DNA from: Spongiibacteraceae bacterium
GTDB taxonomy: Bacteria > Pseudomonadota > Gammaproteobacteria > Pseudomonadales > Dasaniaceae
Direction of reading: 5' to 3'
NCBI GenBank assembly: GCA_028280715.1
Contig: JANQLG010000046.1
Span: 1 to 59,907 of the forward strand
DNA length: 59,907 bases
Positions 1 to 59,907 of the stretch are shown one piece after another. Within the stretch, counting starts at the first letter, position 1. Every line of letters starts with the position of its first letter. Position numbers and translations under genes: made by a program. A model generated the notes under the pieces. The model was not told the DNA's origin, ran no database searches, and was given only the letters and a program-made list of their open reading frames with translations.

Positions 1-365
1 TCGCTGCACGGGGTCAACCGGCACCGAATTTAATCGTCGTCTATACATTGTCCTGACTCCAATGGTAAAAATGATTTTGGACGCGTCTGAACATTAAAAT
101 GGGGCAGATCGGGATTGGTTGACAGGTATTAGAAAAGTTCTTTGCCAGGTAGAAGAACTGATGGGTTTATTGTTGTATCGGGATATGTGAGGATATATCA
201 CAAATTGCTACATTTCCCCATTTGGCAAGTGACCATTGAACAAGGAAAGTTTATGGAAAACAATAACGTAAAAAGTGATCTAAGCTTTACAGCGATGGGG
301 ATATATCTCGTTTTGTCCTATTTAAACAGGACAATTTGTTGTCTATTTAACTGTTAGGCATACAA
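1..365. other. Left-edge region with no convincing gene
   Basis: I see no gene I can support here. An open frame of 71 codons at 142-357 has no ribosome-binding site and no recognisable protein features. A hairpin, TTGTCCT (313-319) with AGGACAA (328-334), lies shortly before a GTTAGGC heptamer at 353-359. That heptamer matches the integron attC right-end core (GTTRRRY) and sits directly before the first small gene. No matching left half of an attC is visible upstream, so the region may be the decayed tail of a previous cassette. Confidence 0.4.
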
Positions 366-740
366 ATGGTTCGAATTACTGCAGTAGCGTTACTAGTCCT
401 AATTTCTTTTTTAGTTCACGCCAAAGAAACGGATGAAGTGATTTGGAATACTGATAAAACGGCTTATGCGTCTTGCAGTAATGGTGTAATACCTACATGC
501 CAGGTGGTGGTACGAGGAACAAAGGTTGATGTTAGCCATGTCACGTATTCAAATTTAGGTAAGCTCGGTATAGCAACAGCCGATGAATACCAAAAGATAG
601 TTACTAAACCAATATCATGGCTTAAAAATACTACTGATATTCAAATGGTAGAATTTAAAACACACGCATGGCTTAATGGGAAACGTTATACTGTTACAGA
701 GCCCGTACTAGTGAAAGATGGTAGATATTTCGGGAGGTAG
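366..740 (+). CDS. Small secreted hypothetical protein, probable integron cassette gene
   Basis: I do not recognise this 124-residue protein. It begins with a plausible signal peptide (MVRITAVALLVLISFLVHA, residues 1-19), so it is probably exported, and has two cysteines (CSNGVIPTC) that could form a disulfide. There is no clear Shine-Dalgarno sequence, which is common for cassette genes. It starts 6 bases after a GTTAGGC core (353-359) and ends 6 bases before an attC-like element (747-839). This is the usual geometry of one gene cassette, with a short 5' leader and the recombination site right after the stop. Function is unknown. Confidence 0.6.
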   Translation: MVRITAVALLVLISFLVHAKETDEVIWNTDKTAYASCSNGVIPTCQVVVRGTKVDVSHVTYSNLGKLGIATADEYQKIVTKPISWLKNTTDIQMVEFKTHAWLNGKRYTVTEPVLVKDGRYFGR

Positions 741-746
741 CGCAAT

Positions 747-839
747 GCCTAACAATAAGCTCTTGTCGCCGCTCCGCGGCTGGGACCACCATTCGATCGC
801 TTCGCTCTCTCACAGCGCCCCCAAAGCTTGGCGTTAGTC
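747..839 (+). other. attC-like integron recombination site
   Basis: A 93-bp imperfect inverted repeat lies between two small genes. The left end is GCCTAAC (747-753) and the right end is GTTAGTC (833-839), nearly complementary. Inside them, AAGCTCTTG on the left can pair with CCAAAGCTT on the right, as L'' and L' boxes do. The centre contains a GC-rich hairpin (CCGC-TC-CGCGG area). Size and position just after a stop codon fit an attC. No integrase gene is in the window, so activity cannot be judged. Confidence 0.6.
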
Positions 840-871
840 CACACTCGAAAAATTTAGCTTAAGGAGAAAGC

Positions 872-1243
872 ATGTTTGATCACGTTGTTTTTGGAGTCCG
901 TGATTACGAAAAGACCAAGGAGTTCTACCTTAAGGTTTTGGAGCCAGTTGGCGTAGTTGTGCTTTCAGAGGGTGAACTTGGCATTGAATTGAGTTCAGAT
1001 GGTAAGTCATCTCTGTGTATTCGCCGTAAACCTGAAGAATACCCAGCTCACCTCCATCTAGCTTTTGTGGCAGAGAATCGAGAACAGGTTCAAAGCTTCC
1101 ACCGCATTGCATTAGAAATCGGGGCTCAGGACAATGGCGGCCCTGGTCTACGACCAAATTACAGTGGTCAATATTATGCAGCTTACGTTATCGATCCAGA
1201 TGGCCATAATATAGAAATGGTTTGCCATGAGGGTGAGAGCTAA
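872..1243 (+). CDS. VOC family (glyoxalase/bleomycin-resistance fold) protein
   Basis: This 123-residue protein has the single-domain VOC layout: an N-terminal strand with HVVFGVRDYEKTKEFYLKVL, a middle HLHLAFVAENREQV and a C-terminal YAAYVIDPDGHNIEMVCH. Likely metal ligands of the fold are His4, the His in HLAFVA and Glu near IEMVC. Such proteins are dimeric metalloenzymes or resistance proteins; the substrate cannot be told from sequence. A good ribosome site (AAGGAG) is 7-8 bases before the ATG. It follows an attC-like site and is followed by the left half of another. VOC proteins are frequent integron cargo, which supports the cassette reading. Confidence 0.85.
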   Translation: MFDHVVFGVRDYEKTKEFYLKVLEPVGVVVLSEGELGIELSSDGKSSLCIRRKPEEYPAHLHLAFVAENREQVQSFHRIALEIGAQDNGGPGLRPNYSGQYYAAYVIDPDGHNIEMVCHEGES

Positions 1244-1408
1244 CAAAGCGTTTAAGAGCGATTCCATAACGTGGGCTGGTTTCGCTTCGCTCAAGTGGGC
1301 GAAAAAATGGGGACAGAATTATCTAAATGAATCAATTTAACTTGAAAAATAAATCTATCCCCAATAATTTTGACTGAATGTTATGTATTATCAGTGACTA
1401 GGTTATGT
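1238..1408 (+). other. Interrupted attC-like site containing a palindromic insertion
   Basis: Directly at the stop codon of the VOC gene, TAACAAAGCGTTTAAGAGCG (1241-1260) resembles the left half of attC sites of marine Vibrio-type integrons. The expected right end, GTTATGT, appears twice downstream (1380-1386 and 1402-1408). Between them sits a 56-bp palindromic element (1308-1363). The simplest reading is an attC whose middle or right half has been disrupted. The match to attC families is from memory, not from a search. Confidence 0.4.
1308..1363. repeat. Palindromic REP-like element (TGGGGACAG type)
   Basis: The arms TGGGGACAGAATTAT (1308-1322) and ATAAATCTATCCCCA (1349-1363) are inverted copies matching at 13 of 15 positions. 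Elements beginning TGGGGACAG and ending CCCCA are common dispersed palindromes in gammaproteobacteria. This one lies inside a probable attC. Confidence 0.55.
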
Positions 1409-1908
1409 GTAGATTTATTTCAATAGCAGTCAAAGAGGAAAACCAAGCAAAGCTAATATTTACAGGTTATTCTTTGTGGTCAAATCAGAACAAATCATTT
1501 GGCCGCGAGGTTCCAAATGATTTTGAAAAGCTGTGGGTAACCGATGCATACTGTTCCTGTGCATACTACACAGATCCGTTTGATCCTGAAATGGAGGCTG
1601 AAAAGTTAAGGAAAAAACTTTCAAAGCCAAAATACAAAAAGAAAGGTTGGACCGCGGAGCGTGTAGAACGGGAGGTAGAGAAAATTTTGACAAAGAAATC
1701 TAATGCTGGTGGGTTGAGTGAACCACTGTATGACAATCTTAGAAAATATGTTTCAGAGGTTGGCAGCTGTTACTTTCATGTTGGCTGGTACACTGGAGAC
1801 CAATCTAAGCAAAGAATAAATATTAATGAGCGTTTAAGTTTAAATATGGCGTCTGGCTCCATATTGGCCAGCGAAATAAACGAAGATGTTTTATACACCT
1901 TTAAGTAA
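1405..1908 (+). CDS. Hypothetical protein, probable cassette gene
   Basis: I do not recognise this 167-residue protein. It looks soluble and charged, with no signal peptide or membrane segment. Residues 75-100 are very basic with a helical, coiled character (KLRKKLSKPKYKKKG followed by WTAERVEREVEKI). The N-terminus has cysteines in MCRFIS and YCSCAYY. The ATG lies inside a GTTATGT heptamer (1402-1408) resembling an attC right core, and 7 bases after the stop comes the complementary ACATAAC (1916-1922). That pairing is what one expects at the two ends of one gene cassette. No good ribosome site precedes the ATG, so the true start may be later. Confidence 0.55.
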   Translation: MCRFISIAVKEENQAKLIFTGYSLWSNQNKSFGREVPNDFEKLWVTDAYCSCAYYTDPFDPEMEAEKLRKKLSKPKYKKKGWTAERVEREVEKILTKKSNAGGLSEPLYDNLRKYVSEVGSCYFHVGWYTGDQSKQRININERLSLNMASGSILASEINEDVLYTFK

Positions 1909-1915
1909 AAAATTC

Positions 1916-1960
1916 ACATAACAAAGTAAGGTAAAGGGACTGCGGTTCCCGCAACCCTTG
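1916..1960 (+). other. Partial attC-like site with nested hairpin
   Basis: ACATAAC (1916-1922) is complementary to the GTTATGT that opens the preceding gene. It is followed by a nested hairpin: AAGGG (1934-1938) with CCCTT (1955-1959) outside, and TGCGG (1941-1945) with CCGCA (1949-1953) inside. I find no clear right-hand core, so this may be a decayed attC or simply a terminator-like hairpin without a T-tract. Confidence 0.35.
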
Positions 1961-2008
1961 CTCACGATATTCTGTTTTTTAGTATTTTGATTAATGAAAG
2001 GAATAATA

Positions 2009-2356
2009 ATGAAAAAATATTTAGGCCAAATAGGTTTGGCACTTATTTCTGCAGTTTCTCTTGAAGCAAATGCCGCCTATGTCCAAAGCCCGAATAGTGA
2101 AATTACATTTATTGCGGCATATAGCCGAAGTGGCGCAGCTGGAGATATACTGATAAGAATTTCGAGCCCTTCTCCTGAGTGTTCTGCGGGGTATTATGTT
2201 TCGTTTGATTCACCAAACAAGGATTCGATTCTAAGCATGGCTTTATCAGCCTATCACACAAAAACCAAGGTTCGTATTAATGGATATGATGAACCAAATT
2301 GGAGAGGTTCATCCAGTAACGTCACTTGTGAAATTGAAGCTATTGTTTTTGAGTAA
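2009..2356 (+). CDS. Small secreted hypothetical protein
   Basis: A 115-residue protein of unknown function. I chose the ATG at 2009 (MKKYLGQIGLALISAVSLEANA) because GAAAGGA lies 6-9 bases before it and it gives a classic signal peptide cleaved after ANA; an upstream ATG at 1994 only adds five residues. The mature part is about 93 residues, with two cysteines (SPECSAGYY and VTCEIEA) likely to pair in the periplasm. It is AT-rich and in the same orientation as its neighbours, consistent with accessory cargo. It matches no family I know. Confidence 0.6.
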   Translation: MKKYLGQIGLALISAVSLEANAAYVQSPNSEITFIAAYSRSGAAGDILIRISSPSPECSAGYYVSFDSPNKDSILSMALSAYHTKTKVRINGYDEPNWRGSSSNVTCEIEAIVFE

Positions 2357-2390
2357 ATTCAACGGTCGAACAGGCAGCTAAGAGAACCAC

Positions 2391-3080
2391 ATGCTTAAGA
2401 ACATAGACTCTGATATTTGGACTTTAGATGGTGACAGGGTGACAATGTTTTCCATTCCATTCACGACAAGAATGACAATCGTTCGTTTAAGCAATAACCA
2501 GTTATGGCTTCACTCACCAATTGCTCCATCAGCTGAGCGTTTTAATACAATAAATGAGCTTGGTGAAGTTGCTCATATCATTGCCCCTAATATTTTTCAT
2601 CACTTATTTGTAGGCGATTGGTTAGCAAAATATCCTAGTGCGAAGTTATGGGGAGCAGAAGGACTTCCGGAAAAAAGGCCAGATCTAAAATTTGATGCTG
2701 TTCTAAATGATAGTACTGAGCAGATATGGGAAAATGAGATAGATCAGCTCTATTTTCAAGGGAGTAAAATTTTACCCGAAGTTGTTTTTCTACATAAGAA
2801 ATCGAAAACACTGATTATTACCGATTTAATTCAAAATCATGATCCAGTTTTGGACAATTGGTTTTGGCGATTAGTAAAAAAAATAAACGGTGTACTATCT
2901 CCAAAGGGTGGAGTTCCCAAAGATCTTAGAATGACCATTCTTGATAAAGAAATTGCAAGACTATCATTAGAAAAAATGCTTTCATGGGATTTTGAAAAAA
3001 TGGTACTTGGTCACGGCATATGTATTGATAACAATGCAAAAAAATATGTAGCAGATAGCTTTTCATGGTTAAAAGCATAA
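2391..3080 (+). CDS. DUF4336 domain protein (metallo-beta-lactamase-like fold)
   Basis: A 229-residue cytoplasmic protein matching DUF4336, a family related to the metallo-beta-lactamase fold. Visible family features are the N-terminal IWTLDGDRVTMFSIPFTTRM, the NIFHHLFVGDWLAKYP segment, LPEVVFLHKKSKTLIITDLI and the C-terminal VLGHGICID. The canonical HxHxDH motif is absent, as is usual for DUF4336, so hydrolase activity is doubtful. It lies 34 bases after a small secreted protein gene in the same accessory stretch and ends just before a REP-like palindrome. Role unknown. Confidence 0.75.
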   Translation: MLKNIDSDIWTLDGDRVTMFSIPFTTRMTIVRLSNNQLWLHSPIAPSAERFNTINELGEVAHIIAPNIFHHLFVGDWLAKYPSAKLWGAEGLPEKRPDLKFDAVLNDSTEQIWENEIDQLYFQGSKILPEVVFLHKKSKTLIITDLIQNHDPVLDNWFWRLVKKINGVLSPKGGVPKDLRMTILDKEIARLSLEKMLSWDFEKMVLGHGICIDNNAKKYVADSFSWLKA

Positions 3081-3085
3081 GGATC

Positions 3086-3133
3086 GAATAGGGTCAGAGT
3101 AAAAATACAGTACTGTAAAATTACTCCGGCCCT
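3086..3133. repeat. REP-like palindrome, copy 1
   Basis: GGGTCAGAGTAA (3091-3102) pairs with TTACTCCGGCCC (3121-3132) with two mismatches, around a perfect TACAGTACTGTA core. A near-identical copy in the same orientation is at 3977-4024. The pair brackets the solute-binding protein gene. Such GGGTCAGAGTAAA palindromes are typical of REP elements associated with REP-associated tyrosine transposases, none of which is in this window. Confidence 0.65.
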
Positions 3134-3888
3134 CAATTATTTGATTGGGCATCCAAAAATTTAACCCACCGCTGTTCATTGCGTTGTGGTGACAACACAA
3201 CAGCAGCAGCCTTTTCCCATTGTTCTATATCTTTATCAATGACAGAATTATAATGAGTCCATAAGACGAATGATTGATGATCAATGGTATGACGGATAAA
3301 TTGGTCAGGATTACGACCATGCATTTTTAAATGGTACTGAACAACGTAGCCCAATGCTAAGATCGCATCGACTCGTCCAGATATTAACATAGTTGCTAAT
3401 CTTTCAGTCGATGGCACAACTACCGAGTCCATTCCCTCAAGAAATGAATGATCCTGATATGCCTGATACACACCTAAGCTAACATTTTCCATATCGCTAT
3501 CCGGATGAACAGGTTTATCAGGCAGGCTCCATAATTCGATGGGGTGCCCTTTAGGCATAAAAACTGTTTTAGCATTTTGCATCAGCTCGTTCGTGGATGG
3601 TGAAAATAAAAGATCAATATTGCCGGACAGCAACTCATACCTAAGTCGCTCAATACTGGCACTGACAAATTCGAATTGAATATCCGGATCAATGTGGTTA
3701 ATTACATCTCTGTAGCCATTGGCAATAACACCTATAGATGTACCATTTGGTAATCGGGCTGAGGGCGAGCTACTGACTATTCCCACCCTCAAAACAGTAT
3801 CGGATGCTGACGCATTTTGGCTTTCGCTAGCATACAAATTACAGCTTATCATTAGGATGAAGATGAAGAAGCTCTTTCTAATTGTCAT
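3133..3888 (-). CDS. Periplasmic solute-binding protein, family 3 type
   Basis: A 251-residue exported protein resembling SBP_bac_3 (amino-acid-type) binding proteins. It has a signal peptide (MTIRKSFFIFILMISCNLYA), the early strand VLRVGIVSSSPSARLPNG, the SASIERLRYELLSGNIDLLF segment typical of the first lobe, and VSLGVYQAYQDHSFLEG with AILALGYVVQYHLK in the second. I preferred the ATG at 3888 over 3906 because it gives the normal signal peptide. No permease or ATPase gene is adjacent, so it may be an orphan sensor-type binding protein. The ligand is unknown. The gene is bracketed by two direct copies of a REP-like element, hinting that it moved as a unit. Confidence 0.75.
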   Translation of the reverse strand: MTIRKSFFIFILMISCNLYASESQNASASDTVLRVGIVSSSPSARLPNGTSIGVIANGYRDVINHIDPDIQFEFVSASIERLRYELLSGNIDLLFSPSTNELMQNAKTVFMPKGHPIELWSLPDKPVHPDSDMENVSLGVYQAYQDHSFLEGMDSVVVPSTERLATMLISGRVDAILALGYVVQYHLKMHGRNPDQFIRHTIDHQSFVLWTHYNSVIDKDIEQWEKAAAVVLSPQRNEQRWVKFLDAQSNN

Positions 3889-3976
3889 ATCACATATTCC
3901 ACTCACTCAAGAGCTTTATATAGCAACAGTTAGGAAAATAGCCAAAGTGTATTTTTAACAAATGAGAGGTAGGGCC

Positions 3977-4024
3977 GAATAGGTTCAGAGTAAAAGTACC
4001 GTACTTTAAAATTACTCTGGCCCT
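3977..4024. repeat. REP-like palindrome, copy 2
   Basis: AGGTTCAGAGTAAAAGTAC continues into GTACTTTAAAATTACTCT and GGCCCT, forming an imperfect inverted repeat. It is the same element, in the same orientation, as 3086-3133, about 890 bases away. Confidence 0.65.
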
Positions 4025-4217
4025 AATTTTCAATCTATATCCAAACTGTAGTGGCAGTTTTACTCGTCGACCAACCCCTCTAAGCATAGCTCGAAGAGAA
4101 AATATAAGCTTGTTGAACCATCCGGCATCAACCGAACGAGTATTAGCTAAATATAGCCGCCAGGAAATCGAAGAATTCTGTAATGGCATCAAAAATATTG
4201 AAGCAAGTAAACGTTAA
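4023..4217 (+). pseudogene. Possible C-terminal coding remnant
   Basis: An open frame without a start encodes about 64 residues ending ...HPASTERVLAKYSR, QEIEEFCNGIKNIEASKR and stop. The composition (RRPTPLSIARRENIS, amphipathic C-terminal helix) looks protein-like, not random. It begins at the edge of the REP-like palindrome, so it could be the tail of a gene truncated by that element. I cannot name the family, and it may be a chance open frame. Confidence 0.25.
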
Positions 4218-4321
4218 AAGACTAGCAGCATATGCGCCAAACTATATATGATTAGGCCCTCAGCTCGGCTGTGCACTATGTTTTAGATACGACTAGCTCA
4301 ATTAACATCTGGAGGCCACAA

Positions 4322-4708
4322 ATGGAAAGCATAGTTCCCGTGCTTCAAATTGATGAATATGATGCAGCTGTAGATTATTATGTATCTCGTCTTGGATTTT
4401 CAATCACTCTAGAACACCGTCATGAACCGGGATTTCCTGTGTTTTTGGTGATCAAACGAGGTGATCTCACCCTTAGTCTTTCAGAACATGGGAAAGGTCA
4501 CGAAGGGTCAGAAATATATGTCGTTGTGGATGACATTGAATCCTGGCACTCCCTATGCCTGGAAATGGATGTAAAACTTGAACATCCACCAACAAAAATG
4601 CCGTGGGGAAATACAGAAATGCTAATTGTTGATCCGTTTCGAAATGCACTGCGCTTTTCACAGGAAAAAACCCATGAAGGCCATGCCACACCGAATAAGC
4701 CCAAATAA
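4322..4708 (+). CDS. VOC family / bleomycin-resistance-like protein
   Basis: A 128-residue single-domain VOC protein. The ATG at 4322 is chosen because GGAGG lies 6 bases upstream and the protein then starts with the family strand MESIVPVLQIDEYDAAVDYYVSRLGF. Further family features are HEPGFPVFLVIKRGDLTLSLSEH in the middle and EMLIVDPFRNALRFSQE at the end. The arrangement resembles bleomycin-resistance proteins (glyoxalase superfamily) that bind or modify small molecules. A second VOC gene follows 81 bases downstream, probably in the same transcript. Substrate unknown. Confidence 0.85.
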   Translation: MESIVPVLQIDEYDAAVDYYVSRLGFSITLEHRHEPGFPVFLVIKRGDLTLSLSEHGKGHEGSEIYVVVDDIESWHSLCLEMDVKLEHPPTKMPWGNTEMLIVDPFRNALRFSQEKTHEGHATPNKPK

Positions 4709-4789
4709 ACAAGGTAAATTTTTTCATTAAGCAAGCATCCCTCTTATCGAGGCAACCCAATACCAAGATATACACACGAGGAAATCTCA

Positions 4790-5188
4790 ATGAAAGAAAT
4801 TACCGGCATTAATCACGTAGGCTTAAGGGTGCGAGATCTTGATGTTTCTCGCGAGTTTTATGAAAAGTTAGGGTTTAAATTTATTGCCGGCCCTATCGGC
4901 CCAGAGCCAGCGGCCATTATTGAGCACCCCTGTGGTGTTAACATTAATCTGATTTTAAATGCGTCTGATGAAGCACCTTCTGCAAATATTCTTATGGAGG
5001 ACCCTGTTAAATATCCGGGGTATACTCATATTGCGCTGGAAATCACCGATGCAGAGTCTGTAACCAACACTATTTTGAGCTTAGGCATCAAGATTACTGA
5101 AGAAGTTGAGTTCAATGGCGCAAAGTTCTTTTTTATCAGAGACCCCGACAATAATGTTATTGAATTCCATCAACCGGCAAGCCATTAA
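4790..5188 (+). CDS. VOC family glyoxalase-like protein
   Basis: A 132-residue VOC protein. It has GINHVGLRVRDLDVSREFYEKLGFKF at the N-terminus, HIALEITDAESVTNTILSLGIK in the middle and FFFIRDPDNNVIEFHQP at the end. His8, the His in YTHIALE and Glu in VIEFHQ are at the usual metal-ligand positions of the glyoxalase I fold. It is more glyoxalase-like than its upstream neighbour at 4322, with which it shares only the fold. A ribosome site (GAGGAAA) precedes the ATG. The substrate is not evident. Confidence 0.88.
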   Translation: MKEITGINHVGLRVRDLDVSREFYEKLGFKFIAGPIGPEPAAIIEHPCGVNINLILNASDEAPSANILMEDPVKYPGYTHIALEITDAESVTNTILSLGIKITEEVEFNGAKFFFIRDPDNNVIEFHQPASH

Positions 5189-5212
5189 GCTCTGCTCTTT
5201 GGAAAACTCATC

Positions 5213-5785
5213 ATGAACAAAAAAATTATTTCTATTATCACACTTTTGCATATATCAATTGCTTCCTCCGTATTATCTGCCGATGAAGCCACTGACACTT
5301 CAGCACTCAAAGCTGAAGCTATCAGTATCGTGCAAACCTTCGGCGGCACATTAAAGCCTAAATTAAAGGCAGCGATACAATCTGGCGGACTGGAACATGC
5401 GATAGAGATTTGCTCGGCAGAGGCGCCTAGAATTGCCAGCGAGCTGAGTGAACAAACAGGCTGGAATGTTAAACGAGTCAGTTTAAAACCCCGAAATAGA
5501 AACAGCGCCTCTGCAAATACCTTTGAACAGGCTATTTTAGAGCAATTCAACAAGCGTCAGACAGAAGGCGAATCACCTGCCACGATTGCCCATGCAGAAG
5601 TAGTCGATAATCAATTTCGATTTATGAAGGCTCAACCTGTTGAGGCAATTTGTTTAAACTGTCATGGCCAGGCAGTGCTTCCCGAAGTACAAAAAACTAT
5701 AAAACGGTTTTATCCTGATGATGTTGCGCTGGGTTATTCCTTAGGCCAGATTCGCGGTGCCTTTAGCCTAACTAAAGATTTATAA
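5213..5785 (+). CDS. DUF3365 (Tll0287-like) periplasmic haem protein
   Basis: A 190-residue exported protein of the DUF3365/Tll0287-like family. It has a signal peptide (about residues 1-22, ending VLSA) and a single c-type haem motif, CLNCHG (Cys147, Cys150, His151), preceded by the family's RFMKAQPVEAICLNC. The N-terminal half contains the conserved EICSAEAPRIA segment. Family members bind one haem and are thought to sense redox state or gases; here there is no attached signalling domain, so a stand-alone cytochrome-like role is likely. The gene starts 24 bases after the VOC gene and may be cotranscribed with it. Confidence 0.85.
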   Translation: MNKKIISIITLLHISIASSVLSADEATDTSALKAEAISIVQTFGGTLKPKLKAAIQSGGLEHAIEICSAEAPRIASELSEQTGWNVKRVSLKPRNRNSASANTFEQAILEQFNKRQTEGESPATIAHAEVVDNQFRFMKAQPVEAICLNCHGQAVLPEVQKTIKRFYPDDVALGYSLGQIRGAFSLTKDL

Positions 5786-5843
5786 GCATTAAGTAAAACC
5801 TGCCGTTATCGGTGATGATTTTAAAATTAAAAATGGAGTTTGT

Positions 5844-6695
5844 ATGACTCAAGGCTGGGCCCTATCATTAACGTTGTCTATTGTTATTCCTGTACTGCTC
5901 TTTATTGGATTCATGACCTGGAGTGTTATCTCCGATATACGAAGTAACAATGACATATCGCTGTCAATATTTACTCTGTTATTGCTATCTATATTTATAA
6001 CACCTTTTGTCGGTTTTTTTGGTGTATTACTACTCTTCCCCGGTATCCACTCAATTATCAACTTAGTTATTATTTTTATCAGCGAAGGGTTCGGCTTTCT
6101 TCATCAGGACCTTAGCTCTGGTGTGCTCAATTTAAGAATATGTTCATTGATGTTATGCGGCATGACTTTTATTTACTTTTTTAAGGAAAGCACTTCAGGG
6201 AAGCGAAATTTCGATGAATATATAACAAGAATAAAACGAATAGGGAAAAGTGATGATCAGTTTTCAACACAAAGCCATGAAGAATGGCAGGAATATAAGA
6301 ACAATCCTGAAAACGTTTATTTAAACGCGACAAAACGAGCAGGAATCTTTGGGAATTTATTTTTTTCCGCAACGGTTATCATCCTATGGATAAGTATAAT
6401 CCTTGAAGCTCAAAGCGCTGCCTTTCCATTTATCGCCTGGTTACTATTTTTTATTATCGATGACTGGGCATTATTATTACACTTTAAACTTGAAGCCCCA
6501 AAAGCTATCACCAATACACATAACTATCGAATATATGGCGTCGTTTCTTCAGTTACACTACTAACCATAGTAGGAGCCGTTGACTCTAACTCTCTGCTGG
6601 CCTGGATAACAACTGCCATTATTTTTATTCTGGCAGCACTGACGTTCACTGCATTATTCAGTGAACGCGAAGCGTACAAGAAGATACTGAGTTGA
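5844..6695 (+). CDS. Polytopic membrane protein of unknown function
   Basis: A 283-residue protein with about seven or eight hydrophobic segments (roughly residues 8-30, 41-66, 70-86, 98-113, 163-183, 188-206, 226-246 and 250-270). A polar, charged loop at 115-160 is probably cytoplasmic. I recognise no catalytic or transport motif. GGAG precedes the ATG by 7 bases. It lies 58 bases after the DUF3365 gene and could share its transcript. It is followed by 230 bases without a gene. Confidence 0.6.
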   Translation: MTQGWALSLTLSIVIPVLLFIGFMTWSVISDIRSNNDISLSIFTLLLLSIFITPFVGFFGVLLLFPGIHSIINLVIIFISEGFGFLHQDLSSGVLNLRICSLMLCGMTFIYFFKESTSGKRNFDEYITRIKRIGKSDDQFSTQSHEEWQEYKNNPENVYLNATKRAGIFGNLFFSATVIILWISIILEAQSAAFPFIAWLLFFIIDDWALLLHFKLEAPKAITNTHNYRIYGVVSSVTLLTIVGAVDSNSLLAWITTAIIFILAALTFTALFSEREAYKKILS

Positions 6696-6925
6696 GATAA
6701 TCTTTTACCCATCATAGATATTAACCGCTTGTGAAAAAATGGTAGCAAAAGTCTAAAATTAATATGACTTTTTACAGCATTCCTGTTGCAATATATTTTG
6801 TGATATTTTGTAAAAGCCCCTATAGCCAGATTTTCTAAGCAACAATCTAACTTATAACTATAAATATTAGAAAAGCTAGAGAGGCTAACTGGAAAGGTTA
6901 ATCATCAACGATTGAGGTCATTGCT

Positions 6926-7267
6926 ATGAACACTATGTCATTAGATTGTTGGAACAAACCACAGGGAGCGAACCGTTCAACGCCTATTGGCTTGATCAAT
7001 TTTCGAGTGAGTGAAGCGGCTCATCTGGAGTTGGAAAAAGCTGAAGAGGCGTTACATGACACGCCCGATAAGGATCTTATGCTGGACATGAATATGGATG
7101 AAATGGAGCTTGAGATGCCTGAGGGCTTCGGGCCATTATCCGATTGCCAATTGCGTGTTTATTTACATAAGGATGATTTACGCGGCCACTTTCATCTTGT
7201 GGGCCACAGCGCCAAAGACGGCAGCTTGGTCTATAGCAATGCGGTAATGGTGGATCAGCTGGGCTAA
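6926..7267 (+). CDS. Conserved hypothetical small acidic protein
   Basis: A 113-residue soluble protein without signal peptide. Its middle is very acidic and methionine-rich (DLMLDMNMDEMELEMPEG, residues about 49-66), followed by a beta-rich C-terminus (CQLRVYLHKDDLRGHFHLVGHSAKDGSLVYSNAVMVDQ). The second half looks like a well-folded conserved domain. GAGG lies about 10 bases before the ATG. I cannot assign a function; it looks like the conserved orphan proteins common in marine gammaproteobacteria. Confidence 0.6.
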   Translation: MNTMSLDCWNKPQGANRSTPIGLINFRVSEAAHLELEKAEEALHDTPDKDLMLDMNMDEMELEMPEGFGPLSDCQLRVYLHKDDLRGHFHLVGHSAKDGSLVYSNAVMVDQLG

Positions 7268-7276
7268 TCCACCATT
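7246..7276. terminator. Hairpin over the end of the small acidic protein gene
   Basis: AATGGTGGAT (7246-7255) pairs perfectly with ATCCACCATT (7267-7276). The stem overlaps the stop codon and lies between two convergent genes. The T-tract is short, so termination here is only plausible. Confidence 0.4.
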
Positions 7277-7290
7277 TGTAATAAACGCCA

Positions 7291-8514
7291 TTAACGCAAT
7301 GTAAATTTTAGACCTGCATTTTTCTCTAAACGATGCAGCAACGTATCACCCAGCGCGACCGATGGCGTTAGAACACCACTCACGTCGGGCGTTGACGCTT
7401 GATCCAAACTTAAACAAGCGGCTGCTTCACCCAACATTTTTGATGTTGAGCCATAACCCGGATCGCGGTCACCTGTGACCTTCGCCGTGATTTTCTCTCC
7501 GTCATTCGTCAGACCGATAAAGCGAAGATTAAAAAAGCCAGCTTCGCGCTCTTCAGCAGAAGGACCTTCTCCTGGTTTAGGCAAAAAGCGTTCAAGCTGC
7601 CTGCGATAAAATGAACCGGGTTTACCTGCAGTTAATGCACCGGTCACCAGCCAATTGATCACCGCTTTAACTCGGCCGCCAAAACCTGGCCCGGTCATTG
7701 AGGCTTCGCTATATTGAAATTGTTTACCATAGGGATACCCAGCCAAGGCATGGCTACGACGTACAACGCGTGCATTGATACCTTCCATCACAAAGGGAGC
7801 AATCCAGGATTCAGCATCAGGGTCATATTTTACTGAACGCAATTCGCCTTTATCCTGACCAGACTGCTCACCTTCCGGGTTTAGACTATAAGGGTTATGT
7901 AATTGTTTTCTAACCTCTGCATCCTGCTGCGCCTCAATCAATAAATTATTCAAGCTGTCATAGGTACCACCACTGAAACCACCCTTAGCACCATACACAC
8001 GCATTTTGACTGTGTGACAATAATCGCCTTTTTGTTGCTTGGCTTGTTGCTGCAGAAAATACACACCCAAGTCAGAGGGAATGGAATCAAAACCACAACA
8101 ATGAACAATACGTACGCCCTTTTGTTGCGCCTGTTGATGATGCGCCGCAATCATTCGGTTAATCCATTGCATTTCACCTGCCAGATCACAATAGTCAGTG
8201 CCATTTTCAACACAGGCCGCTACTAATTCACTGCCATACTTGGCATAGGGGCCAACCGTGGTACAGATTACTTTAGTTCTATTCACCAAACTATCTAACG
8301 ATTTTCTATTGTGACTATCAGCTACCACCATCGGCACATCATTATTACCCAGTTCGGCCCGCACTTGTTCCAGCTTGCTTTGGCTACGACCCGCCATGGC
8401 CCATTTTAAATCACCATTAACGCCGTACTGTTTGAGATAATATTCAGCCACCAGACGCCCGGTAAAACCGGTAGCTCCCCAGATAATGACATCGAACTCT
8501 TTTGCTTCACTCAT
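7291..8514 (-). CDS. Saccharopine dehydrogenase-like NADP-binding reductase
   Basis: A 407-residue protein of the saccharopine dehydrogenase NADP-binding family, of the type often named trans-acting enoyl reductase. The N-terminus has a Rossmann motif (VIIWGATGFTGRLVAEYYL) and continues with WAMAGRSQSKLEQVR; the catalytic-family segment VHCCGFDSIPSDLGVYFL follows at about residues 137-154. It contains GYGSTSKMLGEAAACL near the C-terminus. Members reduce lipid- or polyketide-type substrates or simply bind NADP; the substrate here is unknown. It is first in a leftward run with an SDR and a dienelactone hydrolase upstream (40 bases from the SDR), suggesting a shared oxidoreductive or hydrolytic pathway. 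Confidence 0.88.
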   Translation of the reverse strand: MSEAKEFDVIIWGATGFTGRLVAEYYLKQYGVNGDLKWAMAGRSQSKLEQVRAELGNNDVPMVVADSHNRKSLDSLVNRTKVICTTVGPYAKYGSELVAACVENGTDYCDLAGEMQWINRMIAAHHQQAQQKGVRIVHCCGFDSIPSDLGVYFLQQQAKQQKGDYCHTVKMRVYGAKGGFSGGTYDSLNNLLIEAQQDAEVRKQLHNPYSLNPEGEQSGQDKGELRSVKYDPDAESWIAPFVMEGINARVVRRSHALAGYPYGKQFQYSEASMTGPGFGGRVKAVINWLVTGALTAGKPGSFYRRQLERFLPKPGEGPSAEEREAGFFNLRFIGLTNDGEKITAKVTGDRDPGYGSTSKMLGEAAACLSLDQASTPDVSGVLTPSVALGDTLLHRLEKNAGLKFTLR

Positions 8515-8554
8515 GGTTTGATTCTCTAAAAGTAATTAGCGTAATTATTTTAAT

Positions 8555-9319
8555 TTATAGGGTCAGGCCACCATCTACGACAATACATTCGCCGTTGGTA
8601 TAACTACTGGCATCAGACACCAGATATAACACTGTGCCCGCCATTTCCTCAGGTTCAGCGTGACGACCCATCGGTATCCTTTCCATCCAGGTATTATAAA
8701 TATCTTCATTATCAAAGAGCGCACCAGCGAATTTAGTTTTGGTCAGGCCGGGCAATATTGCATTACAACGAATGCCAAATTGGGCGCATTCTTTAGCAAA
8801 GGATTTGGTCATATTAATCACTGCCGCTTTAGTAATAGAATAGATACCCTGCCCAATACCGGGCTGCAAGCCATTAACCGAAGCGGTATTAACAATCACC
8901 CCACCATATTGCTGGCGCATCATTTTGCCAGCTTCAATCGACATAAATAGATAACCGCGAATATTTACTTCGACGGTTTTTTCATAGGCGCGTAAATCCA
9001 TATCGAGAATATGACCAAAGTAAGGATTGGCCGCAGCATTGTTAACGAGAATATCCAGCTTGCCATGCTGATTGTTTATATGCTCAAAAATCGCCGTAAT
9101 ATCATCCATATTGCCAATATGGCAGGCAACAGCCTCGGCACTACCACCGGCCTGCTGAATCTCGTCGCTCACCCGATTGCAGTCAGCAATTTTACGGCTG
9201 GAAACAATTACATGCGCACCCTGCTCGGCTAATAATTTAGCTATCGCCTCGCCGATACCGCGACTGGCACCTGTTACCAGAGCAATCTGACCAGAGAGAT
9301 TAAATAAATCAGTACTCAT
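8555..9319 (-). CDS. Short-chain dehydrogenase/reductase (SDR)
   Basis: A 254-residue classical SDR. It has the cofactor motif TGASRGIGEA near residue 16, the NNAAANP motif, the catalytic serine in NTASVNG and the YSITK catalytic Tyr-Lys pair, and ends with TNGECIVVDGGLTL. The R in the Rossmann region (VSSRKIADC) suggests NADP(H). The best generic name is an SDR of the 3-oxoacyl-ACP reductase/glucose dehydrogenase-like group. It lies 12 bases downstream of the dienelactone hydrolase gene, so the two are probably cotranscribed. Confidence 0.9.
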   Translation of the reverse strand: MSTDLFNLSGQIALVTGASRGIGEAIAKLLAEQGAHVIVSSRKIADCNRVSDEIQQAGGSAEAVACHIGNMDDITAIFEHINNQHGKLDILVNNAAANPYFGHILDMDLRAYEKTVEVNIRGYLFMSIEAGKMMRQQYGGVIVNTASVNGLQPGIGQGIYSITKAAVINMTKSFAKECAQFGIRCNAILPGLTKTKFAGALFDNEDIYNTWMERIPMGRHAEPEEMAGTVLYLVSDASSYTNGECIVVDGGLTL

Positions 9320-9331
9320 ATTCAGACCTGC

Positions 9332-10204
9332 TTACGCTAAAGCTGTTTTAAATAATACTAACAAACGCTCCCAGGCGCGCTCTGCCTGCGCTTCGTTGTA
9401 GACTCGACTATCTGGCGGACACCAACCGTGTAATGCGCCTGCATAAACTTCAATCTCGGCGGGTAGCCCGGCTTTATCGTAGGTTTCGCGTAATACTGTT
9501 TTCGCCTCTGGTGAGCGTTCGTCATCATTTTCTGCAATGGCAAAAAGAAAATGCGCTTTCATTTTAGGTACTAACAAATGTGGGCTATTCGGTTTATCCG
9601 TCACTAAACGACCACCATGGAACGATGCGCCGGCGCCAATCCGTTCAGGTATTGCCGCAGCGGTTCTCATCGTCATTGAGCCACCCATGCAATAGCCGGT
9701 AGTCCCAATTTTGCGATTAACATCAACGGCTGATTGTTGGTCCAGAAACTCAACGAAGGCTTTAGCGTCGGTCACATTGGTCTCTGGCGATAGTGAACGA
9801 GCCAGCGGCATCACAACACCCCGCGTCTCTTCATCCTGGAAACTCGCACCGGGTTTGACTACCGGCGCTACCGCTTTTCGATAATAGGGGTTAACCACCA
9901 ATACGGAATAGCCAGACTCGGCCAGGCGTTTACCCATCGCGCGAAAGGCGGATCGCAGGCCAAGGATATCCGGCCAGACAATCACCCCCGGATGTTTACC
10001 CTCGCTGGGGTGGACAAAATAACAATCGGCCTCACCGTCCGGCGTCGTTACCTTTACATCACTCTCTGTAATCGCCAGTGCATTAGCCACTGGTGGTAAT
10101 GCCATCATCAGAGCAGCACTACCTGCCAGCGCATTGAACTGACGGCGCGACAATCGCTGCGCGAGAAACTTTTCATTATCGTTTACTGTATTTTCATCAC
10201 ACAT
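9332..10204 (-). CDS. Tat-exported dienelactone hydrolase family protein
   Basis: A 290-residue alpha/beta hydrolase of the dienelactone hydrolase family. It has a twin-arginine signal (LSRRQFNALAGSAALMMALPPVANA, in pieces around residues 18-43), so it should be exported folded to the periplasm. The nucleophile motif is GYCMGGS, with cysteine as in true dienelactone hydrolases. The acid and base are in AENDDERSP and GALHGWCPP. Family members hydrolyse lactone or ester bonds. GGAGAG lies 8 bases before the start. It leads a three-gene leftward unit with an SDR and a saccharopine-dehydrogenase-like enzyme. Confidence 0.9.
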   Translation of the reverse strand: MCDENTVNDNEKFLAQRLSRRQFNALAGSAALMMALPPVANALAITESDVKVTTPDGEADCYFVHPSEGKHPGVIVWPDILGLRSAFRAMGKRLAESGYSVLVVNPYYRKAVAPVVKPGASFQDEETRGVVMPLARSLSPETNVTDAKAFVEFLDQQSAVDVNRKIGTTGYCMGGSMTMRTAAAIPERIGAGASFHGGRLVTDKPNSPHLLVPKMKAHFLFAIAENDDERSPEAKTVLRETYDKAGLPAEIEVYAGALHGWCPPDSRVYNEAQAERAWERLLVLFKTALA

Positions 10205-10440
10205 GGTAAAAACTCTCCATAATTTTTATACGTAAGTTTTGGCAGACAGCGGACCGCAATATTATATCCGTAACATTTGACCCTATAGTGCAATATCTGT
10301 CTATTTGAAAAAACTGTTTTCTGAGCAGTTAGTCCGATATCTTATCCGGTTAAGCTATTTTTTTATCCACCTTTAAGAGCGATTGTCGTCATTTAATGCA
10401 ATAATACGCCTCCGTTAACACAGGCTACCCGCAATATCCT

Positions 10441-11850
10441 ATGAGAAAGACCAAGATCATTTGCACAATTGGCCCCGTTTCCAGCTCCTATGGTGCATTG
10501 GAAAAGCTGGCCAATACCGGCATGAATGTCGCTCGCTTGAATATGTCGCACGGCGAACACGGCACCTGTGCAGATATTATCAAGGCCATCCGTACTCTGA
10601 ATAAAAAACTGAAACATCCGATTGCGGTATTGATTGATACCCAGGGGCCAGAAATTCGTACCGGGGATATCAGTAACGAACTCGATCTGAAGGAAGGCGA
10701 TGTAATCTCCATCGTGGCGCGTGGCGACGCGGATGTTGAGGAAAGCTCTATTCATATTAATTATGAGCACATCATCACTGATGTGGCGGTGGGCGATAAA
10801 ATCACTGTGGATAACGGCCTGATTAATCTGGAGGTGCTTAGCAAAGAAGAGCGCATCATGCAGTGCCGAGTGATAGATGGCGGTGTATTAAAGAGCAAGC
10901 GTCATGTTAATTTGCCTGGTATTCGCGTTAATCTGCCGGCGATCACCGAAAAGGATAAACGCGATATCACCTTTGCGGTGGAGCAGGAGGTGGATTTTAT
11001 TGCGCTTTCTTTTGTTCGCAGCCCCGATGATATTTTGGCCTTAAGAGAATTACTAGGCGACAAGGCCGATAAAATTAAAATCATCGCCAAGATTGAAGAC
11101 CAGGAGGGCGTGAAAAACCTGAATGCCATTATCGATGAAGCCGATGGCATTATGGTGGCGCGCGGCGACCTGGGTGTAGAAATTCCCTTTGAAATTCTGC
11201 CAACTGTACAGCGCCAGATGATTCGCCAATGTGCCATTCAAGGTAAGCGTGTAATTGTCGCCACTCATATGCTGGAATCGATGATTGATAATCCGATGCC
11301 AACCCGTGCTGAGGTCACCGATGTTGCTAATGCAGTCTACGAAGAAGTGGATGCCATTATGCTTTCGGGTGAAACCACTGTCGGTAAATACCCTTTCAAG
11401 TGTGTCGAGGTACTGGACAAGATCGCGCGCGAGACAGAAAAAAGTGTCGGTTTGCGTTTTAGTGACGAGCTGATTCACGATAATGACAAACAGGAAATTG
11501 CCATCGCCGCCGTTAAACTGGCCGAATCGATCAAGGCAAAAGCGATCATCGTGCCTACTAGACGCGGCTTAATGGCCAACCTGGTAAGCAATTGCCACCC
11601 ACAGGAATCCATTATCTGCGCCTTTACCAATGACAGCCGCACCCGCCGTCACCTGGTACTCAATCGCAATGTGCTGAGTTACCGTATTAACTTCAGCAGC
11701 GACCCGGAGAAAACACTCAGTACTGCAGCCGATATTCTGATGACTCGCGAAGAGTTTGACCCTAACGATAAAGTTGTGGTGATATCCGACGCCTTATCCG
11801 GGTCAGTGGTCGATGCCATTCAAATTCGTATGCTGGGCGATTTACTGTAG
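10441..11850 (+). CDS. pyk: Pyruvate kinase
   Basis: A 469-residue pyruvate kinase, the usual length for the PykF type. It converts phosphoenolpyruvate and ADP to pyruvate and ATP. It begins MRKTKIICTIGPVSSS; substrate and metal motifs visible are NMSHGEH, IDTQGPEIRTG, the signature IMVARGDLGVEI (about residues 238-249) and VIVATHMLESM. The C-terminal allosteric domain (from about 345) contains VPTRRGLMANLVS. It is an isolated plus-strand gene between leftward genes, so it has its own promoter in the 236 bases upstream. Confidence 0.97.
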   Translation: MRKTKIICTIGPVSSSYGALEKLANTGMNVARLNMSHGEHGTCADIIKAIRTLNKKLKHPIAVLIDTQGPEIRTGDISNELDLKEGDVISIVARGDADVEESSIHINYEHIITDVAVGDKITVDNGLINLEVLSKEERIMQCRVIDGGVLKSKRHVNLPGIRVNLPAITEKDKRDITFAVEQEVDFIALSFVRSPDDILALRELLGDKADKIKIIAKIEDQEGVKNLNAIIDEADGIMVARGDLGVEIPFEILPTVQRQMIRQCAIQGKRVIVATHMLESMIDNPMPTRAEVTDVANAVYEEVDAIMLSGETTVGKYPFKCVEVLDKIARETEKSVGLRFSDELIHDNDKQEIAIAAVKLAESIKAKAIIVPTRRGLMANLVSNCHPQESIICAFTNDSRTRRHLVLNRNVLSYRINFSSDPEKTLSTAADILMTREEFDPNDKVVVISDALSGSVVDAIQIRMLGDLL

Positions 11851-11865
11851 TATTTATTTATTGAT

Positions 11866-13290
11866 TTATTCGCTAGCTTTTTCTTCCGCTGGCTTACGTA
11901 GCTCCACATCCGAATCGGCAATTAAATAAATAGTAGCGGCATATGCAGCGACATTTTGCGCCAGCTCATCTGAATCAATTTTGTCCAAGGTATCATCTGG
12001 CGTATGGTGCAAATCAAAATAATCCATACCATTTTGTTGTAAGCGAATTGTTGGCACTCCTTTGAGAGCTAACGGTATGATGTCGGGGCCTCCACCTCGC
12101 ACATCGGACCCACCTCTAACAATACTAATTGGTGATAGCACTTTGGCAATCTCATCGATGAAATCATTAGCATCAGGATTCACATTCGAAACTAATCGCC
12201 AAATAGTTCGCGCACCAAAATCTGACTCTGTAGCAACGACATGATCTTTTAAGGTATCTGCATGTTGCAAGGCATAAGAAAAAGCACCAAGTAAACCTAC
12301 CTCTTCAGCACCAAACATCACAACACGAATAGTACGTTTAGGGCGTTCGGGTAATTGTGCGATCAATGCCGCTGCTGCCGTAGTAATAGCAACACCAGCA
12401 CCATCGTCGACTGCGCCAGTGCCCAAATCCCAGCTATCGAGATGGCCACCTATCAAGACAATTTCTTCTGGTTTTTCACTGCCAATAAGATCTAACACAA
12501 CATTGCCACTGCCGACTTTGCCCTTCCACTTAGAAGACGAATGCAAGGATAATTGTAATGATTTGCCTAGTTCATGCAGTCTTCGCATATGATCAGCATC
12601 AGGATTGGAAACCGCTATAACAGGAATATTGGCCCATTGATCGTCCTTTTTACTCATCATGCCCGTATGTGGAAAACGACGGGAATCGGACCCCACAGAT
12701 CTCACTACCAACGCACTGGCTTCACCATACTCAGCATGTTGCCATCCAATCCGACGGCGCATATTAGCCTGGCCATAGCCTGCCCCAGTCTGGCTCTGCA
12801 CCAATATGTCGCCATCCACAAAAGCAATTTTGCCTTTCAGTTCGCCGGCCTTCACATTTTTTAATGCGTGTACATCCCTGAAATAAACAACTGGCGCATC
12901 AATGGGTTTATCAGAAGGAGCTGCACCGCCGAGCGCAGTACCATAGAGCTCTTGCTGATAAGGCGACACTAGTGAAATTTGCAATTGGCCACGATCCCAG
13001 AAAGGCATGGCAAATTCTTCCACTGAGACCTTATCAAAGCCTAATTCTTTACCCAGCGCTTCACCCCATTTACGCGCCCGCTTTTCAGCTTCTGAACCCG
13101 CTAAACGAGGACCAACCTCCGTCGTTAATGACTCTACAATCTCGTATCCCAAATTACTTTCAAGGGCCGTATTAATTAATTGTTTCGCCGTATCAATTTT
13201 TGCCTGCTCAATAACCGGCTGGTTAGCAAAAGAATTAACACTTAATAAAGTGCAGGCCAGACTGAGGGTAAGTCGCTTTGCTAGTTGCAT
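11866..13290 (-). CDS. Exported M28 family zinc peptidase
   Basis: A 474-residue secreted peptidase of family M28 (aminopeptidase/glutamate carboxypeptidase-like). I use the ATG at 13290, with CAGGAGA 6 bases upstream and a normal signal peptide (MQLAKRLTLSLACTLLSVNSFA). A protease-associated type insertion occupies about residues 110-250. The di-zinc core is visible: GGHLDSWDLGTGAVDDGAG supplies His and Asp, EEVGLLG the catalytic and metal glutamates, ESDFGA an Asp, and HHTPDDTLD the last His. It probably degrades peptides in the periplasm. It is convergent with pyruvate kinase (16 bases). Confidence 0.9.
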   Translation of the reverse strand: MQLAKRLTLSLACTLLSVNSFANQPVIEQAKIDTAKQLINTALESNLGYEIVESLTTEVGPRLAGSEAEKRARKWGEALGKELGFDKVSVEEFAMPFWDRGQLQISLVSPYQQELYGTALGGAAPSDKPIDAPVVYFRDVHALKNVKAGELKGKIAFVDGDILVQSQTGAGYGQANMRRRIGWQHAEYGEASALVVRSVGSDSRRFPHTGMMSKKDDQWANIPVIAVSNPDADHMRRLHELGKSLQLSLHSSSKWKGKVGSGNVVLDLIGSEKPEEIVLIGGHLDSWDLGTGAVDDGAGVAITTAAAALIAQLPERPKRTIRVVMFGAEEVGLLGAFSYALQHADTLKDHVVATESDFGARTIWRLVSNVNPDANDFIDEIAKVLSPISIVRGGSDVRGGGPDIIPLALKGVPTIRLQQNGMDYFDLHHTPDDTLDKIDSDELAQNVAAYAATIYLIADSDVELRKPAEEKASE

Positions 13291-13375
13291 TATTTTCTCC
13301 TGAGTCATTCTCCGAATAAACTACACCATTTAACAGGTGTCCCGTGACAAAGAAAAAGCAGTAATATAAAACAGA

Positions 13376-14047
13376 CTAACTACCAACTATAGGCGCGATG
13401 GCATCTCTCCAAACAATATAACCCTCGCCTAGCAGGTGTAGCTCATCATTGCTCAAGGCGTCATTTATTGATTCGCCTTCATCATCTATAAATAGTGGAT
13501 ATAGATTGACCCAATTGGCCTTGCCCGCAACGGACTGCTCAAGTGATTGATTTAAGGATTCTACCTGCTCTTTATAATCTGCTGCTCTAGGCAACACACT
13601 TTGAACATAAATTTCTGTTTCCGGAGAAGCTTCATTAACACGCCTGATAATTTTCAGGACATTTTCAACAATTTGCTGTTCCGAAACTTGATAGTACAAA
13701 TCATTAGTGCCAATTAATAAGAATAATTTCCGCGGGCTATTGTCAACAATAGGGTCTAAACGATTTAAAACGCCCTGTGTGGTATCTCCATTAATGCCTC
13801 GATTACGCGTTATGTGATTGAGAAATAATTCATTCCACTCAGCACCTCGAGTAATAGAATCGCCAAGAAAAACGATACCGCCTGATTGGGAGCTAAATTC
13901 CTTATGCAGTGTTACATGGCGATTGTAATTGGGCATCATAAGAAAATCGGTAACCAGCGCATTAAGCCCACCGTTAACTGCCCAAATCACCACACCAATA
14001 ACTACAACATTAATAAAGAAGGATAAACCTATAACTGCTTTTTTCAT
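13376..14047 (-). CDS. GDSL/SGNH family esterase, membrane-anchored
   Basis: A 223-residue SGNH hydrolase with an N-terminal hydrophobic anchor (residues 5-28) that probably tethers it to the inner membrane facing the periplasm. All four SGNH blocks are present: FLGDSITRGAEW (Ser), RGINGDTTQG (Gly), IGTNDLYYQ (Asn) and DELHLLGEGY (Asp-x-x-His). Such enzymes hydrolyse acyl or acetyl esters of lipids or sugars; the substrate is not evident. The start is set at the ATG 14047, not the TTG just before it. It lies 71 bases after the class C serine hydrolase and may be cotranscribed with it. Confidence 0.88.
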   Translation of the reverse strand: MKKAVIGLSFFINVVVIGVVIWAVNGGLNALVTDFLMMPNYNRHVTLHKEFSSQSGGIVFLGDSITRGAEWNELFLNHITRNRGINGDTTQGVLNRLDPIVDNSPRKLFLLIGTNDLYYQVSEQQIVENVLKIIRRVNEASPETEIYVQSVLPRAADYKEQVESLNQSLEQSVAGKANWVNLYPLFIDDEGESINDALSNDELHLLGEGYIVWRDAIAPIVGS

Positions 14048-14118
14048 CAACTTAATCCCATCATATACTACTTACAACTACATTAATGATTTTGGCTATC
14101 CTTACCTCATCAAAACTT

Positions 14119-15387
14119 CTAAAACCAGGATTTCAGCCCCAAAGCTATCTTGATGACAGATTCAATTTCAACCCAGTCATTCAAACCTGTTGCAGGAATA
14201 AGCTGAGTCAAATAAACCACAATTAAACCGTCATGTGGACGAATATAGTAATAGGAATGGTAAGCACCACTCCAACCGTATTGCACAGTTTCACCAGCAA
14301 GCTCGCCATCCTCTTCTCCGCCTTGCAGCACGCCAAAACCATAACCAAAGCCATCCCATTTTTGGAATGTGACATAAGGTACTTGATCTTCAGACATCGC
14401 CTTTACAGCTTCGGGAGATAAAATTTGTTTACCGTTATAACTGCCATCGTTCAGTAGCATTTGCAAAAACTTGCTGTAATCCTTGGCAGTGGATACCAAA
14501 CCCGCTCCTCCAGCATAGGCTTTCTTTGGCCCACTGACATAATGACCCTGGCTACGACTTGGCGTATCAGTATTATCAACTTCATCACCGCGTTTAATTT
14601 GACCGGACTCGGTACGGTTATAAACGGCAGCCAATCTTGATGCTTTATCCGCTGGCACATAGAAGAAAGTATCGGACATACCCAGTGGAGATAGAATTTC
14701 CTCGGTCAAAAAAGCACTCAGGTTTTGGCCTGAAATAATTTCAATAATATGCCCCAAAATGTCAGTGTTATGACCATATACCCAAGCCTCGCCGGGTTGA
14801 CCAATTTGCGGCAGTGAAGGCAATGGTTTTAATGCTTCACCTATGGTTTGATCTTTATCGGCATAATACCAACCACGCAAACCAGCGGCCGTCCACGGTT
14901 CTTCTACTGCACGGGTTCCGTAATTAATTCCCGCTGTATGGGTTAACAGATCGTGGATGGTAATTTCTCTTTTAGCGGGTACCACTTTAGTGGTCCCATC
15001 TTCATTAACTTCGAGTACAGTGGTGGATTTAAAAGCCGGAATGTACTTTGAAACGGGATCGGTAAATTCAATTTTGCCACGATCGTGCAAAATCATAATA
15101 CCGGCCGAAGTGATAGCTTTAGTTTGCGAAGCGATGCGGAATAAGGTGTCCTTTTCCATGGGCAAGTCAGCTTCAATATCTCTCTTGCCTGCAGCATGGA
15201 ATAAGACTTCCTCTCCATCCTTTATAACTAACAGAACGCCGCCTGCCAATTTACCTTCATCGATATAGCCTGAAAGAATGCTTTTTGCGGCAGTAAAATC
15301 ATATTCACTCGCTGATAACAGGTTAGACGATACTAAAGCCGTAACCAGCAACAAACTTTTAACAAAAGAGGAGGTCGTTTTTCTCAT
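14119..15387 (-). CDS. Periplasmic serine hydrolase, class C beta-lactamase family
   Basis: A 422-residue exported serine hydrolase (PF00144 type). It has a signal peptide of about 26 residues (ending LLSA), the SxxK motif in RIASQTKAIT, the YxN motif in YGHNTDILG, and the GWSGAYHSYY region in place of the KTG triad. Proteins of this family include esterases, D-amino-acid peptidases and true AmpC enzymes. The length and the HDLLTHTAGI segment point to the esterase/EstB-like branch, so antibiotic resistance is not implied. Confidence 0.9.
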   Translation of the reverse strand: MRKTTSSFVKSLLLVTALVSSNLLSASEYDFTAAKSILSGYIDEGKLAGGVLLVIKDGEEVLFHAAGKRDIEADLPMEKDTLFRIASQTKAITSAGIMILHDRGKIEFTDPVSKYIPAFKSTTVLEVNEDGTTKVVPAKREITIHDLLTHTAGINYGTRAVEEPWTAAGLRGWYYADKDQTIGEALKPLPSLPQIGQPGEAWVYGHNTDILGHIIEIISGQNLSAFLTEEILSPLGMSDTFFYVPADKASRLAAVYNRTESGQIKRGDEVDNTDTPSRSQGHYVSGPKKAYAGGAGLVSTAKDYSKFLQMLLNDGSYNGKQILSPEAVKAMSEDQVPYVTFQKWDGFGYGFGVLQGGEEDGELAGETVQYGWSGAYHSYYYIRPHDGLIVVYLTQLIPATGLNDWVEIESVIKIALGLKSWF

Positions 15388-15668
15388 TATAATCTTCCCA
15401 ATATGAAAAGAGGGGTAAACCCAGACATGGTGTAATTATTAATCTTATTATTGCAATGACTGGGATCATAAACACCAAACCTATGAATGTCTATGCCTAG
15501 TTTACAGCCCAAGCGTAGTAAAATTCGGCTATTTGAAGCAACCCTCTACCACCGGAAAGAAAGGGTTCAAGTGCATACAAAATTATAAATTATTACCTAT
15601 ATCCACCCCCGCTGGATATTCATCACAACCAAGCCATCATGGGTTTTTCGAAGTAGCTAGAGAAAGAG

Positions 15669-16412
15669 CTAGAGAATTTTTTTAAGGGCTATCGATTTGC
15701 CACTTTTTTCCATCTGCGCCAAAAACAGCTCCGCTGTTGAGATAGCATCAATTAGCGCATTATGGGCGGGATAACTCGGTAAATGATAACGCTGGCGACA
15801 GTTTGACAGCCTGAGAGTATTTGCAATGACGGGCAACGAGCGTCGATCTAATCTTTGCTTTTCTATTCGCAGCGTGTCCACATAGGGCAACAAAAGCGGC
15901 GCCTGGCATTTTGATAAAGATAACTGATTTAAAAATGCAATATCCAATGTCGCATGATGAAAAACCAATATACGCCCTTTAACGCAATGCAAGAATCGTT
16001 CAAACACTTCTGTAACATTTAAGGCCTGCTCTAATTCACAATCACGAATTTGATGGAATATTGCACTCTGCCCTACTGATTGCTGATTGGATATCAGGTG
16101 ATGCTCTGCCGTTGCAAGCATCAATCGCTGATTTTCAATAACCACCCATCCCATACTAAGTATTTCACCACTATCAGGGTCAAGTGATGAGGTCTCCAAA
16201 TCAACAACAAGAAATTCAAGATTTTTTATTTTGTCGCTGCCATGGAAGGCGTGCTGCCATGCCTGAAGTAATTGATCTATGAGCGGGCTATCTACATCGT
16301 TAACATTTTTGTTTTCTACAATATTGTCATTTTTGACAACATGCTTAATGCCTATCAAACGGCGTCGATGCCACCAATGTTTAATGGCCAATAGTGTTAA
16401 GGGCGAGAACAT
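15669..16412 (-). CDS. DnaQ-like 3'-5' exonuclease
   Basis: A 247-residue exonuclease-domain protein. The DEDDh motifs are visible: DLETSSLDPDSGEI (Exo I, Asp and Glu), FHHATLDIAFLNQL (Exo II) and HNALIDAISTAEL (Exo III, His and Asp). It resembles the epsilon-like stand-alone exonucleases found beside DUF294 proteins in ActP-type symporter loci, which matches its neighbours at 16528-21068. The gene lies 115 bases downstream of the DUF294 gene. Its link to carboxylate transport is an observation of gene context; the mechanism is unknown. Confidence 0.88.
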   Translation of the reverse strand: MFSPLTLLAIKHWWHRRRLIGIKHVVKNDNIVENKNVNDVDSPLIDQLLQAWQHAFHGSDKIKNLEFLVVDLETSSLDPDSGEILSMGWVVIENQRLMLATAEHHLISNQQSVGQSAIFHQIRDCELEQALNVTEVFERFLHCVKGRILVFHHATLDIAFLNQLSLSKCQAPLLLPYVDTLRIEKQRLDRRSLPVIANTLRLSNCRQRYHLPSYPAHNALIDAISTAELFLAQMEKSGKSIALKKIL

Positions 16413-16527
16413 TTTCTCGCTCCTATATTATTTCCTATATTTTCCGGACCCGTATCATTTGCTGAATTTGCATTTGCTGAATCTGCTGCACTTGCCGTAT
16501 TGGCTAACAAAACTGTTTTACGAATGT

Positions 16528-18402
16528 TCAAGAGCCTAGCCCTTGACGATAACGGTTTTTAACTGCTTGCTGCTCATCGGCCACAACCGTAAAGGTATCA
16601 CGAAGTTGTTTACGGGCTATCGTGGATAATTGCGAAGGATCAATAAAGTTATTGACCCCCTCACCCGATGTAATTTGTTGAGCCTGATTCTGTAAACGCG
16701 TTTGCATGATTAACTGAAATGCATCTTGCAAATTACGGCTATCTTTCATGGTAAGCGCCTTGGATTTTACCAATGCCTGTAGTCGCTGCCGTGTATTCAC
16801 TTCTGTAATGTGATGAGCCAAAGCATGTAATCTCACCATATCAACCATAATTAGCACTGCACTTTTTTTGAGATTTAATTGATCGCGATGCTCACCGTCA
16901 CGCTCAACAACAAACCGACGAAATATGCCTAATGGTGGCGGCGTTGTTATTACATTCTCTGCCAGAGCAGCCAAGAAAATAGTATTTCTTTTAACTGTTG
17001 TTAGCATGTGCTCTTGCAATTGATCGGCAAGTGTTGAATCACCATAAATTGCACGCAAATCAAAAAATATACTAACACGCATAACCGCATCAGGAGTTGG
17101 ACTGTCAGTCCAGTTATTAACGGTATGTTTCCAGCCATTTAAACGCTGACGCCACTCATCGGTTGACGCCATTACCCCACCATTACAATAGGGATAACCA
17201 CATTCATTCAAACCGTCACAAACGCTGTTAGCCAGCTGCTGAAACCATTCCAGATCTTTTTCACTGGCTTCATTAGCTATTAACAGCCCGTTATCCTGAT
17301 CAGCGCCGATAAGCTGCTCCCCCCTCGCCTGGGATCCAAATCCCAGCCAACAAAAAGGCACAGGAGCAGGACCCAATTCATCTATAGCAAGCTGAATTAG
17401 TCGAGTAGTTACTGAATCACTCACTGCGGTAAGAATATGCGCGACCTGCTCAGCACGAATCCCGGCATTAACCCATTGCACTAGCAGTTGGGGTAGTGAC
17501 CGAACAATATGCTTTATACCTGCAATATTTTTTTCACGACTAATATGCTGAACCAAAAATACAGGGTCATCCTGTCGCGCCAACATGACATCTGATGAGG
17601 TTAGCATGCCCACCACCTGTTGCTGTTCTACAACGGGTATATGATGGAATCCTCGCTTTGTCATGAACAAAATAGCATCAAATAAACTTGCACTGGGCGC
17701 GATGAATTCAGGAGAAGGTGTCATCACGTACTTAATTGGCTCTTCAACATGTATTCCTTTAGCTACGGCCCGGGAGCGAATATCTCGATCAGTGATAATG
17801 CCCAGTAATTTTTCATTATCCATCACCAACATTGACGAAATGCGATTGATCGTCATTAATTCAGCGGTATGTTGAATCGTTGTATCCAAGTTTACGCTGA
17901 TAATATTTTTGCTCATGACCTCTGATACCGGCCGCATGATCTCGGCCGGGCTAGAACCATGACGTGCGGCCCGACGAAGTCGTGAGCTACGTTGACTGTG
18001 AAAAAAGTGATTAAAATTTTTGTTGGATTTACGTATATTTTTAAAATCAGTTCCACTTAAAAAATATAATAGCGAATCTTCTATTAGAACCAACCTGATT
18101 TCTTTATGTTCTTGATTTAACGAATGGAGGTTAAAACTAACGCCCTCCTCAAGGCGATCTATTAGTTGATCATCAGATGTCCATAATTCCGCAGCACCAC
18201 TACGTATAATACCGAGCCCGTCTAACACTTCATGATTTTGGAAAACGTGGCCTTTACGAAAGTAGCCCACCTGCAGAGAGGAAACCAAACGGTTAAAGAT
18301 TTTGTCGGGTAACTGATCGAAAGGAGCGTATTGACGTAGAAAATCGGCAACGATTGCCAACTCAGGTGTTAATTGATTGGTCGATGAAGGGCGCTCTCCC
18401 AT
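16528..18402 (-). CDS. cNMP-binding / CBS / DUF294 nucleotidyltransferase-like regulator
   Basis: A 624-residue multidomain signalling protein. Order: a cyclic-nucleotide-binding-like domain (about 20-130), a pair of CBS domains (about 155-275; VMSKNIISVNLDTT, GIITDRDIRSRAVAKG and MLTSSDV), a DUF294 nucleotidyltransferase-like domain with GFGSQARGEQ and ADQDNGLL (about 350-375), and a DUF294 C-terminal domain. It resembles GlnD-like regulators and usually accompanies ActP-type sodium:solute symporters and a DnaQ-like exonuclease, exactly as here. It probably senses nucleotides and tunes the transport system. Confidence 0.9.
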   Translation of the reverse strand: MGERPSSTNQLTPELAIVADFLRQYAPFDQLPDKIFNRLVSSLQVGYFRKGHVFQNHEVLDGLGIIRSGAAELWTSDDQLIDRLEEGVSFNLHSLNQEHKEIRLVLIEDSLLYFLSGTDFKNIRKSNKNFNHFFHSQRSSRLRRAARHGSSPAEIMRPVSEVMSKNIISVNLDTTIQHTAELMTINRISSMLVMDNEKLLGIITDRDIRSRAVAKGIHVEEPIKYVMTPSPEFIAPSASLFDAILFMTKRGFHHIPVVEQQQVVGMLTSSDVMLARQDDPVFLVQHISREKNIAGIKHIVRSLPQLLVQWVNAGIRAEQVAHILTAVSDSVTTRLIQLAIDELGPAPVPFCWLGFGSQARGEQLIGADQDNGLLIANEASEKDLEWFQQLANSVCDGLNECGYPYCNGGVMASTDEWRQRLNGWKHTVNNWTDSPTPDAVMRVSIFFDLRAIYGDSTLADQLQEHMLTTVKRNTIFLAALAENVITTPPPLGIFRRFVVERDGEHRDQLNLKKSAVLIMVDMVRLHALAHHITEVNTRQRLQALVKSKALTMKDSRNLQDAFQLIMQTRLQNQAQQITSGEGVNNFIDPSQLSTIARKQLRDTFTVVADEQQAVKNRYRQGLGS

Positions 18403-18423
18403 ACATCTACTCCATAGTTAACA

Positions 18424-18978
18424 TTAATCACTACTTCTACGAAAATCTTTTTCGAAGGCTGTTTGATAATTGATAAAAGCGACCGCACTTTCGCCAATGT
18501 AATAAGCCCCATCTGCAACAATGGCAAATCGAAGGCGGTCACCCTCTTTTAACTTAGGCAAACTCACCTGCCATTGCTTACCATGATTATCGTTAGCCGT
18601 CATAGGAACTGGCTCTTGTATAATTTCTTCTGCTTCAATACTTCCTTCATTGGTAGAGCTTTCATTTACGGAGTCTACATTGACAGAACCTATGCCAAAC
18701 AACACGCGCTGCAGAGAATGGACTGAGGTTAGTTCAAGCACCGTTTTATTATCAGATGCGGGATACACTTTAAGCTGGATTTCAAAATTGCCATTTTTTA
18801 AGCCGCATACCCCACTGCTATAACGACAATTAGGCTTTTCAACCAGTGTATAGCTTTGGCCTGCTTGCGCCTGATTGGGCTGTTCAGCAACCATACCATC
18901 GACAGCAAAATAGCTCATAATAGCGAGTACAGGAGCCACTAACATGGCAACCACAACATGCTTATTGGTAAAAAACAT
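18424..18978 (-). CDS. Hypothetical membrane-anchored protein of the symporter locus
   Basis: A 184-residue protein with one N-terminal membrane segment (residues about 8-29, VVVAMLVAPVLAIMSYFAVDG) and a periplasmic part. Conserved-looking features are CRYSSGVCGLKNGNFEIQLKV (two cysteines) and WQVSLPKLKEGDRLRFAIVADGAYYIGES, a beta-sandwich-like pattern. A 24-residue acidic insert (SVNESSTNEGSIEAEE) looks disordered. It lies between the DUF294 regulator and the symporter, all leftward, so it likely acts with them; I cannot give it a function. Confidence 0.65.
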   Translation of the reverse strand: MFFTNKHVVVAMLVAPVLAIMSYFAVDGMVAEQPNQAQAGQSYTLVEKPNCRYSSGVCGLKNGNFEIQLKVYPASDNKTVLELTSVHSLQRVLFGIGSVNVDSVNESSTNEGSIEAEEIIQEPVPMTANDNHGKQWQVSLPKLKEGDRLRFAIVADGAYYIGESAVAFINYQTAFEKDFRRSSD

Positions 18979-19026
18979 TTTTCCACCAACTACAGGAATT
19001 AATATTCATAACTGACACAAAACAAA

Positions 19027-19044
19027 AGGCCCCTTACGGGGCCT
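19027..19044 (-). terminator. Terminator after the symporter gene
   Basis: AGGCCCC (19027-19033) and GGGGCCT (19038-19044) form a strong short stem with a TTAC loop. On the minus strand it is followed by TTTTGTTTTG, a good intrinsic terminator 9 bases after the symporter stop. Confidence 0.8.
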
Positions 19045-19052
19045 CTATTGAA

Positions 19053-20786
19053 TCAATGTGCGTGTGCATCTTCAACACCACTGGGCACACGAATGTGCTC
19101 CACCAAGTGTTGAATTTCCTCAGGAGGTTCTGCAGTTAGTCGAGAAACGATATTGGCAACTGCGAAATTACAGATAGCGCCAACAAAACCAAAGGCATTA
19201 GGTTCAATACCTAAAAACCAGTTACGGGGCATATCACCGAGGAACGCCGTGCTCGCCACAAACATAATACCCTGATGCTGGAACACATATAACAGCGTAA
19301 TCGAGATACCAGCGACCATACCTGCAATGGCGCCTTCACGATTAATTCGCTTGCTGAAAATGCCCATCATCAATGCAGGGAAAATGGATGAGGCCGCCAA
19401 GCCGAAGGCGAGCGCTACGGTACCGGCAGCAAAATCCGGCGGGTTATATCCGAGATATCCCGCCAACGCGATAGCACCTGCCATAGCAATCCGACTGGCC
19501 ATGAGCTCCGTCTTCTCATCAATATCGGGCATAAATACGCCTTTAAGCAAATCATGAGAAATCGATGAGGAAATTGCCAATAATAATCCCGCCGCCGTCG
19601 ACAACGCTGCAGCCAAACCACCAGCAGCAACCAATGCAATCACCCAGTTAGGCAATTTGGCAATTTCAGGGTTGGCCAACACCATAATATCCTGATCCAC
19701 TTTTACCATCTCATTGGTAGCAGCATCAGATGTGTACTGAATACGGCCATCATTATTTTTATCTTCAAAGGCTAACAAACCGGTTTTTTCCCAGTTTTTA
19801 AACCATTGTGGACGTTCTTCATAAACAAGATATTCACCTTGAACAGGCTCAATGGTGGTCATAAAGTTGAGCCGCGCCATACCAGCTACGGCAGGAGCCG
19901 TGGTATAGAGAATGGCGATAAAAGCCAATGCCCAGCCAGCCGATGAACGCGCATCTTTTACCTTGGGCACAGTGAAGAAGCGAATGATGACGTGCGGCAA
20001 ACCTGCAGTACCAATCATTAACGACATAGTAAAGGCAAACATATTCAGCGAGTTCAAACGTACGTCAGTAGTGTATTCATTAAAACCTAACTCGCTAACC
20101 ACCTGATCAAGCTTATCCAGCAGGAAGGTATCAGACCCCGCCATAGTGCTGCCAAAACCTAATTGTGGAATTGGGTTGCCTGTCAGGTTTAATGAAATAA
20201 AAATTGCGGGAATGGTGTAAGCCAAAATCAACACACAAAACTGAGCAATCTGAGTGTAGGTAATCCCCTTCATACCGCCCAGTACGGCGTAGAAAAACAC
20301 AATACACATACCCACCAGCAGGCCCGCCTCATAACTCACTTCTAAAAAGCGAGAGAAAGCAACACCAACACCTTTCATCTGACCGATAACATAGGTGACT
20401 GAAATAATAATCAGACACACTACAGCGACAATGCGAGCCGCCTTTGAGTAATAGCGATCACCAATAAATTCAGGCACTGTGAATTTGCCATATTTACGCA
20501 GATAAGGTGCAAGCAACATGGCAAGGATTACAAAACCACCCGTCCAGCCCATCAAGAAGACTGAACCACCGTAACCCATAAAGGCAATAAGACCTGCCAT
20601 TGAAATAAAAGATGCAGCTGACATCCAATCAGCCGCCGTCGCCATACCGTTGGCAACCGGGTGTACCCCACCCCCAGCCACATAAAATTCCTTAGTCGAA
20701 CCAGCTCGTGCCCATATGGCAATGCCGATATATAACGCAAAGGTTGCACCGACGATCAGATAGGTCATTAATCTTAAATTATCCAT
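19053..20786 (-). CDS. Sodium:solute symporter, ActP/VC_2705-like (acetate or other carboxylate)
   Basis: A 577-residue sodium:solute symporter family protein with about 13 membrane segments. It starts TYLIVGATFALYIGIAIWAR and has the family loops EFYVAGGGVHPVANGMATAADWMSAAS (in pieces, about 33-60) and GLAAALSTAAGLLLAISSSISHDL (about 389-412). A large hydrophilic insert at about 310-375 (EERPQWFKNWEKTG) is typical of the VC_2705 subfamily that pairs with a DUF4212 small subunit. The DUF4212 gene is 12 bases upstream. The substrate is probably acetate or a similar short-chain acid, by family analogy. Confidence 0.92.
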   Translation of the reverse strand: MDNLRLMTYLIVGATFALYIGIAIWARAGSTKEFYVAGGGVHPVANGMATAADWMSAASFISMAGLIAFMGYGGSVFLMGWTGGFVILAMLLAPYLRKYGKFTVPEFIGDRYYSKAARIVAVVCLIIISVTYVIGQMKGVGVAFSRFLEVSYEAGLLVGMCIVFFYAVLGGMKGITYTQIAQFCVLILAYTIPAIFISLNLTGNPIPQLGFGSTMAGSDTFLLDKLDQVVSELGFNEYTTDVRLNSLNMFAFTMSLMIGTAGLPHVIIRFFTVPKVKDARSSAGWALAFIAILYTTAPAVAGMARLNFMTTIEPVQGEYLVYEERPQWFKNWEKTGLLAFEDKNNDGRIQYTSDAATNEMVKVDQDIMVLANPEIAKLPNWVIALVAAGGLAAALSTAAGLLLAISSSISHDLLKGVFMPDIDEKTELMASRIAMAGAIALAGYLGYNPPDFAAGTVALAFGLAASSIFPALMMGIFSKRINREGAIAGMVAGISITLLYVFQHQGIMFVASTAFLGDMPRNWFLGIEPNAFGFVGAICNFAVANIVSRLTAEPPEEIQHLVEHIRVPSGVEDAHAH

Positions 20787-20798
20787 GATGGCTCCCTA

Positions 20799-21068
20799 TC
20801 AATCGTCATCGTGCACATGATATTTACGGTCGAGATCACCCATTTTCTTTGCGTAAACAAAGATCAGGGCGACAAACACATAAATAGACCCTTGCTGCGC
20901 GAACCAAAAGCCCAGCTTATAACCACCGACACGAATGGCATTTAGCGCATCAACAAACAAAATGCCACAACCATAGGAGACGACCGCCCAAATGGTTAAC
21001 AGAATTACCATTAACCGAACGTTTTCTTTCCAATACGCTTGAGCGTCTTCTTCAGATTTAAAGGACAT
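20799..21068 (-). CDS. DUF4212 small subunit of the sodium:solute symporter
   Basis: An 89-residue protein with two membrane segments, matching DUF4212, the small partner of VC_2705-type symporters. I start it at the ATG 21068 (MSFKSEEDAQAYWKENVRLM) because GAGAGG lies about 9 bases upstream and this gives the normal family length; the longer open frame to 21140 adds 24 residues that do not fit. Family marks are YWKENVRLM and GYKLGFWFAQQGSIY. It immediately precedes the symporter gene. Confidence 0.9.
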   Translation of the reverse strand: MSFKSEEDAQAYWKENVRLMVILLTIWAVVSYGCGILFVDALNAIRVGGYKLGFWFAQQGSIYVFVALIFVYAKKMGDLDRKYHVHDDD

Positions 21069-21598
21069 ATAGCCAAACCTCTCTATTATTATTTTGCACA
21101 AAATACCTAATACTGCCTGTATGGCTACCAACATCCACACAGTGATCCGCAGCGATTCATTTGATAGCTATTAAAATCGCCTTAAAATTAAAACCTTCTC
21201 ACAGCCTTATCTCGATACGAAAGTAAGATGTATCGCAAACAGCAGCATACGACGGCGATGTTTTACTGGATGACAATAGGTACTGAAACCCTGCCAGTCA
21301 GTTAACATACGTTGCCAAGAGATTACCTTCTGGGTGGAACCGCCGAGCCAATCTTATAATGTATTACAGCACGAAAGACGCAAGCATAAGCGGACTTTTA
21401 CCTGAATTCTACCCCCAAAGTGATTTCAACCATCAATCACCCCTGAATTAGGTGGATAGTTTTTGTACTTTTTAATTTGAGGAAATAGTACTGCTGAGAA
21501 CGCACTTTAGCACGGGCAAACCTCCGCCAAAGAGGTGAATTTCAATCATATAGCGATCCGGAAATATGGTTTAACACCCCAGCATCTCTCATTCACAA
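21069..21598. other. Intergenic region, 530 bases, no gene seen
   Basis: This is the upstream region of the leftward DUF4212/symporter unit and the downstream side of the carboxymuconolactone decarboxylase-like gene. I see no convincing coding frame, RNA gene or strong terminator. The promoter of the symporter operon should be near its left end. Confidence 0.4.
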
Positions 21599-21982
21599 TC
21601 ACTTATCAGCATCGCTATATTCACTGATCACTTCCTTCGCAGCCTTTGTCGCCTGCAGTGTCGCCGGAGCGCCTGCATAAGGCATGGCATGGAGCAATAC
21701 CGCACGAATTTCGTCAACGGTACAACCGTTGCGCAAAGCTCCGCGAACATGGCCCTTCAACTCATCCGGGCACTTAAGTGCAGTCAGCATCGCTATGGTT
21801 ATTAAGCTTCGAGTCGTCTTCGGTAAATCATCACGCACCCAAGTGGTTCCCCAGGCCGTTTCCATCATTTGGTCTTGGATGGGTGCGTCAAATTCAGTAC
21901 AGCTATTCAAAGCCCTATCAACGAATTTGTCGCTCATGACTTCACGGCGAACCTTCTCGCCAGCTTCTCTGCGGTTGCTCAT
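21599..21982 (-). CDS. Carboxymuconolactone decarboxylase family protein
   Basis: A 127-residue protein of the carboxymuconolactone decarboxylase family, close in size and motifs to the gamma-carboxymuconolactone decarboxylase (PcaC) type: FDAPIQDQMMETAWGTTW, SLITIAMLTALKCPDELKGH and VDEIRAVLLHAMPYAGAPA. There is no CxxC, so it is not an AhpD-type peroxidase. PcaC acts in protocatechuate breakdown, but no other pca genes are here, so a different small lactone or an unknown substrate is likely. Confidence 0.85.
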   Translation of the reverse strand: MSNRREAGEKVRREVMSDKFVDRALNSCTEFDAPIQDQMMETAWGTTWVRDDLPKTTRSLITIAMLTALKCPDELKGHVRGALRNGCTVDEIRAVLLHAMPYAGAPATLQATKAAKEVISEYSDADK

Positions 21983-22066
21983 AGATAATCTCGCTGTTTT
22001 AAATCAGATCTGTGTTTACAGGCGGATTATGCAACAGCTGATTTGATAACCAAACCTTAAGTAAAA

Positions 22067-22099
22067 AATGGCCCTACTACTTTCTGTAGTAGGGCCATT
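22067..22099 (-). terminator. Strong terminator after the surface lipoprotein gene
   Basis: AATGGCCCTACTAC (22067-22080) and GTAGTAGGGCCATT (22086-22099) form a perfect 14-bp stem with a 5-base loop. On the minus strand it runs into a T-rich stretch. Confidence 0.85.
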
Positions 22100-22139
22100 A
22101 TCTAGAATACCTAACTAAAATTTTTAGCTATGTCTTAGT

Positions 22140-23618
22140 TTACAGCGAACCTTCAATAATCCAGCCAGCCCACCAAGCACTAGCTGCAGGAGTACCAGGC
22201 TCAACTGCACCTAAATAGTCAGTTGCGTCAAGGAAAGTTGCGTCAGCAGTACTTTCAGCAAACACACCAGCAAAAGCTGTAAAGTCAATTGGCGCACCCA
22301 ATTCAGCTTCTGGCGCTGTAGAGGCATAGCTAGCATCTAGAGCTGCTTCAACAAACGACACAGTTGTTGTATCCAAAACAGCATCGCCGAAAGCACCTGT
22401 ACCGGCATCAGCACAATCACCTATCAAGTTATTAACAGCTAAACGGATGTTACGGTTAGCTTGTGCTTCGGCACCACTAACTTGAACACAGTTTGCAACG
22501 ATAGCATTACCTGTAGCTGTAGTAATGATGGAATTGTGAATAAAACCACCTGTACCTTCTTTCAACTGGAACACTTCTGGCTCATCACCATCAGCAATGA
22601 AAGTTGCATTCACGAGTGTTGGAATAGAGAAAGGCATAGCTGCACCTTGGGTATCAGCTTCGATACCATTACCTTCAGTACCAGCAGCTTGTCTTACAAT
22701 AGCGTACTGGATATTACCAACGTAGCCTTCATCCCAATCGATTGAATCATCAAGGTTTCCAGTCAAAACTAAGTTTTTAACATTGACCGAACCACCGTAG
22801 AACTCAACACCATCATCCAGGTTGTTGTGAACTTGAATATTGTTGATAGTGGTTCCTGAGCCAACTGTCTGCAAAGACAAACCATTGATCTCATCACCAA
22901 TAGATAGCTCGATACCACCCTCAGCGATAATAACGTAACTCAATACACCACTGTTATCATTATCAAGGCCAACACCACCTTGGAAACCAGCAGCTGATTC
23001 AGCCGCAATGTTACAAGCCACATTAGGCGCTTGACATGCTGCGTCATTGTGAGAACCAAAACCGGTAATAACAATTCCACCCCACTCACCAGAACCATCA
23101 AAGTCATCATCTTCTGAACTGAAGACGATTGGAGCATTAGCTGTCCCCTGAGCCATAATGTCAGAACCACGACTAATAATCAGGTATGGATCACCCAAAC
23201 CAATAGCGCTGGCTTTAATCTGCGTACCTGCCTCAATAGTCAATGTTACATTCAGGATTGGATCACCGCCTTGTAATGTATTTTGAGCAGCGTTAGTTAC
23301 ATCAACTTGACCGTTACCGTTACCAACAACAACACGGCTACCAATAAACCAAATTATGTCATTTGTTAATGTACGGTTAACCAGAATTTCATTTGGCAAT
23401 TGACATACGTTCGTACCATCAGATGTTTGGGCTCTAGCTGCAGCCACCCAAGAAGGGCACGTCGATACACCAGTACCACCAGTGCCACCAGTACCACCCG
23501 TGGTTGTAGTTGTAGGTGCATCAATTGCTATTGAAGTATCATCACCCTCAGAGCAGCCATACATGCCGCCCAGCGAGCCAATCATTGCTGTTGCCAGCAC
23601 TAGTTTTTTTAGTTTCAT
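22140..23618 (-). CDS. Surface/periplasmic lipoprotein with beta-helix-like repeats
   Basis: A 492-residue exported lipoprotein (lipobox region LGGMYGC, Cys22). A low-complexity TTTTTGGTGGTGGTG linker (about 36-50) leads to a domain rich in alternating hydrophobic/asparagine repeats (VDVTNAAQNTL, LTIEAGTQIKA, TTINNIQVHNNLDDGVEFYG, NLVLTGNLDDSIDWDEG) suggestive of a right-handed beta-helix. Such proteins are often encoded beside TonB-dependent receptors in marine gammaproteobacteria, as here (receptor 50 bases upstream). It may capture the ligand imported by that receptor; the ligand is unknown. Confidence 0.75.
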   Translation of the reverse strand: MKLKKLVLATAMIGSLGGMYGCSEGDDTSIAIDAPTTTTTGGTGGTGGTGVSTCPSWVAAARAQTSDGTNVCQLPNEILVNRTLTNDIIWFIGSRVVVGNGNGQVDVTNAAQNTLQGGDPILNVTLTIEAGTQIKASAIGLGDPYLIISRGSDIMAQGTANAPIVFSSEDDDFDGSGEWGGIVITGFGSHNDAACQAPNVACNIAAESAAGFQGGVGLDNDNSGVLSYVIIAEGGIELSIGDEINGLSLQTVGSGTTINNIQVHNNLDDGVEFYGGSVNVKNLVLTGNLDDSIDWDEGYVGNIQYAIVRQAAGTEGNGIEADTQGAAMPFSIPTLVNATFIADGDEPEVFQLKEGTGGFIHNSIITTATGNAIVANCVQVSGAEAQANRNIRLAVNNLIGDCADAGTGAFGDAVLDTTTVSFVEAALDASYASTAPEAELGAPIDFTAFAGVFAESTADATFLDATDYLGAVEPGTPAASAWWAGWIIEGSL

Positions 23619-23668
23619 AACTTCTCCTAGGTTGTGTTTTCTATACTATTAATATTCCAACTGCTCTG

Positions 23669-26600
23669 TTAGAAATTCCAATCAAGACCGAGTTTGAACT
23701 TCACCCCTTCTTTATAACTCTGGAAGACTCTACCTCCCTGGGTGGATTCAACTTCTTCGTCCAATAAATTTTCTACGCTTGCCTTCACAATAAGACCGTC
23801 ACTAATTTCGTACTTATATTTGAGATTGATATCCAACCTTGGCTCTTCGATAATATCTGGAAGACCGTTGATACCGACATCCACAATCGTTTCACCATTT
23901 TGGTTTAATAACAGCGTTAGCTCTTGACCTCGTTTGATATCGTCATAACCGAATATCAGGTTGAAGGTGTATTCTGGCTGCCCTTGTAACTCTCTACTTC
24001 CAGAACCATCATTTAAGGTAACGTCAGATTCAATAACAGCGGCATTCAAAATTACAAACATTGACCGCGTGAGGTCAGAACTCAGGGCAAAATCTTTTCG
24101 GCCTTCAAATTCGATACCATAGATTTCAGCAGTATCGGCATTTCGGAAAGTACGAGCATTACTCGCTGTACCAGAAGCTGGCTGCACGACACGCTCGATG
24201 GCGTTATCTATATCCTTATAGAAAATTGCTACCGATACACTTTCATCATCCTGATCTCCGTAGTACCACTCCCATCTTGCGTCATAGTTAATAACATCTG
24301 ACACATCCAAAAATGGGTTACCTCTTACCAGTACGTTGTCTGCTTCATCAAAAAACAATGCGTTTGCTGTCTCTTTGAAATCCGGGCGAGATACTGTTTT
24401 GGACACAGCAAAACGAACTTGCTGATCATCTCGATAGAACCAATTAAAGGCTAATGAGGGTAAGACTGCTTCTTCATCAAGTGGTGGAGAATTAATAGGC
24501 ACAGGGTTACCATTAACATCTGTGCTAACAGCAAACGTCTCCGTTGTCTGTTCATAATCTTCGTAACGAACACCTGCTACAAATTGATACGTTGAATCTA
24601 ACAAATGATCGTAAGAAATATAGATACTGTTAAGATCTAACTCAGCTTCGTACTGATCACTGGGAAATGTTTCTTCTGAAAAAGCAAATCCCGTGTTTGG
24701 GTCACCAGTGATTCTCTCTTCAGTAATAACTTCACCAACCAACAAATTATCTGTAGCAAAATCAATATTGGCTGGGTTGGCAACAATTCCATAGGTAGAG
24801 GAATCTGCATCACGCTCACGGTGGATTAGCTGGAGACCAAAATTCAACGAGGCATCAGAAAATATGTCGTATTTAAAGTCAGAGGAAAAATCCAAATTAT
24901 CGTCTACTAGGTCATCATGACGTCTGGTTAGTGCATTCACTTCCAAGTCAAAACCATTTAGAGCAACTGACTGCTTATTACTATCTGTCTCATCCAAATT
25001 ATAAGAACTCAATAGCGACTGCGGATCTGTCAAAGCAGAATCAGCTGTAAATGTCACTGTGCGGCGATCTGGAGCCAAACGCTTAGCCTGACTCGCAGTG
25101 ATCTGCCAGTCGACGAATAAAGTTTCATCTTCATTAAGGTAATGAGATCCAGAAAATTGTTGCGAGATGAACTGCCTTTCTATCCAGGCAATGTCGTGTT
25201 CGATTTGTGCCTGAAACTCATCACCTTCCTGACCGACACTACGACGCACCTTATTTTGAGTACTACGCGACACAATCGTCGTTGATTCAAAAGTGTGCTC
25301 GTCAATACTAAGACCCAAAGATAACAAACCACTTACATCGATATCATTGGCGTATTCAACAAACTTTAATATGTCTTTTTGACTGCCACCTGGCGTATAA
25401 GTATTGTCTATACCATCTTGTTTTTGCGACCAGCTATTCTTGTAGTTAACAGCAGCAAATACTCCCAGGTCACCGTTATCAAAACTGAACAAATCACCAT
25501 AGTTTGCACCTATAGTGATGTCGGGATTAGCTGTAGTTGTATCAAGATCCAAGTCATCTTTGAGCAACACGGCACCAACGCGCTGCAACTCTGTTTGAAC
25601 ACTGTCTGGTAGCTCAAAGGTAGTACCATTGCTTTCATCTGGAATAGAGCCCAAGCTTAGAACTTCAGCAATTGTAGAAATAGCGCCTGACTCTTCACGC
25701 TCTCCAGCATCCCAACCTAACCAATCGTAATCACCATCAATGGGGTCAGACAAAACAGATTCACCAGTCAACCCATCAGTACCCGCTATGCTGATTGATA
25801 GTTTTCCTGAACGTTGATCTGGAAAAGTTCTTGTATTGATAACCAAATTACCACCAGTACTTTCACCAGGCATTGACGCTACAAATGTTTTCTTAACATC
25901 TAACTGTTCAACAATATTGCTAGGAAAAAGATCCAAAGGTACTGTCCGCTTAGCAGGGTCAGTACTCGGCATCGCCGCACCGTTCAGAGTAGTAGTAATG
26001 TAACGACCGCCCAAACCACGAATAAATACAAATTTACTGTCTTGTATTGTTACACTAGGTACTCGAACCACTGAGGCAGCCACATCAGCATCACCAAAAC
26101 GAGCCAGCTGCTCTATACCCATAGTGTCAATAACATTGAGCGAGTAACGCTCACTTTCCTGAAAAGCTGAAACATTAACTTTGGCAATTACTGTTACTTC
26201 TTCAATTTCCTGTGCTTGGCTAATTGAAAAATTTGAGCCTTTAACAACATTACTGATGACTCGGTAATTATTAACAGTACTTTCACCAAAGTCCGGATGA
26301 CTAATTTCTAATGAGTAAATGCCACGTGGCAAAGTTAATTCATACGCACCCGTTTCATCGGTATAAGCTTGAATATCTGTGCCAACAACACTGACAACCG
26401 CATCTGGTACAGGGAAACCATTAGAACTTACACGCCCCTCTATTCCACCAGTTACGGCTCTGGCTTTATCTGCCGCTGTTTCTGTTTTGAAATAGGATTC
26501 TATAGATACTCTAGGGTCGGAATCTTGGCCTATAGAAACATTAATATCAGTTAACTGGCCGTTGGCAGTGTCAAAACGAAAACTATGGATTGTTGTTCCA

Positions 26601-26824
26601 TTTTGAATAATTTGAATACTGTGCGCACCGGCTGACAAGTCAAAAACAGCAATACCATTATTGTTACTGGTTTTTTCTTCTTCACCATCTAATTTAATAG
26701 TAAGACCTGATGCAGGATTACCATTATTAACAGCCTGAATAACCAATTCATCGTATGCGCTTACTAATAACGAATTCCCAAACATCGCTGCTGCTATTAC
26801 GCAACTAAGAAATGATTTTTTCAT
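23669..26824 (-). CDS. TonB-dependent receptor with carboxypeptidase-like N-terminal domain
   Basis: A 1051-residue outer-membrane receptor. A signal peptide (residues 1-23, ending VSA) is followed by a beta-sandwich domain, a second carboxypeptidase-regulatory-like domain (GGIEGRVSSNGFPVPDAVVSVVG, in pieces, about 127-200), a TonB-box-like EEVTVIA (about 208-214), the plug (VPSVTIQDSKFVFIRGLGGRY) and a 22-stranded barrel ending in KFKLGLDWNF with the terminal Phe. The two N-terminal beta domains resemble those of receptors for polymers or large substrates. It is encoded with a beta-helix lipoprotein downstream and a TonB-domain protein upstream. Confidence 0.92.
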   Translation of the reverse strand: MKKSFLSCVIAAAMFGNSLLVSAYDELVIQAVNNGNPASGLTIKLDGEEEKTSNNNGIAVFDLSAGAHSIQIIQNGTTIHSFRFDTANGQLTDINVSIGQDSDPRVSIESYFKTETAADKARAVTGGIEGRVSSNGFPVPDAVVSVVGTDIQAYTDETGAYELTLPRGIYSLEISHPDFGESTVNNYRVISNVVKGSNFSISQAQEIEEVTVIAKVNVSAFQESERYSLNVIDTMGIEQLARFGDADVAASVVRVPSVTIQDSKFVFIRGLGGRYITTTLNGAAMPSTDPAKRTVPLDLFPSNIVEQLDVKKTFVASMPGESTGGNLVINTRTFPDQRSGKLSISIAGTDGLTGESVLSDPIDGDYDWLGWDAGEREESGAISTIAEVLSLGSIPDESNGTTFELPDSVQTELQRVGAVLLKDDLDLDTTTANPDITIGANYGDLFSFDNGDLGVFAAVNYKNSWSQKQDGIDNTYTPGGSQKDILKFVEYANDIDVSGLLSLGLSIDEHTFESTTIVSRSTQNKVRRSVGQEGDEFQAQIEHDIAWIERQFISQQFSGSHYLNEDETLFVDWQITASQAKRLAPDRRTVTFTADSALTDPQSLLSSYNLDETDSNKQSVALNGFDLEVNALTRRHDDLVDDNLDFSSDFKYDIFSDASLNFGLQLIHRERDADSSTYGIVANPANIDFATDNLLVGEVITEERITGDPNTGFAFSEETFPSDQYEAELDLNSIYISYDHLLDSTYQFVAGVRYEDYEQTTETFAVSTDVNGNPVPINSPPLDEEAVLPSLAFNWFYRDDQQVRFAVSKTVSRPDFKETANALFFDEADNVLVRGNPFLDVSDVINYDARWEWYYGDQDDESVSVAIFYKDIDNAIERVVQPASGTASNARTFRNADTAEIYGIEFEGRKDFALSSDLTRSMFVILNAAVIESDVTLNDGSGSRELQGQPEYTFNLIFGYDDIKRGQELTLLLNQNGETIVDVGINGLPDIIEEPRLDINLKYKYEISDGLIVKASVENLLDEEVESTQGGRVFQSYKEGVKFKLGLDWNF

Positions 26825-27335
26825 TAATACCCCTAAAAATGGTCATTGCGAAACGCCAACTCAAAATAAAACTGGCTGCTTTTCATTAATAATTCTTTGT
26901 GCCTTAAATAAGTCGTGCTGCAACTCTTAAAATTTTTTTAAACTTCTTCCTGAATTTTTCTTTTAAGATCACCTACGATTCTGAACATAAATTGTTAACG
27001 ATCATGCTCTGCGGACCAGGCTCAGTCCTCTTTACTACAAAATTGTTTCAATGAGCTTTTTGTCCATATTGACAAGCTACAGATAAGCAAAACTATTCTG
27101 TGCTTATGAGTCGAAGGGCTATTAAACGGGGCAAATATTTCAGCCGGATGGCGTTAACATGAAGCTTTTATTACAGGCAGGACTAGCTCTAACCTTGAAC
27201 AGGAGAACCAAAAAACTATGTGTATTTTTAAGAAATGGTTTTAGAAATAAAACAAGGACTTATATTAAGGAGGGGCAACAGCTGACAGAATCACAAAAGC
27301 CTGCCAGCCATATTCAAGAAAAACTGCTTTATCTA
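26825..27335. other. Intergenic region, 511 bases
   Basis: Holds the promoter side of the leftward TonB-dependent receptor and the downstream side of the TonB-domain gene. A 107-codon open frame at 27159-27482 overlaps the TonB-domain gene antisense and lacks protein-like features; I do not accept it. No RNA gene is recognised. Confidence 0.4.
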
Positions 27336-27737
27336 TCAGCGCTTGGCAACTACTCGATTACCACGCTCATCGACCATGGTGTAATTGTATTTACGCATCA
27401 TGCCATTAACCCGCACTACTTCACCATTAATTACCACAGGCTCGAAACGAGTAGATTTCAGCGCTTTTACCGCTTCACGTAAAAACAACTTGGAACCTGT
27501 TGAAGATACCAGCTCAACATCCTTTGGACGACCACGTTTATCAATATCGTATTTCAATACAACGGCACCTTCGCTGTTAGCACGCATAGACATTTCAGGG
27601 AAATTGGGCTGAACAGATTTTGTCTCAACAATTTTGGTGACAGTATCGATATCAATAGCATTAACCTCTGCAGCCATTACATTAGCAGAGAATGCTATAG
27701 CTGCGGCCAATCCTGAGAGTGCGATCATTTTTTTCAT
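27336..27737 (-). CDS. Periplasmic TonB C-terminal-domain protein
   Basis: A 133-residue exported protein. The ATG at 27737 (MKKMIALSGLAAAIAFSANVMA) is preceded by GAAGGAAG and gives a normal signal peptide. The mature part is a single TonB C-terminal domain: PNFPEMSMRANSEGAVVLKYDIDKRGRPKDVELVSSTGSKLFLREAVKALKSTRFEPVVINGE (in pieces). It lacks the proline-rich spacer and the membrane anchor of true TonB, so it probably cannot transduce proton-motive force by itself. It lies upstream of the TonB-dependent receptor in the same orientation and may be its accessory. Confidence 0.82.
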   Translation of the reverse strand: MKKMIALSGLAAAIAFSANVMAAEVNAIDIDTVTKIVETKSVQPNFPEMSMRANSEGAVVLKYDIDKRGRPKDVELVSSTGSKLFLREAVKALKSTRFEPVVINGEVVRVNGMMRKYNYTMVDERGNRVVAKR

Positions 27738-27828
27738 AATATTCTTCCTTCTGGCCAAGTCTTAAATTAACCGCTCGACTCGGAAATTCTGAGCAAGCAC
27801 AAACAACGATTCACATTGCATAATCAAA

Positions 27829-27929
27829 GTATATACATTCACTATCGCTATACAATTTTTTTTCATGCCAAAGGCCAAATTATCATAATTCTGTAACAAT
27901 TGGATGGTATACAGCAAAAACGTATATAC
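27829..27929. promoter_or_regulatory. Candidate operator set of GTATATAC palindromes
   Basis: GTATATAC occurs at 27829-27836 and 27922-27929, and GTATAC at 27907-27912, all in the gap between the TonB-domain gene and the small DNA-binding protein gene. Repeated palindromes of this kind are typical of autoregulated ribbon-helix-helix regulators. This is a sequence observation only. Confidence 0.35.
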
Positions 27930-28007
27930 AAAATATATCGATTTGATTAACCATTAGCCAATTAGGGTGCTTTACTTGCACCAACAATAAGGAAGTCATG
28001 CATTACC

Positions 28008-28190
28008 ATGAGCAGTGAAACCATTAAGAAAAAGAAGAGCTCCAACAAGGACAGCCAATTAATTATTAGAATTAAGAAGGAAGAAAGGGACGCATTCATA
28101 GCACTGTGCGACGAACTCGATACCAGTGCAGCGAGGGAGGTTCGGCTATTTATTAGGGAATTTCTAAAACAGAATCAACTTATGCCCTAA
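28008..28190 (+). CDS. Small ribbon-helix-helix-like protein
   Basis: A 60-residue basic protein. A lysine-rich N-terminal tail (residues 5-14) is followed by a strand QLIIRIKKEERDAFIALCDEL and the helices TSAAREVRLFIREFLKQNQ, the layout of an Arc/MetJ-type ribbon-helix-helix DNA-binding domain. GGAAG lies about 11 bases before the ATG. No toxin gene follows. Upstream are three GTATAC/GTATATAC palindromes (27829-27929) that could be its operators. It may be a small chromosomal or mobile-element-derived regulator. Confidence 0.6.
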   Translation: MSSETIKKKKSSNKDSQLIIRIKKEERDAFIALCDELDTSAAREVRLFIREFLKQNQLMP

Positions 28191-28231
28191 AGATACGACA
28201 TCATAAGTAGTGTCATTACCATTACCCTAAA

Positions 28232-28258
28232 AAAATGCCGGGATAAACCCGGCATTTT
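28232..28258. terminator. Bidirectional terminator
   Basis: AAAATGCCGGG (28232-28242) and CCCGGCATTTT (28248-28258) form a perfect stem with an ATAAA loop. A-tract and T-tract on both sides fit use in both directions between convergent genes. Confidence 0.85.
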
Positions 28259-28288
28259 GCATATTAGATGTCGCAATCAATAGATGTA

Positions 28289-29128
28289 TTAGGCATAGGA
28301 AGCCATTAGAACATAAACAACACTACCGATACCCAAAATAGCACTACCAACCACAGAGGCTGCGAAGGGTGCATAGGCTGGCAAATTCTTGAATGACCCA
28401 GCACGCCCCAAGCGTAGATACACTTCATAAATAGCCAGCGGGATAATATAGAAGCCCCACGAATTGATAATTCCCATCGCCATCTGAGAAGGCAATACAG
28501 ATTCACCTGCAACCACTGCTGTAGTTGCCCACCAACCTGCCATAACACGGTTCAACCAAGAGCCAATCGCCAAAATAAATAATCGGATAGCCCACTCTTT
28601 GTGTACGGCAAAATCACGTTGCACCAATGATTGAATGACCTTATAGATCACATAAAACATCACCACGCCGTAAACTGTTCCAGGCTGATAAATGAAAGGA
28701 GGCAAGCCCTCACCCACCATATTCGAATCGTAATACAGAGAAAAGTAAAGCGTTCCCACCGATGCACCAAAGAAAGCAATCGCTATAGTCGATACACCAA
28801 TGGCCTTATGCCAGGACTTCTTCTTATGGGTAAGCCCCAAATGAACCTGTAAAGGGGAAATAAAGTTCATCATAGCGCCAAACATCATATGCCAGGCCAA
28901 CAGATGAAGAGCCGTAAGATTACCAGGCTGATTAAACGCCGGATGGCCTGACTGACTATCAGACACGAAATCCAGGCCATTGGTGAAAGCGTGATAAACA
29001 AACGGAATAGAAAATACCCAGACAGCGACTAGGAACATGTTAATAGCAAACATCTTATCCGTCATAAATTTGGGCAAGGTACTAGTAGCAACATTGGTAC
29101 TAGTAGCAGTTGCTGATACAGAATTCAT
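28289..29128 (-). CDS. DUF2306 family membrane protein, copy 2
   Basis: A 279-residue integral membrane protein with about seven helices matching DUF2306. Recognisable segments are LHLLAWHMMFGAMMNFISPLQVH, KKSWHKAIGVSTIAIAFFGASVGTLYF and VQRDFAVHKEWAIRLFILAIGSWLNRV (each in part). Conserved histidines in these helices could bind haem or metal. It is a tandem paralogue of the gene at 29346, clearly homologous along its whole length. GAGAGGAGAG precedes the ATG. Function unknown. Confidence 0.85.
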   Translation of the reverse strand: MNSVSATATSTNVATSTLPKFMTDKMFAINMFLVAVWVFSIPFVYHAFTNGLDFVSDSQSGHPAFNQPGNLTALHLLAWHMMFGAMMNFISPLQVHLGLTHKKKSWHKAIGVSTIAIAFFGASVGTLYFSLYYDSNMVGEGLPPFIYQPGTVYGVVMFYVIYKVIQSLVQRDFAVHKEWAIRLFILAIGSWLNRVMAGWWATTAVVAGESVLPSQMAMGIINSWGFYIIPLAIYEVYLRLGRAGSFKNLPAYAPFAASVVGSAILGIGSVVYVLMASYA

Positions 29129-29282
29129 AGCAAGCTCTCCTCTCTATTCATGTAACTTTTTCATGTAACTTTTGTGCAACATATAAGTGCCGGAATCGTA
29201 ACACTGGGCCACTATCTTTTCCTTACAGCACTTAAAACATTAATAATTTGTAATAATAGAACATCGCTGTTAGCTCATATAT

Positions 29283-29311
29283 AAAGATGCCGAACTTACC
29301 TCGGCATCTTT
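29283..29311 (-). terminator. Terminator between the DUF2306 paralogues
   Basis: AAAGATGCCGA (29283-29293) and TCGGCATCTTT (29301-29311) form a perfect 11-bp stem with a 7-base loop, 35 bases after the stop of the upstream DUF2306 gene. The minus-strand tail is TATATATG, weakly T-rich. Confidence 0.7.
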
Positions 29312-29345
29312 TATAACAGAACAAACAACAAATTGTGTCACTTAA

Positions 29346-30203
29346 TTAACTAGACGAACCACCTGCATACATCATCAAAACGTACATACCACTACCAACG
29401 AGCAATATGCCACTACCAATCATCGAAGTAACAAAGGGAGCATATGAAGGCAAGTTATCATAGTGACCAGCGCGACGTAGACGTAAGTAAACTTCGTAAA
29501 TCACAAGAGGTGTTACGTAAAACCCCCATGAATTAAAGATTCCAAACGCCGTCTGACCAGGCAGAATACCTCCCAGACCTATAGTGTGACCCGTGGCATA
29601 CATACCAATGGTAACGCGGAATAACCAAGAGCCTATGGCTAAAATAAAGAGCCTTATAGCCCACTCTTTATGGGCAACAAAATCACGTCTAACCAGCGTT
29701 TGAATCAATTTATAAATTACATAGAACATCACCACGCCATACATCGCTCCAGGCTGATAGATGTAGGGCTGAAGGCCAACGCCGACATTTTCATCATAAT
29801 AAAGCGAGAAATATAGGCTACCAACGGTAGCACCAAAGAAAGCAATCGCAATATTCGACATACCTATATATTTATGCCACGCCTTTTTCTTACGGCTCAA
29901 ACCTAAATAAACCTGGTAAGGAGAAATGAAATTCATCATCGCACCAAACACCATATGCCAAGCCATTAGATAAAATGCAGTAATATTTCCAGCCTGAGAA
30001 AACACAGGATGCTCAGCCTGACCATCAGCAATAAAATCAGCACCAGCCATAAAGGCATGATGAACAAATGGAAGTGAAAAAATAAACACTGAGCCCAAGA
30101 AGAAATTTACCGCAAACGTCTTCGACGTCATAAACCCGGGCAAAGCGCTCGTCGTCGTGACATTAGCACCCGTTTCAGTTGAGTTTGCTGGTGCAGCACA
30201 CAT
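29346..30203 (-). CDS. DUF2306 family membrane protein, copy 1
   Basis: A 285-residue paralogue of the protein at 28289 with the same helix order and the same conserved histidines (FYLMAWHMVFGAMMNFISPYQV, KKKAWHKYIGMSNIAIAFFG and VAHKEWAIRLFILAIGSWLF). It differs mainly in the N-terminal tail, which lacks a signal peptide. CGGAGAGGAG precedes the ATG. The terminator between the two copies suggests they are expressed separately. Tandem duplication probably produced them. Confidence 0.85.
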   Translation of the reverse strand: MCAAPANSTETGANVTTTSALPGFMTSKTFAVNFFLGSVFIFSLPFVHHAFMAGADFIADGQAEHPVFSQAGNITAFYLMAWHMVFGAMMNFISPYQVYLGLSRKKKAWHKYIGMSNIAIAFFGATVGSLYFSLYYDENVGVGLQPYIYQPGAMYGVVMFYVIYKLIQTLVRRDFVAHKEWAIRLFILAIGSWLFRVTIGMYATGHTIGLGGILPGQTAFGIFNSWGFYVTPLVIYEVYLRLRRAGHYDNLPSYAPFVTSMIGSGILLVGSGMYVLMMYAGGSSS

Positions 30204-30497
30204 TGCAAATACTCCTCTCCGCTTTATTTTAATTAAATACCCTATGAATAGCAGATAATGATAGGGCGCTTCTAAACAATGTTCAGGATTGTAGTCTCAA
30301 TCCTCAATCACACTTAATTACGATTACTTCATTAATATAGATTTGGGATTTTTACACTCAATACATCCCGAGATATCTCATAATAGAGGCACACTACAAC
30401 CATGTAAACCCAAAAGTTTACATTCTTACTTTTCGTTAATTTTCTTTTAATGAAGCAAGATAGCGACTAAAACTGACGCAAAATAACATCGGAGTCG

Positions 30498-31304
30498 TTA
30501 TTTAGATATTTTCTCCAGCATCTCATTTACTGCTTGTACATGCTCAGGGTTGTTATGGCACATCCCTTGAAATACAGCACATACCGCAAGAAAATCCGGC
30601 AGTTCCTGACGCTGCGCCATTTTCATTAAGCGCTTAGTTAACCTTAAGGCGGCGGCTGGCTTTTCTGCAATAGTCTCAGCTAACTGCAAAGCCCTACCCA
30701 TCAACTGTTCATGCTCTACAACCTCTAAAACCACTCCCAATTCTTTTGCCTCATTCGCATCGAAAACTCGGCCGGTAAACGTTAACTCAGCTGCTCGCTG
30801 ATATCCGATCAACCGCTGCAAAAACCACGCACCACCATCACCAGGAATAATGCCCAAATTAACAAAGGTTTCACCAAATTTTGCTCTTTCAGAGGCAATA
30901 CGCAAATCACACATATTTGCTAAATCAAAACCAGCTCCAATTGCAGGACCATTGACGGCGGCAATAACTGGCATTTCAGCTTGCTGAATGGCCAATGGTA
31001 TTCGCTGGATACCCTTTCTATAGCGCTGTTCAACTTCAGCAACATCACCAGCAAAATCATGACTACGATCAGCCATGTCTTTTATATTACCGCCAGCTGA
31101 AAATGACGAACCCGCTCCCGTAATAATCAATACAGAAACATCTTTGCACCCGTTCGCCCACTCAATAGACTGAACAACATCATCAACCAAGTTAGTGCCG
31201 GTTAATGCATTCCTTACATCATGTCTGTTAAGGGTCAAAACGGCCACACACTTTTCTAACGTTAACGTCAACGTTGCATCTGTTAATAACGGAATAGAAC
31301 TCAT
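30498..31304 (-). CDS. Enoyl-CoA hydratase/isomerase family protein
   Basis: A 268-residue crotonase-fold protein. It has the oxyanion-hole segments SFSAGGNIKDMADRS (about 69-83) and NGPAIGAGFDLANMCDLRIA (about 116-135), followed by GETFVNLGIIPGDGGAWFLQRL, where the usual catalytic glutamate region reads PGDGG. It probably hydrates or isomerises a fatty-acyl-CoA, but it is not the R-specific PhaJ type. The gene is isolated and leftward, near the PHA locus. Substrate unknown. Confidence 0.88.
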   Translation of the reverse strand: MSSIPLLTDATLTLTLEKCVAVLTLNRHDVRNALTGTNLVDDVVQSIEWANGCKDVSVLIITGAGSSFSAGGNIKDMADRSHDFAGDVAEVEQRYRKGIQRIPLAIQQAEMPVIAAVNGPAIGAGFDLANMCDLRIASERAKFGETFVNLGIIPGDGGAWFLQRLIGYQRAAELTFTGRVFDANEAKELGVVLEVVEHEQLMGRALQLAETIAEKPAAALRLTKRLMKMAQRQELPDFLAVCAVFQGMCHNNPEHVQAVNEMLEKISK

Positions 31305-32014
31305 AAAAAATCACCTGAATAATTTCGTTAGTTAAATATCTTTAAAATTTTTATCGTATAGAGTACAAAAATATCTAGACGTAAAACTCAAGATTCTTTA
31401 TCGTGTATCTCATGCTTGATGGATCTTTTGTAATCACAACCAACTGTTTTGAATTAATTTTGCACGGCGCTGGTGCACAATAGCCGAGAAGGACCAATAA
31501 TAAATCAATAAAACAACAGCTATAGACTTAAGATAAAAAACAAAACTTTCAAGATTTATCTATTTATTTGGATCCAAATTAAACTAACTAGACAATATAT
31601 TTATTATAAAAATTTTTCTTATAACAATCACTCAAAAAATGTTAGGCAAAGAAATTAAAAACAAATAGGCACAGTTATTGCTGAACAAGCACTAACAATT
31701 TTTTTATGTCGGATATTTTAAGTAAGGCGTTTATATAACCCAGGCACACGAATCAATTGAGCGGAAAACATAGAGCCCAGACAACATTAAGAATACCACT
31801 GAAATATTTTATCCATCTTTTATTCATATAATTTGTCAATCATCAGTTATACAAAAGCCACATCAAAATTTTTAAGGAGGGAATTTTTAAGGACATATAA
31901 CAGAAAGGTAAACAGGGACTTACCACGGAAACACCATAAAGGGTGAAAACCACCTTGAATCAGAGCCCATTGAAAAATAAGGCTCATCATAATTGAGTAT
32001 TTAGAGGAAAACTT
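31305..32014. other. AT-rich intergenic region of 710 bases
   Basis: No coding frame is convincing here. It is the longest gene-free stretch in the window and lies between divergently transcribed genes (enoyl-CoA hydratase leftward, phaB rightward), so it holds both promoters. One inverted repeat, TGCAC (31461-31465) with GTGCA (31473-31477), resembles a TGC-rich PhaR-like site. A weak hairpin GAGCC (31964-31968) with GGCTC (31982-31986) precedes phaB. A leader RNA or small RNA cannot be excluded. Confidence 0.4.
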
Positions 32015-32737
32015 ATGAGCAGAGTTGCATTAGTAACCGGCGGTACTCGCGGCATAGGCGAAGCCGTCTGCACCAAGCTTAAATTAAAAGGACATGTAGT
32101 TGTTGCGAATTATGGCGGTAACGACCAAGCAGCAGAAGCCTTTACCGAACGAACCGATATCCCGGCTGTTAAATTTGATGTTTCTGATTTTGAAGCAACC
32201 AAAGCTGCCGTTGAGCAAATTAGCAACGACGTTGGCCCTGTTGAAATTCTTGTCAATAACGCAGGCATTACCCGTGATGGCACCATGCATAGAATGGATT
32301 TCAATCAATGGAATAGTGTCATCCAAACTAACCTGAGCTCATGCTTTAACACTTGTCGAGCAGTCATCGAAGGTATGCGTGAACGAGGTTTTGGCCGTAT
32401 TGTTAATGTGGGCTCGGTTAACGGCCAGGCAGGTCAATATGGACAGGTCAATTACGCATCAGCCAAATCGGGGATTCACGGTTTCACAAAAGCACTTGCG
32501 CAAGAATGTGCAGCTAAAGGCATTACGGTTAACGCCGTAGCCCCAGGTTATGTTGATACCGATATGGTGCGCGCAGTACCCCCAGATGTTTTGGAAAAAA
32601 TTATCGCCACTATCCCTGTCGGTCGACTGGGTAGACCTGAAGATATCGCACGTACTATCGAATTTCTTGTAAGTGATAACGCCGATTTCATCACTGGCTC
32701 AACTGTGTCGGTTAACGGCGGACAGCACATGTATTAA
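32015..32737 (+). CDS. phaB: Acetoacetyl-CoA reductase PhaB
   Basis: A 240-residue SDR that reduces acetoacetyl-CoA to (R)-3-hydroxybutyryl-CoA for PHB synthesis. Motifs: TGGTRGIGEA, NNAGITRDGTMHRM (hallmark of PhaB/FabG-like reductases), the catalytic serine in NVGSVNGQAGQ, and YASAKSG with Tyr and Lys. The TRDGTMHRM and GQAGQYGQVNY segments and the position beside phaZ, phasins, phaR and phaC favour PhaB over FabG. GAGG lies 8 bases before the ATG. It is convergent with phaZ, with a shared terminator between them. Confidence 0.93.
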   Translation: MSRVALVTGGTRGIGEAVCTKLKLKGHVVVANYGGNDQAAEAFTERTDIPAVKFDVSDFEATKAAVEQISNDVGPVEILVNNAGITRDGTMHRMDFNQWNSVIQTNLSSCFNTCRAVIEGMRERGFGRIVNVGSVNGQAGQYGQVNYASAKSGIHGFTKALAQECAAKGITVNAVAPGYVDTDMVRAVPPDVLEKIIATIPVGRLGRPEDIARTIEFLVSDNADFITGSTVSVNGGQHMY

Positions 32738-32760
32738 AAAACTTACTTACTAAGGACATA

Positions 32761-32791
32761 AAAAAACCGCTGTTAACACAGCGGTTTTTTT
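32761..32791. terminator. Bidirectional terminator between phaB and phaZ
   Basis: An 18-base palindrome, CCGCTGTTAACACAGCGG (32767-32784), is flanked by an A-run and a T-run. It serves convergent genes. Confidence 0.9.
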
Positions 32792-32805
32792 ATGCTCAGT
32801 CCAAC

Positions 32806-34023
32806 TTAACTATATTTGTGAATAAATTCAGTGATCGTCGGGCGCACATATTTTCTGAATTTTGATCCACTAAAAATACCGTAATGCCCTGCACCTTGCT
32901 GCAAAAGGTGGCGACGCATTTTTTTCGGAATATTCTTACATATACCTTGAGCCGCCTCAGTTTGCCCGATACCACAGATATCATCATCAGCACCTTCAAC
33001 AGTTAATAGCGGTGTATTATCTATAGCTTCAAAATTAACTGGCTCACCTTCATAAGTAATAGCACCACGAGCCACTTCATTGTTCTTAAAAACCCTTTCG
33101 ATAGTTTCCAAATAAAACTCAGCTGGCATATCCAGAACCGCCATATATTCATCATAGAATGCTCTAAAACGATCAGCATCTTCCTGCTCGCCAAACAACA
33201 GGTTCTGGAAAAAATTCATATACTTCTTGGCGTGGTTCTGTGCATTCATAGATAAGAAGCCACCTAACTGCATAAAACCCGGATATACTTCCCGACCTGC
33301 CCCTGGATAACCCTCAGGGACTTTAGCAATGGCAAACCCTCTAAACCACGACATGGGATGCTTTTCAGCAAACTCATTAACCCTTGTGGGGCTTTTAGAC
33401 GTATCAATGGGCCCGCCCATCAATGTCAGTGATTGCGGCACACATTTGTGCTTTTTTTCAGCCATCACTGCAGTAGCGATCAACGCTTGTACCGTGGGCT
33501 GACAAATCGCAATCATATGCGTGTTTGGCCCTAGAAATTCCATGAACTCAATCAGATAAGTTACATAACAATCAAAAGTAAATTTGCCGACACCTCGCGG
33601 CACATCCCGAGCATCCAGCCAATCAGTCAGATATACCTCATGATCAGGTAACAGCGCTTCGACCGTCCCTTTTAACAGTGTCGAGTGATGCCCAGATAAA
33701 GGGGCGACCAGCAATACTTTATCTTTATCAGTATGCTCAAGGCGTTTAAAGTGAATCAAGTCGCAAAAGGGTTTGCTATCAACAACATCTTCTTTGACGC
33801 GCACCATTTCACCATTAATAGGCACTTCATCGATATCATATCCCTGCTTCTCGTAGCGTCTTGTTAAACGCATTCCAGTTTCTAATACCGCATTGGCGAA
33901 CCGCCCAGGTATGGTATACGTAAAAGGGTTTGTGGGATGACAAACAACACTGTGAGCCAATTCGTAGCTATCGTGCACTAATTGACCATAGCGAGTGAGA
34001 TAATCATAGGCCTGGTAATGCAT
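32806..34023 (-). CDS. phaZ: Intracellular PHB depolymerase
   Basis: A 405-residue cytoplasmic polyhydroxybutyrate depolymerase that mobilises the storage granule. It begins MHYQAYDYLTRYGQL, as the family does, and has no signal peptide. The nucleophile is the cysteine in AICQPTVQA (Cys174), characteristic of the intracellular PhaZ family where Cys replaces Ser. The acid and base are in EGADDDICG and GAGHYGIFSG. It is leftward, separated from the phasin gene by a hairpin, and convergent with phaB. Confidence 0.94.
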   Translation of the reverse strand: MHYQAYDYLTRYGQLVHDSYELAHSVVCHPTNPFTYTIPGRFANAVLETGMRLTRRYEKQGYDIDEVPINGEMVRVKEDVVDSKPFCDLIHFKRLEHTDKDKVLLVAPLSGHHSTLLKGTVEALLPDHEVYLTDWLDARDVPRGVGKFTFDCYVTYLIEFMEFLGPNTHMIAICQPTVQALIATAVMAEKKHKCVPQSLTLMGGPIDTSKSPTRVNEFAEKHPMSWFRGFAIAKVPEGYPGAGREVYPGFMQLGGFLSMNAQNHAKKYMNFFQNLLFGEQEDADRFRAFYDEYMAVLDMPAEFYLETIERVFKNNEVARGAITYEGEPVNFEAIDNTPLLTVEGADDDICGIGQTEAAQGICKNIPKKMRRHLLQQGAGHYGIFSGSKFRKYVRPTITEFIHKYS

Positions 34024-34133
34024 AAAAACACCTTGCTAGTTCGATTTAGCCAGCTTCGTTCATTTAATAAACAAAAAGTCGCTGAGCCTTATTGTAAATT
34101 TATAGAGAAAATAGTGACAAGGTTTGAATATAT

Positions 34134-34162
34134 CAGACCTTCCTCGAATCGAGGAAGGTCTG
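34134..34162 (-). terminator. Hairpin after phasin gene 1
   Basis: CAGACCTTCCTC (34134-34145) and GAGGAAGGTCTG (34151-34162) form a perfect 12-bp stem 8 bases after the phasin stop. It lacks a clear T-tract, so it may partly terminate or protect the transcript end. Confidence 0.65.
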
Positions 34163-34169
34163 TTGGCAA

Positions 34170-34523
34170 TTACTTGCCGGGATTAGCTGCAGCAGTAACA
34201 GCAGCTTGGGCATCTTCGATAGCAGACTTCATCACGTCACCCGCCTTTTCCTGGGCACCAGTGATTACGTCATAGGCTTCTTTAGCAGCTGTAGTCATTT
34301 TGTCTTGCAATGCTTCAGCATAGCCTTTTTGAGCTTCTACTAAACCTTCCAGATCTTTCTTCTCTGCTACTTCAGAAGTAAATTCAACGCTTTGGTTCAA
34401 CAGGCTGCTAAACAGAGAGTTTTGCTGCTGAGCCAAAGTTTCCAATACTTTGGCATTAATAGAAACCAGCTCTGTCACTGGCTGTAAGGATTTTTGAAAC
34501 TGCTCATTCACTTTATCGTACAT
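34170..34523 (-). CDS. phaP: Phasin 1 (PHA granule protein)
   Basis: A 117-residue phasin. The true start is the ATG at 34523 (MYDKVNEQFQKSLQPV), with AGAGGAAAG upstream; a longer open frame to 34628 only adds residues encoded by the regulatory palindromes. It is all-helical, with LVSINAKVLETLAQQQNSLFSSLLNQSVEF matching the Phasin_2 family in pieces, and an alanine-rich tail. It coats PHA granules. The upstream region carries two TGCTGC-AAA-GCAGCA palindromes, so it is probably repressed by PhaR. It is clearly paralogous to the phasin at 34787. Confidence 0.9.
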   Translation of the reverse strand: MYDKVNEQFQKSLQPVTELVSINAKVLETLAQQQNSLFSSLLNQSVEFTSEVAEKKDLEGLVEAQKGYAEALQDKMTTAAKEAYDVITGAQEKAGDVMKSAIEDAQAAVTAAANPGK

Positions 34524-34545
34524 AATTGCTTTCCTCTTTCGACGT

Positions 34546-34627
34546 TGCTGCAAAGCAGCATTGATAACAGTTGCAAGTGTAAGAAAGGAGTATCTATAGG
34601 TCAAAACATTTTTGCTGCAAAGCAGCA
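34546..34627. promoter_or_regulatory. Two PhaR-like operator palindromes before phasin 1
   Basis: TGCTGCAAAGCAGCA occurs twice, at 34546-34560 and 34613-34627, 67 bases centre to centre. Each contains CTGC-N3-GCAG, the site type reported for Paracoccus PhaR. They lie just upstream of the phasin start codon. Confidence 0.7.
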
Positions 34628-34688
34628 TATTTGTTAGTTTTATTTAGAATAAAAACATGAAATTCTATTCTAGGTTTATTAATTATGA

Positions 34689-34703
34689 TTTTGCAGTGCA
34701 AAA
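34689..34703. promoter_or_regulatory. TTTTGCA-G-TGCAAAA palindrome
   Basis: A perfect 7+7 inverted repeat (34689-34695 and 34697-34703) with the TGCA core seen in PhaR sites of Ralstonia type. It overlaps the A-run of the terminator behind phasin 2, so it may equally be fortuitous. Confidence 0.35.
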
Positions 34704-34730
34704 AAAAGCCCCTCTATCACTAGAAGGGCC
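34700..34730 (-). terminator. Terminator after phasin gene 2
   Basis: GCCCCTCT (34708-34715) pairs with AGAAGGGC (34722-34729) with one mismatch. On the minus strand it is followed by a run of seven T. Confidence 0.75.
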
Positions 34731-34786
34731 TATGGACCTGGAAAGCGAGCCTGTTAATTAGTGGCTTCACACAACCGAGTTAGTGC

Positions 34787-35185
34787 TTACTTAGCTGCTG
34801 ATTTGGCAGCGGACTTAGCGGCAGCTTTTGCTGGCTTTGCAGCAGGCGCGGCTGTAGCAGCTACTTCACCTGCTTGAGTAAACACGTCCTTCATCAACTC
34901 ACCGAGTTTTTCCTGAGTTTCAGACATAACAGCGTAAGAATCCTTTGCAGCAGTCACAAACTTCTCTTGAACTCCTTCTGCATAAGTCTTTTGTGCTTCC
35001 ATTACGGCATTCATATCAGTTTTAGTACCCAGACCTTCAGCATAGGTAACACTATCACTCAATAAGCTGGTGAACAGAGCCGTTTGCTTCTCAGCCAACT
35101 GCTCCAACGCCTTGGCGTTAACAGTCATGATCTCGCCAACTGGCTTAAATGATTTTTGGAATTGCTCTGCTACGTTCTCAAACAT
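34787..35185 (-). CDS. phaP: Phasin 2 (PHA granule protein)
   Basis: A 132-residue phasin. Start MFENVAEQFQKSFKPVGEIM, with AGAGGAT before the ATG. The helical core (VNAKALEQLAEKQTALFTSL) parallels phasin 1. The C-terminus is an alanine/lysine/proline-rich tail (APAAKPAKAAAKSAAKSAAK, last 20 residues), like that of PHA granule proteins that also bind DNA (PhaM/PhaF-type tails). It may help distribute granules with the nucleoid; that is inference. PhaR-like boxes lie upstream. Confidence 0.9.
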   Translation of the reverse strand: MFENVAEQFQKSFKPVGEIMTVNAKALEQLAEKQTALFTSLLSDSVTYAEGLGTKTDMNAVMEAQKTYAEGVQEKFVTAAKDSYAVMSETQEKLGELMKDVFTQAGEVAATAAPAAKPAKAAAKSAAKSAAK

Positions 35186-35242
35186 GTCATCATCCTCTAA
35201 TATCGGTCTCGCCCGAAGTTGAAAAAATAATCAGCGGCAAAT

Positions 35243-35389
35243 TGTTGCGCTGCAGCAAGCTTGAGGAGAAGTTTAGTCGTGAACGGAGAAGAGAGTCAAC
35301 CAGAAAATGTTGCTATGCAGCAGATAAAGGTAGACCTTTTTGCTATAGATGCTGTTTTAGTTATTACTTTTTATATTGCAGCGCAGCAA
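35243..35389. promoter_or_regulatory. Cluster of TGC-rich PhaR-like sites between phaR and phasin 2
   Basis: Three imperfect palindromes: TTGCGCTGCAGCAA (35245-35258), TGCT-ATGC-AGCA (35311-35322) and TTGCAGCGCAGCAA (35376-35389). They share the TGC/GCA core of the perfect boxes before phasin 1 and fill the 215-base gap upstream of phasin 2. Confidence 0.55.
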
Positions 35390-35400
35390 AACAGGTCTCA

Positions 35401-35835
35401 CTAGTCCTTTTTATCCGGTTTCTTTTGAGCTTTGTTCCAAGCATCCATGTTTTGCTCCATCAGTTTGCCAAACATGCCCAGAGGACTGGCATCAACCAGA
35501 TTTTTCATCACACTTTGCACTGTATCCTGCTGCTCCATAAAGCTAGCTAGGCTCTGCTCGAGATATTGACGCACAAACACCTGCATATCACCGCCATAAA
35601 ACCGGATTAGTTGCTTCAACAACGAATTGGTCAACAGGGATTGCTGTTCATTGGATTCCGATTCACTGATTATCTGCAGCAATATCGATTTCGTTAGATC
35701 TTCACTACTTTTAGAGTCCACCACCTCAAAATCGACATGATCAATTACTAGGGTCTTTATGTAATCAAGATTTACGTACTGACTTTGGGATGTATCGTAT
35801 AGCCGACGGTTGGGGTATTTCTTAATGGTAATCAA
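35401..35835 (-). CDS. phaR: PHA synthesis repressor PhaR
   Basis: A 144-residue transcription regulator of PHA accumulation. The N-terminal DNA-binding domain (PHB_acc_N) is plain in ITIKKYPNRRLYDTSQSQYVNL; the following PHB_acc domain has FYGGDMQVFVRQYLEQSL. PhaR binds PHA and represses phasin genes until polymer appears. No ATG fits: the start is TTG, either 35841 or, more likely, 35835, which has GAGG at a 7-base distance. The downstream gap carries TGC-rich palindromes that are its likely targets. Confidence 0.93.
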   Translation of the reverse strand: MITIKKYPNRRLYDTSQSQYVNLDYIKTLVIDHVDFEVVDSKSSEDLTKSILLQIISESESNEQQSLLTNSLLKQLIRFYGGDMQVFVRQYLEQSLASFMEQQDTVQSVMKNLVDASPLGMFGKLMEQNMDAWNKAQKKPDKKD

Positions 35836-35904
35836 TGGCAAGCCTCATACGAAGGATCAACAACAGTGTTCGCAAGTATATCAGTTAACACCCCCAACGA
35901 AAAA

Positions 35905-35931
35905 AGGCATGGCTATTGAATAGCCATGCCT
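35905..35931 (-). terminator. Strong terminator after phaC
   Basis: AGGCATGGCTATT (35905-35917) and AATAGCCATGCCT (35919-35931) form a perfect 13-bp stem. On the minus strand it is followed by TTTTTT. It separates phaC from phaR. Confidence 0.88.
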
Positions 35932-35962
35932 CAAAAAATAGGGAATGTTTTCTAATACACGT

Positions 35963-37738
35963 TTAAAGCCGTTTCTTCACATAACTGCCTGGGGCATTCT
36001 CGAGCGGCGGGAAGTTCTTATGCATACCCGGTGCTTGCGCTTTGATCTTGTCACCCGACATCGGAGCCAACCACTGATTCCAATCCGGCCACCAGGAGCC
36101 TTCGTGCTGCTCAGCACCCTCAAACCATGCCTCCGCAGTTTCAGGCGAACTTTCATTGATCCAGTGAGGATACTTGCCACCTTCTTCCGGATTAATCACA
36201 CCGGCCAAATGACCTGAACCGGCTAACACAAAACGCGTTGGGCCTGACACTAACTTCGCACCTTTATAAGCTCCCTGCCATAGCACAATATGATCAGCCA
36301 TAGTGGCAAGAAAATACATCGGTACATCCAGCTTACCCAGATCAATCGGCACATCATCGATAACAACCTGCTTAGGCTCCCGCAGTTTATTATTGACGTA
36401 ACCAATATCGAGATATTGCTTGAAGCAAGCTGCAGGCAAGTTAGTGGGATCACTGTTCCAATATAAAATATCAAAGGGCGCGGGGTCTTTTCCTTTCAGA
36501 TAGTTGTTAATAAAGTAAGACCAGAACAGGCTGTTTTCACGTAGCATGCTGAAGCCCAAACCGAGGATCCGGCCATCCAGAATACCCTTTAATTCTGCGT
36601 TTTGTTCCACATAGGGCAACATGGTTTCAGTTAGGTAATTGCCCACTTCACCAGGTTCAGAAAAATCTAGCAAAGTAGTCAGGAATGTCAGCGAATTTAT
36701 CCGCTCATCACCCTTGGCCCGCAAATATGCCGCTGCGGCCGCCACTGTTGTCCCACCAACACAGAAACCTAACATATTGACTTTGTCGGCACCGGTTATC
36801 TCCTGCACAACATCAAGCGCCGCAATTGGTCCTTCCTTCATATAGTCGCCAAAATCCTTATGCGACAAATCGGATTCCGGCACAACCCAGGAAATCATAA
36901 ACACCGAATACCCCTGTTGAGTTAACCAGCGCACCAGAGATTTTTTCTCGTCCAAATCCAGAATGTAATATTTGTTGATATAGGGAGGCGTCATTAAAAC
37001 CGGGCGCGCATACACTTCTTTGGTATCTGGCGCAAAGTGTATCAGTTGCATCAAATCATTTTGATAGACGACTTTACCTGCAGTAGTGGCCAGATTTTCT
37101 CCCAGCGTAAAGGCATCGGCATCGGTCTGGGTAATACTAAAGGCTTCTGCCGGGCTTTTCTCCAAATCCCGCATGAAATTTTCCATGCCCTTCACAAGGT
37201 TCTGTCCTTTCGATTCGAGAATTTCCCGGCACACTTCAGGGTTCGTCAGGACATAATTGGTAGGAGACACCGAACTGATATATTGACGGGTATAAAACTT
37301 AACCTGCTCTGCAGCCTTAGGATCATTAAATTCCAAGGCATTGACCATGCTCTGTAACATTTGAGAATTCAACAAATATGCCTGTTTTAAATAGTTATAA
37401 ACAGGGTTTTCTGACCAGTCACTATCTCTAAAACGACCATCTCCTCTTTCAGCGTCAATTATAGGCTCAACTTTTTCACCCATCATTGCTTTGGTAGCGT
37501 TTTGCCAAAGTGCGACCTGCTTTTCCATAAAAGCCATCTGCTCATTAACCAGCTTCGCCGTATCAACTTTAACGCCAGAAGATAACAGTTCTGTTAATTT
37601 CTGCGGGTCAAACATGGCTGCGACACCACTGGCATCTCCCGTCGCCTGCCCACTCAGGACTTCCTTGACCATTGCATTAAACATTCCCGAAAATTGTTCC
37701 AGATATTCCAGAACTTCACCTTCATTTTTAGTTTCCAC
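35963..37738 (-). CDS. phaC: Class I PHA synthase PhaC
   Basis: A 591-residue class I polyhydroxyalkanoate synthase, of normal length, that polymerises 3-hydroxyacyl-CoA at the granule surface. The lipase-like box is GFCVGGT with catalytic Cys326; the other catalytic residues are Asp482 (MADHIVLW) and His510 (GSGHLAGVIN). N-terminal motifs of the class (NYLKQAYLLNSQML, FYTRQYISSVSPTNY) are present. The start codon is GTG at 37738 with AGGAG 7 bases upstream. It stands alone between two terminator-bounded units, upstream of phaR. Confidence 0.96.
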   Translation of the reverse strand: METKNEGEVLEYLEQFSGMFNAMVKEVLSGQATGDASGVAAMFDPQKLTELLSSGVKVDTAKLVNEQMAFMEKQVALWQNATKAMMGEKVEPIIDAERGDGRFRDSDWSENPVYNYLKQAYLLNSQMLQSMVNALEFNDPKAAEQVKFYTRQYISSVSPTNYVLTNPEVCREILESKGQNLVKGMENFMRDLEKSPAEAFSITQTDADAFTLGENLATTAGKVVYQNDLMQLIHFAPDTKEVYARPVLMTPPYINKYYILDLDEKKSLVRWLTQQGYSVFMISWVVPESDLSHKDFGDYMKEGPIAALDVVQEITGADKVNMLGFCVGGTTVAAAAAYLRAKGDERINSLTFLTTLLDFSEPGEVGNYLTETMLPYVEQNAELKGILDGRILGLGFSMLRENSLFWSYFINNYLKGKDPAPFDILYWNSDPTNLPAACFKQYLDIGYVNNKLREPKQVVIDDVPIDLGKLDVPMYFLATMADHIVLWQGAYKGAKLVSGPTRFVLAGSGHLAGVINPEEGGKYPHWINESSPETAEAWFEGAEQHEGSWWPDWNQWLAPMSGDKIKAQAPGMHKNFPPLENAPGSYVKKRL

Positions 37739-37915
37739 AGTTATACTCCTGCTTAGGTTTTCACCTGGCTATAACACTATTCACAATACTACCTATAACA
37801 CTACTGATTTCAGATACTGCACCTAACACGCCGACAAATAAAGCATGCAGCTTATCATTATTGTCTGAAACAATTATGACGCGCTCCCATCAATTGCTGG
37901 CATCTAACACACTAC

Positions 37916-38164
37916 CTATTTCTTGCTGTCACCTTGAGCATTAAAAGCCACCATGCCTTCCATCAACTTTTGATACGCTGAAAAGGCTTTCTGGCTTTCT
38001 GCCATAAATGGTTGCAACATCGTCATCAGAGTTTCATTACCGCCACTTTTTAACTGCTCACCCAAAGAATTGAGCACCGTTTCATGAAACTTGCTCACGT
38101 CAGGCCAGCCCATCATTTCACGAGCTTCTTGCGGGGATAAATCGATTTCAATATTAACTTTCAA
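37916..38164 (-). CDS. DUF6489 family small protein of the PHA locus
   Basis: An 82-residue soluble protein with a short strand at the start (MKVNIEIDLSPQEAREMMGWPDV) and two helices. It matches DUF6489, which is found in PHA gene neighbourhoods. GGAG lies close to the ATG. It is 177 bases upstream of phaC and leftward, so it may be cotranscribed. Its amphipathic helical tail resembles a minimal phasin, but that is a guess. Confidence 0.75.
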   Translation of the reverse strand: MKVNIEIDLSPQEAREMMGWPDVSKFHETVLNSLGEQLKSGGNETLMTMLQPFMAESQKAFSAYQKLMEGMVAFNAQGDSKK

Positions 38165-38288
38165 GGGACTCTCCTTAACTTAGAATACATAGCCATGGCA
38201 AATTGATGCCAGGATACTGATACTTCATGATTAATAATAGCGTCTAAACACCACGTAAGTGGGTAACCTGAAACAGCTATTAAAAATT

Positions 38289-39062
38289 TTAGCGCGCCGT
38301 CCAGGCGCCGTCTAACACCATTGTCTGTGCTGTCATATTTCGAGCGGCATCACTGATCAGGTACCCAACCGTTGCGCACAGCTCTTCCAGAGAGATAAAG
38401 CTTTTCTTCGGCATCGGCGCCAACATAATTGTATCGATCACTTCCTCTTCGGATATACCGTGAGTTTTAGCCTGATCAGCGATCTGCTTTTCAACCAAAG
38501 CCGTCTTAACATAAGCTGGGCAAACAGTATTAATTGTGATGTCGTGCTCAGCAGTTTCCAAGGCAATTACCTTAGAGAAACCAATTAAACCGTGTTTAGC
38601 CGCCACATATGCACTTTTATAGGGCGAAGCAATCAAAGCATGAATAGAGCCAATATTAATAACCCGCCCATAATTATTAGCCTTCATTAACGGCAAACAG
38701 GCGCGTGTTAGCATAGCCGGGCCCACTAACAATACTTCATTAACCAGCCGCCATTTGTCGACAGGAAAATCTTCCAAGGGCGAGACATGTTGAATGCCTG
38801 CGTTATTGATCAACACATCAATATGTCCATCCGCTGCCTCAATGGCAGCAATCACCGTGTCAATGTCATCCTGAGAAGTCACATTCAGTTTTGTGGGAAC
38901 CACATCGTTTTGACTTGCACCCATCTTACTAACCGCCGCTTCAGCCGCGGAAATATCCATGTCCGAAGCCCACACTTTAAAGCCCTGCTGGTACAAATAC
39001 TCAGCCACAGCAAAACCAATACCACTGGCGGCACCTGTGACTAACGCCGTCTTTTTCTCCAT
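38289..39062 (-). CDS. bdhA: 3-Hydroxybutyrate dehydrogenase
   Basis: A 257-residue SDR, the usual length for 3-hydroxybutyrate dehydrogenase, which oxidises the PHB breakdown product to acetoacetate with NAD. Motifs: TGAASGIGFA, Asp in the ASDMD segment (NAD preference), NNAGIQHVSPLEDFP (hallmark of this enzyme), serine in NIGSIHALIASPYKS and YVAAKHG. The start is the ATG at 39062 with TTGGAG upstream; an upstream TTG at 39074 is not needed. It completes the PHA storage and mobilisation set. Confidence 0.93.
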   Translation of the reverse strand: MEKKTALVTGAASGIGFAVAEYLYQQGFKVWASDMDISAAEAAVSKMGASQNDVVPTKLNVTSQDDIDTVIAAIEAADGHIDVLINNAGIQHVSPLEDFPVDKWRLVNEVLLVGPAMLTRACLPLMKANNYGRVINIGSIHALIASPYKSAYVAAKHGLIGFSKVIALETAEHDITINTVCPAYVKTALVEKQIADQAKTHGISEEEVIDTIMLAPMPKKSFISLEELCATVGYLISDAARNMTAQTMVLDGAWTAR

Positions 39063-39293
39063 TGAAAACTCCAAGCTGGTGACTAGATGAAAGGTATATA
39101 CTCGAAAGCATAAACACCCTCATGCAGAAAATCTACGCCTGTGTTTTCACCTTGTGTTTATACCGACAGCCATTATTCTAGTGGCAGTGTTATTTGCATC
39201 ACAGACTCAACATCTTGTGACGCTAATTAAATAGCAAGGAAGATGCTTTTTTACTTATGCTATAACAACAAAACAGTAGGCAATGGAGAAAAT

Positions 39294-40511
39294 ATGCATC
39301 TGTTAAAATTAACTGGCCTCATGGCATTCATCATTAGTCTCACTGCCTGTGGCGGTGGAAGCAGCAGTGATCCTTCCAATCCCAATGATATGCCGCTATC
39401 GCGACCTGATAGTAGTTCGTTACATGTGTATGAAGCCAATACCGAATACGAAGATGTCATTATCGACTGTGCTCTGGCAGAAGAAATTGCCAACTCCTGC
39501 CTGCTTGCAACACTACCACTGTTGATTGAAGAAACAGCAACACCCTCAGTCGATGACATCATGCAACGCGTCATCGTGTCCGATGACTGGATGGGACAAC
39601 GGCTACGAGAAGTCCTCAATACCATGCCGGACGAAGTCCTGCAGCTGTTTTCAGCAGTTACTTCCGTGGTTATTGATCGCGATATCCGTCCTTCTTTTTA
39701 TACTGCACTCAGTAGCACAATTTTTATTGACCCAGCATTTCTTTGGTTAACTGTCGCCGAGAAAATAACTATTTCACAAGCACCAGACTTTCGCTCTGGC
39801 TTTGACGATGAATTAGCCTTTGTTTCGCTATCAAGAAATGTTATCGGTAATAACCATGCCTGGGACTACTATCCTTTGGACGATATGCAAGAGCGCACTA
39901 TCAACGATGTCCGACTACTGTTCGCCAGTTTGATCTTGCATGAACTGGCCCATGCCAATGACTTTTTTCCTCCGACAGAAAGTCCATTTCTCGATCAAAA
40001 CCAAACAGCATACGAAGCAGTGGTTAGCTTGAATGGCGATCGCATTTCAGATGAACTCACCAGTAGCGATCCGCTAACGTCAACGTTAATGTTTAACTTG
40101 GCAGAGGTGATGTACCTTGGAGAGACCGCGACCAATGCATTAAAAGCAGTAACAGCGGCAGAAGTAGGCGACGCTATGGAGTTTGACGGCGCAGCTGATG
40201 ACTATGGTTACTCTTCACAGTTTGAAGATGTGGCGATGCTATTCGGCGAAGCAATGATGAAATATCTTTTTGATGTCGATCGTGACATCGCTTACACCAA
40301 TCGACCTGGAGATAACGCCTTCTGCGAGGATTATATTGTAGCCTGGGGAGTAAGAAGGCGCATCGGTGACGACAACGTCAAGTATCGCGCACAATTTGTC
40401 GTAGAAAGCATTTATCCCGGTGAAGACTTTAGCTTGTTTTTCCAGAATCTCAGCTATCCCGAGCCTATGCGACTAGGGGATGACTGGTGCGAAAATATTT
40501 TCTTACCCTAA
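39294..40511 (+). CDS. Putative zinc-metallopeptidase-like lipoprotein (HELAH motif)
   Basis: A 405-residue exported lipoprotein. The ATG at 39294 (MHLLKLTGLMAFIISLTAC) has TGGAGAAAA upstream, and the lipobox LTAC is followed by GGGSSSDPSNP. The mature protein contains LILHELAHANDF (His216, Glu217, His220), an HExxH zinc-protease motif, in an otherwise unfamiliar sequence. A third metal ligand is not obvious; downstream acidic residues (LFNLAEVMYLGETATN) could serve. I know no named family for it. It is an isolated gene, flanked by the bdhA promoter and a bidirectional terminator. Confidence 0.7.
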   Translation: MHLLKLTGLMAFIISLTACGGGSSSDPSNPNDMPLSRPDSSSLHVYEANTEYEDVIIDCALAEEIANSCLLATLPLLIEETATPSVDDIMQRVIVSDDWMGQRLREVLNTMPDEVLQLFSAVTSVVIDRDIRPSFYTALSSTIFIDPAFLWLTVAEKITISQAPDFRSGFDDELAFVSLSRNVIGNNHAWDYYPLDDMQERTINDVRLLFASLILHELAHANDFFPPTESPFLDQNQTAYEAVVSLNGDRISDELTSSDPLTSTLMFNLAEVMYLGETATNALKAVTAAEVGDAMEFDGAADDYGYSSQFEDVAMLFGEAMMKYLFDVDRDIAYTNRPGDNAFCEDYIVAWGVRRRIGDDNVKYRAQFVVESIYPGEDFSLFFQNLSYPEPMRLGDDWCENIFLP

Positions 40512-40524
40512 TTCTTCATTTATT

Positions 40525-40563
40525 GACATAAAAAAACCGGGCTTTGGCCGGATTTTTTATGTC
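40525..40563. terminator. Bidirectional terminator
   Basis: GACATAAAAAAACCGG and CCGGATTTTTTATGTC are the arms of one extended palindrome around GCTTTGG, with A- and T-runs in the stem. It lies between two convergent genes. Confidence 0.85.
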
Positions 40564-40589
40564 GTTTTTTCTAATACAAAACAAAGACG

Positions 40590-40955
40590 CTAATTGGCAG
40601 AATTTATATACAAAACCAAAGCAATACTAATGACTTCCGCAATAATTGCCTGCAAACCTGGTTTTGAAAAACCATCTGCTACCAAACTATATACCCTACC
40701 CAGAATAACAGTTGCCGCAATAATCACTATTGGCATCGCCCAAACACCGCCCTGCAACAAAAATAAAACTATTAATATGGCCAACGCTAACAAAAGACCA
40801 CCAATATCACCGCGAATAAAATTGGCACCCGTTGCATTTACCGCTTCAATACCATGCTCTGCCGCCTGGTCTTTCATTTTGAAGGTCCAACGAAACCACA
40901 ACATGACCATCACGCCAGCCAACACGCCCAGCAGAACTTTTGCTACTAACAACAT
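40590..40955 (-). CDS. Small integral membrane protein of unknown function
   Basis: A 121-residue protein with four likely membrane helices (about 3-22, 50-66, 70-86, 100-117). A charged loop at 25-47 (FRWTFKMKDQAAEHGIEAVNATG) is typical of small conserved membrane proteins of DUF4345-like type, but I am not certain of the family. GGGGGAAGG precedes the ATG. It is divergent from the guanidine island, so its promoter shares the gap at 40956-41289. Confidence 0.55.
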   Translation of the reverse strand: MLLVAKVLLGVLAGVMVMLWFRWTFKMKDQAAEHGIEAVNATGANFIRGDIGGLLLALAILIVLFLLQGGVWAMPIVIIAATVILGRVYSLVADGFSKPGLQAIIAEVISIALVLYINSAN

Positions 40956-41197
40956 AATATGCCTTCCCCCAAACTAGATAATCCCAACACACTTATTTCA
41001 AAGTGAGGCGATTATCAATCATAAAAATCATCAAATCTACATTTTCACATCAACAGATAATCGCACCATAATTAAGCAGCCTTGTACCACAGTGCCTCAT
41101 TTACAGACCTAATAAGCCAAAAGTGTTTATTTTTTACGCCGCTTAAAAAAGATAAAAACACTTTACTTTCAATCAGTTAACAGCATCCAACCTTCAG

Positions 41198-41212
41198 TGG
41201 CACAGACATTGC
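41198..41212 (+). promoter_or_regulatory. Sigma-54 (RpoN) promoter of the guanidine island
   Basis: TGGCAC (41198-41203), five bases, then TTGC (41209-41212): all consensus positions of the -24/-12 promoter with correct spacing. The predicted transcription start is about 41223. Sigma-54 promoters typically control nitrogen-scavenging genes. A possible NtrC half-site, GCACCA, is at 41063-41068, but I see no full enhancer pair. Confidence 0.75.
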
Positions 41213-41217
41213 GTTAA

Positions 41218-41245
41218 GTATTACGATTTTTCGATTTCGTAATAC
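41218..41245 (+). promoter_or_regulatory. NikR-type operator over the transcription start
   Basis: GTATTACGA (41218-41226) and TCGTAATAC (41237-41245) are perfect inverted copies separated by 10 bases, 28 bp in total. The E. coli NikR operator at the nik operon has the form GTATGACGA-N10-TCGTCATAC, the same layout with one symmetrical base change. It overlaps the sigma-54 start, fitting repression by the NikR-like protein encoded at 48342 in the same island. Confidence 0.8.
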
Positions 41246-41289
41246 CAATAACACTCTTTGAGACGATCACTATTGAATGAGGGCATGGC

Positions 41290-42264
41290 ATGAAAACTCG
41301 TATATCCCGCTTCATTGCAGCCGCAATGATGACCCTGATGATGGGTACTGCAGCATTAGCTGAACCACTAAAAATAGGTTACTCCGATTGGCCAGGATGG
41401 GTCGCTTGGGAAATAGCCATTGAAAAAGGCATGTTTGAAGAAGAAGGCGTAGAAGTTGAATTTGAATGGTTCGATTACGTCGCCAGTATGGATGCATTTG
41501 CTGCCGGCCAGTTAGATGCCGTTACCATGACCAATGGTGACGCCCTGGTTACCGGTGCTACAGGCGCACAAAGCGTAATGATTCTGATAAACGACTACAG
41601 CAATGGTAACGATATGGTCGTTGCAAAACCCGGAATTAATTCTGTTGCTGACCTCAAGGGCAAAAAAGTCGGTGTTGAAATTGGTTTCGTCGGCCACTTG
41701 CTTCTGTTGAATGCACTTGAAAAAGAAGGCCTGACAGAACAAGACGTAGAACTGGTTAATGTCCCCACCAACGAAACACCTCAAGTTCTGGCATCGGGAG
41801 ATGTTGATGCCATCGTTGCATGGCAACCCAATTCGGGCCAGGCACTTAATCTTGTTCCAGGATCAAAAGCGATATACACCAGTGCTGATGAGCCGGGCTT
41901 AATTTATGACGTCTTGGCTGTATCACCATCCAGCCTTGCTGCGAATAAAGCCGAGTGGAAAAAAGTTCTAACTGTTTGGTATAAAGCGGTCGCTTTTTTG
42001 AAAGATCCTGCAACCAGCGAAGAAGCCATTTCTATTATGGCAGCCCGTGTTGGATTGGAGCCTGAGGATTACAAAGGCTTTATTGATGGAACCAAAATCT
42101 TAACGCTGGAAGAAGCAAAAGTATTTTTGAAAAAAACAGAGGGCTTTAAATCTCTCTATGGTTCTTCAAAAATTTCTGATGATTTTAATGTTGCCAACGA
42201 AGTTTACACCGAACCACAAGACATCGACGCGTATATCGATCCTAGTCTGATGCTTGAGCTATAA
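41290..42264 (+). CDS. ABC transporter substrate-binding protein (NitT/TauT type), guanidine/urea uptake candidate
   Basis: A 324-residue periplasmic binding protein of the nitrate/taurine-type family. It has a signal peptide (about residues 1-24, ending AALA), then [36 protein letters not shown] (in pieces), typical of proteins annotated as urea carboxylase-associated or putative urea ABC binding proteins. The gene is first in the island, after a sigma-54 promoter and NikR-type operator. A perfect palindrome follows its stop, which would raise its level over the permease genes. Guanidine or a related guanidino compound is the likely ligand by context. Confidence 0.88.
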
Positions 42265-42271
42265 ACCCCCG

Positions 42272-42295
42272 GGCTGGGTAAATATTTACCCAGCC
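42272..42295 (+). terminator. Perfect palindrome between binding-protein and permease genes
   Basis: GGCTGGGTAAAT and its inverse ATTTACCCAGCC (42272-42295) form a 12-bp perfect palindrome, followed by TTAATCTTTTC. In ABC operons such an element after the binding-protein gene acts as an attenuator or mRNA stabiliser. Confidence 0.7.
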
Positions 42296-42318
42296 TTAAT
42301 CTTTTCAAGGCTTTTCGA

Positions 42319-43275
42319 ATGCAGATATTTGCAGTAAGAAAAAATCTCCGACCTCAGCAGCGAACAGCAATGACATTTGTAAGCTTCCTGCTGCCAATAA
42401 CTCTTTGGTGTCTGGTAAGTTATCTGCCTTTTCTATGGCACCCAATGATTGAAATAGAAAAAAAGGGCAGCGTTTCTTACTTTAAACCAGGAATGCTAGT
42501 AGAGCGGGAAGTATTCAGTCAAGAATTCGACAATGCATTAGCTAACAATCTAACACTACCTGCGGGCACACGATCCAACCCTATATATCTACCCGCACCT
42601 CACGAAGTAGCAGCTGCTTTATACACTTCATTTACCACTGAACCAAAAAGAAGAAGTGAAAAATGGTTACATGAAAGCCTATGGGACAGCATTCAAGTTA
42701 TTTTCTGGGGCTTTGTATTATCTTCGATAGTGGGAGTTCCGCTGGGAATTCTAGCTGGAACTTATGATTTTTTCTCTCGCTTATTTGAACCATTTATTGA
42801 GTTCTTTCGTTATTTACCTGCACCTGCATTTGGAGCACTAGCCGTTGCAATACTTGGAATTTATCACGCACCTAAAATCGCGATTATCTTTATAGGTACT
42901 TTTTTTCAACAGGTTTTAGTTATCGCAAATACAACGCGCAAGCTAGACCCAGCACTATTAGAAGCAGCGCAAACTCTGGGCGCAAAAGACAGATCATTAT
43001 TATTCAAAGTAGTAGTACCCGGCATCTTTCCCGATCTGTATCGAGACATGCGTATTTTATTAGGATGGGCTTGGACCTATTTAATTGTTTCAGAGCTCGT
43101 AGGCACCAGCTCAGGCATTACCTGGTTTATCACACAACAGGCTCGCTATAAGAATTTCGACAACGTTTTCGCTGCCATCATTATTATCGGCGTTATCGGA
43201 CTGGCTACTGACATAATACTTTCCCTGATAGGAAAACGCCTCTTCCCCTGGCAACGCGCAGAATCAACGGTATAA
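42319..43275 (+). CDS. ABC transporter permease (NitT/TauT type)
   Basis: A 318-residue inner-membrane permease of the SsuC/TauC-like BPD_transp_1 family. After a first helix (about 25-45) comes a long periplasmic section (45-110) with [15 protein letters not shown], then the core helices; the EAA loop is visible as [27 protein letters not shown]. It forms the channel with the ATPase encoded 4 bases downstream and receives substrate from the binding protein encoded upstream. Confidence 0.93.
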
Positions 43276-43279
43276 CACC

Positions 43280-44209
43280 ATGAATCATGATCCATCAATT
43301 ATACAAAGCGCTGCAGACTATCTAGAACAATCAGATAAAGTAAAAGACCGTTTTGAGCGTTTAAAGCAGCGCCCCGTCACACTTGAAGTTAAGAATCTTT
43401 ACAAAGTATTTGAAACACCAAAAGGCAACATCACTGCACTCAAAGATATAAATTTTAAAGCCTACCGACGCGAATTTGTCTGCGTAATCGGCCCTTCCGG
43501 CTGTGGCAAATCAACCCTGGTAAGAATTCTTGCAGGTCTGGATTCTGCCACTAGTGGTTCTATGTTATTAAATGGCGAAGAAGTCAGCGGCCCATGTCCC
43601 GATCGCGGCATGGTTTTTCAGGGTTACACTCTTTTTCCCTGGCTAAGCGTAAAGCGTAATGTCATGTTCGGTTTACTTGAGTCTGGACACAGTCGTAGTA
43701 ACGCAGAAGAACAGGCAATGCAATGGATCGAACTGGTAGGTTTATCCAAATTCGCCGATAGCTACCCACATCAATTATCAGGTGGCATGAAGCAACGTGT
43801 AGCCATTGCCAGAGCATTAGCCAATCAACCAAAAATTCTATTTATGGATGAACCCTTTGGTGCATTAGATCCTCAAACTCGAACTAAGATGCAATCTCAC
43901 CTAATGGAAATTTGGCGCAATATAAACATTACTATTGTGTTTATTACCCACGACTTAGATGAAGCCATCTATTTAGCCGATCGTATTTTAGTACTCAAGG
44001 CCCACCCAGGTGAAGTAGAGGAAGTTATTGAGGTACCCGTATCTCAACCACGCGACCCATCTCAATTTTTATCTAAAGAATTTTTGGCGACAAAACGCAG
44101 ACTGGAAGAGCTCATTCATCCTGCTGAAGAAGCTGAAGATACAAACTCAGACAAATTAAATATGGTACGTATGGTTCATGTCGATGATGACGTGCCCAGC
44201 GTATTGTAA
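43280..44209 (+). CDS. ABC transporter ATPase (NitT/TauT type)
   Basis: A 309-residue ATPase. Walker A is GPSGCGKST (71-79), the Q-loop is in [13 protein letters not shown], the signature is LSGGMKQR, Walker B is [12 protein letters not shown] and the switch His is in [11 protein letters not shown]. There is an N-terminal extension of about 32 residues before the domain. It starts 4 bases after the permease stop, so the two are translationally coupled. It powers the presumed guanidine importer of this island. Confidence 0.94.
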
Positions 44210-44236
44210 GAAAACTTTACTAATACGGTAGCAATC

Positions 44237-45007
44237 ATGAACGATTGGCACTATTTAACATGGCAAGAAATCCAGCAAAAGGTGGAATCAGGATTAACTT
44301 CTGCATTACTACCTGTTGGTGCCACAGAACAACACGGGCCACATTTGGGTTGCGGCGTTGATACCAGTATTGCTGAAAAAACTTGCCATGCAGTAGCTTC
44401 AAATACCGAAACTGTCTTATTACCTACGCTACCGTACGGTTGCTCAATCGGCCATTCGAAACGTTGGCCAGGAACACTAGCTTTACAACCTAAAACACTG
44501 ATTGACGTTGTTACAGAAATCGGTGATTGGGTTTACTCAGCTGGCATTAGAAAGATTTTTATTATTAATAGTCATGTAACAAACTTTGCACCGCTTCGCT
44601 GTGCATTGGAGATGTTACGCGCAAAATATGACGACATCATGATTGCATTAATAAACACACCAGAAATTAGTCCACGTGTCAGGAAATCCCATTTCTCTGA
44701 CGCAGAAGATTGGCATGCTAACGATGCCGAAACTTCATTAATGTTAGCGATCGATTTCAACATGGTAAGACCGGATAAATGCAGTTCCTCCGATGACGAA
44801 GACCGTACAACAAACAAAGTATTCGCCCACCCTGTTAATCGAACAAGTAGCAATGGCGTTACAGGAAGCCCTAGTCTGGCGACAAAGGCAAAAGGAGATT
44901 CCCTATTTGAAAATATGGTAGAGGATCTAACTCAACTTATTAATAGCGGGATTGAAGAGACCCCTCCATTAACAGCATCTTATTTTGAATCAGTTTTGGA
45001 GCCATAA
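44237..45007 (+). CDS. Creatininase family metal-dependent amidohydrolase
   Basis: A 256-residue creatininase-fold protein. Metal ligands of the family are visible: Glu31 and His33 in [11 protein letters not shown], Asp42 in GVDTS, and His160 and Glu165 in [15 protein letters not shown] (111-116) replaces the usual NGHGGN. Creatininases open the ring of creatinine, and other members hydrolyse related amides. Placed between a transporter ATPase and a glutamine-synthetase-like gene in a guanidine island, it may act on a cyclic or acylated guanidino compound. True creatininase activity is not shown by the sequence. Confidence 0.88.
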
Positions 45008-45012
45008 CTGAA

Positions 45013-46374
45013 ATGAAATCTCACGAAGAAATACAAATCATACAAGCTGAACTGGCAGAAAAAGGCGTTAAATATTGCATGGGAGCCTATGTCGATATCC
45101 ACGGCGTCCCAAAAGGAAAAGTCGTACCACTTTCCCATCTGCAACATATGGCTGAAGGCTCTGAATTATATACAGGATATGCATTAGACGGATTAGGTCA
45201 AGCACCCAATGATGACGAAATCGCTTCCGTTCCAGATTTAGATCATATTATTCAATTACCCTGGCAACCAGAAGTCGCCTGGATGCCTGCAGATAATAGT
45301 TTTAAAGGTAAACCCTATTCTCTTAATACCCGCGTAGCGCTAAAACAACAAATCGAAAAAGCCAATGAAATGGGTTTTGGTTTCAATCTCGGAATAGAAG
45401 CTGAATTATTTGTGCTTAAAAAAAATGAAGATGGCAGCCTTTCGATTCCTAATGAAGACGACAAGCTCACCAAACCCTGTTATGACATTCGAGGTTTTCT
45501 CCACCAATTCGAATGGCTAGATAAAATGGCCACTGCTATTGACGATCTGGGATGGGACCTATACTCATTTGACCACGAAGATGCAAATGGTCAGTATGAA
45601 TTTGACTTTATGTACGCTGACGCCGTTACCACCTGCGATCGATTTACCTTTATCCGCTTAATGGCTAAAGAATTTGCCCGGCAGGAAAATCTATTAGCCA
45701 CTTTCATGCCTAAACCATTTGCTGACAAAACAGGTAACGGTGCGCATTTCAACATGTCACTTTGTGATCTCAGCACAGGAGAAAACTTATTTAAATGTTC
45801 TCCAGATGAAGACCCCAATGGCTTAGGCATCACGCCACTAGGCTACAATTTTATTGGTGGAATTATTAAACATGGGCGCGCACTATGCGCAGCTTTCGCT
45901 CCAACAGTTAACAGTTATAAACGGTTGGTAAGACAAGGAGATATGCCTTATTTTACCTGGGCCCCAGTTTTTAACTCCTTTGGCTCTAATAACCGAACCA
46001 ACTCAATTCGAGTACCGATGAACGGCGGGCGTTGCGAATCACGTAACGCAGATGGTGCAGTAAATCCTTATCTTGCTGCCACCTTAGCGTTGGCAGCTGG
46101 ACTTGAGGGTATCCGCGAAGAGATTGATCCTGGCAAGCCACAGGAGGATAATCTTTATGAACTTACAGAACAGCAACGGGCTGATCGTGGCATAGAGTTT
46201 TTACCTAAAAATCTGGATGAGGCTGTAGCGGCTTTTGCAGCAGACCCTCTTATCGAACAAACACTTGGAGAGGAATTAAAGCAAGAATTTATTAAGTATA
46301 AACAGCAAGAATGGAATAGCTATCACCAGTCAATTTCAGCCTGGGAAATCGAACGCTATTCCCATTTATTTTAA
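45013..46374 (+). CDS. Glutamine synthetase family ligase (type III/GlnT-like)
   Basis: A 453-residue glutamine-synthetase family protein. It has the GS beta-grasp N-terminus ([21 protein letters not shown]), the catalytic-domain [40 protein letters not shown] and the [32 protein letters not shown] run (in parts). It resembles GlnT/type III enzymes and gamma-glutamylamine ligases more than housekeeping GlnA, which has an adenylylation loop not seen here. The gene starts 5 bases after the creatininase stop. It may glutamylate ammonia or an amine set free by the pathway. Confidence 0.88.
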
Positions 46375-46408
46375 TCAAATGTTAAGCAGTAATAATTTTG
46401 TATAACCC

Positions 46409-46466
46409 CCAATGGGACGACCCGTTGGTTGCTCATCAGAGTGTATATTTAAGCAGGACGACCTGC
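46409..46466 (+). promoter_or_regulatory. Guanidine-II (mini-ykkC) riboswitch 1
   Basis: Two hairpins with the diagnostic ACGA tetraloop. Hairpin 1: CCAATGGG-ACGA-CCCGTTGG (46409-46428, one U-G pair). Hairpin 2: GCAGG-ACGA-CCTGC (46453-46466). A 24-base linker separates them. The ribosome site CGGA (46467-46470) follows hairpin 2 directly, 8 bases before the ATG at 46479. The layout fits translational control by guanidine binding to the ACGR loops. It lies in the 104-base gap after the glutamine-synthetase-like gene. Confidence 0.93.
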
Positions 46467-46478
46467 CGGAATATCGAC

Positions 46479-47453
46479 ATGAAATTTTATCGGTACAGTG
46501 ACGGCAAGTTACCTAACTCGGTACTTTTCATTTATCTAACTTTGGGAACAGGGTTTGCTCTAACCGGCTTACAACACAACGCCATTATCTATGTACTATC
46601 TGTGTTATTACTAGCACATTGTATGATTATCTCGGCGTACCTCATCCATGAATGTATTCACAATACCATTTTTTCAAACAACAAATGGCACACTACTCTC
46701 GCTAGCACATTAGCCTGGCTGTTAGGGTTTGGCTATTTACCGTATACCATTTTAAAGGACAAGCATCTTCGCCATCATGTTGAGAACACTGATGTACAAC
46801 TATTAAATTACCGTGATTATCTCGAGCAATATCCCTTGCTGAAAAATCTAGTAGTATCGCTTGAATTTATTCACTTTCCAGCAGTTGAGGTATTGACGCA
46901 CGCACTGGCAATTCTATCTCCATTTATCGTGGAGAGTCGTAAAAAATACAGGCAACGCGTTATCCTGGTATTTATATCAAGATGTTTTTTTATGGCCTTT
47001 TTAGTCTCTATTGGCTGGCAAGTGCTTATTGGCTGGTGGGTTGCCATTTTTTTGTGTATGACCCTATTGGGATTTATGGACGCATTCCAGCATAGCTATG
47101 ACATTCATTTCACACTCGACAAACCAAAACAAAAAGCAACAACAACAAATAGAAGCTATGAAGACAGCAACACTTATTCCAATTTGCTAAGCCGGCACTT
47201 TGATTGGTTAAACTTGTTAGTACTTAACTTCTGTTACCACAATGCACATCATTTAAAATCAGGAGAACCCTGGCATCGTTTACCAGCCCTTCATAAAAAA
47301 CACTATGGAGAAAATAGCGACCAACTAGTACCTCTTACCGTACAAATAAAAAACTTTCATACCAATAGAATCCTACGAGTGCAACGGCTCCAAGAGCATG
47401 CAAATTCCAAAGATATTGGTGCCGTCGGCGTCTCATTTTTAGCAGGAATCTAA
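46479..47453 (+). CDS. Membrane di-iron fatty acid desaturase/hydroxylase family protein
   Basis: A 324-residue protein. It starts at the ATG 46479 because the longer frame from 46398 would be read through the riboswitch. Three histidine boxes of the di-iron desaturase family are present: HECIH (57-61), HLRHH (96-100) and HNAHH (254-258), with four or so membrane helices between. Members desaturate acyl chains or hydroxylate small molecules. Because a guanidine-II riboswitch controls it, a lipid role is unlikely; hydroxylation of an N-alkylated guanidine is my inference. A TIM-barrel gene follows after 4 bases. Confidence 0.88.
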   Translation: MKFYRYSDGKLPNSVLFIYLTLGTGFALTGLQHNAIIYVLSVLLLAHCMIISAYLIHECIHNTIFSNNKWHTTLASTLAWLLGFGYLPYTILKDKHLRHHVENTDVQLLNYRDYLEQYPLLKNLVVSLEFIHFPAVEVLTHALAILSPFIVESRKKYRQRVILVFISRCFFMAFLVSIGWQVLIGWWVAIFLCMTLLGFMDAFQHSYDIHFTLDKPKQKATTTNRSYEDSNTYSNLLSRHFDWLNLLVLNFCYHNAHHLKSGEPWHRLPALHKKHYGENSDQLVPLTVQIKNFHTNRILRVQRLQEHANSKDIGAVGVSFLAGI

Positions 47454-47457
47454 CCAG

Positions 47458-48318
47458 ATGAAATTACAATGCTATAAATCAATGTGGGGACTGTCTGGCG
47501 ATTTGGATCACATTGTAAAAACAGCAAAAGAACAAGGCTATGAGGGGATTGAAGGGCCAATTCCTGAGACTGTTTCTCAACGGCAATATTTATCTCAGCT
47601 ATTAAAAGATTATGATCTATTTTATATCGCTGAAATTGCCACCACAGAAACTTATGTTCCGGATCGCAGTATTTCCTTAAAGGGACATATTGAATACTTA
47701 AAAGAAAAATTAGACCACCTAACTCCACTTAACCCTCAATTTATTACCTGTTTGGGAGGGTGTGATGCCTGGTCTACCATGCAGTCTGTTGATTTTTTCT
47801 CGCACGCCATTGGATTGGCGGATGATCATGACTTAATCATTAGCTTCGAAACGCATCGCGGTAGAAGTTTATTTAATCCATGGAAAACATTATCCATCGT
47901 CAACCATATTCCAAGCATAAAACTTACCTTTGACCTAAGCCATTGGGACGTAGTCTGCGAAGGATTGCAGACTACTGAAGAAGAAATTATTCAAAAATTA
48001 GCCAGCAACACGCATCATATTCATGGACGCGTAGGCTATGATCAAGGTCCGCAAGTCTCTGATCCCAGAATAGGCATATATCAACAAGAACTTGAACGCT
48101 ATGCCACATGGTGGCAATGGCTATGGCATGCACAACGTCAGCAAGATTATAAAGTAGTAACAATGACACCAGAATTTGGAGTGGACGGCTATCAATACCG
48201 CAGCTGCGACGGCAATAAAACATTAGTCGATCTCGACGAGATTAACCTGTACATGGCCAATTATTGTCGACAACTTGAGACCTTCAAACTATCCAAGCAA
48301 AGCAAATATGCAATATAA
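47458..48318 (+). CDS. Xylose-isomerase-like TIM-barrel protein
   Basis: A 286-residue AP-endonuclease-2/xylose-isomerase-like TIM-barrel protein (sugar phosphate isomerase/epimerase family). Probable metal ligands are Glu131 (IISFETHRGR), Asp159 and His162 (FDLSHW), a His in HIHGRV and the Glu of MTPEFG. Family members isomerise or epimerise hydroxy-carbonyl compounds, often with a divalent metal. The start (4 bases after the desaturase stop) shows close coupling. Acting after the di-iron enzyme, it could process the aldehyde or carbonyl product; this is a hypothesis. Confidence 0.82.
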   Translation: MKLQCYKSMWGLSGDLDHIVKTAKEQGYEGIEGPIPETVSQRQYLSQLLKDYDLFYIAEIATTETYVPDRSISLKGHIEYLKEKLDHLTPLNPQFITCLGGCDAWSTMQSVDFFSHAIGLADDHDLIISFETHRGRSLFNPWKTLSIVNHIPSIKLTFDLSHWDVVCEGLQTTEEEIIQKLASNTHHIHGRVGYDQGPQVSDPRIGIYQQELERYATWWQWLWHAQRQQDYKVVTMTPEFGVDGYQYRSCDGNKTLVDLDEINLYMANYCRQLETFKLSKQSKYAI

Positions 48319-48341
48319 ATTAATAGGAAATGTAAAAAATT

Positions 48342-48794
48342 ATGGACAGTAATAAAGACAAGTTAACACGAATTAGTGTGTCACTACCTGAAACACTACT
48401 CAGTCAATTTGATCATATGGTTTCTGAAAGAGAATATGAGAGTCGTTCACAAGCAATTTCTGATCTGCTAAATCAAAAACTCAATGAGCACCGTGAAGAA
48501 ATCGGTGAAGAAGTTATGGCAGGTACAATTAATATTGTCTTTGATCACTCTGTTCCTAATTTACAAAAGAAGCTAGCGGATATTCAGCATAACTATATTG
48601 ACGAGGTCATCTCGAGCTTGAATGTAGGTTTGGAAAACGCGAAAACCATGTCTGTTTTTTTAGTACAAGGACCAGGAAAACGACTAAACATGATCGCTAA
48701 TGAAATGATATCGAACCGCGGTGTAATTACAGGCAAGTTACTTTTATCTACCGCCATCATTCCTCAGGTACACCCATTACCTATAAAAAAATAA
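48342..48794 (+). CDS. NikR-like transcription regulator lacking the nickel site
   Basis: A 150-residue regulator with a ribbon-helix-helix N-terminal domain (TRISVSLPETLLSQFDHMVSER) and an ACT-like NikR C-terminal domain (from about 60; GTINIVFDHS). Aligned by eye to E. coli NikR, the first nickel ligand is kept (His83 for His76) but the other three are lost (Asn94, Gly96 and Thr102 for His87, His89 and Cys95). It therefore probably does not bind nickel in the usual way. A 28-bp operator with NikR half-sites and spacing at 41218-41245 is its likely target. AGGAAAT lies before the ATG. Confidence 0.87.
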   Translation: MDSNKDKLTRISVSLPETLLSQFDHMVSEREYESRSQAISDLLNQKLNEHREEIGEEVMAGTINIVFDHSVPNLQKKLADIQHNYIDEVISSLNVGLENAKTMSVFLVQGPGKRLNMIANEMISNRGVITGKLLLSTAIIPQVHPLPIKK

Positions 48795-48808
48795 CTGGAA
48801 TACATACT

Positions 48809-49522
48809 ATGAAAATTGATCAGTACTCTACAAGAATTAAAGGAGCCGGCCATTGGTCCCTAGTAGTTCGAAGAGGCATACAGATGAAGATTACCGACCC
48901 TCGTGGTGGCGCTAATGTCGGTATGCTTTTTTATAACCCCACATTACTGACTGAACAGTACAATGCTCCTGACACTTTAAAATGCCAACACACCTTTAAG
49001 CTTACTAAAGGAAATTGTTTGTACTCTGATATGGGGCGTATATTCTGCTCAATTATCGATGATACTTTTGGCTGGCATGAGTCCGTTTGCGGCAACAGCC
49101 ATGCCTCGCATATCCAAGAGCGTTGGGGAAACCGCGACTACCAGCAAGATGGTAATGCCTGGATGCAAAATGGCTTTGATAGTTTTTTGGTTGAATTGGC
49201 CAAATACAATTTAACCGCACGTGACATGCCAGCCAATGTTAATTGGTTCAGCAAAGTTTCAGCAAAAGAAAATGGTGATCTTACCTTAAGCGACCGTTCG
49301 CAAGCAGGTGACTCAATAACGTTACGTTTTGAAATGGATACATTAGTGATCCTGCATACCTGCCCACACCCATTAAATAATGATGAAGCCTATCCATTAA
49401 CACCAGTAGAGATTGAATTATCTCCCGCTGAGCCAGTTACAGATGATGACTACTGCATGAATTTTCGGCCAGAGAATCAGCGAGGCTTTAAAAACAATGC
49501 TCTCTATCACTTAGGTCTATAA
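48809..49522 (+). CDS. DUF1989 protein, urea carboxylase-associated protein 1 (carboxyguanidine deiminase subunit)
   Basis: A 237-residue DUF1989 protein, of the type called urea carboxylase-associated protein 1. It has the family strand [23 protein letters not shown], the CGNSHASH segment with Cys and His residues likely to bind metal, and [16 protein letters not shown]. In guanidine catabolism the DUF1989 pair forms carboxyguanidine deiminase (CgdAB), which turns carboxyguanidine into allophanate. I am unsure which letter belongs to which subunit. It is 14 bases after the NikR-like gene and 16 before its partner. Confidence 0.88.
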
Positions 49523-49538
49523 CTGGAGTTCCCTTATC

Positions 49539-50177
49539 ATGATACAAGAAAGCGCTTTACAAAAAAGCACCGCATCTTTTAGTCAACAAATAGGCGCAGG
49601 TGACTACTTTATTAAAATCATCAACAAAGGCCAGACCATGAGAATCCTGGACCTGGAAGGCAATCAGGCAGCTGATACACTTTTTTACAACGCTGACAAT
49701 CCCGCTGAACGCTACAGCGCCATGGACACTATTCGTGAACAGAGTAATTTATACCTAACCACCGGTTCCATCCTAAAAACCAACGAGAACAATGATCTGC
49801 TAGAAATCGTTGCCGATACCTGTGGAAGACACGACACTGTTGGCGGTGCCTGCGCCACAGAATCGAATACCGTGCGCTACGATTTAGAAAAACGCTGTAT
49901 GCATGCATGCCGCGATAGCTGGATGTTAGCCATTCAAGAACACCCGGAATTTGGACTACAAAAGCAGGACATTACTCATAATGTTAATTTTTTTATGAAT
50001 GTACCAGTCACAGAAGAAGGTGGGCTCACCTTTGAAGACGGCATTTCTGCTCCGGGTAAATATGTTGAATTTAAAGCGCTGATGAACGTCATTGTACTGA
50101 TATCCAATTGCCCTCAACTTAACAACCCCTGCAACGGCTACAACCCAACCCCCGTTGAAATATTAATCTGGAATTAG
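49539..50177 (+). CDS. DUF1989 protein, urea carboxylase-associated protein 2 (carboxyguanidine deiminase subunit)
   Basis: A 212-residue DUF1989 protein, paralogous to the one at 48809 (shared [21 protein letters not shown]-type strand, [14 protein letters not shown]). Metal-binding candidates are in [17 protein letters not shown] and in NCPQLNNPC. With its neighbour it is expected to form the carboxyguanidine deiminase that bridges guanidine carboxylase and allophanate hydrolase. TGGAG lies 11 bases before the ATG. A second guanidine-II riboswitch begins 28 bases after the stop. Confidence 0.88.
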
Positions 50178-50204
50178 CCATAGTTTTTATTAAATGAACC
50201 ATTC

Positions 50205-50248
50205 ACAGGACGACCTGTTAATACTCAACCACATTGGGACGACCCAAT
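50205..50248 (+). promoter_or_regulatory. Guanidine-II (mini-ykkC) riboswitch 2
   Basis: Hairpin 1: ACAGG-ACGA-CCTGT (50205-50218). Hairpin 2: ATTGGG-ACGA-CCCAAT (50233-50248). They have the same ACGA loops as riboswitch 1, with a 14-base linker. The ribosome site CGGA (50256-50259) and the GTG start at 50267 follow at once. An apparent upstream TTG start at 50234 lies inside hairpin 2 and is spurious. Confidence 0.93.
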
Positions 50249-50266
50249 TTTATTTCGGACATCAAC

Positions 50267-53200
50267 GTGTTTAATAAAGTACTTATTGCCAACAGAGGCG
50301 CTATCGCAGTCAGAATTATTCGAACATTGAAAGCGCTGAACTGCTTATCCGTTTGTATTTATGCTGAAGCTGATCGCGACTCATTACATGTTTCATTGGC
50401 TGATGAGGCCATTAGTCTTGGCGAAGGCAACGCCAGCAATACCTATCTCAATCAAGACAAAATTTTTGCCATCGCCAAACAGACGGGAGCTGAAGCGATT
50501 CATCCCGGCTATGGTTTTTTAAGTGAAAATGCAGACTTTGCCTCCCGTTGTGAACAGGAAGGACTGATTTTTCTTGGTCCAAAACCCGAGCATATGCTGG
50601 CCTTTGGCTTAAAACATTCGGCTCGAGAGCTAGCCGAAAAAAGCCAGGTTCCTCTATTACCAGGAACCGAACTATTACAAGATCTAGATCAGGCAATCGA
50701 AGCTGCCGAGCATATAGGTTACCCGGTGATGCTAAAAGCCACCGCTGGCGGTGGTGGTATCGGCATGAATCGCTGTGATAATCAAGAACAAGTGGTAGCC
50801 GCCTTCGATTCAGTTAAGCGCTTGAGTGAAAATAATTTTTCTAATAGCGGCGTATTTATTGAAAAATTCATTGCCTCGGCGAGACATATTGAGGTGCAGG
50901 TATTTGGCGATGGTCAGGGTGGAGCTATTGCACTCGCTGAACGTGACTGTTCAAGTCAGCGCCGCAATCAGAAAGTCATCGAGGAAACTCCTGCGCCTAA
51001 TCTACCAGCAACTGTACGCAAACAACTAAACCAGGTAGCAAAACAATTAGCCAGCCAGTCACATTACCGTAGCGCTGGCACCATTGAATTTATCTACGAC
51101 AATACCAGCGAAAAATTCTATTTTCTTGAAGTGAATACCCGCCTGCAGGTTGAGCATGGTGTCACTGAAGAAATCTATGGCATAGATATCGTTGAGTGGA
51201 TGTTAAAACTAGGCGCAGGTGAACTTGAGCCTCTTTCGAGTCTGGAACAGGAGTTATCACCTAAAGGTCACAGTATACAAGTACGCCTGTATGCAGAGGA
51301 TGCCAATAAAAACTTCCAGCCCTCATCCGGCCTTCTTACAGAAGTTATTTTTCCTGACCAAACCAATCAACTGCGTATTGACCACTGGTTAATTAACGGC
51401 TTGGAGATTTCGCCGTTTTTTGACCCCATGTTGGCTAAAGTCATCTGCACCGCTGACTCACGACAACAAGCACTACAGCTATTATCTGATACGCTTTCAG
51501 ACACTTCACTTTATGGTATTGAAACAAATCTGGATTATGTACAAGAGGTATTGAAACTAACAGAATTTATTGACGGCGAAATCACCACTCGCTTCCTCAA
51601 TGAATTTTTTTATCAGCCGCAGACTGTAGAAATTCTCAGCTCAGGCACACAAACCACGATACAGGATTATCCCGGCCGTAGCGGTTACTGGCATGTTGGT
51701 ATCCCGCCCAGCGGTCCCTTTGATAGTTTTTCTTTTCGTCTTGGCAATCAGTTACTGAACAACCCTGAACAAGCAGCCGGTATTGAAATTACACTACAGG
51801 GACCGTTACTGCACTTTAATAGCAATACACAATTTGCACTGACCGGCGCACAAACAGATGCGAAAATTATTCATCTAGATGGCACGGAAACAGCGGTATC
51901 CTTTTGGCAAACCCATAGTATTAAAGCAGGCGAACGACTTCATACAGGAAAAGTGCTAGACCATGGTTGTCGCGCTTATTTATTAATTGCAGGCGGGATT
52001 CAATGCCCGGATTATCTTGAGTCAAAATCTACTTTTACTCTCGGTCAATTCGGTGGTCACGGCGGCAGAGCCTTACGTACTGGTGATGTGTTACATATCC
52101 CGTCATGCGACAACAATATTGCCAATAGCTTAGCTCAGCTGCTGCAACCTACGATTGACGGCCAATGGCAATTGCGCGTTATTTATGGGCCACATGGCGC
52201 ACCTGACTTTTTCACTGACGAAGATATTGCCACATTCTTTTCCCACGATTGGGAAGTGCATTACAACTCAAGCAGAACCGGTATACGCCTAATTGGCCCC
52301 AAACCTCAATGGGCACGCAGTGATGGCGGTGAAGCCGGCATGCACCCCAGTAATATTCACGACAACGCCTACGCCTTTGGCACAGTAGATTTTACCGGTG
52401 ACATGCCGGTGATCCTGGGGCCAGATGGCCCCTCTCTAGGTGGATTTGTTTGCCCCGCTACCGTCATCACTGCCGACTTATGGAAACTCGGTCAACTGAA
52501 AGCTGGCGATAAAATTCGTTTCGTTCCAGTAGACATTGACGATGCAAACAAACTAGAGCAGCAGCAATTAATTCGCATTCAACACTACCAAGACGACAAC
52601 GATGACTATCAAACCACAGCAATAAATGTTGCTAAGCAAAGCTGTATTCTAAAAACAATCCCGGCCAAGAAAACTGCATCGACCCTGTTACCCGAAGTCG
52701 TCTATAGAGCACAGGGTGATCACTTTTTATTGGTAGAGTATGGCGATCTGCAACTGGATATCACTTTGCGTTTTAGAGTACACGCGTTGATGTTATGGCT
52801 GCAGCGAAATCCATTGCCAGGCATGCAAGAATTAACACCCGGCGTTCGCTCCTTACAGATTCACTATGATAGTCAGCAACTTCCCCTGAAAATTTTGCTG
52901 GATCATCTAGCCAAAGCTGAAGATCAACTCGATCAGGATGAAAACCCTGAAGTGCCGGCTCGTATCGTGCATATTCCATTATCCTGGGATGACGAAGCCT
53001 GCCGTGAGGCAATAGCCAAATACATCCAGTCGGTTCGCAAAGATGCTCCCTGGTGCCCCAGTAATATTGAATTCATTCGCCGTATCAATGGTCTTGATTC
53101 CATTGAGCAGGTGAAAGAGATTGTATTTAACGCCAGCTACTTGGTTCTTGGTCTAGGCGATGTTTATCTGGGTGCTCCTGTCGCTACTCCCATTGACCCA

Positions 53201-53896
53201 AGACATCGTCTAGTTACCACCAAGTACAATCCGGCTAGAACCTGGACCGCAGAAAACTCAGTAGGTATAGGCGGTAGTTATTTATGCGTCTATGGCATGG
53301 AAGGCCCAGGCGGTTATCAGTTTGTTGGCCGCACACTACAAATGTGGAACCGCTTCCATAAAACAGCAGAATTTGAGCAGCCCTGGCTATTACGTTTCTT
53401 TGACCAGATTCGTTTTTATGAAGTCACTGCAGAAGAACTGGTACAAATACGTCGCGACTTCCCCAAGGGCGACTACCTGCTAAAAATAGAAGAGACCACT
53501 TTCAACCTATTGGAGTATGAGCAGTTTATCAAGGATAACGCCAGCGACATTAACGCCTTCACTTCACATAGAGAGCAAGCATTTAATGACGAACTCGAAC
53601 GCTGGATTGCGGATGGCAGCATCAACTTTCAAAGTTCAGAAAGCGCAGATCAACCCTTAGAGGAGTTACAAATACCGGACAATGCCACAGCCATTGAAAG
53701 TCATGTCGCAGGTAGTATATGGCAAGTACTCGTTGAAGAAGGACAGGAAGTGGAAGCCAACCAGACACTACTCGTTCTGGAATCGATGAAAATGGAAATT
53801 GAAATCACCTCCCCACAAGCAGGCACTGTTAGCACAATCACCAAACAACCGGGCGATCAAATTAATGCCGGGCAAGTATTAATGATTCTAAAGTAA
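50267..53896 (+). CDS. uca: Guanidine/urea carboxylase (biotin-dependent)
   Basis: A 1209-residue biotin-dependent carboxylase. The start is GTG at 50267, giving [21 protein letters not shown]. Order: biotin carboxylase (1-450; [40 protein letters not shown]), the KipA-like AHS2 domain (about 455-740; [24 protein letters not shown]), the KipI-like AHS1 domain (about 790-1000) and a C-terminal biotinyl domain with the ESMKMEIE motif (Lys1175). It is annotated in most genomes as urea carboxylase; the guanidine-II riboswitch and the adjacent DUF1989 pair argue that guanidine is the true substrate. It feeds carboxyguanidine to CgdAB. Confidence 0.94.
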   Translation: [1209 protein letters not shown]

Positions 53897-53912
53897 ATTT
53901 TCGGACACAATT

Positions 53913-55721
53913 ATGCAGATTGAAAACCTAACAATTAACTATTTGCGCGAGCAATATGAAGCTAAAAAATTTACTCCACTGGAACTGATGCAGCATTTGA
54001 TCCACAAAGCCGATCAGTTTGCAGAAAAAAATATTTGGATACACCGTTTAAGATTAGAGGACGTTGAAACCAGTATTAATCAATTAGACCGGGAGAATTT
54101 TTCTGACCAACCTCTATGGGGAATCCCCTTCGTTGTTAAAGATAATTTTGACGTTGCCGGCTTACCCACCACTGCAGCCTGCGAGGCCTTTACTTACACT
54201 GCTGACAGCAACGCTTATGTTGTACAAAAGCTGCTTGATGCAGGTGCCATTTTACTTGGCAAAGCCAATATGGATCAGTTTGCTACTGGACTAGTCGGCG
54301 TGCGCTCACCTGAAAAATGGGGCGCCTGTAAAAATTCCTTTAACAGCGATTATGTTTCAGGAGGCTCAAGCAGCGGCTCCGCTGTTGCCGTTGCCTTAGG
54401 CTTAGCCAGTTTTTCACTGGGTACAGATACCGCCGGTTCCGGGCGTGTACCTGCGGCTTTAAATAATATTATCGGTTTAAAACCCTCCAAAGGCTTATTG
54501 AGTTTTAGTGGTGTCGTACCAGCCTGTAGAACTTTAGATTGCGTCAGTATTTTTAGCACCACAACAGATGACGCCAACACGGTATTTGAAACTGCTTGCG
54601 GTTTTGATCAACAAGATCCTTATGGCAGAAAAAACATTGATACCAATCGGAAAAATTATGGTCGCTATCAAGGCGATTTTAGTTTTGCTGTGCCGGCACA
54701 GCAACAACTGAATTTTTTCGGCGACCAATCCGCACAAAAACAATTTGCAACCGCGGTAGAATCCTTAGAAGCACTCGGCGGCAAAAAGATTATTTGCGAC
54801 TTTGAGCCTTTATTTGCTGCAGCCAAACTACTCTATTCCGGCCCCTGGGTTGCAGAACGGTATGTAGCCGCTGAAGATATTTATCTTAACCACCCTGATT
54901 CATTATTACCGGTTATTAAAGAAATTCTTAGCTCGCAACTTGATGCTAGCGCAGCGGACACTTTCAAAGCTATTTATCAATTACAAGCTTACAAACAGCT
55001 AGCCGATCAACTGTTCGATATCGTCGATATCTTAGTAACACCAACAGCAGGTACTATCTACACACAGGCAGAGCTAGCCGAACAACCCATCGCTTTAAAT
55101 TCTAATCTGGGTTATTACACCAACTATTTAAATTTGTTGGATTACAGCGCCATAGCCATGCCGGCTGGTTTTTTAGATAACAAGTTGCCCTTTGGCATTT
55201 CTTTTATTGGCAAGTGCTTTGACGATACCAAACTACTTTCGCTAGCCAACCGTTGGCAACAATATCAACCCGCAAAAATAGGGGCAACCGATTGGTCTGT
55301 ACCTGCGCAATCTGGTTCAGTTACCGGCGTTCTCAATACCATTGATGTCGCTGTCTGTGGCGCACATCTGGAAGGTCTACCGCTAAACTGGCAGCTACTA
55401 GAACGCGAAGGTAAATTATTACGCAAAGATAAAACAGCCGACAACTATCGCTTTTATGCTCTGGCAGGTGGCCCACCATATCGACCAGGATTAATTCGCG
55501 ATGAACAACAGGGGGCTAGCATTGATGTTGAAGTGTGGCGACTACCGACTGCATTTTTTGGTAGTTTTGTGGCGGGTATTCCTAAACCCCTGGGGATAGG
55601 AAAAGTCGAACTAGCTGATGGCAACTGGATCACTAGTTTCATCTGCGAAACATATGGCATAGAAGGTGCGGAGGATATAACCAAGCACGGTAGCTGGCGT
55701 AATTACATCAGCTCGCTGTAA
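53913..55721 (+). CDS. atzF: Allophanate hydrolase
   Basis: A 602-residue allophanate hydrolase that splits allophanate to ammonia and CO2. The amidase domain has Lys76 (PFVVKDNFD), the cis-Ser in GGSSSGSAV (150-158) and the nucleophilic Ser176 in TDTAGSGRVP. The C-terminal domain (from about 460) with AGGPPYRPGLIRDEQ and FVAGIPKPLGIGKVELADG is the AtzF-type C-terminal domain. It starts 17 bases after the carboxylase stop, with the same TTTCGGACA sequence before its start as before the carboxylase. It ends the island. Confidence 0.94.
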   Translation: MQIENLTINYLREQYEAKKFTPLELMQHLIHKADQFAEKNIWIHRLRLEDVETSINQLDRENFSDQPLWGIPFVVKDNFDVAGLPTTAACEAFTYTADSNAYVVQKLLDAGAILLGKANMDQFATGLVGVRSPEKWGACKNSFNSDYVSGGSSSGSAVAVALGLASFSLGTDTAGSGRVPAALNNIIGLKPSKGLLSFSGVVPACRTLDCVSIFSTTTDDANTVFETACGFDQQDPYGRKNIDTNRKNYGRYQGDFSFAVPAQQQLNFFGDQSAQKQFATAVESLEALGGKKIICDFEPLFAAAKLLYSGPWVAERYVAAEDIYLNHPDSLLPVIKEILSSQLDASAADTFKAIYQLQAYKQLADQLFDIVDILVTPTAGTIYTQAELAEQPIALNSNLGYYTNYLNLLDYSAIAMPAGFLDNKLPFGISFIGKCFDDTKLLSLANRWQQYQPAKIGATDWSVPAQSGSVTGVLNTIDVAVCGAHLEGLPLNWQLLEREGKLLRKDKTADNYRFYALAGGPPYRPGLIRDEQQGASIDVEVWRLPTAFFGSFVAGIPKPLGIGKVELADGNWITSFICETYGIEGAEDITKHGSWRNYISSL

Positions 55722-55736
55722 CAAAAATTATGGATT

Positions 55737-55762
55737 AATAAGGCAAGGATGCCCGTCTTATT
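55737..55762 (+). terminator. Possible terminator after the guanidine island
   Basis: AATAAG (55737-55742) and CTTATT (55757-55762), with inner GGCA (55742-55745) and TGCC (55750-55753), form a bulged hairpin followed by TTAT. It is weak but lies 16 bases after the allophanate hydrolase stop. Confidence 0.35.
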
Positions 55763-55871
55763 TTATAACCACGTATGCGTTGATTGTTTAAAGGCAAGTC
55801 ATCCGCCATACCTCTAACGAAACCTGCAATGATGATCACTACTGATAATCCGAAGCTACTTTTATCAATAA

Positions 55872-57299
55872 TCAATTAACAACTCTGCCCTTTGATATCA
55901 CTGTTGCAATTGTTTTTGTATTTCTAATATCTGCCAATGGATTGGCATCCAGCAACACCAGGTCAGCACGCTTACCCACTTCTACAGTTCCCATTTCATT
56001 CTGCAGGGAAAAATATTCCGCCGGCCGAATCGTCGCGGCAGCCAACGCATCCAGTGGTGACAATCCAGCACGGACTAACATTTCTAATTCTGAATGCAAA
56101 CTGTAACCGGGAGCAGCTAATACAATCGGCGTGTCAGTGCCCGCACCGATGGGTAAACCTGCCTCGTGCATACGCCCCGTTAAAAACAAACTCCATTCAC
56201 CAAAGGCAGGAGATACCGCATTAGGTCTTGCCGCCATACGTTCGCTTTGCGCAGCCCAGGCTTCACCCACCTCTTTCGGCAGGCTGGCTAAAACCTGTTG
56301 CCATTCTTTTCGCTGATAAGGCGGAGCAAATGCAAAAGAATTTAACCGCAATGTAGGCACCATCATGGTTGACTGTAATGCGGCAATGGTTTTATCACAA
56401 CGTGCTTCATCGTAACCTTCCACCGCTGCCATACGCTGCAAAGTATGTAATGACGAGCGCAAGTCAGCACCTGAAAGACTGTCCTGGTTTTTTAGTCGCT
56501 CCAAGCGTGTTTGCAGTAACGCTTCAACATTACTGGCACAGTCCATTTCAATATTGCGCAGATGTTCAATGGAATCAACTTTGGGCCCTGCAACGCTGGC
56601 TCGCATTGATAACGGCACATGAGCATCTATAGGCAAATTCAGATTATTAGCTGCAGTCACTATGGCATTAAAAATTTTCGGGCTGACCATTTCATAAATT
56701 TTTACAAAATCAACACCCTGTTCTTTGAGCGCTTTGACCGTGTTATAGGCATTATCTGCTGTCAGCTGAATCCCTATTTCAGGTCGCCCTATACCGTTGT
56801 AAACGACAGGGTTGCCATCCAACAATGGGCCACTAAAAAATACTCGCGGAGCAACAGCTCCTTCAGCACGCATCGCCTCCACTACCGGCAATATTTTTTC
56901 CATCAAACCACCAGTATCACGAACACTGGTAATACCCCAGGACAGAAATAATTCGGGCATACTCGCAGTAAGGCGTTCATCGTAAGTCAGGTGAACGTGG
57001 AAATCCCACAAGCCAGGGATCAAGTATTTGCCTTCACCATCGATTACTTGGGCTACAGCCGGTTTTTTATCTGCTGTTTGAATCGTGGTAATTTTATCGC
57101 CATCGAAAATGACAGTTTGGTTTTTGCGCACACCATTAATAGCATCAATCACCGTTACATTGCTAATGGCAGTACCGGAAGCAGGTTCTTGTTCAGTACA
57201 GGATATAAGAAACCATGCACATAGAAAGAGAAGAAACTTGCTTAAATTTTTTCTCTTCAACATTAAGACTTGATCTGACCGGGCTAATTTATTTTTCAT
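55872..57299 (-). CDS. Amidohydrolase family lipoprotein
   Basis: A 475-residue exported amidohydrolase. The N-terminus carries a long charged start and a lipobox LISC (about 31-34). The start at 57299 has GGAAGA upstream; an alternative is the ATG at 57263. Metal-site features are HVHLTYD, KIYEM (Lys), IDAHVP and GAGTDTPI, the usual amidohydrolase barrel. It probably hydrolyses cyclic amides or imidazolone-like rings in the periplasm or outer membrane. It is convergent with the guanidine island, but I see no sequence that links its regulation to it. Confidence 0.85.
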   Translation of the reverse strand: MKNKLARSDQVLMLKRKNLSKFLLFLCAWFLISCTEQEPASGTAISNVTVIDAINGVRKNQTVIFDGDKITTIQTADKKPAVAQVIDGEGKYLIPGLWDFHVHLTYDERLTASMPELFLSWGITSVRDTGGLMEKILPVVEAMRAEGAVAPRVFFSGPLLDGNPVVYNGIGRPEIGIQLTADNAYNTVKALKEQGVDFVKIYEMVSPKIFNAIVTAANNLNLPIDAHVPLSMRASVAGPKVDSIEHLRNIEMDCASNVEALLQTRLERLKNQDSLSGADLRSSLHTLQRMAAVEGYDEARCDKTIAALQSTMMVPTLRLNSFAFAPPYQRKEWQQVLASLPKEVGEAWAAQSERMAARPNAVSPAFGEWSLFLTGRMHEAGLPIGAGTDTPIVLAAPGYSLHSELEMLVRAGLSPLDALAAATIRPAEYFSLQNEMGTVEVGKRADLVLLDANPLADIRNTKTIATVISKGRVVN

Positions 57300-57346
57300 A
57301 TTTTCTTCCCGTTATAAACACGCAGCTAATGCAATTATTAATTTTG

Positions 57347-57925
57347 TCAGCGCCTGTAGATACTCATCACCACCCCATTTGAATTAGCCTTTGTTTTTAC
57401 AAGCGTCAGGTTTGTCGGCACAACATCCTGATTGAACAAGCGTTTTCCAGAACCAACCACAACAGGAAAAACCCATAGTCGAAACTCATCGATAAGCTCA
57501 TGGGCGAGAAGCGTCTGCGCCAATTGCCAACTGCCATGAACTTGCAACAGCGGACCATCTTGTTTTTTAAGTCGAGAGACCTCCTCAACAATATCCCCTG
57601 TAATCGGCTTTGAATTACTCCACTCAAGCCTGCTCAACGTAGACGTTGCAACGAACTTGTTTGCATTATTCAGTATACGAGCATGAAGATTGTCGTCGCC
57701 AACATGTGGCCAATGGGCCGCAAATAACTCATAGGTTTTTCGACCAAAGAGTAGATCAACAGGTGCAGCCATCGCTTCTTCATTTACTTGTTCCATCACC
57801 CCATCGAAATAGTCAGCGGACCAACCGCCCTGAGTAAATCCACCGGAAAGATCTTCCTCTGGTTGTACGGGAGCCTGCATGACACCGTCAAGTGTCAAGA
57901 AAGTAATAATGGCCAAATCTCTCAT
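57347..57925 (-). CDS. RibD C-terminal/dihydrofolate reductase family protein
   Basis: A 192-residue protein of the RibD C-terminal (dihydrofolate-reductase-like) superfamily, often annotated as a dihydrofolate reductase family protein. It starts ITFLTLDGVMQAP, contains LLFGRKTYELFAAHWP and ITGDIVEEVSRLKKQ, and HGSWQLAQTLLAHELIDEFRLWVFPVVVGSGKRLF at the end (each in part). These are soluble NAD(P)H reductase-like proteins of unknown substrate. GGAGG lies near the ATG. Confidence 0.85.
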   Translation of the reverse strand: MRDLAIITFLTLDGVMQAPVQPEEDLSGGFTQGGWSADYFDGVMEQVNEEAMAAPVDLLFGRKTYELFAAHWPHVGDDNLHARILNNANKFVATSTLSRLEWSNSKPITGDIVEEVSRLKKQDGPLLQVHGSWQLAQTLLAHELIDEFRLWVFPVVVGSGKRLFNQDVVPTNLTLVKTKANSNGVVMSIYRR

Positions 57926-58174
57926 GATGCCCTCCTTGCTTAGTGCTCATTAACGCTCACAGTTCAGGCATCGTATCAAATTTAGGTAGAGAAAGGTCGA
58001 TATGCCGCACTGCTCGCATAAACAACCATAGCGGGCTTGAAGAGTTCAAGATTATGAAGGCTACCCGCACGATAGGTGAACGCTGCAAAGATACATCCAG
58101 ATGAAACTTTCTGCTGTTGGCTTCAAATGCAGCAGCTTAAATACGCTTCATCTGGCCCTACAGTAGAAACCTCA

Positions 58175-58816
58175 TTAATTTGCACTGGGAACCTGGCTAC
58201 CCTTTTGCACTGCAGGCCGTGCGATGATGCGGTTACTCCATGCTTTAACCGCCTCATATGGTGCAAGTAGCTCACCCATAAAGTCTGTATACAAATTTAA
58301 GCTCACATAGGCCCAGGGAAACATAATGATATCGGCAATGGAGTATGTACCCGCCAAATAGTCATTGCGACCAAGCTGCCTTTCCATTGCCTTGAAGACC
58401 TCTTCCACCTCCGATTCATAACGCTTCAGCGCATAAGGAATTTGTTCATCAGCAAAACGAGCAAAATGGTTTAGCTGCCCGATCATTGGCCCCTGCCCTC
58501 CTACTTGAGCAAAGACCCAGGACAAAACTCGGGCACGCAATGCAGGCTCTGCCGGCAACAAATGGCTTTGATATTTTTCTGCCAGATACACCAGAATAGC
58601 GCCTGATTCAAAGACCGTAATCGGCTCGCCTGACACATCGCTATCGACAATCACAGGGATTTTATGAAAGGGGTTGAGCGCGAGAAAGTCTTCTGAAAAC
58701 TGCTCCTTAGCCCCACTAATATCGATGGCATGAACCTGATATTTGAGACCCAGCTCCTCCAGCATGATAGAAGCTTTAATGCCATTGGGCGTACGTGCAG
58801 TATAGAGGTCAATCAT
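58175..58816 (-). CDS. Glutathione S-transferase (Nu-class, YghU/YfcG-like)
   Basis: A 213-residue glutathione transferase with an N-terminal thioredoxin-like domain (MIDLYTARTPNGIKASIMLEELG) and a helical C-terminal domain (PMIGQLNHFARFADEQIPYALKRYESEVEEV). The TPNG motif and FESGAILVYLAEKY match the YghU/YfcG branch that carries disulfide-bond reductase activity. It is isolated and leftward. Role in detoxification or redox upkeep is inferred from family only. Confidence 0.9.
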   Translation of the reverse strand: MIDLYTARTPNGIKASIMLEELGLKYQVHAIDISGAKEQFSEDFLALNPFHKIPVIVDSDVSGEPITVFESGAILVYLAEKYQSHLLPAEPALRARVLSWVFAQVGGQGPMIGQLNHFARFADEQIPYALKRYESEVEEVFKAMERQLGRNDYLAGTYSIADIIMFPWAYVSLNLYTDFMGELLAPYEAVKAWSNRIIARPAVQKGSQVPSAN

Positions 58817-59157
58817 TTATTACATCCTCAAAGGGAAAAATCCTTATTCAACATAATTGCTTGATAATTAGCAAGTATTATGAGGGCGCAAAGATTACTG
58901 TTATTTCATAAGAAACCCAAGATGCTATTTTCGCACCTCAAATTTTTGCGAAACATACAAAGCATTAATATAAAAATGTCTGAAGACATACGCACCGACC
59001 ATAAATGCCATTCATCCAATCAAAAGCTGATCTGTATCAATTACTTAAAACGAAAGATCTCTTACATTTTTCACTACTTTGAAGAATAGACTAAAGCACG
59101 CCGCAGCTTTTTCATTCAACGCAAATAAAATACAAATAGACAAAAAGAGAGTTCACT
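58817..59157. other. Intergenic region between divergent genes
   Basis: This 341-base AT-rich gap holds the promoters of the leftward glutathione transferase and the rightward secreted protein. A 69-codon frame at 58880 is not protein-like. I see no other element. Confidence 0.4.
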
Positions 59158-59766
59158 GTGAAAAAAATTTTAGTTCTTGCATTCGTTTCACTACTTGTTT
59201 CTCCTGCCTGGGCCGAGCATGCGTACATCAGTTTTGATGAAGAAGGTAATGCCGTGATTTCCGGTCCTTTCAATGCCATCATTCCCAAACCCGATGAGCA
59301 AGCTCAACTGGCCGGCCCAGTAAATACAGAATCAAAACTCGGGGATGAATCATTAAAATCATCAATCGCAGCCTACTATGGCACGGACAGCAATCAATTT
59401 CTTACTATTCAGGTAGAAACCACCGACGGCGGCGTCGGCACATTAACTGACAGCAATATGCCGAAGATAACCCTTGCCGGCCAGGAATTCTCTGCTTATC
59501 AGACCTGCACGGAAATCAATCAGGACGAGCTGAACCAAACTGACAATCGTCTCTACAAATTTATGGATGACGCAGGTGTTCAATTAGTACCAGGCTTGTA
59601 CTTCATCATGCTGTATCTCACTAACGATGAAGGCACAGCCGAAGCAATCGTTCGCTATTCACGCAACGCTCCTCAAGGCTGCAGCTCGGTTACTGACAAA
59701 GAAATAGAACAGTTTAACGCTAAGTTTGAAGCCTATGTCCAGCACGCCATGGAGATTAATCAGTAA
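59158..59766 (+). CDS. Secreted hypothetical protein
   Basis: A 202-residue exported protein of unknown function. The signal peptide is residues 1-19 (MKKILVLAFVSLLVSPAWA). The start is GTG at 59158 with a weak AGAG-type ribosome site upstream. The mature part starts EHAYISFDEEGNAVISGPFNAI, is acidic and beta-rich, and has two cysteines (TCTEIN, GCSSV) likely to pair. I recognise no family. It is followed by a probable terminator. Confidence 0.65.
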   Translation: MKKILVLAFVSLLVSPAWAEHAYISFDEEGNAVISGPFNAIIPKPDEQAQLAGPVNTESKLGDESLKSSIAAYYGTDSNQFLTIQVETTDGGVGTLTDSNMPKITLAGQEFSAYQTCTEINQDELNQTDNRLYKFMDDAGVQLVPGLYFIMLYLTNDEGTAEAIVRYSRNAPQGCSSVTDKEIEQFNAKFEAYVQHAMEINQ

Positions 59767-59792
59767 ACCCTGATTAATATCAGCCCAGGAAA

Positions 59793-59833
59793 GAGCTTCC
59801 ACTCAACGCATAACAGTAGCGAACTGGAAGCTC
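59793..59833 (+). terminator. Probable terminator near the right end
   Basis: GAGCTTCCA (59793-59801) pairs with TGGAAGCTC (59825-59833) around a 23-base loop, with a T-rich stretch (TTATTTTGATTTTTT) shortly after. Confidence 0.4.
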
Positions 59834-59907
59834 ATCTAAAGCTTATTTTGATTTTTTACCTACCACATACCTATCACATCACAATAGCACGATACTATTT
59901 TTTTATA

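Follow-up and report, generated by a model that had tools for sequence, protein, structure and literature searches.

In Vreelandella boliviensis, methylguanidine is turned into guanidine by the 2-oxoglutarate dioxygenase MgdH together with MgdL, an N-(hydroxymethyl)guanidine lyase, according to the part of the published account available to us (PMC12508155). Guanidine carboxylase operons have likewise been described from Raoultella, Erwinia and Klebsiella, with an importer, core enzymes and riboswitch control; the available part of that report names no front-end genes for them (PMC12186494).

We analyzed a contig of 59,907 nucleotides (the window) from a Spongiibacteraceae bacterium, in which 12 genes on the + strand, separated by short gaps, form a gene island at 41290-55721. 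The island has the importer, core enzymes and riboswitch control of the Raoultella, Erwinia and Klebsiella operons, but also front-end genes. With the V. boliviensis gca/mgdH/mgdL operon, as far as the available text of PMC12508155 describes it, the island shares the ABC importer, CgdA/B, the carboxylase, the allophanate hydrolase, a guanidine-II riboswitch before the carboxylase and an added oxygenase with a partner. However, the island has a membrane di-iron relative of desaturases (DES) where the V. boliviensis operon has a 2-oxoglutarate dioxygenase, and a TIM barrel (TIM) where it has MgdL. Based on the same portion of that source, the island further differs in an extra guanidine-II riboswitch before DES, in its creatininase-like, ligase and NikR genes, and in that no guanidine-I riboswitch was found before its first gene; three loci with identical gene order do have guanidine-I there. 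The first-pass annotation had called this combination undescribed, and indeed we found none in the literature searched, but the V. boliviensis operon is a close published analogue.

Layout of the island and its core pathway

The first open reading frame of the island begins at 41290, not 41198. The features are:

41290..42264, +, substrate-binding protein of the ABC importer, NMT1/SsuA-like (Pfam PF13379 7.3e-21; TIGR01728 162.7 bits, cutoff 163.5)
42319..43275, +, permease of the ABC importer (PF00528 1.5e-23)
43280..44209, +, ATPase of the ABC importer (PF00005 3e-33)
44237..45007, +, CRE-A, creatininase-family metallo-amidohydrolase (PF02633 4.5e-68)
45013..46374, +, gamma-glutamylmethylamide-synthetase-type ligase (best solved relative 9qur)
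46409..46466, +, candidate guanidine-II riboswitch upstream of DES (25.4 bits, gathering 32)
46479..47453, +, DES, membrane di-iron enzyme of the fatty-acid-desaturase superfamily (PF00487 4e-31)
47458..48318, +, TIM, xylose-isomerase-like TIM barrel (PF01261 1.7e-7)
48342..48794, +, NikR-family regulator (NF003381 127.5 bits, cutoff 105)
48809..49522, +, carboxyguanidine deiminase subunit A, DUF1989 (PF09347 1.2e-55)
49539..50177, +, carboxyguanidine deiminase subunit B, DUF1989 (PF09347 2.3e-62)
50202..50246, +, guanidine-II riboswitch upstream of the carboxylase (33 bits, gathering 32)
50267..53896, +, predicted guanidine carboxylase, urea-carboxylase family (TIGR02712 1832.7 bits; adjoins both deiminase subunits)
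53913..55721, +, allophanate hydrolase (TIGR02713 760.9 bits, cutoff 511)

The core reported by the first-pass annotation (carboxylase, DUF1989 pair and allophanate hydrolase) is borne out by Pfam and TIGR profile matches, and the importer and the creatininase-family, GS-family, desaturase-family, TIM-barrel and NikR-like genes that it listed are all present, on the same strand with short gaps. The carboxylase, both DUF1989 subunits and the allophanate hydrolase stand together, as in a guanidine carboxylase operon, and by this context the carboxylase would act on guanidine, not urea. Copies of the substrate-binding protein at several further loci that carry guanidine genes or DES are 66-79% identical to it, compared to ∼30% at others. 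Together the core genes encode the known guanidine carboxylase pathway; the extras are separable modules.

Guanidine-II riboswitches and the DES family

Two guanidine-II riboswitches had been claimed for the island. The site before the carboxylase passes Rfam gathering, and guanidine riboswitch control of the operon is found through it. The site before DES has both GGACGACC hairpins intact and a long linker, but falls below gathering (E 0.0015, 171 bases searched); guanidine-II sites at the equivalent position in other loci score above gathering (12 of 13 tested upstream of DES). GGACGACC occurs five times in the window, compared to 0.57 copies expected, and none of 100 shuffles reached five; four of the five copies are the hairpins of the two sites. 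The mechanically called starts of DES and the carboxylase fall before or inside the riboswitch. The more likely starts are ATG 46479 for DES and GTG 50267 for the carboxylase, the latter chosen because it lies after the riboswitch. A guanidine-II riboswitch from another bacterium reportedly binds both guanidine and methylguanidine.

DES has the His boxes of the fatty-acid-desaturase superfamily (HxxxH, HxxHH and HxxHH; H57/H61, H96/H99/H100 and H254/H257/H258) in a helical membrane protein (structure model pLDDT 92), and these residues are invariant in 42 aligned sequences. The window protein is a long branch, with 34-44% identity to its aligned homologues; members of its family occur in Marinobacter, Alcanivorax, sulfur oxidisers and ammonia oxidisers. 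Judged by its Pfam family, DES would be taken for a fatty acid desaturase. Electron donors for DES are absent from the island, and PDB sequence searches with profiles of DES and TIM brought up no useful match.

For comparison we assembled 88 DES loci, comprising the best 80 of 567 relatives from a contig search, seven loci from a genome search (L025-L031) and the window; L024 was dropped as a copy of L035, and L032 (short) and the weaker matches L033 and L012-L023 were left out. Among the matches listed, guanidine-II lies directly upstream of DES in 18 of the 88 loci. Its distance to the first position matched by the DES model was measured in 17 of these: it is 9-31 nt in 15, and 82 and 93 nt in the other two. 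The context argues against a lipid as the substrate, and we regard DES as a putative methylguanidine (N-alkylguanidine) hydroxylase.

Partner exchange and co-occurrence with guanidine genes

TIM, modelled with a sugar-epimerase/AP-endonuclease fold (pLDDT 89), occupies the position held at other loci by an MgdL-type protein. The latter bears D-x-R, the catalytic motif of MgdL, and its family link to published MgdL rests on this motif and the neighbouring genes. Among the matches listed, TIM is found in 47 of the 88 DES loci and the MgdL-type protein in 10, with both together in none, and the partner has switched at least three times on the DES tree; this exclusivity is partly clade structure. 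An MgdH-like dioxygenase similarly adjoins the MgdL-type gene in three loci (L131, L175, L176) and TIM in another (L154). Thus, the MgdH-like protein pairs with either lyase, as DES does, and all four hydroxylase/lyase combinations exist. DES and an MgdH-like gene were found together in none of 24 genomes searched. The genome of the window itself yields no match at 1e-20 to an MgdH-like protein (from genome G171) and none at 1e-10 to the MgdL-type family alignment. Neither lyase was found in 23 of the 88 DES genomes (among the matches listed), which counts against a universal DES-lyase rule; 16 of these are ammonia oxidisers, and all 14 that were tested have the carboxylase. We consider TIM a putative N-(hydroxymethyl)guanidine lyase, based on its fold and position.

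In 22 of the 88 DES loci the stretch retrieved contains carboxyguanidine deiminase genes. Either they or a gene labelled as guanidine carboxylase is present in 26 (both counts among the matches listed), but we used the deiminase count because the labelled genes at L062 and L031 are probably other biotin carboxylases. In a class sample of 274 genomes, 20 have a DES match with an E value of at most 0.001; the count uses the 10 below 1e-20, which include the window's own genome. The carboxylase is present in eight of these 10 and missing from two, compared to 14 of the 264 others (22 of 274 overall; P = 2e-8); it is also present in 29 of 29 DES genomes from two further locus types, one match being partial. 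Among carboxylase genomes of the class sample, exactly one lyase occurs in all 10 with a hydroxylase (eight DES, two MgdH-like), compared to a lyase in one of 12 with none (P = 3e-5). In G145, TIM is the lowest-scoring match and lies on a different contig from the carboxylase, and G084 has an MgdL-type gene with neither hydroxylase found. DES loci with no carboxylase beside them might have indicated a module unrelated to guanidine; we reject this, since a close match to the carboxylase (at least 53% identity, partial in one case) turned up in eight of 10 such genomes. DES and TIM form a guanidine module.

A proposed demethylation route, its alternatives and an optional module

We lean towards the view that the island is an operon that assimilates nitrogen through guanidine carboxylase and has an oxidative front end, in which DES and TIM demethylate methylguanidine. 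The importer would take up guanidine and methylguanidine, either of which would open the riboswitch before DES; DES, as a membrane di-iron oxygenase, would hydroxylate the N-methyl group, and TIM would split the resulting N-(hydroxymethyl)guanidine into guanidine and formaldehyde. Ammonia and CO2 would then be formed from guanidine by the established pathway, in which the carboxylase is followed by carboxyguanidine deiminase and allophanate hydrolase. DES and TIM would in this way be unrelated stand-ins for MgdH and MgdL, a job we assign to them because of their link to the riboswitch and because partners are swapped between them and the MgdH/MgdL-type pair. The analysis shows directly which genes are present, where the riboswitches lie, what co-occurs, how partners are exchanged, and the families and folds of the proteins; both activities and the substrate are our inference. 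The first-pass annotation had proposed that a larger guanidino compound is stripped to guanidine. The island probably does make guanidine from something else, as the riboswitch-linked DES and TIM and the partner exchange suggest, but the substrate is likely methylguanidine rather than a large compound.

The proposal that all the extra genes serve one route for a larger compound finds no support in that form: guanidine operons L127, L132 and L134 likewise contain the creatininase-like and ligase genes, and L127, L134 and L136 the NikR gene, all in genomes where no DES was found; these are therefore separate modules. CRE-A was rejected as a true creatininase: it scores 129.5 bits with TIGR04448 (cutoff 235) and has 'NSHVTN' where creatininase has the ligand motif 'NGHYEN'. 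The ligase scores 402 bits to 9qur, a glutamate–methylamine ligase, compared to ∼243 at best for true glutamine synthetases. By the diagnostic residues given in the available part of the RhGmaS paper (PMC7948447), it keeps the catalytic D177, E186 and R312, as well as W300, K30, Y147 and E179, with 41% identity to RhGmaS over the aligned stretch, and lacks Asp50 and the Glu-flap Glu. A classical glutamine synthetase for ammonia assimilation is therefore rejected, and the ligase is, by these residues, of the predicted methylamine-ligase type. Compared to RhGmaS as described there, its amine pocket differs (Q175 to S, N188 to D; A48 is T), and the island has no N-methylglutamate genes. The regulator passes only NF003381, the other four NikR models listed being below cutoff, and has LNVGLENA in place of HxH...C, which we take to be the nickel-ligand positions of NikR; HxH is kept in two of seven aligned sequences. 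With the usual ligands missing, nickel-responsive regulation is unlikely. A second, optional module is made up of CRE-A and the methylamine-ligase-type enzyme; we assign it no reaction.

This pair could instead be the real point of substrate entry, for an imported acylguanidine or glutamyl-amide, with DES and TIM acting on the product. Indeed, the pair directly follows the importer in the window and in L034-L036, L042, L063, L074, L127, L132, L134 and L135, stands with the importer behind guanidine-I in L034-L036, and comes after MgdH-like and MgdL-type genes in L175. However, the two occur together in only 14 of the 88 DES loci (among the matches listed) and are also found without DES, and we consider this reading doubtful. 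Somewhat less doubtful, though still unlikely, is that DES hydroxylates a different guanidino compound (a creatine or creatinine derivative, or a guanidino acid) at the carbon beside its guanidino nitrogen, releasing guanidine or methylguanidine, with TIM or the MgdL-type protein splitting the hemiaminal. Pseudomonas/Paraburkholderia-type DES loci hold a creatininase subfamily (375.6 bits in L083, cutoff 235), dehydrogenases and a biuret hydrolase relative; an arginase-family enzyme lies beside TIM and the dioxygenase in G145; and the window has both a creatininase homologue and the methylamine-ligase type, but that homologue is below the cutoff. Moreover, the available part of PMC12508155 describes N-(hydroxymethyl)guanidine as a substrate of the published MgdL, whereas hydroxylated dimethylguanidine is not one. 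Finally, despite the Pfam name and weak structural matches that include the alkane hydroxylase AlkB, a role for DES as a normal lipid desaturase that is switched on to shield membranes from guanidinium, with TIM unrelated, is very improbable: DES is accompanied by TIM or the MgdL-type protein, one or the other, and stands directly behind guanidine-II in the 18 loci noted above.

For demethylation by DES and TIM, the broader claim seems to us evenly balanced: that widespread, undescribed membrane di-iron oxygenases make guanidine from N-methylated guanidines under guanidine-riboswitch control, together with a TIM-barrel hemiaminal lyase, and that hydroxylase and lyase are each replaced by an unrelated protein, with all four combinations in nature. 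If this is true, evolution would have reinvented each of the two steps of a rare hemiaminal chemistry with unrelated folds, and a testable function would be available for a common gene that resembles a lipid desaturase by Pfam and for an uncharacterised TIM barrel. The DES loci also hint that Pseudomonas and Paraburkholderia may have a route from creatinine to guanidine, and they suggest that methylated guanidines may be a wider nitrogen source than one published halophile shows, perhaps including for ammonia oxidisers.

Gene order and riboswitches of the guanidine island

The island comprises 12 genes, and two matches to the guanidine-II riboswitch family lie within it.

41290-55721, + strand: importer (3 genes), CRE-A (creatininase-family protein), ligase, DES (desaturase-family membrane di-iron protein), TIM (xylose-isomerase-like TIM barrel), NikR-like regulator, 2 DUF1989 proteins, carboxylase, allophanate hydrolase
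50202-50246: guanidine-II riboswitch, reaching the Rfam gathering threshold
46409-46466: second guanidine-II match, sub-threshold in Rfam (25.4 bits)

The first-pass annotation had called both matches riboswitches; the call at 50202-50246 holds, and this is the only site reported when the family is searched across the organism's own genome, while the other stays below threshold. A guanidine-I riboswitch was looked for upstream of the first island gene and none was found.

The annotation had also proposed looking elsewhere for the same ordered gene set. The best 80 of 567 relatives in a genome scan with a DES alignment, together with 7 loci from a genome search and the window, form a working set of 88. 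Among the matches listed, the order importer-CRE-ligase-DES-TIM-CGD-CGD-carboxylase (CGD, the DUF1989 carboxyguanidine deiminase) indeed recurs in L034, L035 and L036, each with guanidine-I ahead of the importer and guanidine-II ahead of DES; other loci hold rearranged subsets of the same families, and some have DES without any of them. The carboxylase at L035:13488 onward (genome G119) aligns to the query over about residues 452-1122 only; its biotin carboxylase part and carrier end are apparently absent from this gene or encoded elsewhere.

In the literature searched, whose coverage leaves most subscription papers outside, ‘guanidine carboxylase’ is not co-mentioned with ‘glutamine synthetase’, nor ‘guanidine-II riboswitch’ with ‘fatty acid desaturase’. 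With ‘creatininase’ or ‘creatinine amidohydrolase’, ‘guanidine carboxylase’ appears only in PMC12625717, which describes genomes without guanidine genes and an archaeal creatininase located close to biuret hydrolase. Two papers pair it with ‘desaturase’, and the desaturase there is the arginine enzyme NapI.

DES and guanidine metabolism

DES is part of guanidine metabolism. Our hairpin scan of the stretches around the 88 loci found 35 guanidine-II-like sites, compared to 0 in one shuffled copy of each stretch; 18 are upstream of DES, 13 are ahead of carboxylase or CGD genes, and the 4 elsewhere are taken for chance. In 15 of 17 cases (the window is not among them) the site lies 9-31 nt ahead of where the DES model match begins; in the other two the distances are 82 and 93 nt. 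Of 13 DES-upstream sites tested in Rfam, 12 reach gathering, the miss being L040; L026 has guanidine-I, not guanidine-II, upstream of DES.

CGD genes are within the fetched stretch in 22 of the 88 loci. A close carboxylase, full or partial, occurs in 8 of 10 genomes selected for a DES locus without an adjoining carboxylase (nine such loci, and L058 with a carboxylase at the edge only), and likewise in every one of 29 genomes supplied from two further types of locus, with one match partial. In a class sample of 274 genomes, 22 have the carboxylase and 10, the window's own genome included, have DES at E < 1e-20; 8 of these 10 are among the 22. The other two, G263 and G167, lack the carboxylase and count against the reading, as does the long branch of the window's DES on the DES tree.

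Exchange of putative hydroxylase and lyase partners

Vreelandella boliviensis is reported to demethylate methylguanidine with a 2-oxoglutarate dioxygenase (MgdH) and a second protein, MgdL, which was modelled as a beta-barrel and cleaves N-(hydroxymethyl)guanidine, requiring D49 and R51; the guanidine-II riboswitch there binds guanidine and methylguanidine alike (PMC12508155). Family c18, recurrent in DES loci, has a D-x-R motif invariant in nine aligned members (residues 41 and 43 of the first row). In G171 its gene immediately follows an MgdH-like dioxygenase, with the carboxylase adjoining, and in two genomes from the family of a Halomonadaceae MAG the dioxygenase is again followed by a c18 member, here a more divergent one scoring about 84 bits. 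Because of this motif and position, we treat c18 as the putative MgdL family, the published MgdL being compared by described features, not sequence. The members tested (L083, L131) have no Pfam match; L026 scores 26.9 bits against HRI1, a beta-barrel protein, just under the cutoff of 27. A 228-codon open frame with no Pfam match follows the MgdL-type gene at L175:10960-11643 and L176:11171-11854.

Within the fetched stretches, TIM is found in 47 of the 88 loci and MgdL type in 10, never together. The labels switch at least 3 times among labelled rows of the DES tree: L026 (MgdL type) is within a supported 29-row group holding 22 TIM loci, and L065/L079 (TIM) within a supported 18-row group holding 9 MgdL-type loci; the exact sisters of each have weak support. 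In the class sample, to which the genome-wide MgdL-type search of TIM-locus genomes was confined, TIM is present in 6 genomes and MgdL type in 5; all 11 have the carboxylase and none has both. A hydroxylase is present in 10 of the 22 carboxylase genomes (DES in 8, an MgdH-like gene in 2, never the two together); each of these 10 carries exactly one lyase (TIM or MgdL type), as does G084 alone of the other 12 (Fisher p 3e-5). In G145, TIM is immediately ahead of an MgdH-like gene. Thus, all four hydroxylase/lyase pairings occur, and it is chiefly on this ground that we interpret DES as a likely analogue of MgdH and TIM as that of MgdL.

The predicted structures were also examined. The DES model (324 residues, pLDDT 92) has a weak Foldseek match to a chloroplast motor complex chain, with AlkB weaker still. 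The TIM model (pLDDT 89) matches sugar epimerases and AP endonuclease-like proteins and, further down, a beta-eliminase and DgpB-C; E131, D159, H162, H187, H189 and E239, invariant in the alignment, would suit a metal site.

Genomes with DES and no lyase count against this analogy. For the 31 of 88 loci with no lyase in the stretch, a genome-wide search found TIM elsewhere in 2 genomes and MgdL type in 6, and neither in 23, of which 16 are ammonia oxidisers. In these, either slow spontaneous decay or another lyase would complete the reaction, or DES has a different role. The 16 loci (L072, L077, L084, L086, L088, L089, L091-L094, L096, L098, L101, L104, L106, L112) have DES without other island families nearby; in all 16 the gene adjoining DES, on the opposite strand, comes from a single family whose members are about 140 aa long and look by eye like regulators; the L104 member has no Pfam match.

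Ligase, creatininase-like and other neighbours

The ligase best matches glutamate--methylamine ligase and retains the catalytic residues of GmaS (gamma-glutamylmethylamide synthetase), but departs from it at two pocket positions. The NikR-like gene occurs repeatedly in guanidine operons; the window's protein has lost the nickel ligands, at what we take to be the ligand positions of NikR. Near DES, the fetched stretch includes a metallo-beta-lactamase-fold protein in 35 of 88 listed loci, closest to 4-pyridoxolactonase and AHL lactonases and under their cutoffs, and an EamA transporter in 30.

CRE-A scores under the creatininase cutoff. It is found (E 1e-30) in 8 of 274 genomes, all with the carboxylase and three without DES (G026, G084, G145), and tracks lyase-bearing genomes (7/8 versus 4/14, p 0.02). 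In L175, creatininase-family and ligase genes are behind the MgdH-like and MgdL-type genes. A further guanidino-compound operon may lie at L154:4119-12705, where an arginase-family enzyme, TIM, an MgdH-like dioxygenase and importer genes stand downstream of a creatininase that scores 272 bits against a cutoff of 235.

Seven DES loci (L083, L108, L109, L030, L054, L067, L099) may represent a creatinine-to-guanidine cluster. Each has most of the following: dehydrogenases, importer genes, the MgdL type, a relative of biuret hydrolase, a protein with the metallo-beta-lactamase fold and a creatininase of the cutoff-passing subfamily. Because the CRE subfamily of the Pseudomonas/Paraburkholderia-type DES loci, distinct from CRE-A, passes the creatininase cutoff in the sole locus tested (L083, 375.6 bits), these loci may link creatinine to guanidine.
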